Source of the DNA: Actinomycetota bacterium
Lineage (GTDB): Bacteria; Actinomycetota; Thermoleophilia; Solirubrobacterales; Solirubrobacteraceae
NCBI GenBank assembly: GCA_009699245.1
Contig: WLOQ01000006.1
Location: forward strand, 1 to 64,000
Length of the DNA stretch: 64,000 nt
Direction: 5' to 3'
Both the position numbers and the translations under genes were made by a program. The notes below the pieces were generated by a model. The model was not told the origin of the DNA, did not search any database, and saw nothing but the letters and a program-made list of their open reading frames with translations. Shown here piece after piece: positions 1 through 64,000 of the stretch. Every line of letters begins with the position of its first letter. The stretch's first letter is position 1.

Positions 1-133
1 CGGCGCGCTCGACGGCGGCGCCTCAGCGCTGCTTCAGCCCGGCGGCTCAATCCGCGACGACGAAGTGATCGCCGCCGCCAACGAGCGCGGTACGGCGATG
101 GTCTTCACCGGCGAGCGCCACTTCCGGCACTAG
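1..133 (+). CDS. purH: PurH C-terminus (partial): AICAR transformylase/IMP cyclohydrolase
   Basis: Only the last 43 codons are inside the window, ending with TAG at 131-133. The visible tail contains [20 protein letters not shown] and ends [11 protein letters not shown], which is the highly conserved C-terminus of bifunctional PurH. The enzyme catalyses the last two steps of IMP synthesis in the cytoplasm, formylation of AICAR and ring closure. The active-site regions lie upstream of the window. The gene converges on the beta-helix gene with only 7 bp between the stops. Confidence 0.9.
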
Positions 134-140
134 CGCTGGT

Positions 141-1541
141 CTATGGCCAAAGCCGCCAGAGCCGCGGCTCAGGAGCAACGCGGCCGCTCAGCGACGGGAC
201 TGGTGCACGGTGCCGCGTTAGTGCGGCAGCCCAGCCGGTGACGCTCAGCCAGCCGCTGCTGCGCTGGACGATCGTTGGCCTACGCCTATTGATCTCGTTA
301 GCTGCGCGCACCTGCGCAGGAGTGCAGCTTGAGCCCACGCGGCAGGATTCGTCGCCGATCCCGAGTGAGTGGGAGGGACCACCGTCATAGATCGCGTTAC
401 CGACGATCCGCAGCCCATCATCGGCGCGGCGACCACTCGGCACGCCGCCGCTGGCGCCCGGCCGTGCGCCCGCCACTGAGAAGACCTGCCATTGGCTCGC
501 GGCGCCTACGGGGTTTGAGATCACGTTGTCGTAGATCAGCACGTTGCGGTTGGGAACCCTGATGAAGTTGTCGCCGTCGTCAACGACCGTCGTTCCCCAG
601 CCGCCGGCGTGGATGAAGCTATTGCAGCGGCTACGGCCCGCGTCGCCTGGGCGCCCGTCGCAGGAGCGGCTGCCGTAGCCCACCTCAAGTACGTGCGAGC
701 GGGCGCCCACCCGAGTAGCGACGTTGTTGCGGATTAGCACGTTGGCACTGCCGTTAACGCCGAACGCGGCGCCCTCGGTGTCGCGCACGCTGTTCCCTTC
801 GATCAGCACCGAGCTGGCCTCGTAGTGAGTGAAAGGCGAGGCCATGAACTGCATCCCTGTTCCTTGCCCTGCCGTGAAGCCACCAGTGCCGCACTCCGAG
901 AAGAGGTTGCCTCGCACGATCACCTCGGTCGAGCCGCCCTTGGCGTAGCCGCACCAGTCACCTGCGTCATGAAAGTGACTGCGCAGTAGTTTGATGCGCC
1001 GCACTGCGACCGCATCGAAGGCGTTGTCACCGGCGCCGCCGACATCCGAATCGGCGACAGTAACGTCGCTCGACTGGTTGATCTTGATCGTCTCTTGCGC
1101 GCCGTGGCCGCGCAGGGTCACGTGGTCGAGCAGGACCCGCTTGCATTGCTCGCAGTGGAACACGTCGCCGCCATCGTCGAGTCGCAGGCCGCGCAGCGTC
1201 AGCCCGTTCACGCGGTAAACGTTCATGCCCGCTAGTCGCGCCGCGCCGCGCCCGTCAACGCTCTCGATCGTGATCGGCCCGCTCCTGTGCTCCCAGTAGA
1301 CCGGCGCGCCGCTGAGGTAGCTGCCAGCCTTCAGGCGCAGTCGCCAGCTTCCAGAGTTGCCCGCAGGAATCTTGCGCCAGGCTGCGCCGAGCGTGCGCAG
1401 AGGAGCGCTGCGACTGCCGCTCGCGGAGTCCGAACCCGACGGCGAGAGCGTCAGCTCGCGCGTTGCGGCGCCCGCCACGGTTGGCAGCGCCAGTAGCCCG
1501 CTGCAAGAAGCGATGATCGCGGCAAGTCGTATCCACGCCAC
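141..1541 (-). CDS. Secreted right-handed parallel beta-helix protein
   Basis: A 466-residue protein with a GTG start at 1541. Residues 1-26 form a signal peptide (MAWIRLAAIIASCSGLLALP followed by TVAGA). The mature part is made of short beta-strand repeats such as VNGLTLRGLRL, VLLDHVTLRG, VTVADSDVGG and VLIRNNVATRVG, typical of the pectin-lyase-like fold with NosD/polysaccharide-lyase-type coils. Several Cys pairs suggest disulfides outside the cell. It probably binds or cuts a polysaccharide, but no catalytic set can be assigned by eye. It has no operon partner: it converges on purH and lies beside the tRNA-Val repeat region. Confidence 0.75.
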   Translation of the reverse strand: MAWIRLAAIIASCSGLLALPTVAGAATRELTLSPSGSDSASGSRSAPLRTLGAAWRKIPAGNSGSWRLRLKAGSYLSGAPVYWEHRSGPITIESVDGRGAARLAGMNVYRVNGLTLRGLRLDDGGDVFHCEQCKRVLLDHVTLRGHGAQETIKINQSSDVTVADSDVGGAGDNAFDAVAVRRIKLLRSHFHDAGDWCGYAKGGSTEVIVRGNLFSECGTGGFTAGQGTGMQFMASPFTHYEASSVLIEGNSVRDTEGAAFGVNGSANVLIRNNVATRVGARSHVLEVGYGSRSCDGRPGDAGRSRCNSFIHAGGWGTTVVDDGDNFIRVPNRNVLIYDNVISNPVGAASQWQVFSVAGARPGASGGVPSGRRADDGLRIVGNAIYDGGPSHSLGIGDESCRVGSSCTPAQVRAANEINRRRPTIVQRSSGWLSVTGWAAALTRHRAPVPSLSGRVAPEPRLWRLWP

Positions 1542-1740
1542 CAGCCGAGTGTGGCAGGCCAGCGCGGCGCCACACGCTGGTTGCTGCTAACGCTTACGAG
1601 GAATTACGATTGTTCGGGAGCCGCTTAGGGGCGAGCCGACGCGAGGCGTGGAGCGCGTCTCGACGTCGACCGTGATCGCGCACTTCTTCAGTGCGAGGCG
1701 AGCGTTGCGCCCGAGCTTGCAGCCCAGCTTTGCTCTCCCA

Positions 1741-1850
1741 CTAGCTAGCGGTAGCGTCACGCTCCGTCAACGCGGGAGATTCAGCTGGTATCGAACCGTG
1801 ACCTCGCAGAGCCTGATCTCAAAGGGCTTTTCATGGGCACGGCTGGTTCG
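1741..1850. repeat. Direct repeat copy A (tRNA-Val-associated)
   Basis: About 110 bp that match 2855-2964 closely, with a few substitutions and single-base indels. The last ~17 bp (1834-1850, TGGGCACGGCTGGTTCG) match the 3' end of the tRNA-Val gene at 2947-3018 apart from one missing T. After 1850 the similarity stops, so this copy carries only the tRNA tail. The geometry is that of an attachment-site duplication or segmental duplication flanking the pentapeptide gene. No integrase lies between the copies. Confidence 0.8.
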
Positions 1851-1880
1851 GATCGCCGCGTTGGCGGGCGATGCGGGGTG

Positions 1881-1932
1881 GTTGCTACTGCGTTGCTACC
1901 GAAAGCCTGGGGCTCGCTACTCGGTTGCTACC
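1881..1932. promoter_or_regulatory. Paired 11-bp direct repeats (GTTGCTAC), possible binding sites
   Basis: GTTGCTAC occurs at 1881, 1892 and 1924, with the variant CTCGCTAC at 1913. The four sites form two pairs, each with 11-bp spacing, and the pairs are 32 bp apart. Spacing of one helical turn is typical of OmpR-family regulators or of recombinase arm sites. The block lies 88-139 bp upstream of the putative -10 of the pentapeptide gene and just downstream of repeat copy A. The protein that binds it is unknown. Confidence 0.35.
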
Positions 1933-2019
1933 CGTAGGCCGACCTATGAGCAGCCGGCGCTGTGGTCAGCAAGGTGCTGGGCGCGCCGCCGTACTTGCGC
2001 ACTCGCTCGGCCGGTTTCG

Positions 2020-2025
2020 TATCTT
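2020..2025 (+). promoter_or_regulatory. -10 element, leaderless promoter of the pentapeptide gene
   Basis: TATCTT ends 6 bp before the ATG at 2032, placing the expected transcription start at or next to the start codon. TTGCGC at 1995-2000 is a possible -35 with 19-bp spacing. There is no Shine-Dalgarno sequence, which fits leaderless translation. Confidence 0.5.
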
Positions 2026-2031
2026 TCCGTG

Positions 2032-2838
2032 ATGCGTTCTCTTCTGCGGGTTCTAATTGTTGCGGTGTCTGCGTGCGTCCTTGTGTCGGGTGTCGCTGAG
2101 GCACGCACCGTCAAGGGCTGCGTGATCAAGCATCACACGAGCTGCCATCACAAAGACCTTCACGAGGCGGATCTGCGCGGGGCTGTGTTGCATCACAGCG
2201 TGCTCCATCACATGAACCTGCGCCACGCGAACCTACGTGGAGCTGATCTCCGCTACGCCGACCTGCGGGGAGCTGACCTGCGGGGAGCTGATCTGCGCGG
2301 AGCGAACCTCAAAGGCGCAAAACTTAATAATTACACCCCCAAGCAGGGAAGGGCTGTTCCCGCTCAGGCACAAGCCGCGCCGTCATGCAACCCAAACTGT
2401 TCGGGTGCGGATCTGCGCGGAGCCAACTTCACCGGCGCGAACCTGACCGGCGCGAACCTGGCCTACGCGAACCTGCTCGGCGCGCAGATGGCCGGCGCGA
2501 ACCTGACCGGAGCGAACCTGACCAACGCGGACCTGGGAGGCGCGAACCTGACCGACGCGAACCTGTCCCGCACAAACCTGACCTACGCAAGCTTCGTCAG
2601 CGCGAACCTGACCAACACGAACCTGACCAGCGCGAACCTCTCCTACGCATGGCTAGTCAGCGCGAACCTGACCTACGCGTATCCGCTTAGCGCGAACTTC
2701 ACCGGCGCGTGGCTAGTCAGCGCGAACCTGACCTACGCGAACCTGACCGGAGCGATCTTTTCCGGCGGCAACCGCTTTGGCGCTACCTGGTTCTACGCGA
2801 CCTGCCCCAACGGCACGGTGACCAGCACCAGTTGTTAG
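2032..2838 (+). CDS. Secreted pentapeptide-repeat protein with His-rich N-terminus
   Basis: A 268-residue protein. Residues 1-24 are a signal peptide (MRSLLRVLIV, then AVSACVLVSG and VAEA). Residues 30-69 are rich in His with two Cys (KHHTSCHH, VLHHSVLHHM), a possible metal site. Two blocks of A(D/N)LxG pentapeptides follow, about 46-97 and 126-255, forming a right-handed quadrilateral beta-helix; they are split by a linker with CNPNC. Pentapeptide proteins include DNA-gyrase-protecting DNA mimics, but secretion argues against that here, so the function is unknown. The start is chosen from the signal peptide and the -10 at 2020. An AT-rich patch near 2318-2345 with TTA and AAT codons is unlike the neighbouring genes. 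Confidence 0.8.
   Translation: MRSLLRVLIVAVSACVLVSGVAEARTVKGCVIKHHTSCHHKDLHEADLRGAVLHHSVLHHMNLRHANLRGADLRYADLRGADLRGADLRGANLKGAKLNNYTPKQGRAVPAQAQAAPSCNPNCSGADLRGANFTGANLTGANLAYANLLGAQMAGANLTGANLTNADLGGANLTDANLSRTNLTYASFVSANLTNTNLTSANLSYAWLVSANLTYAYPLSANFTGAWLVSANLTYANLTGAIFSGGNRFGATWFYATCPNGTVTSTSC
2405..2775 (+). repeat. 15-bp tandem coding repeats (pentapeptide block 2)
   Basis: Roughly two dozen imperfect 15-bp units, each built around CGCGAACCTGACC, encode successive AxLTx or AxLxG pentapeptides. The repetition is at both DNA and protein level, so copy number could change by slippage or recombination. Confidence 0.75.
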
Positions 2839-2854
2839 CACCACACAAACCAAA

Positions 2855-2964
2855 CTAGCCAGCGGTAGACCACGCTCCATCAACGCGGGAGATTCAGCTG
2901 GTATCGAACCGTGACCTCGCAGAGGTTGATTTCAAAGGGTTTTTGATGGGCACGGCTGGTTTCG
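2855..2964. repeat. Direct repeat copy B, ending inside tRNA-Val
   Basis: This matches 1741-1850. It starts 17 bp after the pentapeptide stop codon and runs into the 3' end of the tRNA-Val gene (2947-2964). Within it, about 2892-2930 resembles a degraded second tRNA 3' half, with GCTGGT, TCGAACC and GACCTC in the same order as in the intact tRNA; the same relic is in copy A at about 1779-1817. Confidence 0.8.
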
Positions 2965-3018
2965 AACCAGCGACCTCTCGCGTGTGAAGCGAGCGCTCTC
3001 CCGCTGAGCTACGCGCCC
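2947..3018 (-). tRNA. tRNA-Val (anticodon CAC)
   Basis: Read on the minus strand, 72 nt fold into a complete cloverleaf. The 7-bp acceptor stem pairs GGGCGCG with CGTGCCC, including one G-U. The anticodon stem CTCGC/GCGAG encloses loop TTCACAC, giving anticodon CAC. The T arm carries GGTTCGAAACC. The CCA end is not encoded. It decodes GTG. Its 3' end is duplicated at 1834-1850. Confidence 0.95.
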
Positions 3019-3067
3019 GGGAGATCGGCACTTTAGCGAGGGAGATGGGCCTGCGGAGCGTCCTCGC

Positions 3068-3111
3068 TCTCAGGGAACTCTCAGAGGTCTCACATAACGT
3101 TCTCACCCTCA
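3068..3111 (+). promoter_or_regulatory. TCTCA direct-repeat array upstream of the 3171 gene
   Basis: TCTCA occurs at 3068, 3079, 3088 and 3101, with CCTCA at 3107. The spacing between 3068, 3079 and 3101 is 11 and 22 bp. Such phased direct repeats are characteristic of OmpR/PhoP-type response-regulator sites. They end about 60 bp before the start codon of the next gene. This is an inference from pattern only. Confidence 0.4.
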
Positions 3112-3170
3112 GGCGCGATCAATACCGGGGACAGCAGGCACGGTCCCCCACCCAAGGAGCCAGACAGACC

Positions 3171-3845
3171 ATGATGATCCGATCCCGCACACTCACCGCC
3201 GCGCTCGCCACCACAGCACTGCTTGGCCTCTCCGCTGGGGCCATCGGCGTAGCCCACGGAGCAGGCTCGACGACGGAGAAGTCGTCCAAGGCGAAGACCA
3301 CGCAGGCCGGCAAGCGCGCCGGCAGGCCGCACCGCGGCCCGGGGCGCCTGACGACGGCGCAGGTCGACGCGATCGCGGCGAAGCTCGGCGTCACGTCGGC
3401 TCAGCTCAAGGCGGCGCTCGAGAGCACCCGCCCCGCGAGGCCCGTCGATGGCGGACCCCGCGGTGACCGCGGCGGGAAGATGGCGCAGGACATTGCGACC
3501 GCGCTGAACGCGGACGTTGCGAAGGTCAAGGAGATCCTCGATGCGAACCGCCCCGCAAGGCCGGCCGATGCTCCGCGCGGCCACGGTCACGGCGGTCGGC
3601 ATCACGGTCCGCGACCGAACGCTGCCCGTGAGGCGAAGCTCGTCACGGCGCTCGCGACCGGGCTGGGCCTCGACGAGGCAGCGGTCAAGACTGCGCTCGA
3701 CGGTCTCCGCGCGGCGCACGCGCCCGGCGGCATGCCTCGGCCCGGCGGGATGGCCGATGCCCTCGCAGCCAAGCTCGGCGTCAGCGCCGCGGACGTGAAG
3801 GCCGCGTTCCAGTCGGTGCTGCCCGCGCCGCCCAACCGCCGCTGA
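3171..3845 (+). CDS. Secreted or anchored protein with four ~28-residue helical repeats
   Basis: A 224-residue protein. The ATG at 3171 is preceded by AAGGAG at 3154-3159, and the protein begins with a signal peptide (MMIRSRTLTAALATTALLGL, cleaved after about AHGA). The mature part is Lys/Arg/Gly/Pro-rich and contains four copies of a helix-turn-helix-like unit of the form LxxALAxxLGVxxAxVKxAL, such as IAAKLGVTSAQLKAALES and LAAKLGVSAADVKAAFQS, three of them followed by RPARP-like linkers. I do not recognise a named domain. A strong hairpin follows the stop, and a phased TCTCA array precedes the gene. Confidence 0.7.
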   Translation: MMIRSRTLTAALATTALLGLSAGAIGVAHGAGSTTEKSSKAKTTQAGKRAGRPHRGPGRLTTAQVDAIAAKLGVTSAQLKAALESTRPARPVDGGPRGDRGGKMAQDIATALNADVAKVKEILDANRPARPADAPRGHGHGGRHHGPRPNAAREAKLVTALATGLGLDEAAVKTALDGLRAAHAPGGMPRPGGMADALAAKLGVSAADVKAAFQSVLPAPPNRR

Positions 3846-3866
3846 TCTTTCAGCACCGCATCACCC

Positions 3867-3896
3867 GGCGGCCGGTCCCCCAAGGGATCGGCCGCC
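3867..3896 (+). terminator. Hairpin terminator after the 3171 gene
   Basis: A 13-bp stem (3867-3879 pairing with 3884-3896, one G-U) encloses a CCAA loop, 21 bp after the stop codon. There is no U tract, as is usual in high-GC actinobacteria. Confidence 0.65.
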
Positions 3897-3924
3897 GCTG
3901 TGCGTCCATGTCTGTTCTGCGGGG

Positions 3925-3930
3925 TACGTT
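3925..3930 (+). promoter_or_regulatory. -10 element, leaderless promoter
   Basis: TACGTT ends 6 bp before the ATG at 3937, implying transcription starting at the initiation codon. Confidence 0.4.
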
Positions 3931-3936
3931 GGGGGC

Positions 3937-4341
3937 ATGTCCTCTCAGCCGCCTTACGGCCCCGACAGCCCGACCGAGCGCCTCCAGCCGCGACAGCCGC
4001 AGCAGGCGTACGACCCGCAGGCGCCGTACGGGCGTGACCAGTACGGCCACCCGCTCACGCCGCAGGATCCGGGCGGATCGAACCCATGGCCGTGGGTGGC
4101 GCTGGCCGTCGCGATCATCGTCGCGGGCGTCATCGCGGCGATCCTGATCGCCGGCGGGAATGACGGTGGCTCGAAATCCGGCCTGACGACGACGGTCGAG
4201 ACGACGATCACGAAGACCGAAACCGGGGTCACGACCACCCAGACCGCCACGCAGACAACCCCCCCGACGACGGTGACGCAGACAACCCCCCCGACGACGG
4301 TGACGACCACCGTCACCAACGGCGGCGCCCCCGCTCCCTGA
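3937..4341 (+). CDS. Small single-pass membrane protein with Thr/Pro-rich exterior
   Basis: A 134-residue protein of three parts: a Pro/Gln/Tyr-rich N-terminus (about 1-48, predicted cytoplasmic), one membrane segment (about 50-72, WVALAVAIIVAGVIAAILIA), and a Thr-rich tail with a tandem TQTTPPTTV repeat. This layout is common in actinobacterial envelope proteins of unknown function. The tail could be O-mannosylated or span the cell wall. It is transcribed alone, just upstream of the SRP RNA. Confidence 0.7.
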   Translation: MSSQPPYGPDSPTERLQPRQPQQAYDPQAPYGRDQYGHPLTPQDPGGSNPWPWVALAVAIIVAGVIAAILIAGGNDGGSKSGLTTTVETTITKTETGVTTTQTATQTTPPTTVTQTTPPTTVTTTVTNGGAPAP

Positions 4342-4350
4342 GCGGACCCC

Positions 4351-4356
4351 TAGACT
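4351..4356 (+). promoter_or_regulatory. -10 element of the SRP RNA gene
   Basis: TAGACT ends 6 bp before 4362, where the 5' closing strand of the SRP RNA helix begins. The agreement between the predicted transcription start and the RNA end supports both calls. Confidence 0.65.
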
Positions 4357-4361
4357 GGCCC

Positions 4362-4640
4362 GCGGACCGTGCTAGGCGGGGAGGTAGCGGTGCCCTGTCG
4401 CTCGCAATCCGCTCTAGCGAGGCTGAATCCCCTCTCGAGGGGTGAGGCCTGCGGTGTCGTCGTGCCGAGTGAGGCGTTGATGGCCCGGGTCCCGTGCGAC
4501 GTCGGTCCGTGAACCAGGTCAGGTCCGGAAGGAAGCAGCCTTAAGCGGGTGCCGGCGGGCGTTACGGGAATCCCCGAGCTGGAGCTGAGCCTCGGTGTGC
4601 CGCCCGCGGGTCGCACTTCGAAGGAGGGTGCACGGTCCGC
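4362..4640 (+). ncRNA. ffs: Signal recognition particle RNA, large bacterial type (6S/scRNA-like)
   Basis: About 279 nt. The ends pair perfectly over 11 bp (4362-4372 GCGGACCGTGC with 4630-4640 GCACGGTCCGC). The 5' part has the Alu-domain signature seen in Bacillus (GGGGAGGTAGCGGTGCCCTG, then GCAATCCGCTCTAGC). The apical SRP54-binding domain IV is at about 4518-4545 (GGTCAGGTCCGGAAGGAAGC). The length and Alu domain place it in the large bacterial SRP RNA family and not the ~100-nt 4.5S type. It acts with Ffh in co-translational targeting to the membrane. Confidence 0.95.
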
Positions 4641-4642
4641 TT

Positions 4643-4659
4643 CGCGGCTCTTGGCCGCG
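4643..4659. terminator. Short hairpin after the SRP RNA
   Basis: CGCGGC (4643-4648) pairs with GCCGCG (4654-4659) around a 5-nt loop, directly after the SRP RNA and 16 bp before the end of the convergent gene. There is no U run, so termination is a guess. Confidence 0.4.
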
Positions 4660-4674
4660 GAGCACGCCTGCGCC

Positions 4675-6120
4675 CTAAGGGCAGCGCTTCCAGACCTGCC
4701 AGGAGCGGTTCTGCGCGGCGAGCTGGAAGCCCGGCGGGGGCGGTGGGATCGCTGCGCGCCGGTCGCGCGGGTCGAGCACATAGTCGCGGGCGACCCGCGC
4801 CGTCGCGGGCCGGGCGTATTGCCCGACGGCGGGCGCGCCGGCGTCCTGGAGGCTCACGACGCTGCTCGCCGGAACGTCCAGCCAGAGCGCGAGCAGCGGC
4901 ACCGGGCGATGGTTCGGCGCAGCCGTGACCGGGCAGGCGCGGTTGAGCGCGGCGGGCGGGTCGTGCACGAGCGCGCGCAGATCCTGCTGGATCGTGTCCT
5001 GGATGTGCAGCGCGTCGCGCAGGTTCCCGATCCGGTTGACCTGCGAGGGGATGAAGGCCACGAGCAGCACGAGCGTCAGGAGGCCGAACCAGGCCCAGGG
5101 CTGCCGCCGCCGGTCCCCCCGCGGGAGGCTGCGCCAGCCGAAGACGCCTGCGCCGCAGAGCACCGCGCCGATCGCCGCCGGGAGCAGCAGATAGCGCCCG
5201 AGGATCGGCAGGCCCGCCGCAGCGAGGATGCAGAAGGCGACCAGCGCGAGCGCTCCGGCCGCGACGGCGGGCAGCGCGCGCTCGCGCAGCCAGAGCCACG
5301 CGAACACAAGGCCCCCCGCGGCTCCGAGCAGGACCGGCTCGCGCAGGATCTCGCCGAGCCGGCGTGGCACGGTCGTGGGAACATGCTGCAGGCCGGTCAC
5401 TCGGCCGAGCTCCTGCGCGGTGTCACGCGTGCCGGTCAGCGAATGCAGCGGGCTGCCGGCGATCAGCCAGTCGCTCAGCACCCACAGCAGCGGCCCGCTG
5501 GCCGCCAGCGCGCAGAGCCCCGCCAGGCGCCGCAGGTCGCGCTCGCCGCTGAAGACGAGGAACGCCAGATAGGCGAGCGAGAAGAGCCAGGCTTCCGGCC
5601 GGATCAGCCCGGCGACCGCGAGCAGTCCGAGCACCGGCACACCAGAACGCGGGCGGCGCGAGGCGACGAGCAGCGCGCCGAGCACGAGCGCGACATAGGG
5701 GATGTCGACGTATGCCCGTGCACCGAAGTCGAGCACCGGACGGCGCGTGAGGATGATTGCCGCGGCCAGCACGCCAACCCACGGATCGAACCATGTGCGC
5801 CCCAGCTCGTAGACGACCCATCCGAGGACCCCGAGCGCGAGGAACGCGAGCACGATCGTCACGTCGAGGGTCGCCATGCCATGCACGGCGTTCGATGAAG
5901 CCCGGCTCAGCGGCGCAAGGATGATCCCCAGCAGCGTTGCGAGCGGGTGCGGCGTCGGGGCGATCGGCGCGTCCAGCTGCGGCGTGCGGCCCTCGGTGAT
6001 CTCGCGCCCCCAGACCAGCGAGTAGAGCGTGTCGTAGTTGACGAGCCCGCGACCGGCGATCGCGTAGAGCACGCCTGCCAGAGCGACGATGCCGGCTGCG
6101 ACGCGTCCGGTGCGTACCAC
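4675..6120 (-). CDS. Polytopic membrane protein, GT-C/GT39-like glycosyltransferase family
   Basis: A 481-residue protein with about 10-12 hydrophobic segments. After the first segment comes a loop with NYDTLYSLVWGREI and a conserved-looking APTPHPL, the position and style of the catalytic loop in dolichyl/decaprenyl-phosphate-sugar-dependent GT-C enzymes. The C-terminus is a soluble domain. The GTG at 6120 is chosen because it begins the first hydrophobic segment and lies 8 bp after the stop of the upstream peptidase gene; the frame stays open further upstream but gives only Arg-rich sequence. Substrate unknown. Confidence 0.65.
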   Translation of the reverse strand: MVRTGRVAAGIVALAGVLYAIAGRGLVNYDTLYSLVWGREITEGRTPQLDAPIAPTPHPLATLLGIILAPLSRASSNAVHGMATLDVTIVLAFLALGVLGWVVYELGRTWFDPWVGVLAAAIILTRRPVLDFGARAYVDIPYVALVLGALLVASRRPRSGVPVLGLLAVAGLIRPEAWLFSLAYLAFLVFSGERDLRRLAGLCALAASGPLLWVLSDWLIAGSPLHSLTGTRDTAQELGRVTGLQHVPTTVPRRLGEILREPVLLGAAGGLVFAWLWLRERALPAVAAGALALVAFCILAAAGLPILGRYLLLPAAIGAVLCGAGVFGWRSLPRGDRRRQPWAWFGLLTLVLLVAFIPSQVNRIGNLRDALHIQDTIQQDLRALVHDPPAALNRACPVTAAPNHRPVPLLALWLDVPASSVVSLQDAGAPAVGQYARPATARVARDYVLDPRDRRAAIPPPPPGFQLAAQNRSWQVWKRCP

Positions 6121-6128
6121 GGCGCGCC

Positions 6129-7448
6129 TCAGCCCCGCGGCAGATCGGCGAGTGCCAGCAGCAGCTCGCGGCCCGCGCGGGCGCCCAGCTCGAGCGATGC
6201 CAGCCGGTAGGACTCGTTCGGCGCGTGGATGCGGTCTTGGGCGAGCGCGAAGCCGCTCACGATCACCGGGATCCCCTTGGCCGCGAGGTCGGCGACCGCC
6301 GGGATCGAGCCGCCCGAGCGCACGAAGACCGGGGCCATCCCGGTTGCGCGCTCGATCGCCGCGGCCGCGATGCGGATCGCCGGCTCCTCGGGCGGGAAGA
6401 GCGCCGGATCGCCGAGGTGCCACCCGATCGTCATCTGCGCGCCCTGCGGGAGCTGCTCGCGCAGGAGCCCCTCGACCACCTCACGGATGCGCTCGGAGCG
6501 CTGGCCTGGTGCGAGGCGGACGGTCACGTAGGCGCGTGCCGTGGCGGGCACGATCGTCCGCGCCTCGCCGGCCTCAAACCAGTTGAGCTCGGCCGACGGC
6601 TCGGCGCCGTTGCGCACGCGGTACTCGGCCCCGGCGCCTGGGTGCAACGGGGTCGCGCCGACCTCTTCCAGGACGGCCTCGCCGGGGCGCAGCGCCGCCC
6701 ACGAGGCGCGCTCGGCCGCCGACGGGTCGGCGACGCCCTCGCGCAGCTCGTCGCGCACGCGGCCCAGGTCATCCGGCAGCAGCCGACCGACCGCCTTGTG
6801 CAGCACGTGCGCCGCATTCAGCACACTCCCGCCGTAGAGGCCGGAGTGCAGCTCCCGTGGCTGCGTGCGCACCTCGACGAGCGCTGCGACGATGCCGCGC
6901 AGGCCGAGGCAGATCGCGGGCGTCTGCTCGTCTTCCATCGCGCTGTCGAAGACGATCGCGCAGTCGGCGCCGCGCGTGTCGGCCTTCGTCCAGGCGCTGA
7001 AGGAGGCGCCGCCGACCTCCTCCTCACCCTCGATCACGACGCGCACGTGAACGGGCAGCTCGCCGGCTCGGGCAAGCTCGCACGCCGCGTGCAGGACGGG
7101 GATCACATTGCCCTTGTCATCGGAGGCGCCGCGCGCGTAGAGTCGTCCATCGCGGATCTCCGGCTCGAAGGGGGGCGAGTCCCAGTCCCCGAGCGGCTCC
7201 GGCGACTGGACGTCGTAGTGGCCGTAGAGGAGCACCGTGGGGGCGTCCTCGCGCTGGGCGCGCAGCTCACAGACGGCGATCGGGTTGCCCGCTCCGATGC
7301 GCACGAGGTCGCCCTCGCCGCCGGCCTCGCGCACGCGGTCTACGACGAACTGCGCTGCTCGCTCGATCTCGGCGGGGTCGCCGCCGCCGGTCGAGATCGA
7401 CGGGATTCGCAGCCAGTGCAGGAGGTTCTCCAGGAGCGTCTCGTCCAC
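6129..7448 (-). CDS. M20-family metallopeptidase (dipeptidase/deacylase)
   Basis: A 439-residue protein of normal M20 length. The zinc motif LLYGHYDVQ gives His77 and Asp79; ASDDKG gives the bridging Asp near 110; EGEEEVGG (140-147) gives the general-base Glu and a zinc Glu. Residues near 190-300 form the dimerisation lid, with the M20-typical RELHSGLYGG. It likely hydrolyses dipeptides or an N-acyl/carbamoyl amino acid in the cytoplasm. GTG start; a minus-strand TAGGGT (7457-7462) lies 8 bp upstream, suggesting a leaderless transcript that continues into the GT-C-like gene. Confidence 0.85.
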   Translation of the reverse strand: MDETLLENLLHWLRIPSISTGGGDPAEIERAAQFVVDRVREAGGEGDLVRIGAGNPIAVCELRAQREDAPTVLLYGHYDVQSPEPLGDWDSPPFEPEIRDGRLYARGASDDKGNVIPVLHAACELARAGELPVHVRVVIEGEEEVGGASFSAWTKADTRGADCAIVFDSAMEDEQTPAICLGLRGIVAALVEVRTQPRELHSGLYGGSVLNAAHVLHKAVGRLLPDDLGRVRDELREGVADPSAAERASWAALRPGEAVLEEVGATPLHPGAGAEYRVRNGAEPSAELNWFEAGEARTIVPATARAYVTVRLAPGQRSERIREVVEGLLREQLPQGAQMTIGWHLGDPALFPPEEPAIRIAAAAIERATGMAPVFVRSGGSIPAVADLAAKGIPVIVSGFALAQDRIHAPNESYRLASLELGARAGRELLLALADLPRG

Positions 7449-7506
7449 GTCGTTGGACCCTACCCCCAGGCCCCGCCGTCCGTCTCGACGGCGCCGCGCA
7501 GCGGTC

Positions 7507-7512
7507 TAGACT
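7507..7512 (+). promoter_or_regulatory. -10 element, leaderless dnaX promoter
   Basis: TAGACT ends 7 bp before the GTG of dnaX at 7520. No Shine-Dalgarno sequence fits in the gap. Confidence 0.5.
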
Positions 7513-7519
7513 CGGCCAG

Positions 7520-9253
7520 GTGTCCGCCGGTCCCTCGCTCTACCGCCGTCACCGTCCGCGGACCTTCGCCGACGTGGTCGGGCAGGAGCATGTCGTGCGC
7601 ACGCTCGGCAACGCGATCACGCAGGACAAGGTCCATCACGCCTATCTCTTCGTCGGATCGCGCGGGACGGGCAAGACCTCGATGGCGAAGATCCTCGCCT
7701 CCTGCCTGAACTGTGAGCGCGGGCCGACAGTGGAGCCCTGCGGTGTCTGCGCGTCGTGCGTCGGGATCCGCAACGCGACCTCGCTCGACGTGATCGAGAT
7801 GGACGCGGCCTCGCACAACAAGGTCGAGGACGTGCGCGACCTGCGCGATGGCGTCGCCTTCGCCCCGGTCTCCGGCCGCGCGAAGGTCTACATCCTCGAC
7901 GAGGCCCACATGCTCACCGGCCCCGCGTGGAACGCGCTGCTCAAGACGCTTGAGGAGCCGCCGCCGGGCACGCACTTCGTGCTCGCGACGACCGAGGCGC
8001 ACCAGGTGCCGGCCACGGTCGTGGATCGCTGCCACCGCTTCGACTTCACGCGGCCGACGGTCGACCAGCTCGCCTCGGTGCTTCGGCGCGTCGCCGGGCA
8101 GGAGGGGATCGAGATCGCCCCGGATGCGCTGGCCCTGCTCGCGCGGCATGCCACCGGGTCATTCCGCGATGCCCTCGGGACACTCGAACAGCTCGTGACC
8201 TACAGCGACGGCGCGATCGCCACCGCGGACGTCGTCGCGGTGCTCGGCGCCGTCGAGGACGACCTGCTCTTCGGCGCCATCGACGCGGTCGTGAGCCATG
8301 ACGCGGCGGGCGCGCTGCGCGCTGCGGCGTCGCTGGCGGACACCGGGCGCGATCTCCAGACGGCGCTGCGCGACCTCGAGGTCCACGCCCGCGAGCTGCT
8401 GATCGTGCGTGCCCTCGGCGAGGTGCCCGCGGACGTGCGCGTGACCCCGGAGCGCGACGCCCGCCTGTCCGCGCAGGCGCAGGTCGTCACGGAGACCGAT
8501 CTCGTCCGGCTGCTCGATCTGCTCGGTGGGGCCATGCGCGCAGTGCGCGACGGTGCCGATGCGCGCACGCAGCTCGAGCTGGCGCTCGTGCGCGCGGCGA
8601 CACCGGAGATCGACGCGTCGGCGAAGGCCCTCCTCGCGCGCATCGCCCGCCTCGAGGCCGCACTCCAGGGCGGCGTTCCGGCAGCCGCTGCTGCGACGCC
8701 TGCGCCCGCGCCCGCGGTCGCCGCGCCCGTCGCAGCTGTCGCGGCTGCGCCCGGAGCGGCAGCGGCCCCTGCGCTGCCCGAGCCTGCACCCGTCGCTGAC
8801 GTCGAGCCCGAGCCGCAGGCAGCCGCGGAGCCCGACGTCACGGCGACGCGCGACCCGCGGTCGGTCACGCTCGCCGAGGTCGTCGAGATCTGGCCCGCCG
8901 TCCTGCAGACCGTCTCAGAGGACTTCCAGCTCCTCGGGGCAGCGCTCGGCAACGCGCGCCCTGCGGAGCTCAACGACGGCGTGCTCGTCGTCGCCTTCGC
9001 CGAGGACGACTCGTTCAACCACCGCCTGGCGGCGGAGAGCACCGACAATCGCCGGGTGCTCGGCGAGGCGCTCCAGGCGCTGACGGGCGCCCGGCTGCGG
9101 CTCGACTACGCCCTGCGTGCCCTCGACGGGCACGTCGTCGCCTCCGCCGAGCTGCAGGACGATGCGCTCGTCGCCCATCTGGTCGAGGAGTTCGCCGCCG
9201 AGGAGATCGAGCCCGGCGGCGCAGAGGATCACCACGAAGAGGAGCCAGCCTGA
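7520..9253 (+). CDS. dnaX: DNA polymerase III subunit gamma/tau
   Basis: A 577-residue clamp-loader ATPase. Walker A is GSRGTGKT (46-53). The zinc module has Cys62, 65, 74, 77 and 80. Walker B is ILDEAH (125-130), with sensor TTE after it. AAA+ lid and collar regions run to about residue 370, followed by an Ala/Pro-rich linker (about 385-445) and a C-terminal tau-like domain. It loads the beta clamp at the replication fork. I saw no A-rich slippery site, so no evidence for a frameshifted gamma form. It overlaps ybaB as TGATG and heads dnaX-ybaB-recR. Confidence 0.95.
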
Positions 9254-9579
9254 TGCCCCAGCCGCCGAACATGCAGCAGATGCTCAAGCAGGTCCAGAAG
9301 ATGCAGGCGGACATGGTCGCCGCACAGGAGCAGCTGAAGACCGAGGAGGTGGAGGCCTCCGCCGGCGGTGGCATGGTCACCGTCCGCGTGAGCGGCGACC
9401 TCGTCGTCAAGGCGATCACCATCGACCCCGAGGCGATCGACCCCGAGGACGCGGAGCTGCTGCAGGACATGGTGCTCGCCGCCATCAACGAGGGCATCCG
9501 TGCGGCCCAGGCGGTCGCCGAGCAGCGGATGAGCTCGGTCACCGGTGGGCTCGGCGGGCTCGGGCTTCCCGGGATGTAG
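9253..9579 (+). CDS. ybaB: YbaB/EbfC nucleoid-associated protein
   Basis: A 108-residue protein beginning [18 protein letters not shown], the helical dimerisation arm of the family. The central strand region has [19 protein letters not shown] and the end is Gly-rich. It binds DNA as a tweezer-like dimer. The position between dnaX and recR is the conserved bacterial arrangement and confirms identity. Its ATG overlaps the dnaX stop. Confidence 0.93.
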
Positions 9580-9587
9580 CCCACGCA

Positions 9588-10187
9588 GTGCACGCTCCAC
9601 CCGTCCAGCGCCTGATCACGGAGCTCTCCCGCCTGCCGGGCGTCGGCTCGCGCACGGCGCAGCGGCTCGCGTTCCACATCCTGCGCGCCGATGCGGCGGA
9701 GGCGACGGCGCTCGCCGACGCGATCCGCGACGTGAAGGAGAAGATCGGGACGTGTGAGGTGTGCTTCAACCTCGCGGAGGGGCCGCGCTGCACGATCTGC
9801 CTGGATGAGCGCCGCGACCCGGCGGTCATCTGCGTCGTCGAGGACCCGGGTGATGTCATTCCGATCGAGCGCACCCACGAATACCGCGGGACCTACCACG
9901 TGCTCGGCGGCGCGCTTTCGCCGATCGACGGCGTCGATCCCGAGGATCTCCGGATCGAGGAGCTCTACGGGCGCGTCGCATCGGGCGTCGTGCGCGAGGT
10001 CGTGCTCGCGACGAACCCGACGACGACGGGGGAAGCGACGGCGCTGCACCTCGCTCGGGGCCTCCACGAGCGCGCCACCGGGCTCACCGTCACGCGCCTC
10101 GCGAGCGGCCTGCCGGTCGGCTCGGATCTCGAGTACGCCGACGAGGTCACGCTCGGCCGGGCGATGCTCGGCCGCCGCGAGCTCTGA
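9588..10187 (+). CDS. recR: Recombination mediator RecR
   Basis: A 199-residue protein from GTG at 9588. It has the helix-hairpin-helix ([15 protein letters not shown], 16-30), a four-Cys zinc finger (Cys56, 59, 68 and 71), and a Toprim domain starting ICVVEDPGD with [18 protein letters not shown]. RecR forms the clamp that works with RecO/RecF in gap repair. Longer readings of the frame run back into dnaX and ybaB and are rejected; the chosen start gives the usual ~200-residue length. Confidence 0.95.
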
Positions 10188-10285
10188 AGCAGTGCGAGTC
10201 ATCCCCCGAAGGCCGTAAGCTCGGCCGGTCCGCCTCTGGGCGGTCATGCGCAGGATGCGCGATCCTCTGAATGAAAGGCACCTGC

Positions 10286-10681
10286 ATGGCACCTGTCCTT
10301 GCGTCGTATGAGTTCGGCGACGGAATCCTGATCGCCCTCACGGCGTTCGTCTTCATCGTGTGGTTCTGGATCCTCGTGACGATCCTCATGGACCTGTTCC
10401 GCGACCATGAGCTGTCCGGCGGCGCGAAGGCGCTCTGGCTCCTCATGCTCGTCTTCATCCCCGTGATCTCGGCGCTCATCTACCTCATCGCCCGTGGCGA
10501 CGGCATGCGTCAGCGTGCGATCGCGCAGCAGCAGGAGATGCAGCAGGCCACCGACAGCTACATCAAGTCGGTCGCCGGCTCCTCGACCGCCGACGAGATC
10601 GCAAAGCTCGCCGCGCTCAAGGATTCGGGCGCCCTCTCGCAGGCTGAGTTCGACGCCGCGAAGGCGAAGCTCGTCTCCTAA
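10286..10681 (+). CDS. Membrane protein with PLDc_N-like helices and SHOCT domain
   Basis: About 131 residues. Two membrane helices (about 14-36 and 50-70, with [20 protein letters not shown] and the PLDc_N-like [18 protein letters not shown]) are followed by a charged Gln-rich stretch and a C-terminal SHOCT motif ([20 protein letters not shown]). SHOCT is a short oligomerisation module found at protein ends. The ATG at 10286 is preferred because AAAGG lies 8 nt upstream; an in-frame ATG at 10271 is possible. Role unknown. Confidence 0.75.
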
Positions 10682-10690
10682 AGACGCGCT

Positions 10691-10724
10691 CCTGCGCCCA
10701 CCGCCACCCGGCGGTGGGCGCAGG
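10691..10724 (+). terminator. Strong hairpin terminator between the SHOCT gene and lysC
   Basis: A perfect 15-bp GC-rich stem (10691-10705 with 10710-10724) with an ACCC loop, starting 9 bp after the stop codon. The putative lysC -10 (TATCCT, 10730-10735) follows at once. Confidence 0.75.
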
Positions 10725-10745
10725 CTTCGTATCCTTCCCATCTCG

Positions 10746-12017
10746 ATGGGCAAGGGAACCGTTGTCATGAAGTTCGGCGGCACATCCGTCGCCGATGCGG
10801 AGCGTCTCAAGCGCGCGGCTGCGCGCATCGTGCGCAAGCGCGAGGAGGGCTACGACGTCGTCGCCGTGCTCAGCGCGCGCGGCAAGGAGACGGACCGTCT
10901 GATCGCCGACGCCTTCGAGGTGTCCGAGACGCCGGATCCGCGCGAGATGGACATGCTCCTCTCCACGGGCGAGCGCATCTCGTGCGCGCTCTGTGCGATG
11001 GCGATCCACGACCTCGGCCAGGAGGCGGTCTCGCTCACGGGCTCGCAGGCGGGCATCGTCACCGACACATCGCACACGAAGGCGCGCATTCTCGACGTGC
11101 GCGCCGACCGGATCTTCGAAGCGCTGGGCCAGGGCGAGATCGTGCTCGTCGCCGGCTTCCAGGGCGTCTCCACCGACCGCGACGTCACGACGCTCGGCCG
11201 GGGTGGCTCTGACACGACCGCCGTCGCGCTCGCCGCGGCGCTGGGCGCCGATGTCTGCGAGATCTACACCGACGTCCCGGGCGTCTTCAGCGCCGACCCC
11301 CGGATCGTCCCCGACGCACGCAAGCTCGACAGCGTCTCCTTCGAGGAGATGCTCGAGATGTCCGCCTCCGGCGCCGGCGTGCTCCAACTGCGCAGCGTCG
11401 AGTACGCCCGCAACCACGGCGTGCGCATCCACTGCCGGTCGAGCTTCGATGAATCGACCGGCACCATCGTCGTATCCGAGCAGGAGACCATGGAGAACCC
11501 GCTGATCACCGCCGTCACCCACTCGACCGGGGAGTCCCGCGTCACGCTGCAGGGGGTTCCGGACACGCCGGGCGCCGCCGGGCGCATCGCGACGGTCCTC
11601 GCCGAGGCGAACGTGAACGTCGACATGATCATCCAGAACGAGCCCGTGACGGAGGGTCAGCGGGCGGACATGTCCTTCACCGTGCCGCGCGACGACCTGC
11701 GCACCGCGCGCGAGGCGCTCGAGCCGCTCTGCGACGAGCTCGGCATCGCCGCGATCGTCTCGGACGAAGCGATGGGCAAGGTCTCCGTCATCGGGGCCGG
11801 CATGAAGACGCACCCGGGCGTCGCCGCGAAGGTCTTCACCGTCCTCGGCGAGGAGGGCATCAACATCGAGATGATCGCCACCTCCCCGATCAAGATCTCC
11901 TGCGTCGTGGCAGCCGACCGCGTGCCGGACGCCGTGCGTGCGCTCCACAGCGCCTTCGAGCTCAGCGGCGAGGACACGATCCGCGTCGAGGAGCCGTTCG
12001 GGGGATCCGCAGCATGA
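10746..12017 (+). CDS. lysC: Aspartate kinase
   Basis: A 423-residue kinase phosphorylating aspartate, the first step towards lysine, threonine and methionine. The catalytic motif KFGGTS is at 9-14; [19 protein letters not shown] and the ATP-binding region follow. Two ACT domains in the last third ([20 protein letters not shown] and [19 protein letters not shown]) imply allosteric feedback by Lys/Thr. The start is ATG GGC AAG after TATCCT at 10730. It overlaps asd by 4 bp, so the two are translationally coupled. Confidence 0.96.
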
Positions 12018-13039
12018 GGGTCGCCGTCGTCGGTGCCACCGGTGCGGTCGGCCAGATCATGCTGCGCACGCTCGAGCGACGGGGCTTCGCAGCCGATGCG
12101 ATCGTCCCCTTCGCCAGCGAGCGCTCAGCCGGGCGTGAGCTCGAGGGCTACGGCACCATCCAGCCGCTGCGGGACGACACCGTCGCCGGCTTCGACCTCG
12201 CGCTCTTCTCCGCCGGCGGCGGCACCTCCCGCGACTGGGCCGAGCGGTTCGTCGCCGGCGGCGCCGTCGTCGTCGACAACTCCTCCGCGTGGCGCATGGA
12301 CCCGGACGTCCCGCTCGTCGTCAGCGAGGTCAACCCCGAGGCGATGGACGCGGCGCGCAAGGGGATCGTCGCGAACCCGAACTGCACGACGATGGTGGTC
12401 ATGCTGCCTGCGAAGGCACTGCATGACCGCTTCGGCATGACCGCGATGGTCGCCACGAGTTATCAGGCGGCCGGCGGCGCAGGCCAGAAGGGCATCGACG
12501 AGCTCGCAGCCCAGGTGCCCGTCCTCGCCGCGGACATCGACGCGCTCGTCAACGACGGCGCAGCCGCCGCCCGCAAGGTGGAGTCGAGCGTTCATGCGAA
12601 CACCCTCGCCTTCAACGTCATCCCGCGGCTCGGGACGATCGGCCCCAACGGCTACACCGACGAGGAGATGAAGCTCCAGGACGAGAGCCGCAAGATCCTC
12701 GGGATTCCGGTGCTCGCGGTGAGCCCGACGTGCGTGCGCGTCCCGGTGATGGTCGGCCATGCGATCGAGGTCCGCGCGACCTACGAGCGCGAGGTGGACC
12801 TCGACGAGGCGCTCGCGGCCCTGCGCGCCTTCCCGAACCTCGTCGTCGAAGAGGCCCCGACGCCCCTGGAGGCCGCCGGACGCGACGAGACGTTCGTCGG
12901 GCGCGTGCGCCGGGACCTCGGCGACCCGCACAGCCTCAACTTCTTCGTGGTCGGCGACAACCTGCTCAAGGGCGCTGCGCTGAACACCGTCCAGCTCGCC
13001 GAGCTCGCGGTCGAGCGCGGCCTCGTCGGCCGACGCTGA
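12014..13039 (+). CDS. asd: Aspartate-semialdehyde dehydrogenase
   Basis: A 341-residue enzyme reducing aspartyl phosphate with NADPH. The N-terminal Rossmann motif is [10 protein letters not shown] (5-14). The catalytic Cys is Cys124 in ANPNCTTM. The segments [10 protein letters not shown] and [14 protein letters not shown] are family hallmarks. It overlaps lysC by ATGA; the pair supplies homoserine and diaminopimelate precursors. Confidence 0.96.
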
Positions 13040-13070
13040 GCCGCAGCGGCCCAGCGTCCGTACTGCGGGC

Positions 13071-13352
13071 ATGAAGGCCATCTGGAACGGCGCCTTGATC
13101 GCCGAATCTGACGACACCGTCGTCGTCGAAGGCAACCACTACTTCCCGAAGGACTCGATCAACTGCGAGTTCTTCGTGGAGACCGACACGCACACCGTGT
13201 GCGGCTGGAAGGGCACCGCGAGCTACTTCACGCTCAAGGTCGGCGGGGAGGAGAACCCCGACGCCGCGTGGTACTACCCGGAGCCCAAGGACGCCGCCGC
13301 CGACATCGCCGGCCACGTGGCGTTCTGGAAGGGCGTCAGCGTCGAGGAGTGA
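13071..13352 (+). CDS. DUF427-family protein
   Basis: A 93-residue single-domain protein with the DUF427 pattern: KAIWNGALIAESDDT, then NHYFPKDSI, and the end AWYYPEPKDAAADIAGHVAFW. The biochemical function of the family is not established. It sits alone after asd, 31 bp downstream, and may be on the same transcript, which ends at the hairpin at 13361. Confidence 0.85.
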   Translation: MKAIWNGALIAESDDTVVVEGNHYFPKDSINCEFFVETDTHTVCGWKGTASYFTLKVGGEENPDAAWYYPEPKDAAADIAGHVAFWKGVSVEE

Positions 13353-13360
13353 GGAACGAC

Positions 13361-13385
13361 CGAGGGGCCGCAGCGCGGCCCCTCG
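13361..13385. terminator. Bidirectional hairpin between DUF427 gene and sdh cluster
   Basis: CGAGGGGCCGC (13361-13371) pairs perfectly with 13375-13385 around an AGC loop. It lies between two convergent genes and could stop transcription from both sides. Confidence 0.7.
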
Positions 13386-13412
13386 GGAACAATCTCAGCT
13401 GTGCTGCCGACC

Positions 13413-14321
13413 TCAGTCGGCGACGCCGGCGATGACGGCCTCGGTCCAGTCGATCACGCTCGTCGGCTTGACGACGTGGCGCTGGAGGCCGATCTCCTTC
13501 GGCGTGAGCCCGAGGGCCAGGCCGACGAGCTGCGGGAGATGGAGGACCGGCATGTCGAGCTTGCGGCCGATCTGACGCTCGGCCAGCGGCTGCTGCAGGT
13601 CGAGGTTCAGGTGGCAGAGCGGGCAGGGCGTGACGAGGCAGTCTGCGTCCGCGTCCTTCGCATCACCGAGATGACGGCCGGCCTGGTCGAGCGAGGCCTT
13701 CTTGTTCATCGTGATGATCGGGAAGCCGCAGCACTTGTGCGAGCCGGCGTAGTCGATGACCGTGCCGCCGAGCGCCTCGATGACCTTGGGCAGGTACGTG
13801 TCGCGCGGGTTCTCGCTGTTGATCCCCAGGCGGCTCGTCGGGCGCACGATGTAGCATCCGTAGAAGGGGCCGACCTTGAGGTTCGTGAGCGGACGCTTCA
13901 CCAGGCTGCTGAGCTTGTCGAGGCCGATGTCCTCGACGAGCACCCAGAGGAAGTTCTTGTTGATGATGCCGGCCTCGTACTCCAGGCCCTGCGTCGCCTT
14001 CAGCGTCTCGTTGACGTGCGCGCGGTACTCCTCGTTCGCGTCGAGGCGCTCCTGGCACTCGCCCTGCGCGCCCTGACAGGTCGAGCAGATGTTCATCATC
14101 AGGTCCGCACCGGGGACCTGCTGGGCGAGCGCGAACGTGCGCGCGTTGAGGGTGTCGGCGAGCTCCTGGCTGTGCTCGGCGATGACGCCGGCGCCGCAGC
14201 AGTTCGCGCGGTCGAGCTGGACGAGCTCGATGTCAAGCATCGGAGCGACCTTGGCCATCGAGCCGTGGAGCTCCGGGGTGAAGCCACGGCTCACGCAGCC
14301 GGGCCAGTAGGCGACCTTCAT
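13413..14321 (-). CDS. CCG-domain subunit of class E-like succinate dehydrogenase (HdrB-like)
   Basis: A 302-residue protein with two cysteine-rich CCG domains: Cys9, Cys41-Cys42-Gly and Cys79-x2-Cys82; then Cys156, Cys197-Cys198-Gly and Cys233-x2-Cys236. Such domains bind a non-cubane 4Fe-4S cluster in HdrB and in the SdhE/SdhC subunit of non-classical succinate:quinone reductases. There is no membrane helix. Its ATG overlaps the sdhB stop by 4 bp, making it the last gene of sdhA-sdhB-CCG. It probably passes electrons to quinone in place of a heme-containing anchor. Confidence 0.88.
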   Translation of the reverse strand: MKVAYWPGCVSRGFTPELHGSMAKVAPMLDIELVQLDRANCCGAGVIAEHSQELADTLNARTFALAQQVPGADLMMNICSTCQGAQGECQERLDANEEYRAHVNETLKATQGLEYEAGIINKNFLWVLVEDIGLDKLSSLVKRPLTNLKVGPFYGCYIVRPTSRLGINSENPRDTYLPKVIEALGGTVIDYAGSHKCCGFPIITMNKKASLDQAGRHLGDAKDADADCLVTPCPLCHLNLDLQQPLAERQIGRKLDMPVLHLPQLVGLALGLTPKEIGLQRHVVKPTSVIDWTEAVIAGVAD

Positions 14322-15448
14322 CGCGTCAGTCCTTCCTCGTCGCCGGCGCTCGGCGCGGCGGCGGCCACCGTCTCGACCGGGTTCTCGGCGTTCTCCGCGT
14401 CGGTGCCCGTGATGTACAGGTTCAATTCGATGCGCTCGTCACGGCTCTCGATGACGTCGTAGATGCGCTGGACGGCCGCGAGGTCCTCCTTGGGGATCTT
14501 GTGCGGCTTGAGCGCGCCCATCGGGGTCACCTTGCCGCGCAGCAGCGCCTTCGTGATCGCGGGCAGCGACGCGACGAGCTCGAGCCCGGCGGCCGGTGCG
14601 AACTTGCCGAACCACGAGTCACCGCCGTACGAGCGCGGCAGGAGCTCGGCCTCCCAGAGGAGACCGTGGTCCTTCACGAGCGTGCCGAAGGCGGCCTCGT
14701 GACGGTGGCCGTTGTTGCGGTCGACGATGTGGTGGTCGGACCCGGCGATGCGGCGCAGGCGCATGATCTGGTTCATCGGGGCGACACCCTTCGGGCAGGC
14801 CTCGATGCACTTGAAGCAGTGCGTGCAGTCGTAGATGCCGTGCGGGTCCTCAGAGAGGTCCTTCAGGCGGCTCTCGTGCTCGGCGTCGCGCGGGTCACCG
14901 ACGAAGCGGTAGGCCTTGGCGAGCGCGGCGGGGCCGACGAAGAGCGGGTCGACCTCCATCGTCAGGCAGTCCGAGACGCAGGCGCCGCACTGGATGCAGG
15001 CGGCCGTCTGCGTGACGTCGACCATCGACTCGCGCGGCACGATGTACTCGCGCTCAGGAATCGGGGTCTTGTTGATGAGCCACGGCGTGACGCGCTGGAT
15101 CTTCTTCCAGTGCACCGCGTCCATGTCCACGATCAGGTCGCGGATGACGGGCATGTTGCCCATCGGCTCGACGGTGATCACGCCGTCCTCGGAGCGCGCC
15201 GCAGCCGCGTCGAGGTGCGTGTGGCAGGCCAGACCGGGCTGGCCGTTGATGCGCACACCGCAGGAGCCGCAGATGGCGGCACGGCACGAGCAGCGAACGC
15301 CGATCGAACCGTCGGTCTTGGCCTTCGCCTGCAGCAGGCCCTCAAGGACCGACCGGTGGGGCTCCAGCTCGATGGTGTGCTCGTCCCAGTACGGCGCCTC
15401 GCCGGACTGGGGGTCGTAGCGGCGGATTTTCAGGGTGAACTCGGCCAT
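14318..15448 (-). CDS. sdhB: Succinate dehydrogenase/fumarate reductase iron-sulfur subunit
   Basis: A 376-residue protein, longer than a classical SdhB (~240). The 2Fe-2S domain has VRCSCRAAICGSCGVRING with the last Cys in GLACHTH. The second domain has CIQCGACVSDC and CTHCFKCIEACPKGV; the latter has four Cys, so the usual 3Fe-4S site is probably a 4Fe-4S, as in class E enzymes. A C-terminal extension of about 120 residues follows. It lies between sdhA and the CCG subunit in one operon. Confidence 0.92.
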   Translation of the reverse strand: MAEFTLKIRRYDPQSGEAPYWDEHTIELEPHRSVLEGLLQAKAKTDGSIGVRCSCRAAICGSCGVRINGQPGLACHTHLDAAAARSEDGVITVEPMGNMPVIRDLIVDMDAVHWKKIQRVTPWLINKTPIPEREYIVPRESMVDVTQTAACIQCGACVSDCLTMEVDPLFVGPAALAKAYRFVGDPRDAEHESRLKDLSEDPHGIYDCTHCFKCIEACPKGVAPMNQIMRLRRIAGSDHHIVDRNNGHRHEAAFGTLVKDHGLLWEAELLPRSYGGDSWFGKFAPAAGLELVASLPAITKALLRGKVTPMGALKPHKIPKEDLAAVQRIYDVIESRDERIELNLYITGTDAENAENPVETVAAAAPSAGDEEGLTR

Positions 15449-15464
15449 GGCTCCAGGCTCGTCG

Positions 15465-17159
15465 CTAGTACTTGCGCTCCTCCGGCTGCCATTGCGTGAT
15501 GGTCACCGGGGAGTAGGAGAGGTGGGGGGTCTCAGCGCCGTTGCGCGAGACATCGATGTGCTTCAGCCACTCGGCGTCGTTGCGCTCCGGGTAATCGGTG
15601 CGGAACTGCGCGCCGCGCGACTCCTTGCGCTCGATGGCGGCGACGACGATCGCCTCCGCGCACGTGAGCATGTAGTCGAGCTCGATCGCGCCGAGCACGT
15701 CCTGGTTGAAGACGGTGCCCTTGTCGTCGACGTAGGCGGTCTTCGCCTCCTCCTTCAGACGACGGACGATCTCGTGAGCCGTCTGCAGACCGGCTTCCTC
15801 GCGGAAGACGGCGACGTAGCGGTTCATCGTCGTGCCGAGCTCTTCCTTGATCTCGGAGACGCGGCGCCCGGTCTTCGGGCGGCTGAGGATCTCGGCGGTC
15901 TGCTCCTCATCGCGACGCTGGGCGTCGAGCGAGGCGGTCGGCATCGGCATCCCGACGGCGCGCTCGGCGGCGTGCTCACCGGAGCGGCGGCCGAAGATCA
16001 GCGTGTCGAGCAGCGAGTTCGCACCCAGGCGGTTGCCGCCGTGGACCGAGACGCAGGCGACCTCACCGGCGGCGTACAGGCCCGGGATCGGCGTCGCGCC
16101 GTTCACGTCGGTCTTGACGCCGCCCATGATGTAATGCATCCCCGGCTGGATCATGATCGGCTCGCGGGTGATGTCCACGCCGGCGAAGTCCTTGCCGATG
16201 TTCACGATCTCGCGCAGCGCCTCGAGTGTGCGGCGCTTCGGGACGACGGTGATGTCGAGCCAGATGCCGGAGCCCTCGGGACCGACGCCGCGGCCCTCCA
16301 GAATCTCCGTCTGCTCAGCGCGCGAGACGACGTCGCGCGACGCGAGCTCCATCTTGTTCGGCGCGTACTTCTCCATGAAGCGCTCGCCCTTGGAGTTCAG
16401 GAGGTGCGCACCCTCGCCGCGGGCACCCTCGGTGATGAGGAAGCCGTTCTCCGCGAGCGTCGTGGGGTGGTACTGGATCATCTCCATGTCCATGAGCGGC
16501 GCGCCGGCCTTGTAGGCCTGGGCGATGCCGTCACCGGTGCAGATGAGCGCGTTCGTCGTGGGCTTGAAGCACTGGCCCGCGCCGCCGGAGGCGAGGATCA
16601 CGCTCTTGGCGGAGAAGGTCTGGAGCTTGCCGTCGCGGATGTCGCGCGAGACGACGCCGACGCAGTGGCCGTTGTCATCGATGACGAGCGAGGTGACGAA
16701 CCACTCCTCGTAGCGGTCGATGACCTCGTGGAACTTCATCATCTGCTCGTAAAGGACGTGCAGGAGGGCCTGGCCGGTGATGTCCGCGACGTAAGCCGTG
16801 CGCTTCATGGAGGCGCCGCCGAAGGCGCGCAGGTCGATCTCGCCCTTCTCGTTGCGGTGGAACGTCACACCGATGTGCTCGAGGTGCATGACCTCAAGCG
16901 GCGCCTCGCGGCACATGATCTCGATGGCGTCCTGGTCGCCCAGGAAGTCGGAGCCCTTGACGGTGTCGTAGGCGTGTGAGCGCCAGTCGTCGGCGGGGTT
17001 GACGGCGGCGTTGATGCCGCCGGCGGCTGCGACCGAGTGCGAGCGGACCGGATGGACCTTGCTCATGATCGCGACGCTCGCACCCTTCTGGGCTGCGGCG
17101 AGGGCGGCGCGCTGGCCTGCGAGGCCGGCGCCGATGATGAGGACGTCGTATGCGGGCAT
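15465..17159 (-). CDS. sdhA: Succinate dehydrogenase/fumarate reductase flavoprotein subunit
   Basis: A 564-residue FAD enzyme oxidising succinate to fumarate. It has the dinucleotide-binding motif VLIIGAGLAGQRAALAAA (6-23), the covalent-FAD segment RSHSVAAAGGINAA, the active-site region HPTTLAENGFLITEGARGEG, and the C-terminal FAD contact HGGNRLGANSLLDTLIFG. It is the first gene of the operon with sdhB (16 bp) and the CCG subunit. A malate dehydrogenase and isocitrate dehydrogenase gene lie close by. Confidence 0.95.
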   Translation of the reverse strand: MPAYDVLIIGAGLAGQRAALAAAQKGASVAIMSKVHPVRSHSVAAAGGINAAVNPADDWRSHAYDTVKGSDFLGDQDAIEIMCREAPLEVMHLEHIGVTFHRNEKGEIDLRAFGGASMKRTAYVADITGQALLHVLYEQMMKFHEVIDRYEEWFVTSLVIDDNGHCVGVVSRDIRDGKLQTFSAKSVILASGGAGQCFKPTTNALICTGDGIAQAYKAGAPLMDMEMIQYHPTTLAENGFLITEGARGEGAHLLNSKGERFMEKYAPNKMELASRDVVSRAEQTEILEGRGVGPEGSGIWLDITVVPKRRTLEALREIVNIGKDFAGVDITREPIMIQPGMHYIMGGVKTDVNGATPIPGLYAAGEVACVSVHGGNRLGANSLLDTLIFGRRSGEHAAERAVGMPMPTASLDAQRRDEEQTAEILSRPKTGRRVSEIKEELGTTMNRYVAVFREEAGLQTAHEIVRRLKEEAKTAYVDDKGTVFNQDVLGAIELDYMLTCAEAIVVAAIERKESRGAQFRTDYPERNDAEWLKHIDVSRNGAETPHLSYSPVTITQWQPEERKY

Positions 17160-17217
17160 GGTCTCTTCGAAAGGGGTCGTGGCCGACGGGCCGACGGACG
17201 GAAGCGGACTGTGAAGC

Positions 17218-18402
17218 TTATACGGCCGGAGGCCCCGAATGACTCGCGGCTGCCGCGGAGATGGCGCGCCCGAGTCGTTCGGCGCTCACGACGCCGCACA
17301 GCCGATCATGGTCGTCGACCACGAGGATCGCTCCGAGACGCCGGACGCCCTCGCTGCCGAGCAGCGACCCGACGGGCGTCTCCTGCGTGACCCAGACGCC
17401 CGTCTGGGCTGCCGGGTCGAGCACGTCCCGGACGGGAAGCGCCGGGCGACCGTCGGCGAGCGCGCGGTCGAGCGTCGTCTCGTCGAGCACGCCCTCGAGT
17501 CGCCCCTGAGCGTCGACGACCGCGAACCACGGCCACGGATGACGGTCGAACCACTCCTCACGGGCGGCGATGACGCTGACGCTCCCCGGGATCGTGAGGG
17601 GATCGCGGTCCATGAGATCACCGGCGGTGACCTCGTCGAGGCGCTCGGAGAAGCGCGAGCTCAGCACGGCGCTGCGCGCCGCCGAGCCGAGGAACCAGCC
17701 GAGCAGCGCGAGCCATGCGCCGCTGACGAGGTCGCCGCGCGCCGCGATCAGCGCGCCGCCGCCGATCAAGAGCCACGAGAACCCGATGCCGAGCTTCCCG
17801 GAGAAGCGGGTGCCGCGGTTGCGGTCGCCGGTCATGCGCCAGGCGACGGCTCGGGCGATGCGCCCGCCGTCGAGCGGGAACGCGGGGATGAGGTTGAAGA
17901 TCAGCAGGACGAGGTTGATCGCGCCGAGCCAGCCGATCAGCACGATCGCGGGGGTGGTGCCGACCGTCTGCAGCTGGGCGATGTCGACGACGACGTTGAA
18001 CTTCGAGGCGAGCGCTCCGAGCCCGGCGCAGACGAGAACGATGAGGCCCGTCACCGCCGGGCCGGCCGCCGCGACGAGGAACTCCTCCTTCGGCGTGTTC
18101 GAGTCACGCGTGAGCTTGGCGACCCCGCCGAAGAGCCAGAGGTCGATGCCGGATGTGCCGATCCCGAAGTGCCGCGCGGTGAGCGCGTGCCCGAGCTCGT
18201 GGAGCAGAAGCGAGACGAAGAAGAGGAGCGTCGCGAGGACCGCGACGAGGAAGGCCGTGCTGTTCGATTCGCCGACGAGAACGTCGCCGAAGTACCCCGA
18301 CAGCCAGTAGATCATCAGGAAGAGGACGACGAACCAGCTCGGGCTTGCGCCGATGCGGATCCCGAAGATGCGGAAGAGCTGGATCGATCGGTCGGAGCGC
18401 AC
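17218..18402 (-). CDS. Site-2 protease (M50) with C-terminal CBS domains
   Basis: A 394-residue membrane metalloprotease. The zinc motif HELGH is at 68-72 in a transmembrane helix and the third ligand is in [12 protein letters not shown] (170-181). After the fourth to fifth hydrophobic segment come two CBS motifs (about 255-380, [14 protein letters not shown] and [11 protein letters not shown]), which sense adenine nucleotides in the family. It likely performs intramembrane proteolysis of an anti-sigma factor or another regulator. It precedes sdhA on the same strand and diverges from icd. Confidence 0.9.
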
Positions 18403-18523
18403 GGACCACCATCCTCGCAGAGCGCATGCCCCGCGACCGCCGATCGGCCCGCACCGGCCCGCCGCTACGATCCGGGGCGCTCAACGCAGGGCGCCCGCCC
18501 TGCCGGAACCGAACAGGAACCAC

Positions 18524-19738
18524 GTGTCCAAGATCAAGGTCGCGAACCCGATCGTCGAGCTCGACGGCGACGAGATGACGCGGATCATCTGGCAGTTCAT
18601 CAAGGACCAGCTCATCCTTCCGTACCTCGACGTCGACCTGAAGTACTACGACCTCGGGATCGAGAAGCGCGACGAGACGAACGACCAGATCACGATCGAC
18701 GCGGCGAACGCCATCAAGCAGTACGGCGTCGGCGTCAAGTGCGCGACGATCACGCCGGACGAGGCGCGGGTCGAGGAGTTCGGGCTCAAGGAGATGTGGC
18801 GTTCGCCGAACGGCACGATCCGCAACATCCTGGGCGGCGTCATCTTCCGCGAGCCGATCGTCATCTCGAACGTGCCGCGCCTGGTCCCCGGCTGGACCAA
18901 GCCGATCGTCATCGGCCGCCACGCCTTCGGCGACCAGTACCGCGCGACCGACCTCGTGGTTCCTGGGCCGGGCACGCTGACGCTGACCTACACGCCGACC
19001 GACGGCAGCGCGCCGATGGAGCTCGACGTCTACGACTTCCCGAGCGGCGGCGTGGCGATGGCGATGTACAACCTCGACGACTCCATCCGTGACTTCGCGC
19101 GGGCATCGATGCGCTACGGCCTCGATCGCGGCTACCCCGTGTACCTGTCGACGAAGAACACGATCCTCAAGCGCTACGACGGCCGCTTCAAGGATCTCTT
19201 CGCCGAGGTCTACGAGGCCGAGTTCAAGGCCGACTTCGAGGCTGCCGGGATCATCTACGAGCACCGGCTCATCGACGACATGGTCGCCGCCGCGCTCAAG
19301 TGGGAGGGCGGCTACGTCTGGGCCTGCAAGAACTACGACGGCGACGTCCAGTCGGACACCGTGGCCCAGGGGTTCGGCTCGCTCGGCCTCATGACCAGCG
19401 TCCTCATGACGCCCGACGGCAAGACCGTCGAGGCCGAGGCCGCCCACGGCACGGTCACGCGGCACTTCCGCCAGCACGAGCAGGGCAAGGAGACGTCGAC
19501 CAACCCGATCGCCTCGATCTTCGCGTGGACGCGTGGGCTCGCCGCGCGCGCGCGCATGGACGGGACGCCCGAGGTCGCGGCCTTCGCCGAGACCCTCGAG
19601 CGCGTCTGCATCGAGACCGTCGAGAGCGGCAGCATGACGAAGGACCTCGCGCTGCTGATCGGTCCCGACCAGCCGTACGAGAGCACCCAGCAGTTCCTCG
19701 CGTCGATCGACGCAAACCTTCAGCGGGCGATGGCCTAG
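18524..19738 (+). CDS. icd: NADP-dependent isocitrate dehydrogenase (homodimeric, eukaryote-like type)
   Basis: A 404-residue enzyme from GTG at 18524, with AGGA 6 nt upstream. The N-terminal motif [20 protein letters not shown] and the segments [26 protein letters not shown] and [11 protein letters not shown] mark the subfamily shared by eukaryotic cytosolic/mitochondrial and many actinobacterial enzymes. [13 protein letters not shown] is the NADP-binding loop. It makes 2-oxoglutarate and NADPH. The next gene downstream, 36 bp away, is malate dehydrogenase. Confidence 0.95.
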
Positions 19739-20761
<1,023 letters not shown>

Positions 20762-20769
20762 CCCGAGTG

Positions 20770-20813
20770 GGGACGCGGCGCGGCGCGCGGGTGCGCGCCT
20801 GCGCCGACGTCCC
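20770..20813. terminator. Bidirectional hairpin between mdh and the wHTH gene
   Basis: GGGACGCGGCGC (20770-20781) pairs with GCGCCG (20801-20806) and CGTCCC (20808-20813), leaving one bulged A. The loop is itself GC-rich. It lies between two convergent genes. Confidence 0.65.
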
Positions 20814-20831
20814 GAGGTTCCCGCGGAGGCG

Positions 20832-21221
20832 CTAGGCCTCCTTGGGGAACCAGCCCTTCCCCTTCTTCGTGACGGCGCCCTCCTGCTGGAGGCCCGGCAT
20901 CACGCGATACAGGTAGTTCTGCTTGATCCCCATCGCATCGGCGATCTCGGGGATCGAGATGCCCGGCTTGGCGCGGACGATCTCGAGCGCCTGCTTGCCG
21001 CGCTGGCCGCTGCCCTTCGGCCGCCCGCGGCGGCCGGTGCCCGTGCCGGGTGTGCGGCGGCGTGGGGTCGCGGTCGCGGCGGTGCGTGTCGCGGAGCCCG
21101 TGCCCACGCCGGCGAGGGCGCTGACGGCCGCCTCGAGGCGGTGGAACTCTTCGACGAGCGGCTGGAGTTCCTTGAGCCGCGCTTCCATCTCGCGTCGCTT
21201 CTCGTCGACGAAGTCAGCCAT
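20832..21221 (-). CDS. Small DNA-binding protein: coiled coil, AT-hook-like linker, winged helix
   Basis: A 129-residue protein. Residues 1-35 form a charged coiled coil (MADFVDEKRREMEARLKELQ onward). A Thr/Arg-rich linker ends in GRRGRPKGSGQRGKQ, close to an AT-hook. Residues 80-129 look like a winged helix (ALEIVRAKPGISIPEIADAM, then GIKQNYLYRVMPGLQQEG). It probably acts as a nucleoid-associated or transcription factor; no named family is certain. The start at 21221 is chosen because AAGGA precedes it; a longer frame starts at 21260. Confidence 0.7.
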   Translation of the reverse strand: MADFVDEKRREMEARLKELQPLVEEFHRLEAAVSALAGVGTGSATRTAATATPRRRTPGTGTGRRGRPKGSGQRGKQALEIVRAKPGISIPEIADAMGIKQNYLYRVMPGLQQEGAVTKKGKGWFPKEA

Positions 21222-21267
21222 CTGTGTGTCCTTGGTTCGGGTTCTGAGACCGGCGGGCAACTGTAAC

Positions 21268-21286
21268 CAAAAGCGTTCGACTTTTG
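21268..21286. promoter_or_regulatory. CAAAAG-N7-CTTTTG inverted repeat upstream of the wHTH gene
   Basis: CAAAAG (21268-21273) and CTTTTG (21281-21286) form a palindrome in the only AT-rich stretch between the wHTH gene and its upstream neighbour, 47 bp before the wHTH start. It could be an operator, possibly autoregulatory. Confidence 0.3.
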
Positions 21287-21380
21287 CGCATCTTTGCCGC
21301 CGATTGATAGAAATGCGACACGCCGTTGCGGTAGCTCTTCTGCGAAGGTGTGACGCAAAAGGCCGCGGTCTAAACCTCGG

Positions 21381-21830
21381 TCAAGACGCTTCGCAGAGGG
21401 CCTTGAGGCGCTCGAGTGACGCTCGAGCCTCTGCCTCCGGAAGGTGCCCTGCCACTGCTCGTTCAGCAACTCGGCCGAGGAGGCCGAGCGGTGTGTGAAA
21501 CGCATTCCGGTAGGAAAAGCGTGTCCCGCCGTCACTGAGGGGGGTGAGGTCGTAGACCGTCTCGGCGCGCGACCCTGCGGGACCGCGCCCTCGCCACTCG
21601 GCCCGAACCGGCACCTCACAACCGACGAGCTCCCAGTGGACCTTGAATGGCGCGCCGCGCAGCGTGAGCGTCTGGTCCATGCGCAGGCCCTCGCGGGCCG
21701 GTCCGGGGTCGTGGTCGCCGAGCGCACGGTGGATCGTCACCCAGTCGCCGAGGCGCTCGGGGTCGAGCGCGATCGCCCAGACCGCCTCGGGCGGAGCGGC
21801 GATCTCGATGGTGACGTGGACCTCGCTCAT
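21381..21830 (-). CDS. SRPBCC-family protein (polyketide cyclase/START-like fold)
   Basis: A 149-residue protein starting MSEVHVTIEIAAPPEAVWAI, the usual first strand and helix of the SRPBCC helix-grip fold, with RLGDWVTIHRAL and GGTRFSYRNAF further on. The fold makes a hydrophobic ligand cavity. Its ATG overlaps the stop of the upstream SDR gene, so the two are coupled and may act on one small molecule. Ligand unknown. Confidence 0.8.
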   Translation of the reverse strand: MSEVHVTIEIAAPPEAVWAIALDPERLGDWVTIHRALGDHDPGPAREGLRMDQTLTLRGAPFKVHWELVGCEVPVRAEWRGRGPAGSRAETVYDLTPLSDGGTRFSYRNAFHTPLGLLGRVAERAVAGHLPEAEARASLERLKALCEAS

Positions 21831-22744
21831 CGTGCCGCGAGCTCCTCGGTCGACTCCCACGCACGCAGCGCCCAGGCGATCGCGGCACCGAGACTGCGCG
21901 GCTCGACCCCGAACAGGCGGTCGGCGGCGTCGTCCCGGGGGAGCAGATCGGTCGAGAGGCTCTCCATCAGCGGGCCGACGAGCGCCGGGTCCTCGCCTGC
22001 GATGGCGGCCGCGATCGGTCCGGCGACGGTGTTCAGCGCGAAGGGCAGCGCAATCCCGGGGCGAGAGAGCAGCAGCGCGTCGCTGATGCGCGCCACGAGA
22101 CTCGCGTAGGTCACGCAGTCCGGCCCGGCGATGTCGAGCGAGAGGGGGCCCGTGACTGCGGGGGACGACCCGGCGGCGAGCAGATGCTCGATCACGTCGC
22201 GCCCGTCGATCGGCTGGGTGCGATTGGAGCGCCACGCCGGGAGCGGCAGGAGTGGGCTGCGCTCGACGAGGCGCACGAGGAACCGGAACGAGCGCGAGGT
22301 GGGGCTGATCACAATCGAGGCGCGCAGGGCCACCGCCTCGGGCGCGGCCGCGAGGAGCACCTCCTCGACCGCGAGCCTGCTCGCGAGGTGGGCGGATTGC
22401 GGGCCGCTGGGCGGCACGAGCCCGCCGAGATAGACGATGCGCCGCACGCCGGCGCGCGCGCAGGCGGCGGCGAAGCGCTCGGCCTGCTCCCGTTCGCGAT
22501 CGGCGAAGTGCCCGTCGGCCGTCTCCATCGCGTGGACGAGGTAATAGGCGACGTCGACGCCGCTGAACGCTTCGTCGAGCCCGGCGCCGGTCGAGAGATC
22601 GCCCGTGACGACCGCGTCAAGGCCCGCGGCGGTGATCCGCGCCGGATCGCGCCCGAGCGCGCGCACCACGCGACCGCTCCCGGTGAGGGCGGGGATGAGC
22701 GCGGTGCCGATCGCGCCGCTGGCTCCGGTGACCAAGACGACCAT
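21827..22744 (-). CDS. NAD(P)H-binding atypical SDR protein
   Basis: A 305-residue Rossmann protein. The nucleotide motif is VTGASGAIGTALI (5-17). GVDVAYYLVHAM and RIVYLGGLVPP match the NAD(P)H-binding/complex I NDUFA9-like SDR group, and the catalytic YxxxK of classical SDRs is not evident. The C-terminal third is a substrate or partner domain. It overlaps the SRPBCC gene by 4 bp. Confidence 0.8.
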   Translation of the reverse strand: MVVLVTGASGAIGTALIPALTGSGRVVRALGRDPARITAAGLDAVVTGDLSTGAGLDEAFSGVDVAYYLVHAMETADGHFADREREQAERFAAACARAGVRRIVYLGGLVPPSGPQSAHLASRLAVEEVLLAAAPEAVALRASIVISPTSRSFRFLVRLVERSPLLPLPAWRSNRTQPIDGRDVIEHLLAAGSSPAVTGPLSLDIAGPDCVTYASLVARISDALLLSRPGIALPFALNTVAGPIAAAIAGEDPALVGPLMESLSTDLLPRDDAADRLFGVEPRSLGAAIAWALRAWESTEELAAR

Positions 22745-22928
22745 CTGTCGTCAGGCTACGGGCGCCGGCCCGCTGGGGACCGATTTGCGGGATTTGCGAC
22801 CTGCGGTCACCGGGGGTGCGGATGAAAAACCTGCGCGGTGCGGGAACGCCCGTTGCCACACCTCGTGGCGTGTGCTTCGCTGGCCGACCACACCGACTGA
22901 CGAGCAGGCACGAAAGGCGCAGGACCAG

Positions 22929-23162
22929 ATGGCACGAACGAAGGCGACGACGGCAAAGGCATCCTGCGATGCCTGCTTCTTCCAGCGCAACCTCCTGTGC
23001 GCGCTGGAGCTCGAGAGCGCCTGCGTGACGTTCCGCCCGGACCACCCGGAGGGCCTGCGTCCGCCGCGCCAGATGCGCTTCGTCTTCCGTCAGGAGCGCC
23101 AGGTCCGCGCCGCGTGGACCTTCCCGACCGCCGACGAGCAGGCGGCGCTGCACGCCGTCTAG
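22929..23162 (+). CDS. Small four-cysteine protein
   Basis: A 77-residue basic protein with CDACFFQRNLLCALELESAC (13-32), four Cys that could bind zinc, followed by FRPDHPEGLRPPRQMRFVFR. The ATG at 22929 has AGGA 8 bp upstream. The gene stands alone and its stop codon interlocks with that of the convergent antiporter gene in a CTAG. Not recognised. Confidence 0.6.
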   Translation: MARTKATTAKASCDACFFQRNLLCALELESACVTFRPDHPEGLRPPRQMRFVFRQERQVRAAWTFPTADEQAALHAV

Positions 23163-24364
23163 CCGGCCGGACCGCCGCGCGCGAGTGCGCGGCGCAGCAG
23201 CGGTGGCGCTGCGAGCGTCGTGAGGATCGACATGCCGACGATCACGGCGAAGAGGTCGTTCGAGATCACGCCGCTCGTCGCACCGATCCCGGCGACGATG
23301 ATGCCGACCTCGCCGCGGGGGATCATGCCCACGCCGACTGCGAGGGCATCGTGGCGGCCGAGCGGTCGCGCGGCGATCCAGGCGCCCAGGAACTTCGTGA
23401 CGATGGCCAGCACGGTGAGGCCCGCGAGCGCGGCGAGGACGCTCCCGTCCGCGAAGGCGGCGACATCGATGCTGAGGCCGATGAAGACGAAGAAGAACGG
23501 CGGGAAGAAGGCGTAGAGCGGCTGCACCTCGCGCTCGAACTCGTCCCGATTGCGGGTCTCGGCGACGATCATGCCGGCGAGGAAGGCGCCGATGATGGCC
23601 GCGAGGCCGATCTCCGCGGCGACGGCGGCGAGCCCGAGGCAGAGGATCACGGCGGGCATCAGCGGCGACTGCGCGAACCGCGGCGCGTGGAAGATCCTCG
23701 GCCAGCGGGCGACGAGGCGAGTTCCGCCGAGGCCCACGAAGACCACGAACGCGACCGCGATCGCGATGACCACCACGATCGACGTGACGTCGACGTTCCC
23801 CTCGGTGGCGATGCCGGTGGCGATCGCCAGGAACACCATCGCGAGGATGTCGTCGATCACCGCGGCGCCGAGGATCGTCCGCGCGACCCGGGTCTTCAGC
23901 GCCCCGAGTCCGATCAGCACCGCGGAGGTGATCCCGACGCTCGTGGCGACGAGCGAGGCGCCCACGAAGAGGCTCGTCTCGAAACTGTCGCCGAAGGCCT
24001 TCGCCGCGCCGAATCCGGCGATCAGCGGGATGAGCATGCCGAGCACGCCGACGCGGGTCGCCACGCCGCCCACCTCGCGGATGTCGGACAGCCGCGTCTC
24101 CAGGCCGACCCAGAAGAGGAGGAAGACGACGCCGAGTTCGGCGAACACCTGCAGCGTCTCGCCGGGGTCGACGAGGCCGAGGACCGACGGGCCGATCACG
24201 ATCCCGGCGAGGATCTCGCCGATGAGCGTCGGCTGTCCGATGCGCTTGAAGAGCTCGTCGCCGAGCTTGGCTGCCAGCAGGACGCCGAAGAGCGCGAAGA
24301 GGATGCCGGCGGTCGGGCCCGCCGAGGCCAGGGGGATCGACGGGAGGATGCGCAGCGCGTCCAC
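23159..24364 (-). CDS. Cation/proton antiporter, CPA2 (KefB/NapA-like) family
   Basis: A 401-residue protein with about 12 membrane helices. GILFALFGVLLAAKLGDELF and IGQPTLIGEILAGIVIGPSVLG are the typical first two helices. The ion-binding region is in helix 5-6 (GAAVIDDILAMVFLAI), with the paired Asp of electrogenic antiporters. There is no TrkA-N domain at the end, so it is probably a Na+/H+ antiporter and not a gated K+ efflux system. GTG start; it diverges from the MBL gene by 43 bp. Confidence 0.88.
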   Translation of the reverse strand: MDALRILPSIPLASAGPTAGILFALFGVLLAAKLGDELFKRIGQPTLIGEILAGIVIGPSVLGLVDPGETLQVFAELGVVFLLFWVGLETRLSDIREVGGVATRVGVLGMLIPLIAGFGAAKAFGDSFETSLFVGASLVATSVGITSAVLIGLGALKTRVARTILGAAVIDDILAMVFLAIATGIATEGNVDVTSIVVVIAIAVAFVVFVGLGGTRLVARWPRIFHAPRFAQSPLMPAVILCLGLAAVAAEIGLAAIIGAFLAGMIVAETRNRDEFEREVQPLYAFFPPFFFVFIGLSIDVAAFADGSVLAALAGLTVLAIVTKFLGAWIAARPLGRHDALAVGVGMIPRGEVGIIVAGIGATSGVISNDLFAVIVGMSILTTLAAPPLLRRALARGGPAG

Positions 24365-24407
24365 GGCACGTAGAGTCTCACGTCAAGGCGATCAAGGAGG
24401 CTCGGAC

Positions 24408-25163
24408 GTGCACATCACGATTCTCGGCAAGTCCCCCTCCTGGCAGGACGCCGGCGGGGCGTGCACTGGTTATCTGGTGCAGGAGGCACAGACGACGGTG
24501 CTGCTCGACTGCGGCAACGGCGTCTTCGCGAAGCTCCGCGAGGCGGTGGACTACAGCGACGTCGACCACGTCGTCGTGAGCCACCTCCACGCGGACCACT
24601 GCCTCGACCTCGTCCCCTTCGCCTACGCCCTGACGTACGGGCCGCGCGCGGGCGCACGGCCGCAGCTCTTCGTCCCGCCAGGCGGGATCAGTCTCATGCG
24701 CCGCCTCAGCGAGCTGTGGGGCAATGCGGACCTCGTCGACGGGGCGTTCCGCATCACCGAGTACGACCCGGCTGCGTCCCTCGCGCTCGGTGATCTCGCG
24801 GCGCGCTTCACGCCGGTGCCGCACTACATCGACACGAACGCCGTCGAACTCACGGCCCCCGCGAGCGGTCGTCGGTTCACGTTCTCTGCCGACTGCGGCC
24901 CGAACGACGCGCTCGTCGAGTTCGCGCGAGACACCGACCTGCTGCTCATCGAGGCGACGCTGACCGACCCGGAGCCCGGCGAGCTGCGCGGGCACCTGAC
25001 CGCCACCGAGGCCGGCGAACACGCGCGACGCGCGGGCGCCCGACGTGTGGTGCTGACGCACTTCAGCGACGAGATCGACGCCGGCGCGCAGCAGGCGGCA
25101 GGCACCGCAGCCTTTGGTGCGCCGGTCGAGCTCGCCCGCGCGGGTGTCGTGCTCGAACTCTGA
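24408..25163 (+). CDS. MBL-fold metallohydrolase (RNase Z-like)
   Basis: A 251-residue protein with the metal motif HLHADH (59-64) and further ligands in FSADCGPN and near VLTHFSDE. The layout matches RNase Z/ElaC-like or cyclic-phosphodiesterase MBL proteins. A GTG start preceded by AAGGAGG at 7-nt spacing fixes the N-terminus (MHITILGKSPSWQDAGGA). TAGAGT at 24371 is a likely -10. It could process tRNA 3' ends, but the identity within the superfamily is open. Confidence 0.8.
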   Translation: MHITILGKSPSWQDAGGACTGYLVQEAQTTVLLDCGNGVFAKLREAVDYSDVDHVVVSHLHADHCLDLVPFAYALTYGPRAGARPQLFVPPGGISLMRRLSELWGNADLVDGAFRITEYDPAASLALGDLAARFTPVPHYIDTNAVELTAPASGRRFTFSADCGPNDALVEFARDTDLLLIEATLTDPEPGELRGHLTATEAGEHARRAGARRVVLTHFSDEIDAGAQQAAGTAAFGAPVELARAGVVLEL

Positions 25164-25191
25164 CCGACGAGTCGGGCGGCGTTCGCCGGGG

Positions 25192-25197
25192 TATTCT
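25192..25197 (+). promoter_or_regulatory. -10 element, leaderless hsp20-lon promoter
   Basis: TATTCT ends 7 bp before the ATG at 25205. I see no CIRCE or HAIR-type heat-shock operator in the 41-bp gap. Confidence 0.45.
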
Positions 25198-25204
25198 GCG
25201 GGGC

Positions 25205-25669
25205 ATGTCGGAGCGTGACCTGTTCGCGAACTTCGAGCGCATGCGCCGGGAGATGGATGAGATCTTCGGCGACGTCTTCGGGCGGCGCAGCCTCCACGGC
25301 CGCCACCGCGGCGGCTTCTCCCCCGCGGTCGATGTCTTCTACGAGGGCGATCCGCCGCGTGCGGTTGTCCACGCCGACCTCGCCGGGATCGACCCGACCG
25401 AGGTGCAGCTCGAGGTCGTCGGCCGCGAGCTCGTGATCTCCGGGCATCGGCGACCGGCCGTCGAGGAGGGCCGCGTCTACCAGCAGCTCGAGATCGACTC
25501 CGGCCTGTTCCGCCGGGGGATCCCGCTCGGCGCCGACGTGCGGGCGGATGAGGCCCGGGCCGTCTATCGCGACGGGATCCTGCGGATCGAACTGCCGCTC
25601 GCGCAGCAGGAGCACAGTCCGCGCAGCGTGCGCATCGAGGTGCCGCGCGCTCAGGAGCCGCGCCGGTGA
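25205..25669 (+). CDS. hsp20: Small heat-shock protein Hsp20
   Basis: A 154-residue protein. The N-terminal arm MSERDLFANFERMRREMDEI precedes an alpha-crystallin domain (about 36-135), with DVFYEGDPPRAVVHADLAGI and the consensus GILRIELPL (about 128-136). It acts as an ATP-independent holdase in the cytoplasm. The stop overlaps the GTG of lon by 4 bp, so holdase and protease are made together. Confidence 0.92.
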   Translation: MSERDLFANFERMRREMDEIFGDVFGRRSLHGRHRGGFSPAVDVFYEGDPPRAVVHADLAGIDPTEVQLEVVGRELVISGHRRPAVEEGRVYQQLEIDSGLFRRGIPLGADVRADEARAVYRDGILRIELPLAQQEHSPRSVRIEVPRAQEPRR

Positions 25670-28083
25670 TCGGGGTCATCGCCGACGACCCCGAGCGGGT
25701 CGTCGAGATCGGCGGTCAGCGGCCGATCCCGCGCGAGCTGCCGGTGCTGCCCCTGCGTGAGACGGTCCCGCTGCCCGACACGCTGATCCCGCTCGCGATC
25801 GGCCAGGAACGGTCCATCCAGCTCGTCGACGATGTGCTGGCAGGCAACCGGATGCTCGTGATGGTCGCTTCGCGCGACGGCGAGCTTGAGGTTCCCGGAC
25901 CCGGCGATCTCTACGAGGTCGGCGTCGTCGGCTCGATCGCGCGGATGATGAAGGTGCCCGACGGGAGCCTGCGGATCCTCGTCCAGGGCGCCGAGCGCGT
26001 GCGCATCGACCACTGGACCCGTGAGTCGCCGTACCTCGTCGCGGAGATCAGTGAGATCCCCGACATCCTGCGTGAGTCGCCGGAGCTCACGGCGCTCGAA
26101 CGCAACGTCCAGCAGACATTCACGAAGATCGTCGAGCAGGTGCCCTACCTGCCGGAGGAGCTTCAGGTCGCCGTCGCGAACATCGATGATGCGGTCACCC
26201 TCGCGAATCTCATCGCGGGCTCGCTGCGGCTGAAGACCGAGGACAAGCAGGAGCTGCTCGAGGAGCCGGACGTCCAGCGGCGGCTGCGGCGCCTCGCCGA
26301 GATCCTCGCGCGCGAGCTCGACGTCATCCAGATCGGCTCGAAGATCCAGTCGCAGGTCCAGTCGGAGCTTGAGAAGGGGCAGCGGGAGTTCGTCCTGCGC
26401 CAGCAGCTCAAGGCGATTCAGGAGGAGCTCGGCGAGTTCGACGAGGTCGCGGCCGAGGCGGCGACCCTGCGCGAGCAGCTCGACGCGGCGCAGCTCCCGG
26501 ACGAGGTGCGCGTCCAGGCCGATCGCGAACTGAAGCGCCTTGAGAGTCTCCCGCCGCAGGCCGCCGAGTACGGCGTCATCCGCACGTACCTTGAGTGGCT
26601 CGCGACGCTGCCCTGGGCCGTCAGCACGCCCGACAACCTCGACCTGGCCCACGCCCGCGCGGTGCTCGACGAGGATCACTACGACATCGAGCAGGTGAAG
26701 GACCGCATCATCGAGTTTCTCGCCGTTCGGCAGCTCACGGCAGGGGCGGGGACGCAGCCCGCCGGGTCGATCCTCTGCCTCGTCGGCCCGCCCGGCGTCG
26801 GCAAGACGTCGATCGGTCGCTCGATCGCGCGTGCCCTCGGTCGGGACTTCGAGCGCATCAGCGCGGGCGGTGTGCGCGACGAGTCGGAGATCCGCGGACA
26901 CCGGCGCACGTACATCGGGGCGATGCCCGGCACGATCATCCGGGCGCTGCGCGACGCGGGCTCGAACAACCCGCTCTTCATGATCGACGAGATCGACAAG
27001 ATGGGGAGCGATTGGCGGGGGGACCCGGCCAGCGCGATGCTCGAGGTGCTCGATCCGGAGCAGAACGGCACCTTCCGCGACCACTACCTCGACGTCCCGT
27101 TCGACCTGTCGGACGTGATGTTCGTCACGACGGCGAACACCCTCGAGACGATCCCGCGGCCCCTGCTCGACCGCATGGAGGTCATCCAGCTCGCCGGCTA
27201 CACGGCCGACGAGAAGCTCCAGATCGCGCGGCGGTACCTCGTGCCGCGACAGATCGAGCGCAACGGCCTGAAGAAGAGCTGGATCTCGTTCTCCAACGCG
27301 GCGCTCAAGGTGATCATCAGCGAGTACACCCGCGAGGCCGGCGTGCGCGGGCTCGAGCGGGTGATCGGCACGGTGTGCCGTCGTGTGGCCCGCGAGATCG
27401 CGGAGAGCGGCGGCACGCGCCCGGCGAAGAAGATCGCGGTCGGTGAGGAGCGCGCCCGCGAGCTGCTCGGCAAGGCGCGGTTCCACGAGGAGACGCGCCG
27501 ACGCACGCGCGAGCCAGGCGTCGCCACGGGCCTTGCGTGGACGCCGGTGGGTGGCGACGTGCTCTTCATCGAGGCGGCGGCCATGCCGGGCAAGGGCGGG
27601 CTGACGATCACCGGTCAGCTCGGCGACGTCATGCGCGAGTCGGCGCAGGCCGCGCTGACGTATGTGCGCGGACACGTCGGCGAGATCGCCCCTGACCTCC
27701 CAGAGGACTGGTTCGCCACGCACGACCTCCACCTGCACGTCCCGGCCGGCGCGATCCCGAAGGACGGGCCGAGCGCCGGCATCACGATGACGAGCGCCCT
27801 CGCCTCGCTCCTGTCCGGTCGCCCGGTGCGCGGCGAGGTCGCGATGACCGGCGAGGTGACGCTGACCGGCCAAGTGCTGCCGATCGGCGGTCTCAAGGAG
27901 AAGGCGCTCGCGGCCCAGCGCAATGGGGTGCGGACGATCATCGCTCCGGCGCTCAACGAGCCGGACATCGACGAGATCCCCGAGCATCTGCGTCGGCACC
28001 TCACCTTCGTCTTCGTGGAGGACGTGCGCGAAGTCCTCGCGGCGGCCCTCGAGGCGCGTCCTCGCCCGTCCACCCGCGGCTGA
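25666..28083 (+). CDS. lon: ATP-dependent protease Lon
   Basis: An 805-residue protein of full family length. N-terminal substrate-binding domain (LPVLPLRETVPLPDTLIPLA onward), helical region, AAA+ module with Walker A GPPGVGKT (374-381) and FMIDEIDKMG, then the protease domain with the Ser703/Lys746 dyad in KDGPSAGITM and GGLKEKALAA. It degrades misfolded and regulatory proteins. GTG start overlapping hsp20. Confidence 0.97.
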   Translation: MIGVIADDPERVVEIGGQRPIPRELPVLPLRETVPLPDTLIPLAIGQERSIQLVDDVLAGNRMLVMVASRDGELEVPGPGDLYEVGVVGSIARMMKVPDGSLRILVQGAERVRIDHWTRESPYLVAEISEIPDILRESPELTALERNVQQTFTKIVEQVPYLPEELQVAVANIDDAVTLANLIAGSLRLKTEDKQELLEEPDVQRRLRRLAEILARELDVIQIGSKIQSQVQSELEKGQREFVLRQQLKAIQEELGEFDEVAAEAATLREQLDAAQLPDEVRVQADRELKRLESLPPQAAEYGVIRTYLEWLATLPWAVSTPDNLDLAHARAVLDEDHYDIEQVKDRIIEFLAVRQLTAGAGTQPAGSILCLVGPPGVGKTSIGRSIARALGRDFERISAGGVRDESEIRGHRRTYIGAMPGTIIRALRDAGSNNPLFMIDEIDKMGSDWRGDPASAMLEVLDPEQNGTFRDHYLDVPFDLSDVMFVTTANTLETIPRPLLDRMEVIQLAGYTADEKLQIARRYLVPRQIERNGLKKSWISFSNAALKVIISEYTREAGVRGLERVIGTVCRRVAREIAESGGTRPAKKIAVGEERARELLGKARFHEETRRRTREPGVATGLAWTPVGGDVLFIEAAAMPGKGGLTITGQLGDVMRESAQAALTYVRGHVGEIAPDLPEDWFATHDLHLHVPAGAIPKDGPSAGITMTSALASLLSGRPVRGEVAMTGEVTLTGQVLPIGGLKEKALAAQRNGVRTIIAPALNEPDIDEIPEHLRRHLTFVFVEDVREVLAAALEARPRPSTRG

Positions 28084-28157
28084 ACGCAATTCGCCATGCG
28101 CGAGCCCCTGCGGGGGTAGACTCCACGCCCAGGCGACGATCGAGAAAGAGACCCACC

Positions 28158-28616
28158 ATGGCCGACAGCACCACGGCGAACCGCGCCGCCCAGACCTTCC
28201 AGGACCTCCTCGCGAACCCCTACCTGCGCAAGCTCGCGCAGGATCCGGAGATCCGCGACGACGCTCGCATCGCCTATGACGCCGCGCGCAAGGCACTCGA
28301 CCGCGCGCGCCAGGCCGACAGCCTCGGCAACGCGATCTTCGACGACGCGAAGCTCCACGCGAACATCGCCAAGGCCGCCAACAGCATCGCGGACGCGCGC
28401 GAGCGCCTCGTCACGAAGCCCAAGCGCCATCCCTTCGCCAAGGCGTTCGTCCTGCTCGTCGCCGGCTCCGTGCTCGCGCTCGTGCTGAGCGAGGAACTGC
28501 GCAACAAGGTCCTCGACCTCCTGTTCGGGGCCGAGGAGGAGTTCGATTACGTCTCGACGACCGGGCCGCTCGACGGGAACGTCGCCGACTCGGCGTCGCT
28601 CGGCGACGAGGCCTAG
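28158..28616 (+). CDS. Single-pass membrane protein, alpha-helical, unknown
   Basis: A 152-residue protein. Residues 1-90 are helical and charged (NRAAQTFQDLLANPYLRKLA, DAARKALDRARQ), followed by one membrane segment (about 94-112, AFVLLVAGSVLALVLSEEL) and an acidic tail. TAGACT at 28117-28122 is a likely -10 with a 30-nt leader. The gene converges on glyS. Not recognised beyond this. Confidence 0.65.
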   Translation: MADSTTANRAAQTFQDLLANPYLRKLAQDPEIRDDARIAYDAARKALDRARQADSLGNAIFDDAKLHANIAKAANSIADARERLVTKPKRHPFAKAFVLLVAGSVLALVLSEELRNKVLDLLFGAEEEFDYVSTTGPLDGNVADSASLGDEA

Positions 28617-28626
28617 AGGCCGCTCG

Positions 28627-29985
28627 TCAGGCGGCGAGCTTCGGCGTCGTCCACGGCGCCGCGAGGCGGCCGCCGAAGAGCGCCGGCAGGTCGTCGATCG
28701 CGATCCGCTCCTGTGTGAGGCTGTCCCGGTCGCGGACCGTCACCGTGCGGTCCTCGATCGACTGGTGGTCGACGGTCACGCACCACGGCGTGCCGATCTC
28801 ATCCTGACGGCGGTAGCGCTTGCCGATCGAGCCGCCCTCGTCGTACTCGGTCTGCATGGCAAAGCGCAGGAGGTCGTGGATCTCACGGGCGAGCTCCGGC
28901 TGGCCCTCCTTGCGCACCAGCGGCAGGATCGCGACCTTGACGGGGGCGAGGCGCGGATGCAGACGCAGCACGGTGCGCGTCTCGCCGTCGACCTCCTCCT
29001 CGTCGTACGAGTCGACGAGGAACGCGAGCGTCGCGCGGTCGGCGCCCGCGGCGGGCTCGATCACGTGCGGGACGTAGCGCTCGCCTGACGCCTGGTCGAA
29101 GTACTCGAGCTTCTCGCCCGAGAACTCGGCGTGCTGCGTGAGGTCGAAGTTCCCGCGGTTCGCAATGCCCTCGAGCTCGCTCCAGCCGATCGGGAAGAGG
29201 TACTCGACGTCGCTCGTCCCCGACGAGTAGTGCGAGAGCTCGTCGGCGGCGTGGGCGCGGATCTCGAGATGGTCCGGACGGATGCCGAGGTCGGTGTACC
29301 AGGTGCGCCGCTCCTCGATCCAGTGCTGGTACCACTGCTCCGCTTCGGCGGGCGGGACGAAGAACTCCATCTCCATCTGCTCGAACTCGCGCGTGCGGAA
29401 GATGAAGTTGCCGGGGGTGATCTCGTTGCGGAAGGACTTGCCGACCTGCGCGATGCCGAACGGCGGCTTCTTGCGCGAGAACTGCAGGACGTTCTTGAAG
29501 TTGATGAAGATGCCCTGGGCGGTCTCCGGGCGCAGGTAGGCGACGGAGGCGGTGTCCTGGACCGGTCCGACGTGCGTCTGGAACATGAGGTTGAACGCGC
29601 GCGCCTCGGTGAGGTCGCAGTCGGGTCCCTCACCGGGGCACTTCGACGGCTTCTGCGGGCACTGCAGGTCGGCGACGTGATCGGCGCGGAAGCGGCCCTT
29701 GCAGGTGCGGCAGTCGACCATCGGGTCGCTGAATCCGCCGACGTGCCCGCTGGCCTCCCAGACGCGCGGGTGCTGGAGAATCGCCGAATCCAGAGCGACG
29801 ATGTCCTCGCGGCTGAGCATCGCCTGCCACCAGGCGTTCTTCACATTCGTCTTGAGCAGGACCCCGTAATGGCCGTAGTCGTACGTCGAGCCGAGGCCGC
29901 CGTAGATCTCCGATGAGGGGAAGATGAAGCCGCGACGCTTGCACAGCGCCACGATCTTGTCCATGGTCACGACGTCCTGGGGCAT
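28627..29985 (-). CDS. glyS: Glycine--tRNA ligase (class II, alpha2 type)
   Basis: A 452-residue class II synthetase. MDKIVALCKRRGFIFPSSEI and YGGLGSTYDYGHYGVLLK mark the eukaryote/archaea-like dimeric GlyRS found in actinobacteria. Motif 2 is near GIAQVGKSFRNEITPGNFIFR and motif 3 is in the C-terminal half before the anticodon-binding domain (LAPVKVAILPLV). Several Cys in DCRTCKGRFR and PQKPSKCPGEGPDC form the insertion domain. It charges tRNA-Gly. Confidence 0.96.
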   Translation of the reverse strand: MPQDVVTMDKIVALCKRRGFIFPSSEIYGGLGSTYDYGHYGVLLKTNVKNAWWQAMLSREDIVALDSAILQHPRVWEASGHVGGFSDPMVDCRTCKGRFRADHVADLQCPQKPSKCPGEGPDCDLTEARAFNLMFQTHVGPVQDTASVAYLRPETAQGIFINFKNVLQFSRKKPPFGIAQVGKSFRNEITPGNFIFRTREFEQMEMEFFVPPAEAEQWYQHWIEERRTWYTDLGIRPDHLEIRAHAADELSHYSSGTSDVEYLFPIGWSELEGIANRGNFDLTQHAEFSGEKLEYFDQASGERYVPHVIEPAAGADRATLAFLVDSYDEEEVDGETRTVLRLHPRLAPVKVAILPLVRKEGQPELAREIHDLLRFAMQTEYDEGGSIGKRYRRQDEIGTPWCVTVDHQSIEDRTVTVRDRDSLTQERIAIDDLPALFGGRLAAPWTTPKLAA

Positions 29986-30046
29986 GGCGCCGGATGCTAG
30001 TGGGGACGGGCGCTGCGAGTGAGGCCGCTCCTATACTCCTCGACCG

Positions 30047-30382
30047 ATGCCCATCTACGAATACCGACGCCCCGACGGGTCGACCTTCGAGATCATGCAG
30101 AAGATGGCTGACCCGTCCCTGGAGAAGGATCCGGAGACGGGGGTTCCCGTCGAGCGGGTCTTCCACCCGATCGCGGTGCACTTCAAGGGCAAGGGCTTCC
30201 ACAACACCGATTACGGCACCAAGCGCCGCAACCGGGAGCTGGAGAAGTCGGCGAAGGACGGAGCCGACAAGCACGACGCGAAGACGGCCGAGAAGCGCGC
30301 CGAGCCGAAGGCTGAGGCGAAGACCGAGGCCAAGCCCAAGGCCGAGGCCAAGCCGAAGGCCGACACCAAGAAGTCCGCGTAG
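30047..30382 (+). CDS. FmdB-like protein lacking the zinc-ribbon cysteines
   Basis: A 111-residue protein. The start MPIYEYRRPDGSTFEIMQKM and the end of the domain (VFHPIAVHFKGKGFHNTDYG) align with FmdB/CxxC-CxxC-SSSS regulatory proteins, but every Cys expected in the ribbon is replaced and the protein has none. A Lys/Ala/Glu tail (about 68-111, KAEAK-type repeats) follows, probably a charged helix. TATACT at 30032-30037 is a likely -10. Role unknown. Confidence 0.65.
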   Translation: MPIYEYRRPDGSTFEIMQKMADPSLEKDPETGVPVERVFHPIAVHFKGKGFHNTDYGTKRRNRELEKSAKDGADKHDAKTAEKRAEPKAEAKTEAKPKAEAKPKADTKKSA

Positions 30383-30387
30383 CGCCC

Positions 30388-31521
30388 TCAGCTCTCCAGG
30401 AAGCGCTGCACCTGCCGCTGGCGCGCCGGCGCTGAGACCGTGAGGCCCGCGCCGCCGTCCGGCAGCGTGACCGTGCCGGTCGGCTTGAGGACGCGCACCG
30501 GTGCATTGCCGCTGGTCGCGATCGTGGCGATGAGCCCGGAGAGGCCCGCGGCGCCCATGTCCGACGTGATCGTGGCCGGCGCGCGCCAGGCGACCATCGG
30601 CCAGTGGAAGAACCCGCGGACCGAGAGGACCTGCGCGCGCATCGCCGAGAGCACCTTCTGCTGGCGGCGCGCCCGCGTGAGGTCGTTCTCGCGCGGGTTG
30701 CAGAGGTTCTCGCGGGTGCGCGACAGCGCGAGCGCCTGCTTGCCGTCGATGTGTGTCGTGCCGGACCGCAGGCGCAGGGTGTAGCCGCCGTTGCGGTAGC
30801 CGCCGTTGATGCGCGAGACGACGCAGCCACCGCTGTAGTCGATGCCGCCCATCGCGTCGATTAGCTGCGGGAAGCGCGCGAAGTCGACGACGATCACGTG
30901 GTCGATGTCGATTCCGAGGTAGTCGCGGACGGTGCGCACAGCGAGCGCGGTGCCGCCGAACGCGTAGGCCGCGTTGATCTTGTTCACGCCGTGTCCGGGG
31001 ATCGGGACGACGGTGTCACGCGGGATCGCGAGCTTGGCGCTGTGGCCGCCCCCCACGCGCAGGAGCTGGATCGAGTCCGAACGGCTCGGCCCGGAGGTCT
31101 GCGCTCCCGGCTCGCGCGTGCCCTTCACGCGCTGGTCGGAGCCGAGCAGGAGCACCGTCGCGGGCGAGACGATCGGGACGCCGGCGGACGTCAGCGCGTC
31201 CTTCGTCGCTCCATCGACGCGGTCCTGGCGCACCTGGGCGCTGAAGAGGAAGAGCAGGCCGGAGAGCGCCACCCAGGCGACGAGGGCGAGCGCCACCCAG
31301 CGCATGAGGCGCAGCACGCCCCGGGGTGTGGGGCGGCGACCCCTGCGCCGCGGCCGCGGCGGCTCCCCAGGCCGCGGCGGCTCACCGTCGTGCGGCGATG
31401 GCTCGCGGGGGCGCGGGTCGACCACGGTCTGCGCGCCGGGGTCGAGCCACGCGGGCCGCGAGCGGCGCACGCGATAGGTGGGGCGGCCCGGGGGCCGCTC
31501 CGGGGGAAGGGCGGAGGACAT
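30388..31521 (-). CDS. LytR-CpsA-Psr (LCP) family cell-wall ligase
   Basis: A 377-residue membrane-anchored protein. A basic Pro/Arg-rich cytoplasmic N-terminus (1-68) precedes one membrane helix (about 69-90, MRWVALALVAWVALSGLLFL). The LCP domain has VLLLGSDQR, SRSDSIQLLRV, IPRDTVVPIPGHGVNKINAA and LALSRTRENL. LCP enzymes transfer polymers such as arabinogalactan or teichoic-acid-like glycans from undecaprenyl carriers to peptidoglycan. It diverges from the ROK kinase gene with only 20 bp between starts. Confidence 0.92.
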   Translation of the reverse strand: MSSALPPERPPGRPTYRVRRSRPAWLDPGAQTVVDPRPREPSPHDGEPPRPGEPPRPRRRGRRPTPRGVLRLMRWVALALVAWVALSGLLFLFSAQVRQDRVDGATKDALTSAGVPIVSPATVLLLGSDQRVKGTREPGAQTSGPSRSDSIQLLRVGGGHSAKLAIPRDTVVPIPGHGVNKINAAYAFGGTALAVRTVRDYLGIDIDHVIVVDFARFPQLIDAMGGIDYSGGCVVSRINGGYRNGGYTLRLRSGTTHIDGKQALALSRTRENLCNPRENDLTRARRQQKVLSAMRAQVLSVRGFFHWPMVAWRAPATITSDMGAAGLSGLIATIATSGNAPVRVLKPTGTVTLPDGGAGLTVSAPARQRQVQRFLES

Positions 31522-31528
31522 CGGTGGG

Positions 31529-31534
31529 TATGTT
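31529..31534 (+). promoter_or_regulatory. -10 element, leaderless promoter of the ROK kinase gene
   Basis: TATGTT ends 7 bp before the ATG at 31542. This favours that start over the in-frame ATG at 31530, which lies inside the -10. Confidence 0.45.
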
Positions 31535-31541
31535 CCCGGCC

Positions 31542-32501
31542 ATGGCCGATCGGTGCGTCATCGGAGTGGACCTCGGCGGGACGAAGGCCCTTGCGGGCGC
31601 CGTGGGGGAGGACCTCGCCGTCCACCACCGGCTCCAGCGCCCGTCCCAGGGACTCGCGACCGGGGAGCTGCTGGATGTGCTCGCCGGCATGGTGCGCGAG
31701 GCCGTCGACGCGGCGCCCGGCGAGGTCGCGGGGGTCGGCTTCGGCGTGCCCGGCGTGCTCGACCGACGCACCGGCATCGTCGCGGCCTGCCCGCACCTGC
31801 CGCTCGAGGGCGTGCGCTTCGAGGCGCTGATGGCCGAGCGTCTCGGGCTGCCGGTCGCGATCGACAACGACGGCAACTGCGCGATGCTCGCGGAGTGGCG
31901 CCACGGCGCCGCCCGCGGAGCCGACGATGCGCTGATGGTCACGGTGGGCACCGGCATCGGCGGCGGCATCGTCGCCGGCGGGCGCCTGCTGCGCGGGGCC
32001 ACCGGTGGCGGCGCCGAGATCGGGCACATGGTCGTCGAGCTCGACGGCCCGCCGTGCGAGGGGCGTTGCCCCGGCCGCGGTCACTGGGAGTGGTACGCCT
32101 CGGGGAACGCCATCGGGCGGGCCGGCGCCGAGGCAGCGCGCAGCGCGCCCGGCTCGGCGCTCGCCGCCGAAGTCGCCGGCGGCCGTGAGATCACCGGAGC
32201 GCTCGTCACGGAGCTCGCGCACCACGGCGACGCAACGGCCGTCGACGTGCTCGCGCTCGTCGGTCGCCGGCTCGGACAGGGCTTCGTCTCGCTCGTCAAC
32301 GTCTTTAACCCCGAACGCATCGTCGTGGCCGGCGGCGCGGTCGCTGCCGGCGATCTGCTCCTCGGTCCGGCGCGCGAGGTCGTCGCGCGGGAGGCGATGC
32401 CGTCGCTGCGCGATGTGGTGCAGATCATCCCGGCGCGGTTCGGGTCCGACGCGGGCCTGCTCGGCGCCGCCACGCTCGCGTTCGAGGAGTGCGTGCGATG
32501 A
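31542..32501 (+). CDS. ROK-family sugar kinase (glucokinase-like)
   Basis: A 319-residue protein. ATP-binding motif VIGVDLGGTKALAG near the start, then GVPGVLD, DNDGNCAMLAEW (catalytic Asp) and VTVGTGIGGGIV. The ROK zinc site is reduced to EIGHMVVELDGPPCEGRCPG with a GHWEWYASG element typical of glucokinases. Likely phosphorylates glucose with ATP. It overlaps rsmI by 4 bp. Confidence 0.88.
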   Translation: MADRCVIGVDLGGTKALAGAVGEDLAVHHRLQRPSQGLATGELLDVLAGMVREAVDAAPGEVAGVGFGVPGVLDRRTGIVAACPHLPLEGVRFEALMAERLGLPVAIDNDGNCAMLAEWRHGAARGADDALMVTVGTGIGGGIVAGGRLLRGATGGGAEIGHMVVELDGPPCEGRCPGRGHWEWYASGNAIGRAGAEAARSAPGSALAAEVAGGREITGALVTELAHHGDATAVDVLALVGRRLGQGFVSLVNVFNPERIVVAGGAVAAGDLLLGPAREVVAREAMPSLRDVVQIIPARFGSDAGLLGAATLAFEECVR

Positions 32502-33313
32502 CCACGCCCGGCCGCCTGCTCGTCTGTCCGACACCGATCGGCAACCTCGAAGATGTGACGCTGCGCGTGCTCGGTGCGCTGCGCGACGCCGACGTCCTCG
32601 CTTGTGAGGACACGCGCACGACCAAGGTGCTGCTCGACCGGTACGGCGTCTCTGCCGAACGCGTGCGCTACGACGCGCACGTCGAGCGCCGCGCGGCGCC
32701 GAAGCTCGTCGACCGGATGCTCGCCGGCGAGGTCGTCGCACTCGTCTCGGATGCGGGCATGCCGCTCGTCAGCGATCCGGGGATCGTCCTCGTGCGCGCC
32801 GCCGTCGCGGCGGGCATCGCGGTCGAGGTCCTGCCGGGGCCGAGCTCGGTCCTCACGGCGCTCGTCGCCAGCGGACTCCCGTCCGAGCGCTGGACCTTCA
32901 CGGGGTTCCTGCCGCGGCGCCGCGGTGAGCTCGAGGCGGTCCTGGCCTCCGAGGACACGCTCGTCGCCTTCGAGTCACCTCGGCGCCTCGGCGCGACGCT
33001 CGCGCTGCTCGCGGAGCTCGACCCGCAGCGCCCGGCGGCGGTCTGCCGCGAACTTACGAAGATCCACGAGGAGATCGTCCGCGGGACGGCGACCGAGCTC
33101 GCCGAGCGCTTCACGCAGGTGCCCCCGCGCGGGGAGATCGTCCTCGTCGTGGGCGGTGCGGAGCCCGGCGTCACGGAGGCCGCCGCGGCCGAGGAGGCCG
33201 TGCGGCGACTCATCGAGGCCGGCGCTCGCCCCCGCGAGGCGGTGCGCGTGGTCGCGAGCCTCACCGGCCGCTCCGCGAACGAGCTCTACCGGGCAGCCGT
33301 CGGCGAGGAGTGA
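32498..33313 (+). CDS. rsmI: 16S rRNA (cytidine-2'-O)-methyltransferase RsmI
   Basis: A 271-residue tetrapyrrole-methylase-fold enzyme. LLVCPTPIGNLEDVTLRVL at the start, ACEDTRTTKVLL, LVSDAGMPLVSDPG (SAM site) and VCRELTKIHEE are RsmI signatures. It 2'-O-methylates C1402 in the decoding centre. The ATG overlaps the ROK stop, with GAGGAG upstream. Confidence 0.95.
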   Translation: MTTPGRLLVCPTPIGNLEDVTLRVLGALRDADVLACEDTRTTKVLLDRYGVSAERVRYDAHVERRAAPKLVDRMLAGEVVALVSDAGMPLVSDPGIVLVRAAVAAGIAVEVLPGPSSVLTALVASGLPSERWTFTGFLPRRRGELEAVLASEDTLVAFESPRRLGATLALLAELDPQRPAAVCRELTKIHEEIVRGTATELAERFTQVPPRGEIVLVVGGAEPGVTEAAAAEEAVRRLIEAGARPREAVRVVASLTGRSANELYRAAVGEE

Positions 33314-33321
33314 TGCCCGGC

Positions 33322-33342
33322 GTGGGCGGCCCCGTCGCCCAC
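33322..33342 (+). terminator. Hairpin between rsmI and metG
   Basis: GTGGGCG (33322-33328) pairs with CGCCCAC (33336-33342) around a 7-nt loop, just after rsmI. The metG promoter (TAGCGT at 33369) follows. Confidence 0.5.
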
Positions 33343-33383
33343 CGTGCGCTGCCCCGTGCCGGACCTACTAGCGTTCCGGCGAC

Positions 33384-34898
33384 ATGGGGCGCTCCACCTT
33401 CTTCGTCACGACGCCGATCTACTACGTCAACGCGGCGCCCCACCTCGGGCACGCCTACACGACGATCGCGGCGGACGTGCTCGCACGGCACCATCGCCAG
33501 CGTGGCGAGGAGGTCTTTTTCCTCACCGGGACGGACGAGCACGGTGAGCCAGTCCAGCTCGCCGCCGAGCGCGAGGGCGTCACGCCGGCGGAGCTCGCCG
33601 ACCGCAACTTCGCGCGCTTCCGCGACCTCGCACCCCAGCTCGGCGCCACGAACGACTTCTTCATCCGCACCTCCGACGCCGAGCACATGGCGAAGGTCCA
33701 GGAGGTCCTGACGAAGGTCAAGGAGCACGGCTACGCCTACGAGGGCACGTACGAGGGCTGGTACTGCCCACGCTGTGCGGACTTCAAGACCGAGCGCGAG
33801 ATCGCCGAGGGCAACACCTGCCCGATCCACCACATCGAGCTCGTGCGCGAGCACGAACACAACTGGTTCTTCGCGCTGTCGGCATTCCAGGAGCCGCTCG
33901 AGCGCCTGTTCGCCGAGCGCCCCGACTTCGTGCGGCCGCGCTCGCGGTACAACGAGGCCCTGTCGTTCATCAAGGCCGGGCTCCAGGACGTGTCGCTCAC
34001 GCGGCGCAAGCTCGACTGGGGCGTCAGCGTCCCGTGGGATCCCGACCAGGTCTTCTACGTCTGGTGGGATGCGCTGCTGAACTACTTCACCGCGCTGTCC
34101 TACGCGCAGCCGGGTGAGGACCTCACGGAGAAGTTCTGGCCGCCGAACGTCCAGCTCGTCGGCAAGGACATCCTGAAGTTCCACACGATCTACTGGCCCG
34201 CCCTGCTGATGGCCGCGGGGCTGCCCGTCCCGGAGCAGGTCGTCGTCCACGGCTTCCTGCTCATGGACGGCGAGAAGATGAGCAAGTCGCTGGGGAACAC
34301 GCTCGACCCCTTCGACGTCATCGACCGCTTCGGCTCCGATGCGCTGCGGTACTACCTCCTGCGCGACGTCTCCTTCGGCCAGGACGGCTCCGTGTCGCCC
34401 GCGGCGTTCGAGGAGCGCTACGAGCGCGAGCTCGCGAACGAGTACGGCAACCTCGCGAGCCGCAGCATCGCGATGCTGCTGCGCTACCGCGACGGCGAGG
34501 TCCCAGCCGTCCGCCACGACGCCGTCCTCGACCCGGACTTCGAGGACCTCGACCTGCGCGTCGCCGAGCTGCTCGACGCCGGCGAGCTGACGCAGGCGCT
34601 CGACGTGATCTGGGCATGCGTGCGGCGGCTCAACCGCTACGTCGAGGAGCAGGCGCCGTGGCAGCTCGCCAAGGACCCGGCGCAGGCGGGGCAGCTCGAC
34701 ACGGTGCTCGCGTCGCTCGCCGAGGGTCTGCGCGTCATCACCGTCCTGCTCCAGCCCTGGCTCCCCGCCACCGCTGAGCGCCTGCTCCGCGCGCTGGGCA
34801 CGCCGGATACGGCGCTCGAGGCCGCGCGGCTCGGCGCGCGCCGCGTCAGCGCCGTCCAGGCGCTCGATCCCGCGCTCTTCCCCAAGCGGGAGGCGTGA
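33384..34898 (+). CDS. metG: Methionine--tRNA ligase
   Basis: A 504-residue class I synthetase. The HIGH-like motif is APHLGHAYT (18-26); KMSKS is at 298-302. The zinc knuckle WYCPRCADFKTEREIAEG and TCPIHH has three Cys and one His, as in Thermus-type enzymes. The anticodon-binding helical domain follows and there is no C-terminal dimerisation domain. First gene of metG-tatD-rsmA-ispE. Confidence 0.97.
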   Translation: MGRSTFFVTTPIYYVNAAPHLGHAYTTIAADVLARHHRQRGEEVFFLTGTDEHGEPVQLAAEREGVTPAELADRNFARFRDLAPQLGATNDFFIRTSDAEHMAKVQEVLTKVKEHGYAYEGTYEGWYCPRCADFKTEREIAEGNTCPIHHIELVREHEHNWFFALSAFQEPLERLFAERPDFVRPRSRYNEALSFIKAGLQDVSLTRRKLDWGVSVPWDPDQVFYVWWDALLNYFTALSYAQPGEDLTEKFWPPNVQLVGKDILKFHTIYWPALLMAAGLPVPEQVVVHGFLLMDGEKMSKSLGNTLDPFDVIDRFGSDALRYYLLRDVSFGQDGSVSPAAFEERYERELANEYGNLASRSIAMLLRYRDGEVPAVRHDAVLDPDFEDLDLRVAELLDAGELTQALDVIWACVRRLNRYVEEQAPWQLAKDPAQAGQLDTVLASLAEGLRVITVLLQPWLPATAERLLRALGTPDTALEAARLGARRVSAVQALDPALFPKREA

Positions 34899-34908
34899 CG
34901 GCGGGCCG

Positions 34909-35661
34909 ATGATCGACAGCCACACCCACCTCGACTCGTGCGCACCGGACAACGACGAGCTCGTCGCAGCGGCGCGCGCCGCCGGCGTGACGCGGCTGCT
35001 CACGGTGGGGATGGACGAGGCGAGCAACCGCACGGCGCTCGCCGCGGCGGAGCGGTTTCCCGAGGTGTTCGCAGCGGTCGGACGGCACCCGAACGCCGCC
35101 GCGGGCTATGACGCCGCCGCGCAGGCCGACCTCGAGCAGCTCGCCACGCACGAGCGCTGCGTCGCGATCGGCGAGACCGGCCTCGATTACCACCACGATC
35201 GCGCCCCGCGGGCCGATCAGCTGCGCGCCTTCGAGCACCAGATCGAGGTGGCGCAGTCGCTCGGCAAGCCGCTCGTCATCCACACGCGCGCCGCGGATGC
35301 CGACACGCTCGCCGTGCTGCGCGAGCGCACCGGGAGCATGCGCGTGATCCTCCACTGCTTCTCGATGACCGACGAGCTCGACGCCTGCCTCGAGCAGCCC
35401 GACTGGTGGTTCTCCTTCGCCGGGAACGTCACCTACCCGAGCGCCGAGGCGCTCGCACGCGCCGCGGAGCTCGTGCCCGAGGATCGGCTGCTCGTCGAGA
35501 CCGACGCGCCCTATCTCTCGCCGCAGCCGGTCCGCAAGGACCGCAACCAGCCGGCATATGTCGTGCATACGGCGCGCTTCGTCGCCGAGCGCCGCGGTGT
35601 CACGTACGAGGAGCTCGACCGCGTCGTCGAGCGCAACGCGGCCGCGCTCTTCGGGTGGTGA
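34909..35661 (+). CDS. tatD: TatD-family metal-dependent hydrolase/DNase
   Basis: A 250-residue TIM-barrel protein. Metal ligands are His5 and His7 in MIDSHTHLD, Glu in AIGETGLDYH, and further His/Asp in LVIHTRAAD, ILHCFS and VETDAPYLSP. TatD proteins are 3'-5' exonucleases on DNA/RNA or D-aminoacyl hydrolases. It sits 10 bp after metG, as in mycobacteria. Confidence 0.93.
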   Translation: MIDSHTHLDSCAPDNDELVAAARAAGVTRLLTVGMDEASNRTALAAAERFPEVFAAVGRHPNAAAGYDAAAQADLEQLATHERCVAIGETGLDYHHDRAPRADQLRAFEHQIEVAQSLGKPLVIHTRAADADTLAVLRERTGSMRVILHCFSMTDELDACLEQPDWWFSFAGNVTYPSAEALARAAELVPEDRLLVETDAPYLSPQPVRKDRNQPAYVVHTARFVAERRGVTYEELDRVVERNAAALFGW

Positions 35662-35669
35662 GGGCGCCC

Positions 35670-36503
35670 GTGTCCGACGTCACCCAGCCGAGCCTGCGGC
35701 GGATGCGCGAGCACGGGATCCGGCCCAAGCGCGATCTCGGCCAGAACTTCCTCGTCGACTCGAACATCCTCGGCGTGATCGAGCGACTCGCCGAGCTCGA
35801 CCCGCAGGACGCCGTGCTGGAGATCGGCGGGGGGCTCGGCGTCCTCAGCGAGCACCTCGCGCCGCGCTGCTCGCATCTCCATGTGGTCGAGATCGATCGC
35901 GTGCTCGTCCCGGCACTCGAGGAGGCGCTGGCGCCCTTCGCGAACGTGACGCTCCATGTCGCCGATGCGATGAAGCTCGATCTCGGCGCGCTCGATCCGG
36001 CGCCGACGGCGGTCGTCGCGAACCTCCCGTACGGCATCGCCGCGACCTCGATCCTGCGCACGATCGAGGAGCTGCCCGAGGCCACGCGCTGGGTCGCGAT
36101 GGTCCAGCGCGAGGTCGGCGAGCGCTTCGCTGCAGGGCCCGGCGGCGGCGCGTACGGCGTGCCGTCCGTGCTCGCGCAGATCGCCTGCGAGGTCCAGGTC
36201 GCACGCGCGGTGTCGCGCACCGTCTTCCAGCCGGTCCCGAATGTCGACTCGGTGCTCGTGCGGCTTACGCGCACCGGGCCGGCGGCGTCGCCGCGTCTGC
36301 GCGCGCTCGTGCAGGGCGCCTTCGCGCACCGCCGCAAGGCGCTCGCGCGCTCGCTCGAACACGCCGGCGTGATCCCCGGGCCCGACGTGCGCGGCCGTGC
36401 TCGTGCAGCGCTCGTCGCGATGGGGCATCCCGCTGACGTGCGTGCCGAGCGCCTCGCGCCGACCGAGTTCGTGGACCTTCTCGAGCGGATCGAGGCAGGG
36501 TGA
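35670..36503 (+). CDS. rsmA: 16S rRNA dimethyladenosine transferase RsmA (KsgA)
   Basis: A 277-residue methyltransferase. RPKRDLGQNFLVDSNIL is the family N-terminus; the SAM motif is VLEIGGGLGVLSEHLA and the catalytic motif IV is NLPYGIA. It dimethylates two adjacent adenines in helix 45. The GTG at 35670 has AGGG 6 nt upstream; an in-frame GTG at 35658 overlapping the tatD stop is an alternative. It overlaps ispE by 4 bp. Confidence 0.95.
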   Translation: MSDVTQPSLRRMREHGIRPKRDLGQNFLVDSNILGVIERLAELDPQDAVLEIGGGLGVLSEHLAPRCSHLHVVEIDRVLVPALEEALAPFANVTLHVADAMKLDLGALDPAPTAVVANLPYGIAATSILRTIEELPEATRWVAMVQREVGERFAAGPGGGAYGVPSVLAQIACEVQVARAVSRTVFQPVPNVDSVLVRLTRTGPAASPRLRALVQGAFAHRRKALARSLEHAGVIPGPDVRGRARAALVAMGHPADVRAERLAPTEFVDLLERIEAG

Positions 36504-37393
36504 CGGCGCTGCACGAGGTCGCTCCGGCGAAGATCAACCTCGGGCTGACGCTCGGTCCGACGCGCGCCGACGGGCGCCATGAGCTCGTGACCGTCATGCA
36601 GCCGGTGGCGCTCTGCGACCGCGTGCGGCTCACCCCCGCCGGGCTCGGGGCGGCCGAGGACGAGGTCCATTGTCCCGGCGTCACCGGGGAGAACCTCGCG
36701 ACGGCCGCGCTGCGCGACTTCCGCGCGCGCACCGGGTGGCATGGCGCGGCGGTGCGCATCGACATCGAGAAGCGCATCCCCGTCGCCGCGGGCATGGCCG
36801 GTGGATCGGCGGACGCTGCCGCTGTCCTGCGGCTCGCAGCGCGCGCCGCAGGGGTGCGGGACGACCGGCTGCTGCGCGAGATCGCCGCCGGTCTCGGCGC
36901 CGACGTGCCGGCGCAGGTGCGCCCGCGCCGCTACCTCGCCACCGGCGCGGGCGAGCGGCTGCATGCGCTGCCGGACCCGGCGCCGTTCGGGATCCTCGTC
37001 GTGCGCGCGCCCTTCGGCCTGTCCACGGGGGACGTCTTCCGCGAGGCCGACCGCCTCGGGCTGCCCCGCAGCGGTGCCGCGCTCGAGGCGCGCAGCGCCG
37101 ACCTGGCGGCGGCGCTCGCCGCCGGCTCGCCGCTGGCGCCCGGCGACCTGCTCCTCAACGACCTCGAGCCCGCCGCGGTGTCGCTGCGCCCGGAGCTGCA
37201 GTGGACGCTCGACGAGGTCCGCGGCACGGGAGCCGACCACGCGCTCGTGTGCGGCTCGGGCCCGACGGTGATCGGGCTCTTCGCCGACCTCGAGCTCGCG
37301 CGCTCCGCTGCGGTGGCGCTCAGCGGTCGCGAGCCGCGGCCCGTCGCCGTCGAGCCCTGGTACCCCTTCTTCATGCCGGACCTCACGCCATGA
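36500..37393 (+). CDS. ispE: 4-diphosphocytidyl-2-C-methyl-D-erythritol kinase
   Basis: A 297-residue GHMP kinase of the MEP pathway for isoprenoids. It begins VAPAKINLGLTL; the ATP loop is PVAAGMAGGSADAAAVLRL; the C-terminal motif is ALVCGSGPTVIGLF. GTG start overlapping the rsmA stop. The rsmA-ispE order is conserved in actinobacteria. The next gene overlaps it and encodes a likely isoprenoid-lipid-recycling protein. Confidence 0.95.
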   Translation: MTALHEVAPAKINLGLTLGPTRADGRHELVTVMQPVALCDRVRLTPAGLGAAEDEVHCPGVTGENLATAALRDFRARTGWHGAAVRIDIEKRIPVAAGMAGGSADAAAVLRLAARAAGVRDDRLLREIAAGLGADVPAQVRPRRYLATGAGERLHALPDPAPFGILVVRAPFGLSTGDVFREADRLGLPRSGAALEARSADLAAALAAGSPLAPGDLLLNDLEPAAVSLRPELQWTLDEVRGTGADHALVCGSGPTVIGLFADLELARSAAVALSGREPRPVAVEPWYPFFMPDLTP

Positions 37394-38928
37394 AGCTCTG
37401 GGCGTATGTCGTCGCCGCGCTGATCGCCGGGGCGCTCTTCAGGCGCCGGCGGCATCTCGAGCCGCCGATGCTCGTCGGCGGCGTCCTCGCGATCGTGCTC
37501 CTCGCCGTCTACGGCACCGGCGCGGTGCATCTGCCGACCCTCGAGGAGGTGCTCACGCACGTCGGGTCGACCCTCGGCGCATGGACGTACCTCCTCGTCG
37601 CCGTCTTCGCCTTCCTGGAGACCGGGGCCTTCATCGGGCTGATCGCCCCGGGGGAGACGGCGATGATCGTCGGCGGCGTCGTCGCCGGGCAGGGCGAGAT
37701 CTCGGTGATCACGCTGATCGCGATCACCTGGTTCGCCGCGGTGCTGGGCGACTGCGCCAGTTACGAGCTCGGACGGCGCCTCGGTCGCGACTTCCTCGTG
37801 CGGCATGGGTCGCGCTTTCAGATCACGCCCGAGCGCCTCGAGCGCGTCGAGACATTCTTCCAGGCGCACGGCGGGAAGGCGATCTTCATCGGGCGCTTCG
37901 TCGGCCTCGTGCGTGCGGTCGCGCCGTTCCTCGCCGGGTCCGGCCGCATGCCGTTCCGGCGCTTCCTGCCCTACGACGTGCTCGGCGCCGGGCTCTGGTC
38001 GACGACGTTCATCCTCATCGGCTACGTCTTCTGGCAGAGCTTCGATCAGGTCCTGAAGATCGCCAAGCAGGGCGCGATCGGCCTCGGGGTCGCGATCTCG
38101 GTCGTCGTCGGGATCGTGCTCCTCGTCCGCGTGCTCGCCGATGACGAGCGCCGCCACGCGCTCGAGGCCCGCATCATGGCCGCGCTCGATCGGCCGGGCC
38201 TGCGCGTCCTCCAGCCGGTCGTCCGCTGGGCGAAGGGGCCCGCGCGGTTCTTCATCCAGCGGCTCACGCCCGGACAGCTCGGCCTTGAGCTGACGGCGCT
38301 GCTCGCGGTCGTCGCGGTCGGCTCCTTCGGGTACATCGGAAACTGGCTCGTCATCAGGAGCCGGGGCTATGGGTCGCTCGACGCGACGGTGCACCGCTGG
38401 GCGGTGGATCTGGCCGATGCGACGGCGACGGACATCGCCCGGGTCCTCACCTGGCTCGGCTCGCCCTGGATCATGGAGACGCTCTGCGTGCTTGTCGCGA
38501 TTGCGCTGCTCACACGCCGGCGCGTGCTCGAGGCCGTGGTCGTCGCCGGTGGCATGGCGCTCACGACCGGCCTCGTGGTGCTCACCAAAGGGCTCGTGGA
38601 TCGCCCGCGTCCGTCGGACGCGCTGGTCGAGGCGGGCACCTCCTCCTTCCCCTCAGGCCACGCCGCATACGCCATGGCCTGGGTCGTCCTCGCGATCGTC
38701 GCGGTGCGTGTCGTGCCGGCGCTGCGCGGGCGCTGGTGGCTCGTCGTCGCCGGAATCCTCGTGGCGCTCGTCGTCGGTCTCACGCGGCTCTATCTGCGCG
38801 CACACTGGGCTGCAGACGTGTTCGGCGGCTGGGGCGTGGCTGCGATGAGCTTCTCGATCGTCGCGATCGTGGCGCTGATCGTCGCCTTCGTGCGCCAGAA
38901 TGGATCCGCCGGATCCCCGCCGCCATGA
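37390..38928 (+). CDS. DedA-PAP2 fusion: membrane protein with lipid-phosphatase domain
   Basis: A 512-residue protein. Residues 50-250 are a DedA/SNARE-associated domain with FLETGAFIGLIAPGET and FIGRFVGLVRAVAPFLAGSG. Residues 300-505 are a PAP2 phosphatase domain with all three motifs: K400-x6-R407-P408, PSGH (421-424) and R466-x5-H472-x3-D476. DedA proteins include undecaprenyl-phosphate flippases and PAP2 includes undecaprenyl-pyrophosphate phosphatases, so the fusion probably dephosphorylates and recycles the carrier lipid (inference). Its ATG overlaps the ispE stop. Confidence 0.88.
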   Translation: MKLWAYVVAALIAGALFRRRRHLEPPMLVGGVLAIVLLAVYGTGAVHLPTLEEVLTHVGSTLGAWTYLLVAVFAFLETGAFIGLIAPGETAMIVGGVVAGQGEISVITLIAITWFAAVLGDCASYELGRRLGRDFLVRHGSRFQITPERLERVETFFQAHGGKAIFIGRFVGLVRAVAPFLAGSGRMPFRRFLPYDVLGAGLWSTTFILIGYVFWQSFDQVLKIAKQGAIGLGVAISVVVGIVLLVRVLADDERRHALEARIMAALDRPGLRVLQPVVRWAKGPARFFIQRLTPGQLGLELTALLAVVAVGSFGYIGNWLVIRSRGYGSLDATVHRWAVDLADATATDIARVLTWLGSPWIMETLCVLVAIALLTRRRVLEAVVVAGGMALTTGLVVLTKGLVDRPRPSDALVEAGTSSFPSGHAAYAMAWVVLAIVAVRVVPALRGRWWLVVAGILVALVVGLTRLYLRAHWAADVFGGWGVAAMSFSIVAIVALIVAFVRQNGSAGSPPP

Positions 38929-39140
38929 GTAACGACTCGATCATCGTCCTCGTCGCCGCCTGCAGCGCGGTCTTCATCGTCGCTGCATGGGTCGGCCTGC
39001 TCGCCGTCCCCGCGTGGCAGGCCTACTCACGCACCTGGGAGCGGCTCGCGGCGATCTTCCTGTCGCTCTACACCGTCGCAGCCTGCATGCTGGTGGGCGT
39101 CGCCATGGGCGCGGCGTTCGTCTGGTTCTTCGCGGACTGA
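38925..39140 (+). CDS. Small two-helix membrane protein
   Basis: A 71-residue protein with two membrane helices (about 5-30 and 42-69). Its ATG overlaps the stop of the DedA-PAP2 gene by 4 bp, so it is the last gene of the metG operon and may be an accessory subunit. No recognisable family. Confidence 0.65.
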   Translation: MSNDSIIVLVAACSAVFIVAAWVGLLAVPAWQAYSRTWERLAAIFLSLYTVAACMLVGVAMGAAFVWFFAD

Positions 39141-39177
39141 CGGCGGCGGCGCTCACGGCCGACGGTGCCGGGGCGCA

Positions 39178-39183
39178 TAGACT
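39178..39183 (+). promoter_or_regulatory. -10 element, leaderless promoter of the PucR gene
   Basis: TAGACT ends 6 bp before the ATG at 39190. Confidence 0.5.
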
Positions 39184-39189
39184 CACCCC

Positions 39190-40416
39190 ATGTCGACGTC
39201 GGCGCACGGCGCCCGCGAACTGGACCTCGGGGCGTTCGACGCCATCACTGCCGCCGTCGGCTCCGGTGCAGGACTTCCCGAGGTGGTTCGCGCCGCCGCA
39301 CGAGCACTCGATGCCAGCATCGTGGTGAGCGACCGGGCCGGCAACGTGCTCGCCGTCTCCGTGGCGTCGCCGGCAGATGAGCAGGCGATCCTGACCGGCC
39401 GCGAGGGTGTGCAGCACGTCGAGCTGCGCATCGCCGACCAGCCGGTCGGGCTGCTGCGCCTGCGCGGGCGCGAGGAGCCGGACCCGCTCGCACTGCGTCT
39501 TGTGACGACGATCGTCGCTGCCGAAGTCGAGCGCCTCCGCGCGCCCGAGACGGCGTCGGCGGAGGCCGCCGGGGAGGTGCTCCGCGCGATCCTGCGCCGC
39601 GAGCTCAGCGGGCCCGCCGTGGCGGTGGCCGCTGCTGAGGCGGGGCTGACGCTCGGAGCGACACCGAGCATGCTCGTCGTGCGCGTCCACGCGCACGTCC
39701 CGGGCGATGACGGCCGCCGCGCTCGGGTCACGGCACTCGTCGAGCGCGGTGCACGCGCCGTCGTCGCACAGGCCGTCGCGGCTCCGAGCGAGCGTCAGGA
39801 GCTCCCGGGCGAGGAACTGCTCGTGCTGCTCCCGGATGGTGGGGAGGACGCCGCCGACCGCGCGGCACAGAGCGTCCATCGCGAGCTGCGTGCCGGACTC
39901 GCCGGCCATTCCTGCACGATCGGCCGCAGCCGGCCGTGCGCGGAGCCCGGCGACCTCCCGCGCGCGGCGGGCGAGGCGCTGCTCGCGGCGAACGTCGCCG
40001 AAGGCGACGCCGAGCGCCCGATCCTCGCGTTCGAGGAGACCGGGGCGTATCGCCTCCTGCTGCCCGCGATGGCCGAGGATCCCGCAGAGCTCCAGCGCTT
40101 CTATGCCGAGACGGTCGAGCCGCTCGTCGCCTACGATGAGCAGTACGAGACCGACCTCGTCACGACCGTCGCGACGTTTCTCGACGCCGACGGCAACGTC
40201 GCCGGCACGGCCCAGCGACTCTTCACGCACCGTCACACGGTCCGGTATCGCCTCGAGCGCGTGCGCGAGCTCTCCGGCCTCGACGTGGGCTCCACGGACG
40301 GGCGCGAGAAGCTCAGCCTCGGGCTCAAGGCCATGCGCGTCCTCGGCATCGCGCATCGTGGGGGTCCGGCCACCGAGGCCGGGGCCGCTGCGGGCCGCGT
40401 GCCGCGCGGGCGCTGA
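39190..40416 (+). CDS. PucR/CdaR-family transcriptional regulator
   Basis: A 408-residue regulator. The N-terminal third is GAF-like (LDASIVVSDRAGNVLAVSVA); the middle is the GGDEF-like CdaR domain; the C-terminal HTH_30 has FLDADGNVAGTAQRLFTHRH followed by TVRYRLERV. The family controls purine, sugar-diacid or amino-acid catabolism, but no target operon is adjacent. Leaderless promoter at 39178. Confidence 0.87.
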   Translation: MSTSAHGARELDLGAFDAITAAVGSGAGLPEVVRAAARALDASIVVSDRAGNVLAVSVASPADEQAILTGREGVQHVELRIADQPVGLLRLRGREEPDPLALRLVTTIVAAEVERLRAPETASAEAAGEVLRAILRRELSGPAVAVAAAEAGLTLGATPSMLVVRVHAHVPGDDGRRARVTALVERGARAVVAQAVAAPSERQELPGEELLVLLPDGGEDAADRAAQSVHRELRAGLAGHSCTIGRSRPCAEPGDLPRAAGEALLAANVAEGDAERPILAFEETGAYRLLLPAMAEDPAELQRFYAETVEPLVAYDEQYETDLVTTVATFLDADGNVAGTAQRLFTHRHTVRYRLERVRELSGLDVGSTDGREKLSLGLKAMRVLGIAHRGGPATEAGAAAGRVPRGR

Positions 40417-40422
40417 GCTGCC

Positions 40423-40995
40423 ATGTCGCTCGAGCCCGACCTCGTCGCGATCGTCGTCGACGCGCTCGCCGCGCCCCAGGACGCGGGCCTCGACCACGCC
40501 GCCGGGGCGGGAAGCGCTCAGCGCCTGCGGGCCGAGCTGCGCGCTATCGCCCGCCGCTGGGTGGCCGCCACCGCGCCCGGGATGGCCTATGAGGCGACGT
40601 CGCCGGCCGCCGCGTTCGCCGCGCTGGGCGACCACCACGGCCCGGTGGTGCTGGTGGCTCCGGACGTCCCGCGGCTCAGTGCTGGTCACGCGCAGGCGGT
40701 GCGTGCGGACCTTGAGGCGGGCGTCGGCATGGTCATCGGACCGACGCACGACCGACGCCCGTACCTCGTCGCCTTCGCCGCGCCGGACCTCGAGCTGCTC
40801 GAGGCCGCGACGGACCACTGGGACGCGCTCACCGCGCTGGCGGCGACGCGCGGACTCGACGTGTCGATCCTGCGCGCCGAGCGGCGGCTCGTGAGCGCCG
40901 CTGACGCGCGCGCCATCGCGCTCGATCCGCTCGCATCGTCCGCATTGACCGATGAGTTGCGACTCCTGCGCGAACTGGGTAGGACTGGGCCATGA
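40423..40995 (+). CDS. DUF2064/CofC-like nucleotidyltransferase-fold protein
   Basis: A 190-residue protein. GPVVLVAPDVPRLSAGHAQA and MVIGPTHDRRPYLVAFAAPD resemble the GT-A-like DUF2064 (glycosyltransferase) family, where the Asp near the first motif would bind metal. The N-terminal nucleotide-binding strand is poorly conserved, so activity is uncertain. It follows the PucR gene by 6 bp and overlaps the next gene by 4 bp. Confidence 0.6.
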   Translation: MSLEPDLVAIVVDALAAPQDAGLDHAAGAGSAQRLRAELRAIARRWVAATAPGMAYEATSPAAAFAALGDHHGPVVLVAPDVPRLSAGHAQAVRADLEAGVGMVIGPTHDRRPYLVAFAAPDLELLEAATDHWDALTALAATRGLDVSILRAERRLVSAADARAIALDPLASSALTDELRLLRELGRTGP

Positions 40996-41225
40996 GCAGC
41001 CTTGATGACCGGCGACGCGAGGAACGGCGGCCCGTGGAGGAGGCCGGCGGTGGGGAGGCCGAGGGCTTCGAGCTCGCGGAGCAGGCCCTGATCGAACAGG
41101 CGGAGAACTGGGAGGCCGGGCGTGCGCCGCGCCGCGACGCCTTCCCGGCGGAGGAGGACTCGGGCGCGGTCTACGGCGAAGCCGATCATGAGCGCACGTC
41201 GGAGAGCGACGACGACACTGCGTAG
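40992..41225 (+). CDS. Small acidic protein
   Basis: A 77-residue Glu/Asp-rich protein with a helical middle (EGFELAEQALIEQAENWEAG) and a disordered acidic end. It is translationally coupled to the DUF2064-like gene. No recognised function. Confidence 0.55.
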   Translation: MSSLDDRRREERRPVEEAGGGEAEGFELAEQALIEQAENWEAGRAPRRDAFPAEEDSGAVYGEADHERTSESDDDTA

Positions 41226-41241
41226 TCTTTCCGGTCCCCGG

Positions 41242-41313
41242 TGGGGGATCGTCTAATCGGCAAGACACTGGGTTTTGGTCCCAGCAATCGAGGTTCGAGC
41301 CCTCGTCCCCCAG
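41242..41313 (+). tRNA. tRNA-Gln (anticodon TTG)
   Basis: 72 nt with a perfect 7-bp acceptor stem (TGGGGGA with TCCCCCA), D arm, anticodon stem CTGGG/CCCAG around TTTTGGT (anticodon TTG), and T arm GAGGTTCGAGCCCTC. CCA is not encoded. TAGTCT at 41223 is a likely -10. Confidence 0.95.
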
Positions 41314-41327
41314 TCCGCCGCGACCTC

Positions 41328-41333
41328 TACGAT
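41328..41333 (+). promoter_or_regulatory. -10 element, leaderless glmU promoter
   Basis: TACGAT ends 6 bp before the GTG of glmU at 41340, which supports that start over a longer reading through the tRNA. Confidence 0.5.
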
Positions 41334-41339
41334 GGCCGC

Positions 41340-42731
41340 GTGAGCGCCCCGACCGTCGTGATCCTGGCCGCTGGTCAGGGGACCCGCATGCAGTCGGCAA
41401 CGCCGAAGGTCCTCCACGACCTCTGCGGCGTGCCATTGATCGGTTGGCCCATCGCGGCCGCCCGCACGGCCGGCGCCGACCGGGTGATCGTCGTCGACGG
41501 GCCGCAGCAGCCGCTCGCCGGGCTCCTCCCTGAGGGGATTGAGACGGTCGTCCAGCCGCAGGCTGACGGGACGGGCGGCGCCGTGCGCGCTGCCGCGCCG
41601 CTACTCGACGGGGCCGGTCCCGTGCTCGTCCTCAGTGGCGACGTGCCGCTCGTCTCGGCCGCCGTGATCGGCGCGCTCCTCGAGGCGCACAGCGCCGGGG
41701 GTGCCGCCGCGACGGTCGCGACGGCGCTGCTCGATGACGCCACCGGCTACGGGCGGATCGTCCGCGCGGCGGACGGCGGGCTCGAGCGCATCGTCGAGAC
41801 GAAGGTCGCCGGCGATGCGTCCGCGGAGGAGCTCGCGATCCGTGAGGTGAACGCGGGGATCTACGTCTTCGAGGCGGCCGCACTCCTTGCAGCGCTGCCC
41901 CGGCTCTCCGCCGACAATGCCCAGGGCGAGTTCTACCTGCCAGAGGTGCTCGCGCTCCTGCGCGCGGACGGTGCCGTGGTTGCGGCTCACGTCGTCGACG
42001 ACCCGGCGGCGGTCCTGGGCATCAACGACCGCATCCAGCTCGCCACCGTCCGGGACATCGCCCGGGCGCGGATCATCGAGGACCATCGGCGCGCCGGGGT
42101 GGACGTCATCGACCCGGGCTCCACCTTCATCGATGTGACCGTCGAACTCGGACCCGACACGGTGGTCGAGCCGTTCACCGTGCTGCGCGGCGCGACCCGC
42201 GCCGGCGCCGGGTGCCGGATCGGCCCGTCCACGACGCTCACCGATGTCGTGCTCGGCGATGACGTGGTGATCGTCCACTCGTACGCCGTCGATGCGCACG
42301 CGCATGCAGGGGTGCGTGTCGGCCCCTACGCCTACCTGCGGCCCGGGACGGTCCTGCGCGAGGGCGCCAAGGTCGGCACGTTCGTCGAGGTCAAGAACTC
42401 GGACATCGGCCCGGGGACCAAGGTGCCGCATCTGTCGTACATCGGCGATGCCGACGTCGGCGCCCGCACGAATCTCGGTGCCGGCACGATCACCGCCAAC
42501 TACGACGGGTTCCACAAGCACCGCACGACGATCGGCGACGGGGTCCGCGGCGGCGTCGACGTCTCGCTCGTCGCGCCGGTCAGTCTCGGCGACGGGGCGT
42601 GGACGGCCGCCGGCTCGACGATCACCGACGACGTGCCGCCCGGAGCGCTCGGCGTCGCGCGCGAGCGGCAGCGGAACGTCGAGGGCTTCGCCGAGCGCCG
42701 CGCGGCGGACGCGGGGGAGGACCGGTCATGA
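41340..42731 (+). CDS. glmU: Bifunctional UDP-GlcNAc pyrophosphorylase/GlcN-1-P acetyltransferase
   Basis: A 463-residue enzyme making UDP-GlcNAc for peptidoglycan. The N-terminal uridyltransferase has VILAAGQGTRMQSATPKVLH and QADGTGGAVRAA; the C-terminal left-handed beta-helix has GPYAYLRPGT, VEVKNSDIG and GAGTITANYDG with the catalytic His in the following loop. It overlaps prs by ATGA. Confidence 0.96.
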   Translation: MSAPTVVILAAGQGTRMQSATPKVLHDLCGVPLIGWPIAAARTAGADRVIVVDGPQQPLAGLLPEGIETVVQPQADGTGGAVRAAAPLLDGAGPVLVLSGDVPLVSAAVIGALLEAHSAGGAAATVATALLDDATGYGRIVRAADGGLERIVETKVAGDASAEELAIREVNAGIYVFEAAALLAALPRLSADNAQGEFYLPEVLALLRADGAVVAAHVVDDPAAVLGINDRIQLATVRDIARARIIEDHRRAGVDVIDPGSTFIDVTVELGPDTVVEPFTVLRGATRAGAGCRIGPSTTLTDVVLGDDVVIVHSYAVDAHAHAGVRVGPYAYLRPGTVLREGAKVGTFVEVKNSDIGPGTKVPHLSYIGDADVGARTNLGAGTITANYDGFHKHRTTIGDGVRGGVDVSLVAPVSLGDGAWTAAGSTITDDVPPGALGVARERQRNVEGFAERRAADAGEDRS

Positions 42732-43792
42732 CCGCACCCGTGCCTACACTGAGCGACGCCGCGGGCCCGGATGACGGGCCGGTGACCAGCACAGCGATGA
42801 ACACCAGCCTCCCGATCGATTACGACAAGCGGCTGATGCTCTTCTCGGGGCGCGCCAACCCCGAACTCGCGGAGCGCATCGCCGAGCGCCTCGGCGTCGG
42901 GCTCGGCCCGATCACGCTGAAGACGTTCTCCAACGGCGAGGTCTACTGCCGCTTCGAGGAGTCGATCCGCGGAGCCGATGTCTTCATCATCCAGCCGATC
43001 TGCGGCAACCCGCAGACGGGGATCACCGCGAACGACGCCCTGATGGAGCTGCTCGTGATGATCGATGCGGCCGTCGGCGCATCGGCGCACCGCGTGATCG
43101 CCGTGATGCCGTGGTACGGCTACTCGCGGCAGGACAAGAAGAGCGCACCGCGCGAGCCGATCAGCGCGCGTCTCGTCGCCCGGATGATCGAGTCGGCGGG
43201 CGCCGACCGCGTCCTCACGATGGACCTCCACGCAGGTCAGGTCCAGGCCTTCTTCCAGATCCCGGTCGACCACATGACCGCGCTCTTCATGCTCACGCAG
43301 TACTTCGCCGACCTCTCGCTCCACGATCTCGTGGTCGTCTCACCGGATGCCGGGCGCGTGAAGCTCAACAAGCGCTTCGCCTCGCAGATCGGCGCCGAGC
43401 TCGCGATTCTCGACAAGGAGCGCCCCGCGCAGCAGGTCGCGGAGATCGGCTACGTCATCGGCGATGTGCGCGGCAAGACGGCCGTGATCGTCGACGACAT
43501 GATCGACACCGCCGGCACGCTGCGCGCCGCGGGCCAGACGGTGATCGACGCGGGGGCCACCCGCGTGTTCGCCGCGGCGACGCACCCGGTGCTCAGCGGC
43601 GCCGCCTTCGAGAACCTCGCCGCCGCGCCGTTCGAGCAGATCATCGTCACCGACACGATTCCGCTCAGCCCGGGTGCGCCGGAGAACATCCGCACGCTCT
43701 CGTGTTCGGCGCTCCTCGCCGATTCGATCCGTCGCATTTTCAGCGACGACTCGGTCTCCGAAGTCTTCGGCGGCGAGAACCAGCTCTTCTAG
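42728..43792 (+). CDS. prs: Ribose-phosphate pyrophosphokinase (PRPP synthetase)
   Basis: 354 residues from the ATG that overlaps glmU. An internal ATG at 42797 would give 331 residues, closer to the family, so the first ~23 residues may be absent. FSGRANPELAERIAERLG, the flexible-loop MPWYGYSRQDKKSAPREPIS and the PRPP site VIVDDMIDTAGTL are diagnostic. It supplies PRPP for nucleotide, His, Trp and decaprenyl-arabinose synthesis. glmU-prs is conserved in actinobacteria. Confidence 0.95.
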   Translation: MTAPVPTLSDAAGPDDGPVTSTAMNTSLPIDYDKRLMLFSGRANPELAERIAERLGVGLGPITLKTFSNGEVYCRFEESIRGADVFIIQPICGNPQTGITANDALMELLVMIDAAVGASAHRVIAVMPWYGYSRQDKKSAPREPISARLVARMIESAGADRVLTMDLHAGQVQAFFQIPVDHMTALFMLTQYFADLSLHDLVVVSPDAGRVKLNKRFASQIGAELAILDKERPAQQVAEIGYVIGDVRGKTAVIVDDMIDTAGTLRAAGQTVIDAGATRVFAAATHPVLSGAAFENLAAAPFEQIIVTDTIPLSPGAPENIRTLSCSALLADSIRRIFSDDSVSEVFGGENQLF

Positions 43793-43805
43793 CCGTCGCC
43801 GGCGC

Positions 43806-44111
43806 TCAGCCGCCGATGACGAAGCCGCGCTGCTCGAGCGCCTCGACGGCACGCTCGAAGGCGGGAAAGTCCCGCGCGAGCAGCTGGTCGAGTGGTCGGC
43901 CCGCAGGCCCGGCCGTCCGCACCCAGCGCCGCAGGACGCCGTCGCCGACGCGGTCGGCCGGATCCTGCGTCAATGACAGCAGGATCCCGAGCTCCGGCCG
44001 ATGCGCGAGCTCACCGGAGATGACGGCGACCGGGTCGGCGTCGAGCACGACGCACAGCTCGTCGTCGCTGAGACCGAGCCGCGCTTGCAGGACCGCGGCC
44101 GGCGCCACCAT
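43806..44111 (-). CDS. Possible Xre/MbcA/ParS-like protein (orphan antitoxin-type)
   Basis: A 101-residue protein. Residues 6-45 could be a helix-turn-helix (LQARLGLSDDELCVVLDADP) and residues 55-98 resemble the toxin-binding domain of MbcA/ParS antitoxins (LRRWVRTAGPAGRPLDQLLA). No RES-domain toxin gene is adjacent. It converges on prs with 13 bp between stops. The family call is by eye and uncertain. Confidence 0.45.
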   Translation of the reverse strand: MVAPAAVLQARLGLSDDELCVVLDADPVAVISGELAHRPELGILLSLTQDPADRVGDGVLRRWVRTAGPAGRPLDQLLARDFPAFERAVEALEQRGFVIGG

Positions 44112-44117
44112 GAGTGC

Positions 44118-44426
44118 CTACTTCGAGCGCTCGAGCTCAGGGGAGGCGGGCTTCGGGCGTGTCTCGCCGGGCCAGAATCCGGTGAGGTAGCGGAAGCCGC
44201 TCGCCCCAGCGCGATCGAACGTCACAGCGGTCACGGCGAGGATCGTCGCGCGCGTCACAGCTGCGACGGCGACCTGGGGGTATGTGGCCTCTTCCGTGAA
44301 TGCGGTGGGCGCCTGCGTCCCGTAACGCCGCCCATAGACGGTGTTGAAGAGGCGATCGCCGACGCGTTTGGCGACGATCCCGCCGACGACCATGCCGATG
44401 GGCTTGAAGAGGACCTTCGCAAGCAC
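44118..44426 (-). CDS. DUF4235 membrane protein
   Basis: A 102-residue protein starting MLAKVLFKPIGMVVGGIVAK, then RVGDRLFNTVYGRRYG and VAAVTRATILAVTAVTFDRAG, the pattern of the actinobacterial DUF4235 family (two short hydrophobic segments). Function unknown. GTG start. It lies 6 bp upstream of, and on the same strand as, the putative MbcA-like gene. Confidence 0.75.
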   Translation of the reverse strand: MLAKVLFKPIGMVVGGIVAKRVGDRLFNTVYGRRYGTQAPTAFTEEATYPQVAVAAVTRATILAVTAVTFDRAGASGFRYLTGFWPGETRPKPASPELERSK

Positions 44427-44492
44427 ATCGACCAGCCTAGATCATCGGCAGCGCGGGCAGGGGAGGCGGCGCGGGTCAGGCCGCCCGCCATC

Positions 44493-44498
44493 TACCCT
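44493..44498 (+). promoter_or_regulatory. -10 element, leaderless promoter of the GH2 gene
   Basis: TACCCT ends 7 bp before the GTG at 44506. Confidence 0.4.
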
Positions 44499-44505
44499 CA
44501 GCCCG

Positions 44506-46410
44506 GTGAGGTCCTGTCGCCGCATCGCTTTCGCCTGCGGCCTCGCCGTCCTCGTGCTGGGCGCGCAGCTCACCGCGGGAGCGAGCGCGGCGCCCACAGC
44601 ACCTGACGGCGGTCGCCCGGCCGCGCGCACGCTCTACGCGGACGGGCCGTCCGGGCGCTTCCTCGTCGACGGCACGTGGCTTCGCCGCCTCGACCCGTCG
44701 GATGTGGGTCAGCGCGCCGGCTGGCAGCGACAGGCGGCGGCCGTGGGCTGGGACGAGGTGTCCGTCCCTGACGCGTGGAACGCCCGCGATGAGAGCGTCG
44801 CCTCGTACCTCGGCTCGGTCGCCTGGTACCGCCGCGATCTGCGACTCCCGGCCGGGTCCGCCCGACGTTCGTGGGTGCTGCGCTTTGAGTCGGTGAACTA
44901 CCGGGCGACGATCTGGCTCAACGGTCGCCGCCTCGCAACGCACGCCGGCGCCTACCTGCCGTTCGAGCTGCGCCTGCCGCGACGGATCCTGCGCCGCACC
45001 GGGGTCAACCGCATCGTCCTGCGCGTCGACAGCCGCCGGACGTCGAGCGACTTCCCGCCCGCGAAGACCGACGCGCGGGGGCGCCCGCTCGGTGGCTGGT
45101 GGAACTACGGCGGCATCCTGCGCGAGGTCTATCTGCGGGCCATCGACGACGTCGACATCGCGGCGCTGAGCGTCAGCACCGAGCTGCCGTGCGCGCGCTG
45201 CAGCGCCACGGTGCGCTGGGACGCGGAGCTGCGCAACCTCGGTGCGCGCCCGCGCACGGTCACGGTGAGCGCCCGCTGGGGAGCACGCCGGCTCACGCTC
45301 GGCCGGGCGACGCTCGGGCCGGGCGTCACCGCGCACGTCGGGCGCGCGCTGCGGGTCGCGAACCCGCACCTCTGGTCGCCGTCGGATCCACACCTGTACG
45401 ACGCCTCCGTGCGCGTCGCGGCAGGGTCGCGCACGCTTCAGCGCTTCACCCGCAAGGTTGGTGTGCGGTCCGTGAAGGTCACCGGCGGGCGACTGCTGCT
45501 CAACGGGCAGCCGCTGAACCTGCGCGGCGTCGGCCTCCAGGAGGACTCGCGCGCGCACGGCTTCGCGATCGACAACGCGGTGCGAGACCGGCAGCTCGGG
45601 TGGGCGCGCGAGCTCGGCTCGAGCATCATCCGCGCGCACTACCCGCTCCATCCGCACACGCTCGAGCTGGCGGACCGCGAGGGCGTGCTCGTATGGTCGG
45701 AGGTCCCCGTCTACCAGGTCGAGACCGAGGAACTCGCCAAGTCGGCGGTCCGCGATGCCGCGGTCGAGGTGCTGCGCACGAGCATCCTCACGAACCGCGA
45801 CCACCCGTCGGTCCTCCTCTGGGCGATCGGTAATGAGCTCAGCTCGCGTCCGGGGCCCGCGCAGGCCGCCTACATCAGCGCCGCCGTGGCGGTCGCGCGG
45901 CAACTCGACCCCGGCCGCCCGGTCGGCATCGCCGTCGGTGCGATCCCCGGCGTCGGGTGCCAGAGCGACTACGCGCCGCTCGATGTCATCGGTCTCAACG
46001 ACTATTTCGGCTGGTACCCGGGCCCCGCGGGGGCGAGCGCGGACCGCGACCTGCTCTCGGGGTACCTCGATGAGATGCGGGCGTGTTATCCGAAGCAGGC
46101 GCTGATGATCAGCGAGTTCGGAGCGGAGGCCAACCGCGACGGGCCGGTCGAGGAGCGCGGCACCTACGCCTTCCAGAGCGACTTCGCGGCGTATCACCTT
46201 GATGTCTACGCGACCAAGGGCTGGCTCTCCGGCGCGATCTGGTGGGCGCTGCAGGAGTTTCGCGTCAGGCCCGCGTGGGACGGCGGCAACCCCTGGCCGT
46301 CGCCGCCGCTCCATCAGAAGGGCGTCGTGACCTTCGACGGGGCGCCGAAGCCGGCCTTCGCGACACTCCAGCGGCTCTTCCGGGCGACCCGCCAGTTCGA
46401 CGCTCGCTGA
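44506..46410 (+). CDS. Secreted glycoside hydrolase family 2 enzyme (beta-glucuronidase-like)
   Basis: A 634-residue protein. Signal peptide in 1-28 (VRSCRRIAFACGLAVLVLGA onward); sugar-binding beta-sandwich about 40-210; Ig-like domain about 215-320; TIM barrel about 325-620. Catalytic acid/base Glu444 is in WAIGNELSS and nucleophile Glu537 in MISEFGAEAN. HPSVLLWAIGNE is the GH2 hallmark. Substrate could be a beta-glucuronide or beta-galactoside of plant or microbial polymers. GTG start. Confidence 0.88.
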   Translation: MRSCRRIAFACGLAVLVLGAQLTAGASAAPTAPDGGRPAARTLYADGPSGRFLVDGTWLRRLDPSDVGQRAGWQRQAAAVGWDEVSVPDAWNARDESVASYLGSVAWYRRDLRLPAGSARRSWVLRFESVNYRATIWLNGRRLATHAGAYLPFELRLPRRILRRTGVNRIVLRVDSRRTSSDFPPAKTDARGRPLGGWWNYGGILREVYLRAIDDVDIAALSVSTELPCARCSATVRWDAELRNLGARPRTVTVSARWGARRLTLGRATLGPGVTAHVGRALRVANPHLWSPSDPHLYDASVRVAAGSRTLQRFTRKVGVRSVKVTGGRLLLNGQPLNLRGVGLQEDSRAHGFAIDNAVRDRQLGWARELGSSIIRAHYPLHPHTLELADREGVLVWSEVPVYQVETEELAKSAVRDAAVEVLRTSILTNRDHPSVLLWAIGNELSSRPGPAQAAYISAAVAVARQLDPGRPVGIAVGAIPGVGCQSDYAPLDVIGLNDYFGWYPGPAGASADRDLLSGYLDEMRACYPKQALMISEFGAEANRDGPVEERGTYAFQSDFAAYHLDVYATKGWLSGAIWWALQEFRVRPAWDGGNPWPSPPLHQKGVVTFDGAPKPAFATLQRLFRATRQFDAR

Positions 46411-46437
46411 CGGCCCGCGCGGGCCGCAGCGGGCCCG
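46411..46437 (+). terminator. GC-rich inverted repeat after the GH2 gene
   Basis: CGGCCCGC (46411-46418) can pair with the adjacent GCGGGCCG or with GCGGGCCCG at 46429-46437. It starts directly after the stop codon. No U run. Confidence 0.4.
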
Positions 46438-46485
46438 GCCGTCGGCCGCCGAATGGCCCGCCCGTGCTACCTTCGACAGCCGCTC

Positions 46486-47184
46486 ATGGCCAACGACACC
46501 ACCACGCTCACCATCACCGCCCGCGAGCCCGAGGGCTCGCGCTCCACGCGCCGCCTGCGTCGCAGCGGCCTCGTGCCCGGCATTCTCTACGGCGGCGGCG
46601 CCGATCCCGTGCCGTTCTCCGTCGACGAGCGTGAGCTGCGCGTGGCGCTGCACGCCGCCGGCGCCGTGATCGAGCTGGCGCTCGATGGGAAGAGCACCCC
46701 CGCGGTCCTCAAGCAGGCGCAGCGTCATCCGCTGCGCGGCGAGACGACCCACGTCGACTTCATTCGCGTCGACCTCTCGAAGCCGATCGAGGCCACCGTG
46801 CCCGTCGAGGTCCTCGGCGGCGACGAGGCTCCCGGTGTCCGCGAGGGCGGCATCCTCGACCTGCAGCTGCGCGAGGTCACCGTCGAAGCGCTCCCGAACT
46901 CGATCCCCGAGTCGATCCAGCTCAACGTCGCAGAGCTCAAGATCGGCGAGAGCGTCACGCTCGCGGACGCCATCGGCGTCGGCGATGTGACGATCCTCAC
47001 GCCGCTCGACACCGTCGCCGCCACCATCCTCGCTCCGCGCCTGCGCGCCGAGCTCGATGCGGAGGGCAACGAGATCGAGGCTGAGGTCGCGGTCGTCGGT
47101 GAGTCCGAGGCCGGCGAGGACGCCGCTGCCGAGGAGAGCGACGAGAGCGACGCCTCCGGCGAGGCCGCCGGCGACGACGAGTAA
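46486..47184 (+). CDS. rplY: 50S ribosomal protein L25/general stress protein Ctc
   Basis: A 232-residue protein with the 5S-rRNA-binding domain (LTITAREPEGSRSTRRLRRS, GLVPGILYGGG) and the C-terminal TL5/CTC beta-domain (ATVPVEVLGGDEAPGVREGG), ending in an acidic tail. The start MANDTTTLT is chosen over an upstream in-frame ATG at 46453 that lies before the putative -10 (TACCTT, 46468). First gene of rplY-pth-mfd. Confidence 0.94.
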   Translation: MANDTTTLTITAREPEGSRSTRRLRRSGLVPGILYGGGADPVPFSVDERELRVALHAAGAVIELALDGKSTPAVLKQAQRHPLRGETTHVDFIRVDLSKPIEATVPVEVLGGDEAPGVREGGILDLQLREVTVEALPNSIPESIQLNVAELKIGESVTLADAIGVGDVTILTPLDTVAATILAPRLRAELDAEGNEIEAEVAVVGESEAGEDAAAEESDESDASGEAAGDDE

Positions 47185-47196
47185 GACCGCCGCGCT

Positions 47197-47787
47197 GTGC
47201 GCAACCCGTTCAGTGGAGCGGGGCCGGTCGACTGGCTGCTCGTGGGCCTCGGGAATCCCGGGGCTGAGTACGAGCGCACCCCACACAACGTCGGGTTCGA
47301 GGTCCTCACGGAGCTCGCGCATCGCTGGGACCTGACGGCGCCCAAGAAGCGCTTCAACGGGCTCCTCGCCGAGGGCCGCGCCGGCATCGGCGGCCCCCGT
47401 GTGGCGCTCTTCCAGCCGCTGACCTACATGAACGAGTCCGGCAACGCCGCCGGGCCCGCTCGCGGCGCGCTGCGCACCGACCTCGACCGCGTGCTCGTCC
47501 TCCACGACGAGATCGACCTGCCGTTCGGCGAGATCCGGCCACGGCTCGGTGGCGGGCTCGCAGGCCATAACGGCCTCAAGTCGCTCAAACGCGGATTCGG
47601 GTCGCCGGACTTCGGCCGTGTGCGGATCGGCGTCGGTCGTCCGGACTCGACCGATCCCGAGATCGTGGCCGCATTCGTGCTCGGTCGTTGGCGCCAGAGT
47701 CAGGCCGAGGTCGCGGCGCTCGTGCGCGACGCTGCGGACATGACCGAGCAGCTCATTCGCGGCGAGCGCGACCTCCCCGCGCGCTGA
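47197..47787 (+). CDS. pth: Peptidyl-tRNA hydrolase
   Basis: A 196-residue enzyme. LLVGLGNPGAEYERTPHNVG includes the catalytic His; QPLTYMNESG, LVLHDEIDLPFGEIRPRLGG and GLAGHNGLKSL carry the substrate-binding Asn and Asp. It recycles peptidyl-tRNA released from stalled ribosomes. GTG start, 12 bp after rplY. Confidence 0.96.
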   Translation: MRNPFSGAGPVDWLLVGLGNPGAEYERTPHNVGFEVLTELAHRWDLTAPKKRFNGLLAEGRAGIGGPRVALFQPLTYMNESGNAAGPARGALRTDLDRVLVLHDEIDLPFGEIRPRLGGGLAGHNGLKSLKRGFGSPDFGRVRIGVGRPDSTDPEIVAAFVLGRWRQSQAEVAALVRDAADMTEQLIRGERDLPAR

Positions 47788-47826
47788 GCGCCCAGCGGGC
47801 CGCGCTATCGTCCGGCCGCCCGCCGT

Positions 47827-50800
47827 ATGTCGCTCAGACCACTCCTCGCCCAGATCTCTCGCGACCCCGATGCCCTCCGGCTCGCACGGGAGGGAGGCGA
47901 GGCCTTCGTCTCACGGTCGCTGCGGCCGTTTCTCATCGCCGCGCTGCTCGACGGGGTCGACGACGCGCTCGCCGCGGGCCGTCCCGCGGTGGTCGTCGCT
48001 GGTGACGATCGCCAGGCCCAGGAGCTGACGGCCGACCTGCGTGCGTGGCTCGCACCGCGACCGGTGCGGCTCTCGCCGAGCCGCGGGGTGGCCTACGAGT
48101 CACATCTGGCACCACCGCCGCACCTCGTCGGCCTGCGCGTGGCGGCGCTCGACGCGCTGATCGCCGCCTCGGGGCCGAGCCGTGACGAGCCGCCGGTCGT
48201 CGTCGTGTCCGCAGTCGCGCTCAGCGAAAAGGTCCCCGACCCCGAGCTGCGGCCCCACGGGTTCACGCTCAGTCGCGGCGATCTCGTCGATCTCGAGGAG
48301 GTCGCCGCCGACCTCGTCGTCGCGGGGTACGAGCGCGTCGATCAGGTGCAAGACCGTGGGCAGTTCGCGATCCGCGGCGGGATCCTCGACCTCTTCCCGG
48401 CGACCGAGGACCACCCGGTCCGGGTCGATCTCTTCGACATCGAGATCGAGTCGATCCGGCGCTTCTCGACCTTCACCCAGCGCTCGCTCGGTGACGTCGA
48501 GCGGGTCGAGGTCGCACCGGCCGCCGAGCTCTCGGCCGAACACCGCGAGCTCGCGGGCATCGCTGCACTGAGCGCCGCCGACGAGCGGCCGGATATCGCT
48601 GAGCTGCTCCCGACCGATCGCTTCCACGCACTGCTCGACCTCATCCCCGAGGACGCACAGGTGCTGATCGCCTCCGATGAGGAGATCGCGCCGGCACTCA
48701 CCGACCATTGGCACGACGTCTGTGCGGCCTTCCACGACGACGACGCCCACCAGCTCTACGTCCCGCCGCAGGAGATCGCTGCGGCCCTCGACCGGCGCTG
48801 CCGCATCAGGCTCAGCTCGCTGGCGTCCGATCAGCCGCTCGAGTTCCGCGCCCAGGCCGCCGACGTCGGTGCGCGGTCGATGGCACAGGCCGAGCCCGCG
48901 CTCGAGCAGCAGGTGCGCTCGGGCTACCGCACCGTGGTCACGTTCGCGCGCCGCGGCGAGGGCGAGCGCGCCGCCTACAACCTCGCTCGCCTGCGCGCCC
49001 CCTGGCTCGACGAGGACGCGGGCTCTGCGCCCGCCGCCGGCGCCGAGGGCGCAGGGTCGCTGCGCTTCGCGGAGGCGACGCTGCGCGAGGGGTTCATCGC
49101 GCCGGGGTTCCAGCTTGCCGTCGTACCGGAGCACCGCCTCTTCCGCCGTCGGCGCGCGGAGCGCACGGGCGGGCAGAGCGCCGCCCAGCGCCGGCGCGGG
49201 CGCCTGGGCTCGTTCACCGACCTGCGCGGCGGTGACATCGTCGTCCACGAGGACCACGGGCTCGCGCGCTTCGCGGGGTTTGAGACCAAGACGGTGGCGG
49301 GCGTCACACGCGACTACCTCGAGCTCGAGTACGCCGGCTCGGACAAGGTCTTCCTGCCCGTCGACCAGCTCGCGAAGATCACGCGGTACGTCGGCGCCGC
49401 CGCGGCCGCGGACGGCACGATCAAACTCTCCAAGCTCGGCGGCAAGTCCTGGGAGACGCTGAAGAGCCGCGCGCGCAAGGCGGCGCAGGAGCTCGCCGGC
49501 GAGCTCCTCAACCTCTACGCCGAGCGGCGCCGGCGCACCGGCTACGCCTTCGCCGAGGACTCGAACTGGCAGATCGAGTTCGAGGCGAAGTTCCCCTACC
49601 GCGAGACCGCCGACCAGGCGGAGGCGATCGAGGCCGTCAAGGCCGACATGGAGCGCCCCCAGCCGATGGACCGCCTGATCTGCGGCGACGTGGGCTACGG
49701 CAAGACGGAGGTCGCGCTGCGCGCCGCCTTCAAGGCCGCCGCCGACGGCCGCCAGGTCCTGCTGCTCGCACCCACGACGCTGCTCGCCCAGCAGCATCAC
49801 GGAAGCTTCAGCGAGCGCCTCAAGGACTTCCCGTTCACGATCGACGTCGTCTCGCGCCTGCGCTCGGCGAAAGATCAACGCGAGGCGGTCGCCGCCTTCA
49901 ACGAGGGGAAGATCGACATCCTCGTCGGGACGCACCGTCTGCTCGGACGCGACCTGCAGCCGAAGAATCTCGGCCTCATCATCGTCGACGAAGAGCAGCG
50001 CTTCGGCGTGCGCCAGAAGGAGCTGCTGCGCCAGATCAAGCTCCGCGTCGACGTCATCGCGATGAGCGCCACGCCGATTCCGCGCACGCTGCAGATGTCG
50101 CTCGCCGGGATGCGCGACATCAGCGTCATCGAGACCCCGCCTGAAGGGCGGCGGCCGGTCAAGACGTACGTCGGCGACTACGACGAGCAGCTCGTCCGCC
50201 AGGCGCTCGAGCGCGAGCATGCCCGCGGCGGCCAGGCCTTCTTCCTGCACAACCGCGTCGAGACGATCGACGAGACGGCTGAGCGCCTGCGCGCACTGTG
50301 CCCCGACATGTCCTTCGAGGTCGCTCACGGTCAGCTCTCCGAGCACGACCTCGAGGACCGGATGATGCGCTTCCTGCGCGGCGAAGCCGATGTGCTCGTC
50401 GCCACGAGCATCATCGAATCGGGCCTCGACATCCCGCAGGCGAACACGCTGATCGTCGAGCGCGCCGACCTCTTCGGACTCGCCCAGCTCTACCAGATCC
50501 GCGGACGCGTCGGCCGCAGCACCGAGCGCGCCTACGCCTATCTCCTCTACCCGAGCGCCGCAGCGCTCACGGAGGAGGCGATGAAGCGCCTCACCGCGCT
50601 CTCCGACTACACCGAGCTCGGCGCCGGCTTCAAGATCGCGATGCGCGACCTTGAGATCCGCGGCGCCGGCAACCTCCTCGGCGACGAGCAGTCCGGCCAC
50701 GTCGCCGCACTCGGCTTCGAGCTCTACCTTGCCATGCTCGATGACGCGGTGCGCGCGGCCGGGCCCCAGGAGGGCGACGACGACGACGAGCGCGAGCCGG

Positions 50801-51234
50801 TGCGCCTCGATGTCAGCGTCGACGCGTACGTCCCCGCCGACTACATCCCGTATGAGGCAGCGAAGATCGACGTCCACCGGCGGATCGCCGCAGCGCGCGA
50901 CGTCGCCGACCTCGGCACGCTGCGCGAGGAGCTCGACGACCGCTTCGGGCCGATTCCCGAGCCGCTCGAGGCGCTCCTCTCGCTCCAGCAGGCGCGCATC
51001 CGCCTCGGTGAGGCCGGGGCGAACGCCGTGAGCATCCGCCAGGGGCGCATGACGGTGATCGGCATGGACCTCGACGACGATGCTCGTGCGCGACTCGCCC
51101 AGGAGCTCCCTGAGGCGCGCTACGAGCCCGCGCGAGCGCAGATCTCGCTCGCGGTGCCTGAGACGCCCGCGGAGCGCTTCCCGGTGGTCCTACGGGCCGC
51201 TGACGCGCTGCTGTCGGTCGTGCGCGCAGCCTGA
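47827..51234 (+). CDS. mfd: Transcription-repair coupling factor Mfd
   Basis: An 1135-residue translocase. UvrB-homology region near the N-terminus (LDLFPATEDHPVRVDLFDIE), RNA-polymerase-interaction domain (about 480-545), and a RecG-like motor with Walker A DVGYGKTE and Walker B IIVDEEQRFG, plus VATSIIESGLDIPQANTLIV. The C-terminal TRCF domain is complete. It removes stalled RNA polymerase and recruits UvrA. Confidence 0.97.
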   Translation: MSLRPLLAQISRDPDALRLAREGGEAFVSRSLRPFLIAALLDGVDDALAAGRPAVVVAGDDRQAQELTADLRAWLAPRPVRLSPSRGVAYESHLAPPPHLVGLRVAALDALIAASGPSRDEPPVVVVSAVALSEKVPDPELRPHGFTLSRGDLVDLEEVAADLVVAGYERVDQVQDRGQFAIRGGILDLFPATEDHPVRVDLFDIEIESIRRFSTFTQRSLGDVERVEVAPAAELSAEHRELAGIAALSAADERPDIAELLPTDRFHALLDLIPEDAQVLIASDEEIAPALTDHWHDVCAAFHDDDAHQLYVPPQEIAAALDRRCRIRLSSLASDQPLEFRAQAADVGARSMAQAEPALEQQVRSGYRTVVTFARRGEGERAAYNLARLRAPWLDEDAGSAPAAGAEGAGSLRFAEATLREGFIAPGFQLAVVPEHRLFRRRRAERTGGQSAAQRRRGRLGSFTDLRGGDIVVHEDHGLARFAGFETKTVAGVTRDYLELEYAGSDKVFLPVDQLAKITRYVGAAAAADGTIKLSKLGGKSWETLKSRARKAAQELAGELLNLYAERRRRTGYAFAEDSNWQIEFEAKFPYRETADQAEAIEAVKADMERPQPMDRLICGDVGYGKTEVALRAAFKAAADGRQVLLLAPTTLLAQQHHGSFSERLKDFPFTIDVVSRLRSAKDQREAVAAFNEGKIDILVGTHRLLGRDLQPKNLGLIIVDEEQRFGVRQKELLRQIKLRVDVIAMSATPIPRTLQMSLAGMRDISVIETPPEGRRPVKTYVGDYDEQLVRQALEREHARGGQAFFLHNRVETIDETAERLRALCPDMSFEVAHGQLSEHDLEDRMMRFLRGEADVLVATSIIESGLDIPQANTLIVERADLFGLAQLYQIRGRVGRSTERAYAYLLYPSAAALTEEAMKRLTALSDYTELGAGFKIAMRDLEIRGAGNLLGDEQSGHVAALGFELYLAMLDDAVRAAGPQEGDDDDEREPVRLDVSVDAYVPADYIPYEAAKIDVHRRIAAARDVADLGTLREELDDRFGPIPEPLEALLSLQQARIRLGEAGANAVSIRQGRMTVIGMDLDDDARARLAQELPEARYEPARAQISLAVPETPAERFPVVLRAADALLSVVRAA

Positions 51235-51287
51235 TCGTGTCGGCGAGCGGCGCCACCGCGCGCGCCACTTCGTACACTCACCGATCG

Positions 51288-52436
51288 ATGTCGAGGATCT
51301 CCCGCATTTTCCCGGCGCTCTGCGCCATCCTGCTCGTGTTCATCGTCGCCGGCTGCGGCAGCAGCGACTCGGTCCCGAAGGGCGACGTCATGAACGTCGA
51401 CGGGACGACCACATCGAAGGAGACCTTCGATCACTGGTTCACGATCGCGCTCAAGTCCGCCGGCCAAGGCGGCGCAGCTCCGACCCTCGATCCGCCGACC
51501 TTCAAGAAGTGCGTCGCCGCCTCCAAGGCCACGGCGCCCAAGCCGGTCAAGGGGCAGGTCGCTCCCACCGACGCCCAGTACCTCGCGCAGTGCAAGCAGC
51601 AGTACGACGGTGTCAAGAGCCAGGTCATGACCTTCCTGATCCGCTCCGAGTGGCTCGAGCAGGAGGCCGCGAAGAAGGACATCAAGATCACCGATGCCGA
51701 GGTGCTCGCCGCGTTCAACAAGGTCCGCCGCCAGCAGTTCCCCAAGGCCGCCGAGTACGAGAAGTACCTCAAGGACGCCGGGATCACCGAGGCCGACCTG
51801 CTCCTGCGCCAGCGCACGCAGATGCTCGAGCAGGAGATCACCAAGAAGGTCAATGCGGAGACCGGCAAGGTCACTGACGCGCAGATCAAGGCCTACTACG
51901 AGAAGAACAAGGCGCAGCAGTTCAGCCAGCCCGCCGTCCGCGACACCCTCGTCGTGCTGACGAAGGACAAGGCGACGGCCGCCAAGGCGAAGGCCGAGAT
52001 CGAGGCCGGGGCCAGCTGGGCCTCCGTCGCGAAGAAGTACTCGATCGATCCCGCGTCGAAGGACAGCGGCGGCAAGCTTCCGGTCGCTCAGGGCCAGGGC
52101 GAGCAGGCGCTCGAGGAGGCCGTCTTCGGCGGTCCCGTCGGCAAGGCGATCGTCGGTCCGGTCAAGACGACGGACGGCTGGTACATCGTGCGGGTGCAGA
52201 AGGAGACGCCCGGCAAGGTGACGCAGCTCGACGCCGCGCTCAAGCAGTCGCTGCGCTCTGTGGTCGCACAGCAGCAGCAGCAGAGTGCACTGCAGAAGTT
52301 CGGCAAGGAGTACCAGACGCGCTGGAAGAAGCTCACCGAGTGCGCGACCGGCTACATCGTGTCGGACTGCCACAACTACAAGAAGCCGAAGTCGACGACG
52401 ACCACGGCGCCGACGACCCCCTCGTCCGGCGGCTGA
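51288..52436 (+). CDS. Lipoprotein peptidyl-prolyl isomerase (PpiC/SurA-like)
   Basis: A 382-residue protein. Lipoprotein signal with lipobox ending at Cys23 (LLVFIVAGC). A SurA N-terminal-like helical domain (about 90-200) is followed by a parvulin domain (about 210-325, with KYSIDPASKDSGGKLPVAQG and VKTTDGWYIVRV) and a Thr/Pro tail. It folds secreted proteins outside the membrane. Start chosen from the signal peptide; TACACT at 51273 is a likely -10. Confidence 0.88.
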   Translation: MSRISRIFPALCAILLVFIVAGCGSSDSVPKGDVMNVDGTTTSKETFDHWFTIALKSAGQGGAAPTLDPPTFKKCVAASKATAPKPVKGQVAPTDAQYLAQCKQQYDGVKSQVMTFLIRSEWLEQEAAKKDIKITDAEVLAAFNKVRRQQFPKAAEYEKYLKDAGITEADLLLRQRTQMLEQEITKKVNAETGKVTDAQIKAYYEKNKAQQFSQPAVRDTLVVLTKDKATAAKAKAEIEAGASWASVAKKYSIDPASKDSGGKLPVAQGQGEQALEEAVFGGPVGKAIVGPVKTTDGWYIVRVQKETPGKVTQLDAALKQSLRSVVAQQQQQSALQKFGKEYQTRWKKLTECATGYIVSDCHNYKKPKSTTTTAPTTPSSGG

Positions 52437-52452
52437 TCCGAAGGGCCGCACG

Positions 52453-54563
<2,111 letters not shown>

Positions 54564-54585
54564 TCGCTGCGGGCGCGTCATTGCA

Positions 54586-54617
54586 GCTCCCCGTCCGATG
54601 AAGGAAGGACGGGGAGC
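54586..54617 (+). terminator. Terminator hairpin after eno
   Basis: A perfect 11-bp stem, GCTCCCCGTCC (54586-54596) with 54607-54617, around a 10-nt loop, starting 22 bp after the eno stop. The AAGGA in the loop and the stem sit just before the next gene's ATG, so the hairpin could also limit its translation. Confidence 0.75.
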
Positions 54618-54635
54618 GCGGCGAAAGAGGCCAGG

Positions 54636-55019
54636 ATGGCCTCTGCCCGCACCGCTCGTCAGGCTCCCGCTCCCGCTCGCCACGAGCGCCCGCGCCCCCG
54701 CCCGCAGGCGGTCCGCGGGCCCGTCGGCGGCACGGTCATCCGCTGGGACCGCGTCGGGCGGTTCGTGATCGGCTGCATCTTCATCGCGGTCTTCGCGCTC
54801 TACATCCGCCCGCTCTGGTCGGTCTTCTCGACCCGCGGCGAGGCTGCCAAGCGCAGCGCCGAGGTCTCGCGGCTGGCCGGCGAGCAGCGGGCGCTGGACG
54901 CGCGCATCAAGGCGCTGCGCGACCCGAGCGCCCTCGAGAGCGAGGCGCGAAGCCTCGGCATGGTGCGCCCCGGTGAGCGCGCCTACGTGATCAACGGGCT
55001 GCGCGACACGCAGAAGTGA
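54636..55019 (+). CDS. ftsB: FtsB/DivIC-family septum formation initiator
   Basis: A 127-residue bitopic protein. A basic Pro-rich cytoplasmic tail (1-42), one membrane helix (about 43-62), a coiled coil (about 66-98, RGEAAKRSAEVSRLAGEQRA) and the family's end motif EARSLGMVRPGERAYVI. It joins FtsL/FtsQ in the divisome. The eno-ftsB order is conserved in actinobacteria. Confidence 0.88.
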   Translation: MASARTARQAPAPARHERPRPRPQAVRGPVGGTVIRWDRVGRFVIGCIFIAVFALYIRPLWSVFSTRGEAAKRSAEVSRLAGEQRALDARIKALRDPSALESEARSLGMVRPGERAYVINGLRDTQK

Positions 55020-55049
55020 CCCGCGGGGCCGGCGTGCAGTGCGCCGGGG

Positions 55050-55055
55050 TAGCCT
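55050..55055 (+). promoter_or_regulatory. -10 element, leaderless promoter
   Basis: TAGCCT ends 7 bp before the GTG at 55063 and supports that start. Confidence 0.4.
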
Positions 55056-55062
55056 GGAGGAC

Positions 55063-55389
55063 GTGAGTGTTGAGACGGCGATGCAGCAGTGGCGCGTCGG
55101 TGAGCGCCACGTCGCGGACGCTGCCCCGCAGGAGCAGCCCGCCCTCGTGCGCGTCGAGGATGCGATCGTGGCCGAGCTGCGGCGGCGCCTCGGCGGGATG
55201 TTCACGCTCGACGAGCTGACGGCGCTCTACGAGTCCGGCACGGGCTGGTGCCTGGACCTCGCTGCGCGTCTGGCACCCGGGGCGCCGTGGAGCTGGGACG
55301 CGCGCGTGGCCGACGCGGCCTTTGCGCGCTATGCGCGGTCAGCCGTCGACCTTGCGGGTGGGCGCCGGCTGGAGGCCGGGCCCACCTGA
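55063..55389 (+). CDS. Conserved-looking helical protein of unknown function
   Basis: A 108-residue acidic, helical protein with VEDAIVAELRRRLGGMFTLD, ELTALYESGTGWCLDLAARL and PWSWDARVADAAFARYARSA. The WSWDARVADAAFARY pattern recurs in actinobacterial proteins next to eno-ftsB (recollection, not tested). An ATG at 55081 is an alternative start. Confidence 0.6.
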   Translation: MSVETAMQQWRVGERHVADAAPQEQPALVRVEDAIVAELRRRLGGMFTLDELTALYESGTGWCLDLAARLAPGAPWSWDARVADAAFARYARSAVDLAGGRRLEAGPT

Positions 55390-55396
55390 CCCAGCG

Positions 55397-56002
55397 TCAG
55401 TCCTGGGGCTCGGCGTCGGCGTCGGCCTCAGCCTCGCCCGCGCGCCGGATGATGATCTGGTCCTCCTGGACCGTCACGACGACGGGGCGGTGTCCCGCCC
55501 AGTGCTCGGCGTATACCGGGTTGTCGGCGATCGCCGGGTCGAGCCACAGGCCGTAGCCCTCCTCGCCGTGATCGAAGCTGCCCTCGAGGGCAGCGCCGGC
55601 ACGGCCGCGACCGCGGCCTCCGCGGCGTCCGCGGCGACGCGCGGGGCGCTCACCGGCTGCGTCGTCGTCGGCGTCGGGCTCCGCCTCACCGCGAGCGGCG
55701 CGCTCGGCTGCTGCGAGGTCCTCCTCCTCGGCGCGAGCGGCCTCCTCCTCTGCGCGGCGGGCCTCCTCGGCGTCGAGCTCGGCGGCGATCAGGGCGTCGT
55801 CCTCGGCGCGGAGGTCGACCTCGGCCTGGAAGTCTGCGGCGGCCTCGGGGGCGCCGTCCACGGTCAGGTCGTGCTCGCGCTTGAAGGCCTCGACCTGCTG
55901 GACCGTGGTCTCGAGCTGGTGGGCGATCCAGGCGTCCGTGCGACCCTGCCGCACCCACGTGCGGATCTGGTTGAGCTGGGGCTTGAGCGAACGTCGTGTC
56001 AT
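55397..56002 (-). CDS. Helix-turn-helix-like protein with acidic coiled-coil linker
   Basis: A 201-residue protein. Residues 1-45 (SLKPQLNQIRTWVRQGRTDA, WIAHQLETTVQQVEAFKREH) look like a helix-turn-helix. A Glu/Ala-rich helix (about 55-110), an Arg/Gly-rich segment ([18 protein letters not shown]) and a beta-rich C-terminus (GYGLWLDPAIADNPVYAEHW, VVVTVQEDQIIIRR) follow. The Arg/Gly segment could bind RNA or DNA. Not recognised; start MTRRSLKPQ preferred over a longer frame. Confidence 0.6.
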   Translation of the reverse strand: MTRRSLKPQLNQIRTWVRQGRTDAWIAHQLETTVQQVEAFKREHDLTVDGAPEAAADFQAEVDLRAEDDALIAAELDAEEARRAEEEAARAEEEDLAAAERAARGEAEPDADDDAAGERPARRRGRRGGRGRGRAGAALEGSFDHGEEGYGLWLDPAIADNPVYAEHWAGHRPVVVTVQEDQIIIRRAGEAEADADAEPQD

Positions 56003-56102
56003 CGGTCGCCTGACACTAGCGGAGGCGGCAGCCGGGAGGCCGCCCGGGGATGACACTGCGGGTCATGTTCGCCAGGCCCTCGGATGGGGAATGGAAGGAG
56101 TG

Positions 56103-56306
56103 GTGCTGGTACTCACGCGCAAGATCAATGAGCGGATCATGATCGGGGACGACATCGAGATCTCGATGCTCGCGGTCTCCGGTGACAAGGTCCGGATCGG
56201 GATCCAGGCCCCGCGCGACGTGCCCGTCTACCGCCACGAGGTGTGGCTCAACATCCAGGCCGAGCGCGCTGCAGTCGACGTGGTCGGCCGCCGCTCGGGC
56301 AGCTAG
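56103..56306 (+). CDS. csrA: Carbon storage regulator CsrA
   Basis: A 67-residue protein reading MLVLTRKINERIMIGDDIEI, then VRIGIQAPRDVPVYRHEVWL, a typical CsrA with the conserved RNA-binding L4 and R44 regions. The GTG at 56103 gives the family N-terminus; an ATG at 56091 adds four residues. It represses translation by binding GGA motifs in hairpin loops. No flagellar genes (fliW, flgK/L) are nearby in this window, unlike the usual setting in Gram-positive bacteria. Confidence 0.93.
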   Translation: MLVLTRKINERIMIGDDIEISMLAVSGDKVRIGIQAPRDVPVYRHEVWLNIQAERAAVDVVGRRSGS

Positions 56307-56548
56307 CCCATCACGTAATAGAGCGTCTCGAACATGACCACGGTGACGATCACCGCTGTCGCGACGAGCAGCAGCATGAGCATGAAGAACCGCAGCGTGC
56401 CGTGCTTGTGCTGGCGCTCGAGGCGCCGGCTGTGCGTGCGGGCAGTCGCCTGCCGGTGGAGCGCGTCGCGGCGAATCCGATCGGCCTCCGTCTGCTCATG
56501 GAAGGCTTCCTCGAATTCGCGCATGCTCTGACGCAGTCGCGTCGCCAT
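56303..56548 (-). CDS. Small tail-anchored-like membrane protein
   Basis: An 81-residue protein: a charged helical N-terminus (1-50, RLRQSMREFEEAFHEQTEAD) and one C-terminal membrane helix (about 52-78, TLRFFMLMLLLVATAVIVTV). Its stop codon interlocks with that of csrA in a CTAG. Function unknown. Confidence 0.6.
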   Translation of the reverse strand: MATRLRQSMREFEEAFHEQTEADRIRRDALHRQATARTHSRRLERQHKHGTLRFFMLMLLLVATAVIVTVVMFETLYYVMG

Positions 56549-56560
56549 GGCATCCTGATG

Positions 56561-57103
56561 CTAGCGAGCGGGGCAGGCTCCCCAGAGGCCTGCGCCCTCG
56601 CGGCGTGCGGTCCGCTCGGCCTTCACGAGACGATCGCGGTAGCGGGTGTTCGGCGTGTTGCGGAAGCGCTCGCCCCAGCCACCACGCAGGAGCGCCTCGT
56701 TGATCAGCAGGCCGTCGGGGCGGCGGAACACCCAGGCGAGGAGGCGCCCGTAGGCATCGCGCCGCTCGACGTCGAACTCGAGGCGCACGGTGCGGCCCGC
56801 GAGCAGCCGCCCGGCCTCGGCGCTCGCCTCGGGCCCGAAACACTCGACGGGTGCCTTGGGCTTGACCGTCTCGGGGGTGTCCACGCCGATCAGGCGCACA
56901 CGCTCGAGGCCGTGGTTCGTGCGCACCACGAACGTGTCGCCGTCCACGACCCGCTCGACCGCCGCGACATTCGCAGCGGTCGTCGCAGTCGTCGCAGTCG
57001 ACGTGGTGGCCGCGGTCCCGCCGGAATCCCCGCAGGCGGCCAGCGCCGTGCAGGTCAGCAGCAGCGCGCCGCTCAGCGCGACGCTCTGGAGTCGGGCCGC
57101 CAC
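56561..57103 (-). CDS. Thermonuclease-family lipoprotein (SNase)
   Basis: A 180-residue protein from GTG at 57103. Lipobox LAAC near residue 24, a short Thr-rich linker, then the OB-fold nuclease domain with VERVVDGDTFVV, RVRLIGVDTPETV and DAYGRLLAWVF, carrying the expected Asp/Arg/Glu active-site set. It would cut nucleic acids on the outer face of the membrane. It follows fba on the same strand by 10 bp. Confidence 0.88.
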   Translation of the reverse strand: MAARLQSVALSGALLLTCTALAACGDSGGTAATTSTATTATTAANVAAVERVVDGDTFVVRTNHGLERVRLIGVDTPETVKPKAPVECFGPEASAEAGRLLAGRTVRLEFDVERRDAYGRLLAWVFRRPDGLLINEALLRGGWGERFRNTPNTRYRDRLVKAERTARREGAGLWGACPAR

Positions 57104-57113
57104 AGCGCTGGAC

Positions 57114-58202
57114 TCAGGCGATGGTGACGTCGGGCGAGAGGTAGACGTCCTGGATGGCGTGGAGGAGCGCTGCACCCTCCTCGAGCGGACGCTGGAACGC
57201 CTTGCGCCCGGAGATGAGGCCCGTGCCACCCGCACGCTTGTTGATCACCGCGGTCGTCACGGCCTCGGCGAGGTCCGTCGCCCCGGACGAGGCGCCGCCG
57301 GAGTTGATGAGGCCGGAGCGGCCCATGTAACAGTTGACGACCTGGTAGCGGCAGAGGTCGATCGGGTGATCGGTCGTCAGCTCGTCGTAGACGAGCTTGT
57401 GGGTCTTGCCGAACGACGCGCCACCCTGGTTGAGGGCCGTGTAGCCGCCGTTGTTCTCGGGGAGCTTCTGCTTGATGATGTCCGCCTCGATCGTCACGCC
57501 GAGGTGGTTCGCCTGGCCGGTGAGGTCGGCCGCCGTGTGGTAATCGACGCCGTCGACCTTGAATCCGCTGTTGCGCAGGTAGCACCAGAGGACGGTGAAC
57601 ATCCCGAGCTCGTGGGCGCGCTCGAAGGCCTGCGCGACCTCGACGATCTGGCGACGGGACTCCTCGGAGCCGAAATAGATCGTGGCGCCGACGCCCGCCG
57701 CACCGAGATCCCATGCGCGGTCGACCGAGCCGAACTCGATCTGGTCGTACGCGTTGGGGTACGAGAGGAACTCGTTGTGGTTGAGCTTCACGATGAAGGG
57801 GATCTTGTGCGCGTACTTGCGCCCGACCGATCCGAGCACGCCGAAGGTCGATGCGACGGCGTTGCAGCCGCCCTCGATCGCCAGCCGCACGATGTTCTCC
57901 GGGTCGAAGTACATCGGGTTGGGCGCGAAGCTCGCACCGGCCGAGTGCTCGATGCCCTGGTCGACCGGGAGGATCGAGACGTAGCCCGTCCCGCCGAGAC
58001 GGCCGCTGCTGAAGAGTGTCTGCAGGTTGCGCATGACCTGCGGGCTGCGATCGCTGCCGAGGTGGATGCGGTCGACGAAGTCCGGGCCGGGCAGATGCAG
58101 GCGGTCGGCGGAGATCGTCTCGCAGCGGTGGTGCAGCAGCGAGTCGGCGTTGTCCCCGAGAAGCTCCTCGAGGCGTGCGGTGGTGAGATCGGCGGATGCC
58201 AC
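57114..58202 (-). CDS. fbaB: Class I fructose-bisphosphate aldolase (FbaB/DhnA type)
   Basis: A 362-residue Schiff-base aldolase. [55 protein letters not shown] and [20 protein letters not shown] match the E. coli FbaB/archaeal group. GTG start ([15 protein letters not shown]), chosen because the upstream frame gives only Arg-rich sequence; GGGAG lies upstream. Acts in glycolysis/gluconeogenesis. Confidence 0.92.
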
Positions 58203-58299
58203 GGTGTCGTGCTCCCGTTCTGGATGGCAGATGCTCTGGTCCTGTAACGGTACCCGCCGCCGCCCCCCGACGGGTCGGGGGGTAGCATCGACGACGTCC

Positions 58300-59052
58300 A
58301 TGGCCGACGCTCCCGAGCTCTTCGTCGTCTGCCCCACCTGCGGGTCCGAGGTCTCGGGATACGTCACCGAGTGCCCGTACTGCGGCTCCCGGCTGCGCAA
58401 GCGCGCGCCGCGGCTGAGCGGCGCCCTGGGGACCGGCGAGCGCCCTGCGCCCGCACGGCGCAGGCGCCGACCCGCGGCGCGCAGGCCGCTCCGGGAGGTC
58501 GCCGGGGTCGGCGCGGACCTCGGGCGACGGCCGCTGGTCACCATCGCGCTCGTCATCGCGATCGCGGTCGGCACGATCGTCCTCGTCGCGTTCTCACCCG
58601 ATGACGTGGGCGTCGTCGGGCCGGTGCACGGGGAGTGGTGGCGGGTGGCGAGTGCCCCCTTCTTCGCGATCGACCTCTGGTATGCGGCGGCCTGCGCGCT
58701 CGCCGTCGCGCTCTTCGGTGCGCTGATCGAGCAGCGCCACGGGCACCTCGTCGTCCTCCTCGTCTTCTGCCTCTGTGGGATGGGCGGCATCGCCGCCGCT
58801 GCTGCGCTGGAGACGATCCCCTTCGCCCTCGGTGCCAACGGCGCGGCACTCGGGCTGCTTGCGATGTGGGCGGTGCGGCCGGTCCTCGAGCTGCGCCGTC
58901 GCGGGGGCACCGATGCCGACCTCGTCGGCGCCGGCGTGTTCGCGCTGGTGCTCCTGCTCATGCCGCTCGCTGTCGAGGAGGCGAGCCCGACCGCTGGGGC
59001 GGTCGGTGTGCTCGCGGGCCTCGCCTGCGGCGCCGTGGCGGCGCGGCGGTAG
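58300..59052 (+). CDS. Rhomboid-like membrane protein with zinc ribbon, probably inactive
   Basis: A 250-residue protein. N-terminal zinc ribbon (Cys11, 14, 25 and 28, in CPTCG and CPYCG), basic linker, then about six membrane helices with the rhomboid loop [12 protein letters not shown] (111-122) and IEQRHGHL. The catalytic GxSG is GANGA (178-182), with Asn180 in place of Ser, and no His is present in the last helix ([12 protein letters not shown]). It therefore looks like a pseudoprotease that binds membrane proteins. TAGCAT at 58283 is a likely -10. Confidence 0.75.
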
Positions 59053-59055
59053 GCT
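59050..59055 (+). promoter_or_regulatory. -10 element, leaderless promoter of the 59062 gene
   Basis: TAGGCT, overlapping the rhomboid-like gene's stop codon, ends 6 bp before the ATG at 59062. Confidence 0.4.
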
Positions 59056-59061
59056 CCGCGC

Positions 59062-59424
59062 ATGCCCGCGCCGCGCCACAGCGCCGAGGACGTCGATGCA
59101 GCCGTCGCCGCCCTGACGGACGACGTTGAGCGGTTCGCCCACGCGCAGGAGATCGTCACGCACGCCGCGCCGGGGCTCCAGCGCATCCTCGGGGAGGCGC
59201 TCCACGCCGGGGGGTTCTTTGACGGCGCGCATGAGGCAGAGGTGGCCCGAGCAGCCGCCGTCGAGGATCCCGCGGAGCGTCAGGCGGCCATCCGCGTCCT
59301 GCTTGCGGAGGAGTCCCGCCTGGGCATGCTCATCGGCGCGGCCGTCGGCATCGAACTCGCGCGCGAACTCGATCGGCGATCCACACGGCCGTCCGGCACA
59401 GCACCCGAAGAAGGAACAGGATGA
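59062..59424 (+). CDS. Small helical protein upstream of UPF0173 gene
   Basis: A 120-residue Ala/Glu-rich, probably all-helical protein ([40 protein letters not shown]). It overlaps the UPF0173 gene by 4 bp, so the two are co-translated. Not recognised. Confidence 0.6.
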
Positions 59425-60116
59425 GCGCCACCACCGTCAGATTTCTCGGTCACGCAGCCGTCGCCCTTGAGTGTGATGGCGTCACCGTCCTGATCGACCC
59501 GTTCCTCACCGGCAACCCGCAGGCGGCGGCGAGCGCCGACGACATCGCGGCTGACGCGATCCTCGTGACCCACGGGCACGGCGACCACCTCGGGGACACC
59601 GTGGCGATCGCGACCCGCACCGGAGCGTCCGTCGCGGCGATCGTCGAGCTCGCCGGGGAGCTGCGCGGCGCCCTGCCGGACGGCCACGACCTCCGCGACC
59701 CGAATCTCGGCGGCACGATCACCTTCGACTGGGGTTGGGCGCGCTGGGTCCCGGCGCTCCACACGTCCACCTCGCCGCAGGGCACGGTGAGCATCGCGGC
59801 GGGGATCGTCGTGCACATCGGCGGCCGGACGATCTACCACCTCGGCGACACCTGCCTCTTCAGCGACCTGGCGCTCCCGGGTCGCCGTGACCCGCTCGAC
59901 CTCGCGCTGATCCCGATCGGTGGGCACTACACGATGGATCGCACCGACGCCGTGACCGCCGCCGCGCTCGTCGGGGCGCCGCTGGTCGTCCCGATCCATC
60001 ACGGGACCTTCCCGCCCATCGCGACCGACGCGCAGGCCTTCGCCCGCGACGTCGAGCGCGACGGCACTGCCCGGGTCGCGGTCCTCGCGCCCGGCGAGAC
60101 CCTGGAGCTCGCATGA
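59421..60116 (+). CDS. UPF0173-family MBL-fold metal-dependent hydrolase
   Basis: A 231-residue protein. Metal motif THGHGDHLGD and further ligands in HLGDTCLFSD and IPIHHGTFPP. FLGHAAVALECDGVTVLIDP and PIGGHYTMDRTDAV are UPF0173/YtkL hallmarks; the substrate is unknown. It overlaps genes on both sides by 4 bp. Confidence 0.88.
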   Translation: MSATTVRFLGHAAVALECDGVTVLIDPFLTGNPQAAASADDIAADAILVTHGHGDHLGDTVAIATRTGASVAAIVELAGELRGALPDGHDLRDPNLGGTITFDWGWARWVPALHTSTSPQGTVSIAAGIVVHIGGRTIYHLGDTCLFSDLALPGRRDPLDLALIPIGGHYTMDRTDAVTAAALVGAPLVVPIHHGTFPPIATDAQAFARDVERDGTARVAVLAPGETLELA

Positions 60117-60406
60117 TCACCGCCATCGTCCTCATCGGCGCGGACCGCGATGTGCTGCCCGAGCTCGGCGGCACGCTGGCCGACGTCGCCGGCGTCGCCG
60201 AGGCCTACTCGGTGACCGGCGACTGGGACTTCGCCTGCATCGTGCGTGTCCCGCGCCACGAGCAGCTCGCTGAAGTCATCTCCGGGACTATCGCCAAGCT
60301 GACCGGTGTGTCTCGCACCCAAACGATGGTCGCCTTCGAGGCATTCTCGCGGCACGACCTCGATGCGATGTTCGACGTGGGCAATCCCGCCCCCGACGAG
60401 CGCTAG
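60113..60406 (+). CDS. Stand-alone Lrp/AsnC ligand-binding (RAM) domain protein
   Basis: A 97-residue protein with the RAM alpha-beta fold: MITAIVLIGADRDVLPELGG, VAEAYSVTGDWDFACIVRV and TGVSRTQTMVAFEAFSRHD. There is no DNA-binding helix-turn-helix. Such proteins bind amino acids and oligomerise. Overlaps the UPF0173 gene by ATGA. Confidence 0.85.
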   Translation: MITAIVLIGADRDVLPELGGTLADVAGVAEAYSVTGDWDFACIVRVPRHEQLAEVISGTIAKLTGVSRTQTMVAFEAFSRHDLDAMFDVGNPAPDER

Positions 60407-60415
60407 GACCGCCCG

Positions 60416-61081
60416 ATGGCCGCACCCGTCCTGCCGCAGTTCCGGCCGACCCTCGCGGACCTCGTCGGCCCGCGCTGGCGCGCGCTGCCCCGCGCAGCCC
60501 GGATTGCGGCCTGGGCTGCGGGTGGGCTCGTCGTCGCGCTGCTGGTCGCGCTCGCAGTGCGCGGGGGGAGCGACCGCACCGACGTCGTCGTCGCACGCCC
60601 CGTCGCGTTCACCCTGTCCTACGACGCATCGAAGCTCGTGCGCGCGACGCCGGAGCCCGGCGCATCGCTGCTGCTGCGCACACCGGCTGCGGACCGGGAC
60701 CCCGAGCGGTTCTCGGTGCGGCCGGTGACCTTGCCGCAGGACTTCGGAACGCCGGGCGCCGGCCTGCCGCTCTACGCGAGCCGCCTGATCGATGAGATGC
60801 GCCGTGCCGACCCGGCGTTCGTCCTGCGTGGGGAAGGGCGGGCCCGCATCAACGGGCAGCCCGGCTACCAGATCCTCTTCCAGACCGTTGTGGCCGGCGA
60901 CCGTACGGCCTACGGGCGCCGCACGCTGCTCTTCAAGGACGATCGGACGACCGACCCCGGGGCGGACATCACGATCCTCGCCGTGCGCTCCCTCGCGATG
61001 CCGAACGTCGACGCCGTCGGGTCGAACGGCCCGACGAAGCTGCCGTATCGCTCGTTCCGCCTCGGCGTCGACGGACCCTGA
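60416..61081 (+). CDS. Membrane-anchored protein of unknown function
   Basis: A 221-residue protein: a short cytoplasmic start, one membrane helix (about 28-48, IAAWAAGGLVVALLVALAVR) and an extracellular alpha-beta domain with FTLSYDASKLVRATPEPGAS and INGQPGYQILFQTVVAGDRT. The pattern resembles lipoproteins or envelope proteins that handle small ligands, without a family match. It converges on the sigma-factor gene. Confidence 0.65.
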   Translation: MAAPVLPQFRPTLADLVGPRWRALPRAARIAAWAAGGLVVALLVALAVRGGSDRTDVVVARPVAFTLSYDASKLVRATPEPGASLLLRTPAADRDPERFSVRPVTLPQDFGTPGAGLPLYASRLIDEMRRADPAFVLRGEGRARINGQPGYQILFQTVVAGDRTAYGRRTLLFKDDRTTDPGADITILAVRSLAMPNVDAVGSNGPTKLPYRSFRLGVDGP

Positions 61082-61091
61082 GCCTGCCCTC

Positions 61092-62531
61092 CTAGGGCGT
61101 TGTCACTGGCGGCGCGGGCGGCGCATCGGGCGCTGGTGCCGGGGCCGGGGCCGGGGGCGGCGTGATCTCCGGAGTGGGCGCCGCGGTGCCGTCGGTCGGT
61201 TGTGCGGGCTCGGTCGGCGTCACGGTAGGCGGCGTGACGGCGTCGGAGGTGCCGTAACCGGCGGAGGGAAGCGTCGTGTCATCGACCTGCTCCTGCGTGG
61301 GCGTGTCCACCGGCGCCGGTGCCGGTGCCGGCGTCACGTCAGCGGTGGGAGCCGGCGCCGGCGCCGGGGCTGAGGCTGCGGGCGGCGCCTGGAGGGCTGT
61401 GGCCGTGGGCGCCGGGGCGGCCGCCACGACGACCGATGTGGGCGGCGCGGCCCGCTTCACCACGTTGGGCGGGCTGCTCGCTGCGATGACGGCTGCGGCG
61501 GGCGTGCGCGCGAGTGTCGTGGTGGTCGCGTGGTTGACCTCGACGGCCCCGGCCGTGACGATGGCCGCCGCCGCGACGGTGGCGACCGCCTTCGATGCGA
61601 CCGCTGAGATGCCGGCGGAGATCGCGCCGCCGGCGGCGGACCCGGCGGCCGTGCCCGCCACGGCGCTCCCCGCGGCGGCCGTGCCCGCAGTGGCCGCGGT
61701 CCCGGCGCCGGCGCTCGCCGTCGCTCCGAGGTGGGCGAGGATGAGCTTCTTCAGCAGGAGGAGCGGGCCGATCGGCAGCATCAACGCGAGCGCCTTGTTA
61801 TTCGCCTTGAGCGTCGCGCGGAAGGCGGAGCAGCGCCCGCAGTCGCGCATGTGGCGACGTGCTGCGGGCGAGAGGCGCGTCAGACCCTCGGCGACCTCAC
61901 CGAGTTCGATGCGAACTTCGTCACAGGTCAGGCGGCGCGCCTCCGCTGCCTCACCGAGCGAGACGCGCGCGCGCACGAGCAGCGACTTGACGCTCGGCAC
62001 GGTCGTATCCATCGCTTCGGCGATCTGGTCATAGGAGAGCGCGTCGATCTCGCGCAGGAGCAGCGCGGTGCGCTGGGTCTCCGGGAGCTCGCGGATGTCC
62101 GCCATCAGGACGCGGAACTCCTCGCGCTGGTTCGCCTCATCGGCGGTGGTGCGCCCGTGATCCGCCATGTGGAGGTCGAAGTCATCGACGCCGATCGCGC
62201 TCTGGCGGCGCATGTGGTTCAGCGAGCGGTTGCGGGCGATGCGGTACAGCCACGGCTTGACGTTGATCGGGCGCTCGTCGGCGACCATCGCGCTGTACGC
62301 CGCGGCGAAGGTCTCCTGGACGACGTCCTCGGCGTCCTCGCGGGAGCCGAGCATGTGGCGCGTGAAGGCGATCAGCCGCGCGTCGTAACGAGAGACCAGC
62401 ACTTCGTAGGCGGACTGATTCCCCTCACGGGTGAGCGCGACGAGCTTCTCGTCCGACTGCAGGCGCAGGAACGGGCTGGGGCCACCGGCCATACCGGCAA
62501 GGCCGACAGTGCTGATCGTTGCGCTCTCCAC
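61092..62531 (-). CDS. ECF sigma factor fused to a zinc-finger/membrane/Pro-rich tail
   Basis: A 479-residue protein. Sigma-2 region about 35-105 (FTRHMLGSREDAEDVVQETF, WLYRIARNRSLNHMR), sigma-4 about 138-195 (LPETQRTALLLREIDALSYD, QIAEAMDTTVPSVKSLLVRA). It then has a ZAS-like zinc finger (Cys203, His227, Cys231 and Cys234), hydrophobic segments (about 247-268 and 315-332), and a 140-residue Pro/Ala tail. The zinc finger resembles anti-sigma domains, so the protein may carry its own inhibitor and sit in the membrane. GTG start. Confidence 0.85.
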   Translation of the reverse strand: MESATISTVGLAGMAGGPSPFLRLQSDEKLVALTREGNQSAYEVLVSRYDARLIAFTRHMLGSREDAEDVVQETFAAAYSAMVADERPINVKPWLYRIARNRSLNHMRRQSAIGVDDFDLHMADHGRTTADEANQREEFRVLMADIRELPETQRTALLLREIDALSYDQIAEAMDTTVPSVKSLLVRARVSLGEAAEARRLTCDEVRIELGEVAEGLTRLSPAARRHMRDCGRCSAFRATLKANNKALALMLPIGPLLLLKKLILAHLGATASAGAGTAATAGTAAAGSAVAGTAAGSAAGGAISAGISAVASKAVATVAAAAIVTAGAVEVNHATTTTLARTPAAAVIAASSPPNVVKRAAPPTSVVVAAAPAPTATALQAPPAASAPAPAPAPTADVTPAPAPAPVDTPTQEQVDDTTLPSAGYGTSDAVTPPTVTPTEPAQPTDGTAAPTPEITPPPAPAPAPAPDAPPAPPVTTP

Positions 62532-62651
62532 AGTGGATCTATCGACAACAACACGGTCCGGCAGGAGAAGTTGCTCCCCGCGCAGGACCTTTGAGGACCT
62601 CCAACGAGGCTAGCGTCCAGCAGTGGCGGATGTGAAGATCCGCCCACCCAT
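62532..62651. other. Intergenic region between sigma-factor gene and tRNA-Leu
   Basis: 120 bp holding the sigma-factor promoter on the minus strand and the tRNA-Leu promoter on the plus strand. On the minus strand a GCAAC-like box at about 62570-62575 could be an ECF-type -35, but no matching -10 is convincing. Confidence 0.3.
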
Positions 62652-62735
62652 GCCCGGGTGGCGGAATTGGCAGACGCGGCCGGCTTAAACCCGGCTGTCC
62701 GAAAGGACGTGGGGGTTCGATCCCCTCCCCGGGCA
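62652..62735 (+). tRNA. tRNA-Leu (anticodon TAA)
   Basis: 84 nt, with the long variable arm of class II tRNAs. Acceptor stem GCCCGGG/CCCGGGC, anticodon stem GCCGG/CCGGC around CTTAAAC (anticodon TAA), T arm GGGGGTTCGATCCCC. CCA is not encoded. TTA codons are very rare in such genomes, so this tRNA reads a rare codon. Confidence 0.95.
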
Positions 62736-62754
62736 CTCCTGGACCCGTGCGGCG

Positions 62755-62760
62755 TAGCAT
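62755..62760 (+). promoter_or_regulatory. -10 element, leaderless promoter of the DUF167 gene
   Basis: TAGCAT ends 7 bp before the GTG at 62768, favouring that start over the GTG at 62747. Confidence 0.4.
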
Positions 62761-62767
62761 CGCCCCC

Positions 62768-63040
62768 GTGGCCGAGGTCGCTGAGTTGCGGGTCCGCTTG
62801 ACCCCGCGCGCCGCCCGCGAGGACCTCACGGTCGATGCCGCGGGTGCGATCGCGGCTCGTGTGACGGCGCCGCCGGTCGACGGACGTGCGAACACGGCGC
62901 TCGAGCGCCTGGTCGCGCGGCGCCTCGACGTTCCCCCATCGCGCGTGACCGTCGTGCGCGGCGCGTCCGCCCGGCACAAGGTCGTGCGCGTCGAAGGCCT
63001 CGCGCAAGGCGAGGCCGAGGACCGGCTCGCAGCCGGCTGA
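62768..63040 (+). CDS. DUF167/YggU-family protein
   Basis: A 90-residue single-domain protein: [40 protein letters not shown] and [20 protein letters not shown] are the three DUF167 motifs. Function not established. It converges on the HxlR-type gene. Confidence 0.88.
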
Positions 63041-63045
63041 GCCGC

Positions 63046-63702
63046 TCACGTCGTGGCGCTGAGCAGCCGGAGCATCGCCCCGGCTGCGCGGCGGTCGCCC
63101 TCGACGCGCAGGCCCTCAGCGCTCGGCGTGGGGCCGAAGGCGGCGACGTACGCCGCCACCGGGCCCGCGATTCGCGCATCCGGGTGGGCCGCGGGCAGCT
63201 CGCTGTAGCCGAGGTGGCCGCCGCGCGCCGTCATGGTGTGGATGCTCGGGCCGGCGTCCTCGATGACGTGGAGCTCCACGGTCGTGTTGAGATTGCGCGG
63301 TGCGGGTCTGCCGACATCGGCGCGCAGGATCGCGCCGATGTCCACCCGCTCACCGGGCCGCGGCAGGCCCCAGGCCCACCGCCGCCCCCAGCGCGCGAGC
63401 TCCGCCACGACGGGCAGGAGCGCGCGCGAGCGGTCGGTGAGTTCGTAGTCGACGCGCGGGGGCACCTCGCGGTAGCGGCTCCTCGTGAGCAGGTCGTCCG
63501 CGACCATCCGGTTCAGGCGCGAGCGCAGCTGCTCGGTCGAGATCCCCGGGAGTGTGCGCTGGAGGTCGACGAAGCGGCGGGGGCCGCCTGCGAGGTCACG
63601 GACGATGAGGAGGGTCCACTTGTCTCCGACGAGGTCGAGCGCCCGTGCGTCAGGGGACCACTGGTCGTACGGGTGGCGTTTGGGTGGGGGCGGCGTGGGC
63701 AT
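63046..63702 (-). CDS. HxlR-family winged-helix regulator with C-terminal domain
   Basis: A 218-residue protein. Winged helix about 20-105 ([56 protein letters not shown]), followed by an SCP2-like C-terminal domain that could bind a ligand. The start at 63702 gives [20 protein letters not shown]. HxlR regulators often control adjacent genes; the divergent neighbour is the TPP-dependent enzyme at 63808. Confidence 0.88.
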
Positions 63703-63794
63703 CAGGGCGCCGCGGTGTCGAGACCGCAAAGAAGGACGTCGTGCGATGCATTACCCCGGCAAGTGGTGCGCCAAACGCCGCCGGACGCGGCGGT

Positions 63795-63800
63795 TAGTGT
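63795..63800 (+). promoter_or_regulatory. -10 element, leaderless promoter of the TPP-enzyme gene
   Basis: TAGTGT ends 7 bp before the ATG at 63808. It lies in the 105-bp divergent gap with the HxlR gene, a natural place for that regulator's operator. Confidence 0.4.
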
Positions 63801-63807
63801 GCGCGCC

Positions 63808-64000
63808 ATGGGCGAGATCAGCGATGACGAGACCGCGGTCCACGGCGGGCGGCTGATCGCGCAACGCCTGCGGCGCCATGGAGTGACGAAGCTCTTCACG
63901 CTCTCAGGCGGCCACCTGTTCTCGATCTACGACGGCTGCCGGGCGGAGGGTGTGGACATCGTCGACACGCGCCACGAGCAGACGGCCGCCTTCGCAGCCG
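63808..64000 (+). CDS. Thiamine-pyrophosphate-dependent enzyme (acetolactate-synthase-like), partial
   Basis: Only the first 64 residues are in the window. [40 protein letters not shown] and [13 protein letters not shown] form the start of the TPP-binding N-terminal (Pyr) domain, with the cofactor Glu in RHEQTAAF. Substrate specificity lies outside the window. Confidence 0.85.

What the first reader, a model, noticed from the sequence alone, without database searches (positions are those of the whole stretch)
37390..38928. DedA-PAP2 fusion coupled to ispE: one-protein carrier-lipid recycling?
DedA-family proteins include undecaprenyl-phosphate flippases, and PAP2 proteins include undecaprenyl-pyrophosphate phosphatases. 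Here both are complete in one 512-residue chain, with intact PAP2 catalytic motifs, and the gene overlaps ispE of the isoprenoid pathway. The fusion would dephosphorylate the pyrophosphate outside and return the monophosphate inside. A 71-residue two-helix protein is coupled behind it. An LCP ligase that releases carrier lipid is encoded nearby.
Basis: partly seen in the sequence, partly recalled or inferred. Interest (0 to 1): 0.7.

Follow-up and report, generated by a model that had tools for sequence, protein, structure and literature searches.

The report
DedA-PAP2 fusion membrane protein
A bacterial membrane protein joins a likely lipid transporter to a likely lipid phosphatase in one chain; this fusion and the idea that it recycles the cell-wall carrier lipid were already published, and here the genome also carries separate enzymes for both steps, so it is at most an extra recycler.

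Summary
Window 37390-38928 (+) encodes one 512-residue chain with a DedA/VTT domain (87-212) and a PAP2 domain (383-491), all signature and catalytic residues intact, overlapping ispE and a 71-residue gene by ATGA. The architecture is not new: NCBI names it "bifunctional DedA family/phosphatase PAP2 family protein", and Sit 2022 and Todor 2023 reported it, Todor with the same recycling idea. The "one-protein" claim fails here: the 1.95-Mb genome (99.4% complete) also has a canonical UppP, a second UppP coupled to an UptA-like DedA, and another PAP2. In Solirubrobacterales the block ksgA-ispE-fusion-small-pucR is old (89 of 95 loci), but the small gene stays when the fusion is lost, so it is no dedicated partner. 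One result looks new: across 102 homologues eight DedA residues never vary, while the PAP2 nucleophile was lost at least four times in full-length fusions, including all five Patulibacter examined, without faster divergence of that half. The substrate is unknown: the nearest solved relative is B. subtilis PgpB, and the one tested fusion (P. aeruginosa PA4011) did not replace a carrier-lipid flippase.

The parts
37390..38928 (+). DedA-PAP2 fusion gene, 512 aa
37648..38025 (+). DedA/VTT domain (residues 87-212); the signature starts at E77 (37618)
   Evidence: PF09335; signature residues invariant in 102 of 102 homologues
38536..38862 (+). PAP2 domain (residues 383-491) with intact K/R/H/R/H/D set
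   Evidence: PF01569; motifs; bsPgpB fold Z 24.4
36500..37393 (+). ispE, overlaps the fusion by 4 nt (ATGA)
Evidence: synteny.
38925..39140 (+). 71-aa two-helix protein, overlaps the fusion by 4 nt; stays with ispE-pucR when the fusion is absent
   Evidence: (no family above cut-off)
39190..40416 (+). PucR-type regulator (HTH_30), the conserved downstream neighbour of the block
30388..31521 (-). LCP (LytR_cpsA_psr) gene, opposite strand, not in the operon
   Evidence: PF03816

Best explanation
This is a member of the known bifunctional DedA/PAP2 membrane proteins. The likely working is as follows. The six-helix PAP2 half has its active site on the outer face and removes a phosphate from a polyprenyl or phospholipid (pyro)phosphate. 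The DedA half takes the resulting outward-facing lipid monophosphate and returns it to the inner leaflet. In this organism it would be an accessory or conditional carrier-lipid recycler beside the separate UppP and the DedA-UppP gene pair. The DedA half is the constant function. The PAP2 half is a helper that can be lost, or kept as a catalytically dead fold. Shown here: architecture, intact motifs, synteny, redundancy in the genome, repeated PAP2 decay. Inferred: substrate, coupling, direction of flipping.
For: Both domains are above curated cut-offs with complete catalytic sets. The AlphaFold2 model is confident (pLDDT 87, pTM 0.76) and its PAP2 half matches B. subtilis PgpB (5jki, Z 24.4, 197 residues, rmsd 2.4 A). 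Helix order and the charge-rich linker fit an inside N- and C-terminus of the PAP2 half with all catalytic residues on the outer side (inference). Eight DedA residues, including the arginine positions that correspond to residues reported as essential in E. coli and B. subtilis DedA proteins (PMC10127716; the residue correspondence is by motif spacing, from general knowledge), are invariant in 102 of 102 homologues. The same order pairs a second DedA with UppP as neighbouring genes in 46 of 48 genomes checked, so DedA is coupled with a lipid-pyrophosphate phosphatase twice over. DedA and DUF368 proteins are published C55-P translocases, and DedA-PAP2 and DUF368-PAP2 fusions are published (PMC9876793).
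Against: No activity is known for any protein of this clade. PA4011, a DedA-PAP2 fusion, did not rescue a C55-P flippase mutant, and its deletion did not worsen one. Neither half reaches an NCBIfam cut-off for UptA (71.3 of 250 bits) or for any C55-PP phosphatase. The PAP2 nucleophile is lost in nine complete homologues. Several genera do without the fusion.
Confidence: 0.45

Rival explanations
1. The fusion acts on other membrane lipids: the PAP2 half is the missing phosphatidylglycerol-phosphate (or phosphatidate) phosphatase, and the DedA half moves a phospholipid or its product. Carrier-lipid recycling is left to UppP and the UptA-like DedA.
For: The nearest solved sequence and fold is the PGP phosphatase of B. 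subtilis, which is only weakly active on C55-PP. PgpA (PF04608) is absent from all 61 genomes although the control finds it in E. coli and B. subtilis. The separate DedA, not the fusion, is UptA-like (149.9 against 71.3 bits). Loss of PA4011/papP affects envelope integrity rather than C55-P flipping.
Against: PAP2 fold and motifs do not tell substrates apart: LpxE of A. aeolicus, of the same fold, works on lipid A, PGP and C55-PP. Genomes without the fusion, or with a dead PAP2 half, would need yet another PGP phosphatase; other phosphatase families such as PgpC were not searched.
Confidence: 0.25
2. The protein is essentially a DedA transporter; the PAP2 half is mainly a structural or lipid-binding module whose catalysis is dispensable.
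For: DedA signature invariant in 102 of 102, against loss of the PAP2 nucleophile H472 (D, Y, G, N or A) in 9 of 101 scorable proteins, four separate changes on the tree. All five Patulibacter genomes sampled carry the dead form, confirmed in the isolate P. medicamentivorans I11, yet their PAP2 half diverges no faster relative to DedA than in other genera (ratio 2.10 against 1.14-2.90) and is modelled with the PgpB fold (Z 22.9). One genome keeps only the DedA half at the locus.
Against: 92 of 101, including the window protein, keep the nucleophile. One genome keeps only an intact PAP2 at the locus.
Confidence: 0.2
3. A rival to the ispE argument only, compatible with the others: ispE is next to the fusion only because both sit in an ancient housekeeping cluster (metG-tatD-ksgA-ispE ... 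glmU-prs-rplY), so the isoprenoid link carries no functional meaning.
For: The neighbours are general housekeeping genes. The 71-aa gene and pucR stay beside ispE when the fusion is lost. Six of 95 loci, five of them in one genus (g39, Conexibacter), carry the fusion away from ispE.
Against: The adjacency is kept in 89 of 95 loci over four families.
Confidence: 0.6

Closest known systems
Bifunctional DedA family/phosphatase PAP2 family proteins (PGAP name; for example WP_083684261.1 of Massilia putida; PA4011/PapP of Pseudomonas aeruginosa)
   Same: N-terminal DedA and C-terminal PAP2 in one chain; the Massilia protein has the same intact DedA and PAP2 residues at 33% identity.
   Different: The window protein belongs to a Solirubrobacterales clade with a fixed place after ispE. 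PA4011 is 437 aa; its sequence was not compared here.
UptA / DedA C55-P translocases (COG0586)
   Same: VTT domain with the acidic and arginine signature positions.
   Different: Scores 71.3 bits against the UptA model (cut-off 250); its best DedA model is PRK10847 (102.7). The stand-alone DedA of the same genome is closer to UptA (149.9 bits).
B. subtilis PgpB (YodM, 5jki) type PAP2 lipid phosphatases
   Same: Fold (Z 24.4), motifs and sequence (phmmer E 1.2e-12).
   Different: Fused to DedA; substrate not tested.
DUF368-PAP2, PAP2-DUF368 and DUF368-BacA fusions (Sit et al. 2022)
   Same: Flippase-type domain joined to a phosphatase domain.
   Different: A different flippase family; DUF368 is absent from this genome.

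Membership tests
Bifunctional DedA/PAP2 fusion proteins | DedA/VTT domain and PAP2 domain, both above cut-off, in one open frame | tested here: met
   full-length homologues
Bifunctional DedA/PAP2 fusion proteins | Intact DedA signature and PAP2 catalytic set | tested here: met
   EPGEGDRR and KRPSGHRHD
Bifunctional DedA/PAP2 fusion proteins | Both activities (flipping and dephosphorylation) in one protein | not testable with these tools
   needs biochemistry; the nearest tested fusion, PA4011, gave no flippase phenotype
UptA undecaprenyl phosphate transporter (NCBIfam equivalogs NF052604, NF052605) | score above the curated cut-off | tested here: not met
   71.3 of 250 and 57.9 of 300 bits
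PAP2-type phosphatases SepP, YbjG-type (PRK11837) and PgpB (PRK10699) | score above the curated equivalog cut-off | tested here: not met
   33.6 of 250, 18.5 of 229 and 19.1 of 261 bits for the PAP2 half
PAP2 lipid phosphatase superfamily | KX6RP - PSGH - SRX5HX3D motifs and six-helix fold | tested here: met
   T465 stands in place of S; motif definition from PMC6581854
Sole carrier-lipid recycling system of the cell | genome lacks separate UppP and separate DedA/DUF368 | tested here: not met
   two UppP, one stand-alone DedA and a further PAP2 present; no DUF368

The most novel reading that the evidence does not exclude
In this clade the PAP2 half of a DedA flippase has repeatedly turned from enzyme into a retained, catalytically dead module (fixed in the Patulibacter sampled). 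That would make it a pseudophosphatase-flippase in which the dead phosphatase fold loads, senses or gates the lipid for the DedA half.
Probability: 0.25. Interest if true: 0.55.

Novelty: new member of a known kind. Interest (0 to 1): 0.33.

Why it matters
Return of undecaprenyl phosphate across the membrane was unexplained until 2022, and whether DedA-PAP2 fusions couple dephosphorylation to flipping is still open. The Solirubrobacterales series gives a natural set to test it: intact fusions, fusions with a dead phosphatase, and the same locus with only one half or neither.

Tried and rejected
Dedicated link of the 71-aa protein to the fusion: rejected, because it stays beside ispE in five fusion-less loci and does not follow the fusion in Conexibacter. 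Operon link with LCP: rejected, opposite strand and about 6 kb away. UppP replacement: rejected, all 39 good-quality relatives have UppP. Counting H424 changes as inactivation: not used alone, since A. aeolicus LpxE lacks that histidine and is active; the count rests on H472. L022 was flagged only because its contig ends inside the gene. No solved DedA structure was found by phmmer, Foldseek or VIA-align, but the DedA half was not folded and searched alone, so no claim is made. A search for papers on a DedA structure found nothing useful.

Full report
What is there. The open frame 37390-38928 (+) gives one chain of 512 residues. Pfam places a VTT (DedA) domain at 87-212 and a PAP2 domain at 383-491, both well above the curated cut-offs. 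The three PAP2 motifs (K400-x6-R407-P, P-S-G-H424, T-R466-x5-H472-x3-D476) and the DedA signature (E77, PGE 87-89, GD 120-121, R169 and R175) are complete. The frame shares ATGA with the upstream frame (ispE, ends 37393) and with a 71-aa frame behind it (starts 38925). An AlphaFold2 model built on 49 sequences is confident (pLDDT 87, pTM 0.76). Its C-terminal half superposes on B. subtilis PgpB (5jki, Z 24.4, 197 residues, 2.4 A), which is also the only solved chain found by sequence (E 1.2e-12). The helix order and the basic linker fit a PAP2 half with both ends inside and the active site outside (inference).

Where it occurs. The window lies in a 1.95-Mb, 99.4% complete genome close to freshwater Solirubrobacterales (inferred from the titles of its nearest relatives). 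Full-length homologues with 40-79% identity occur through four families of the order, and more distant fusions (31-40%) elsewhere in the phylum. NCBI's annotation already names such proteins "bifunctional DedA family/phosphatase PAP2 family protein" in Massilia, Rhizobium and Agrobacterium.

Neighbourhood. The order ksgA-ispE-fusion-71aa-pucR is old: of 95 fusion loci with enough flank, 89 have ispE directly upstream and 89 the small gene directly downstream (details). The rest of the cluster is housekeeping: metG and tatD in front; tRNA-Gln, glmU, prs and L25 behind (gene names partly from general knowledge of this actinobacterial cluster). Five genomes (G017, G022, G029, G031, G049) lack the fusion at this place, yet the small gene and pucR still follow ispE. 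One (G036) has only a 309-aa DedA half there, and one (G032) only a 217-aa PAP2 half with intact motifs. So the small protein belongs to the ispE block, not to the fusion, and the ispE overlap is weak evidence for a carrier-lipid pathway link. The LCP gene is about 6 kb away on the other strand.

Is it the cell's one recycling protein? No. The genome holds a canonical UppP with both catalytic motifs. It also holds a second UppP overlapping a stand-alone DedA and a 188-aa PAP2 beside a murB-like frame (that name from general knowledge). There is no DUF368. Against NCBIfam models the stand-alone DedA is the UptA-like one (149.9 bits, itself below the cut-off of 250), while the fusion scores 71.3 for UptA and 102.7 for the PRK10847 DedA model. 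In 46 of 48 genomes checked the second UppP lies within 300 nt of a DedA gene. UppP is present in all 39 good-quality relatives. The order therefore has two DedA-phosphatase pairings, one fused and one as neighbouring genes, beside a separate UppP.

A new asymmetry between the two halves. In 102 homologues of at least 430 residues the eight DedA residues are invariant. The presumed PAP2 nucleophile (H472 here; the E. coli PgpB equivalent, H207, is the residue mutated in structure 8bm3) is replaced in nine complete proteins (L022, a tenth flagged there, ends with its contig). On a tree of the DedA half and linker alone these are four separate changes. One covers all five Patulibacter genomes sampled (the genus is identified by the matching contig of P. 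medicamentivorans I11, L217) and is confirmed in that isolate, where K, R, both H and the second R are all altered. This dead half diverges no faster, relative to DedA, than intact halves in other genera (ratio 2.10; others 1.14-2.90), and is still modelled with the PgpB fold (Z 22.9; the model's alignment is dominated by intact relatives). The DedA function is thus the constant one, and the PAP2 half can be kept for something other than catalysis. The case is not the window's own, whose PAP2 is intact. One of the four changes (L021) rests on a single metagenome-assembled genome.

What is already known. Sit et al. 2022 (PMC9876793) reported many DedA-PAP2 architectures and used them as a hint to C55-P transport. 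The only tested fusion found in the literature is PA4011 of P. aeruginosa: its deletion lowers the emergence of colistin resistance, but it neither rescues nor worsens the C55-P flippase mutant, and the authors conclude it is likely not involved in flip-back (PMC12893004). As papP it supports envelope integrity under polymyxin (PMC7916210). The substrate of the PAP2 half cannot be read from fold or motif: the same fold works on PGP, C55-PP or lipid A (PMC6581854). PgpA is missing from all 61 genomes, so PGP is a live alternative.

Verdict. A well-read observation of a known architecture; a good but already published hypothesis; overstated as a one-protein system. Its value lies in the natural series of intact, half-lost and catalytically dead fusions at one conserved locus.

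Noticed in passing
L083:3209-4670 (G000:C1, about 110209-111670): A stand-alone UptA-like DedA overlaps a divergent UppP gene, followed by a purM-like gene; the DedA-UppP pairing is conserved through the order (46 of 48 genomes).
   Followed up: partly
Patulibacter loci L060, L119, L120, L128, L129, L217: The PAP2 half of the DedA-PAP2 fusion is catalytically dead in all five genomes sampled but kept at full length.
   Followed up: yes
genera g2, g4, g7, g14, g17, g40 and g30: Genera without the full fusion have as best UppP a different, longer type (E 1e-62 to 1e-74) instead of the usual one (1e-77 or better). Probably confounded by phylogeny.
   Followed up: no
61 genomes of the order: No PgpA anywhere, so the phosphatidylglycerol-phosphate phosphatase of this order is unassigned.
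   Followed up: no
L152, L157, L160, L181: Contigs titled 'MAG: Bifidobacterium breve' carry Solirubrobacterales genes; the organism label of these records looks wrong.
   Followed up: no
window 38925-39140: The 71-aa two-helix membrane protein between ispE (or the fusion) and pucR is a conserved family of the order with no match above a Pfam or NCBIfam cut-off.
   Followed up: partly
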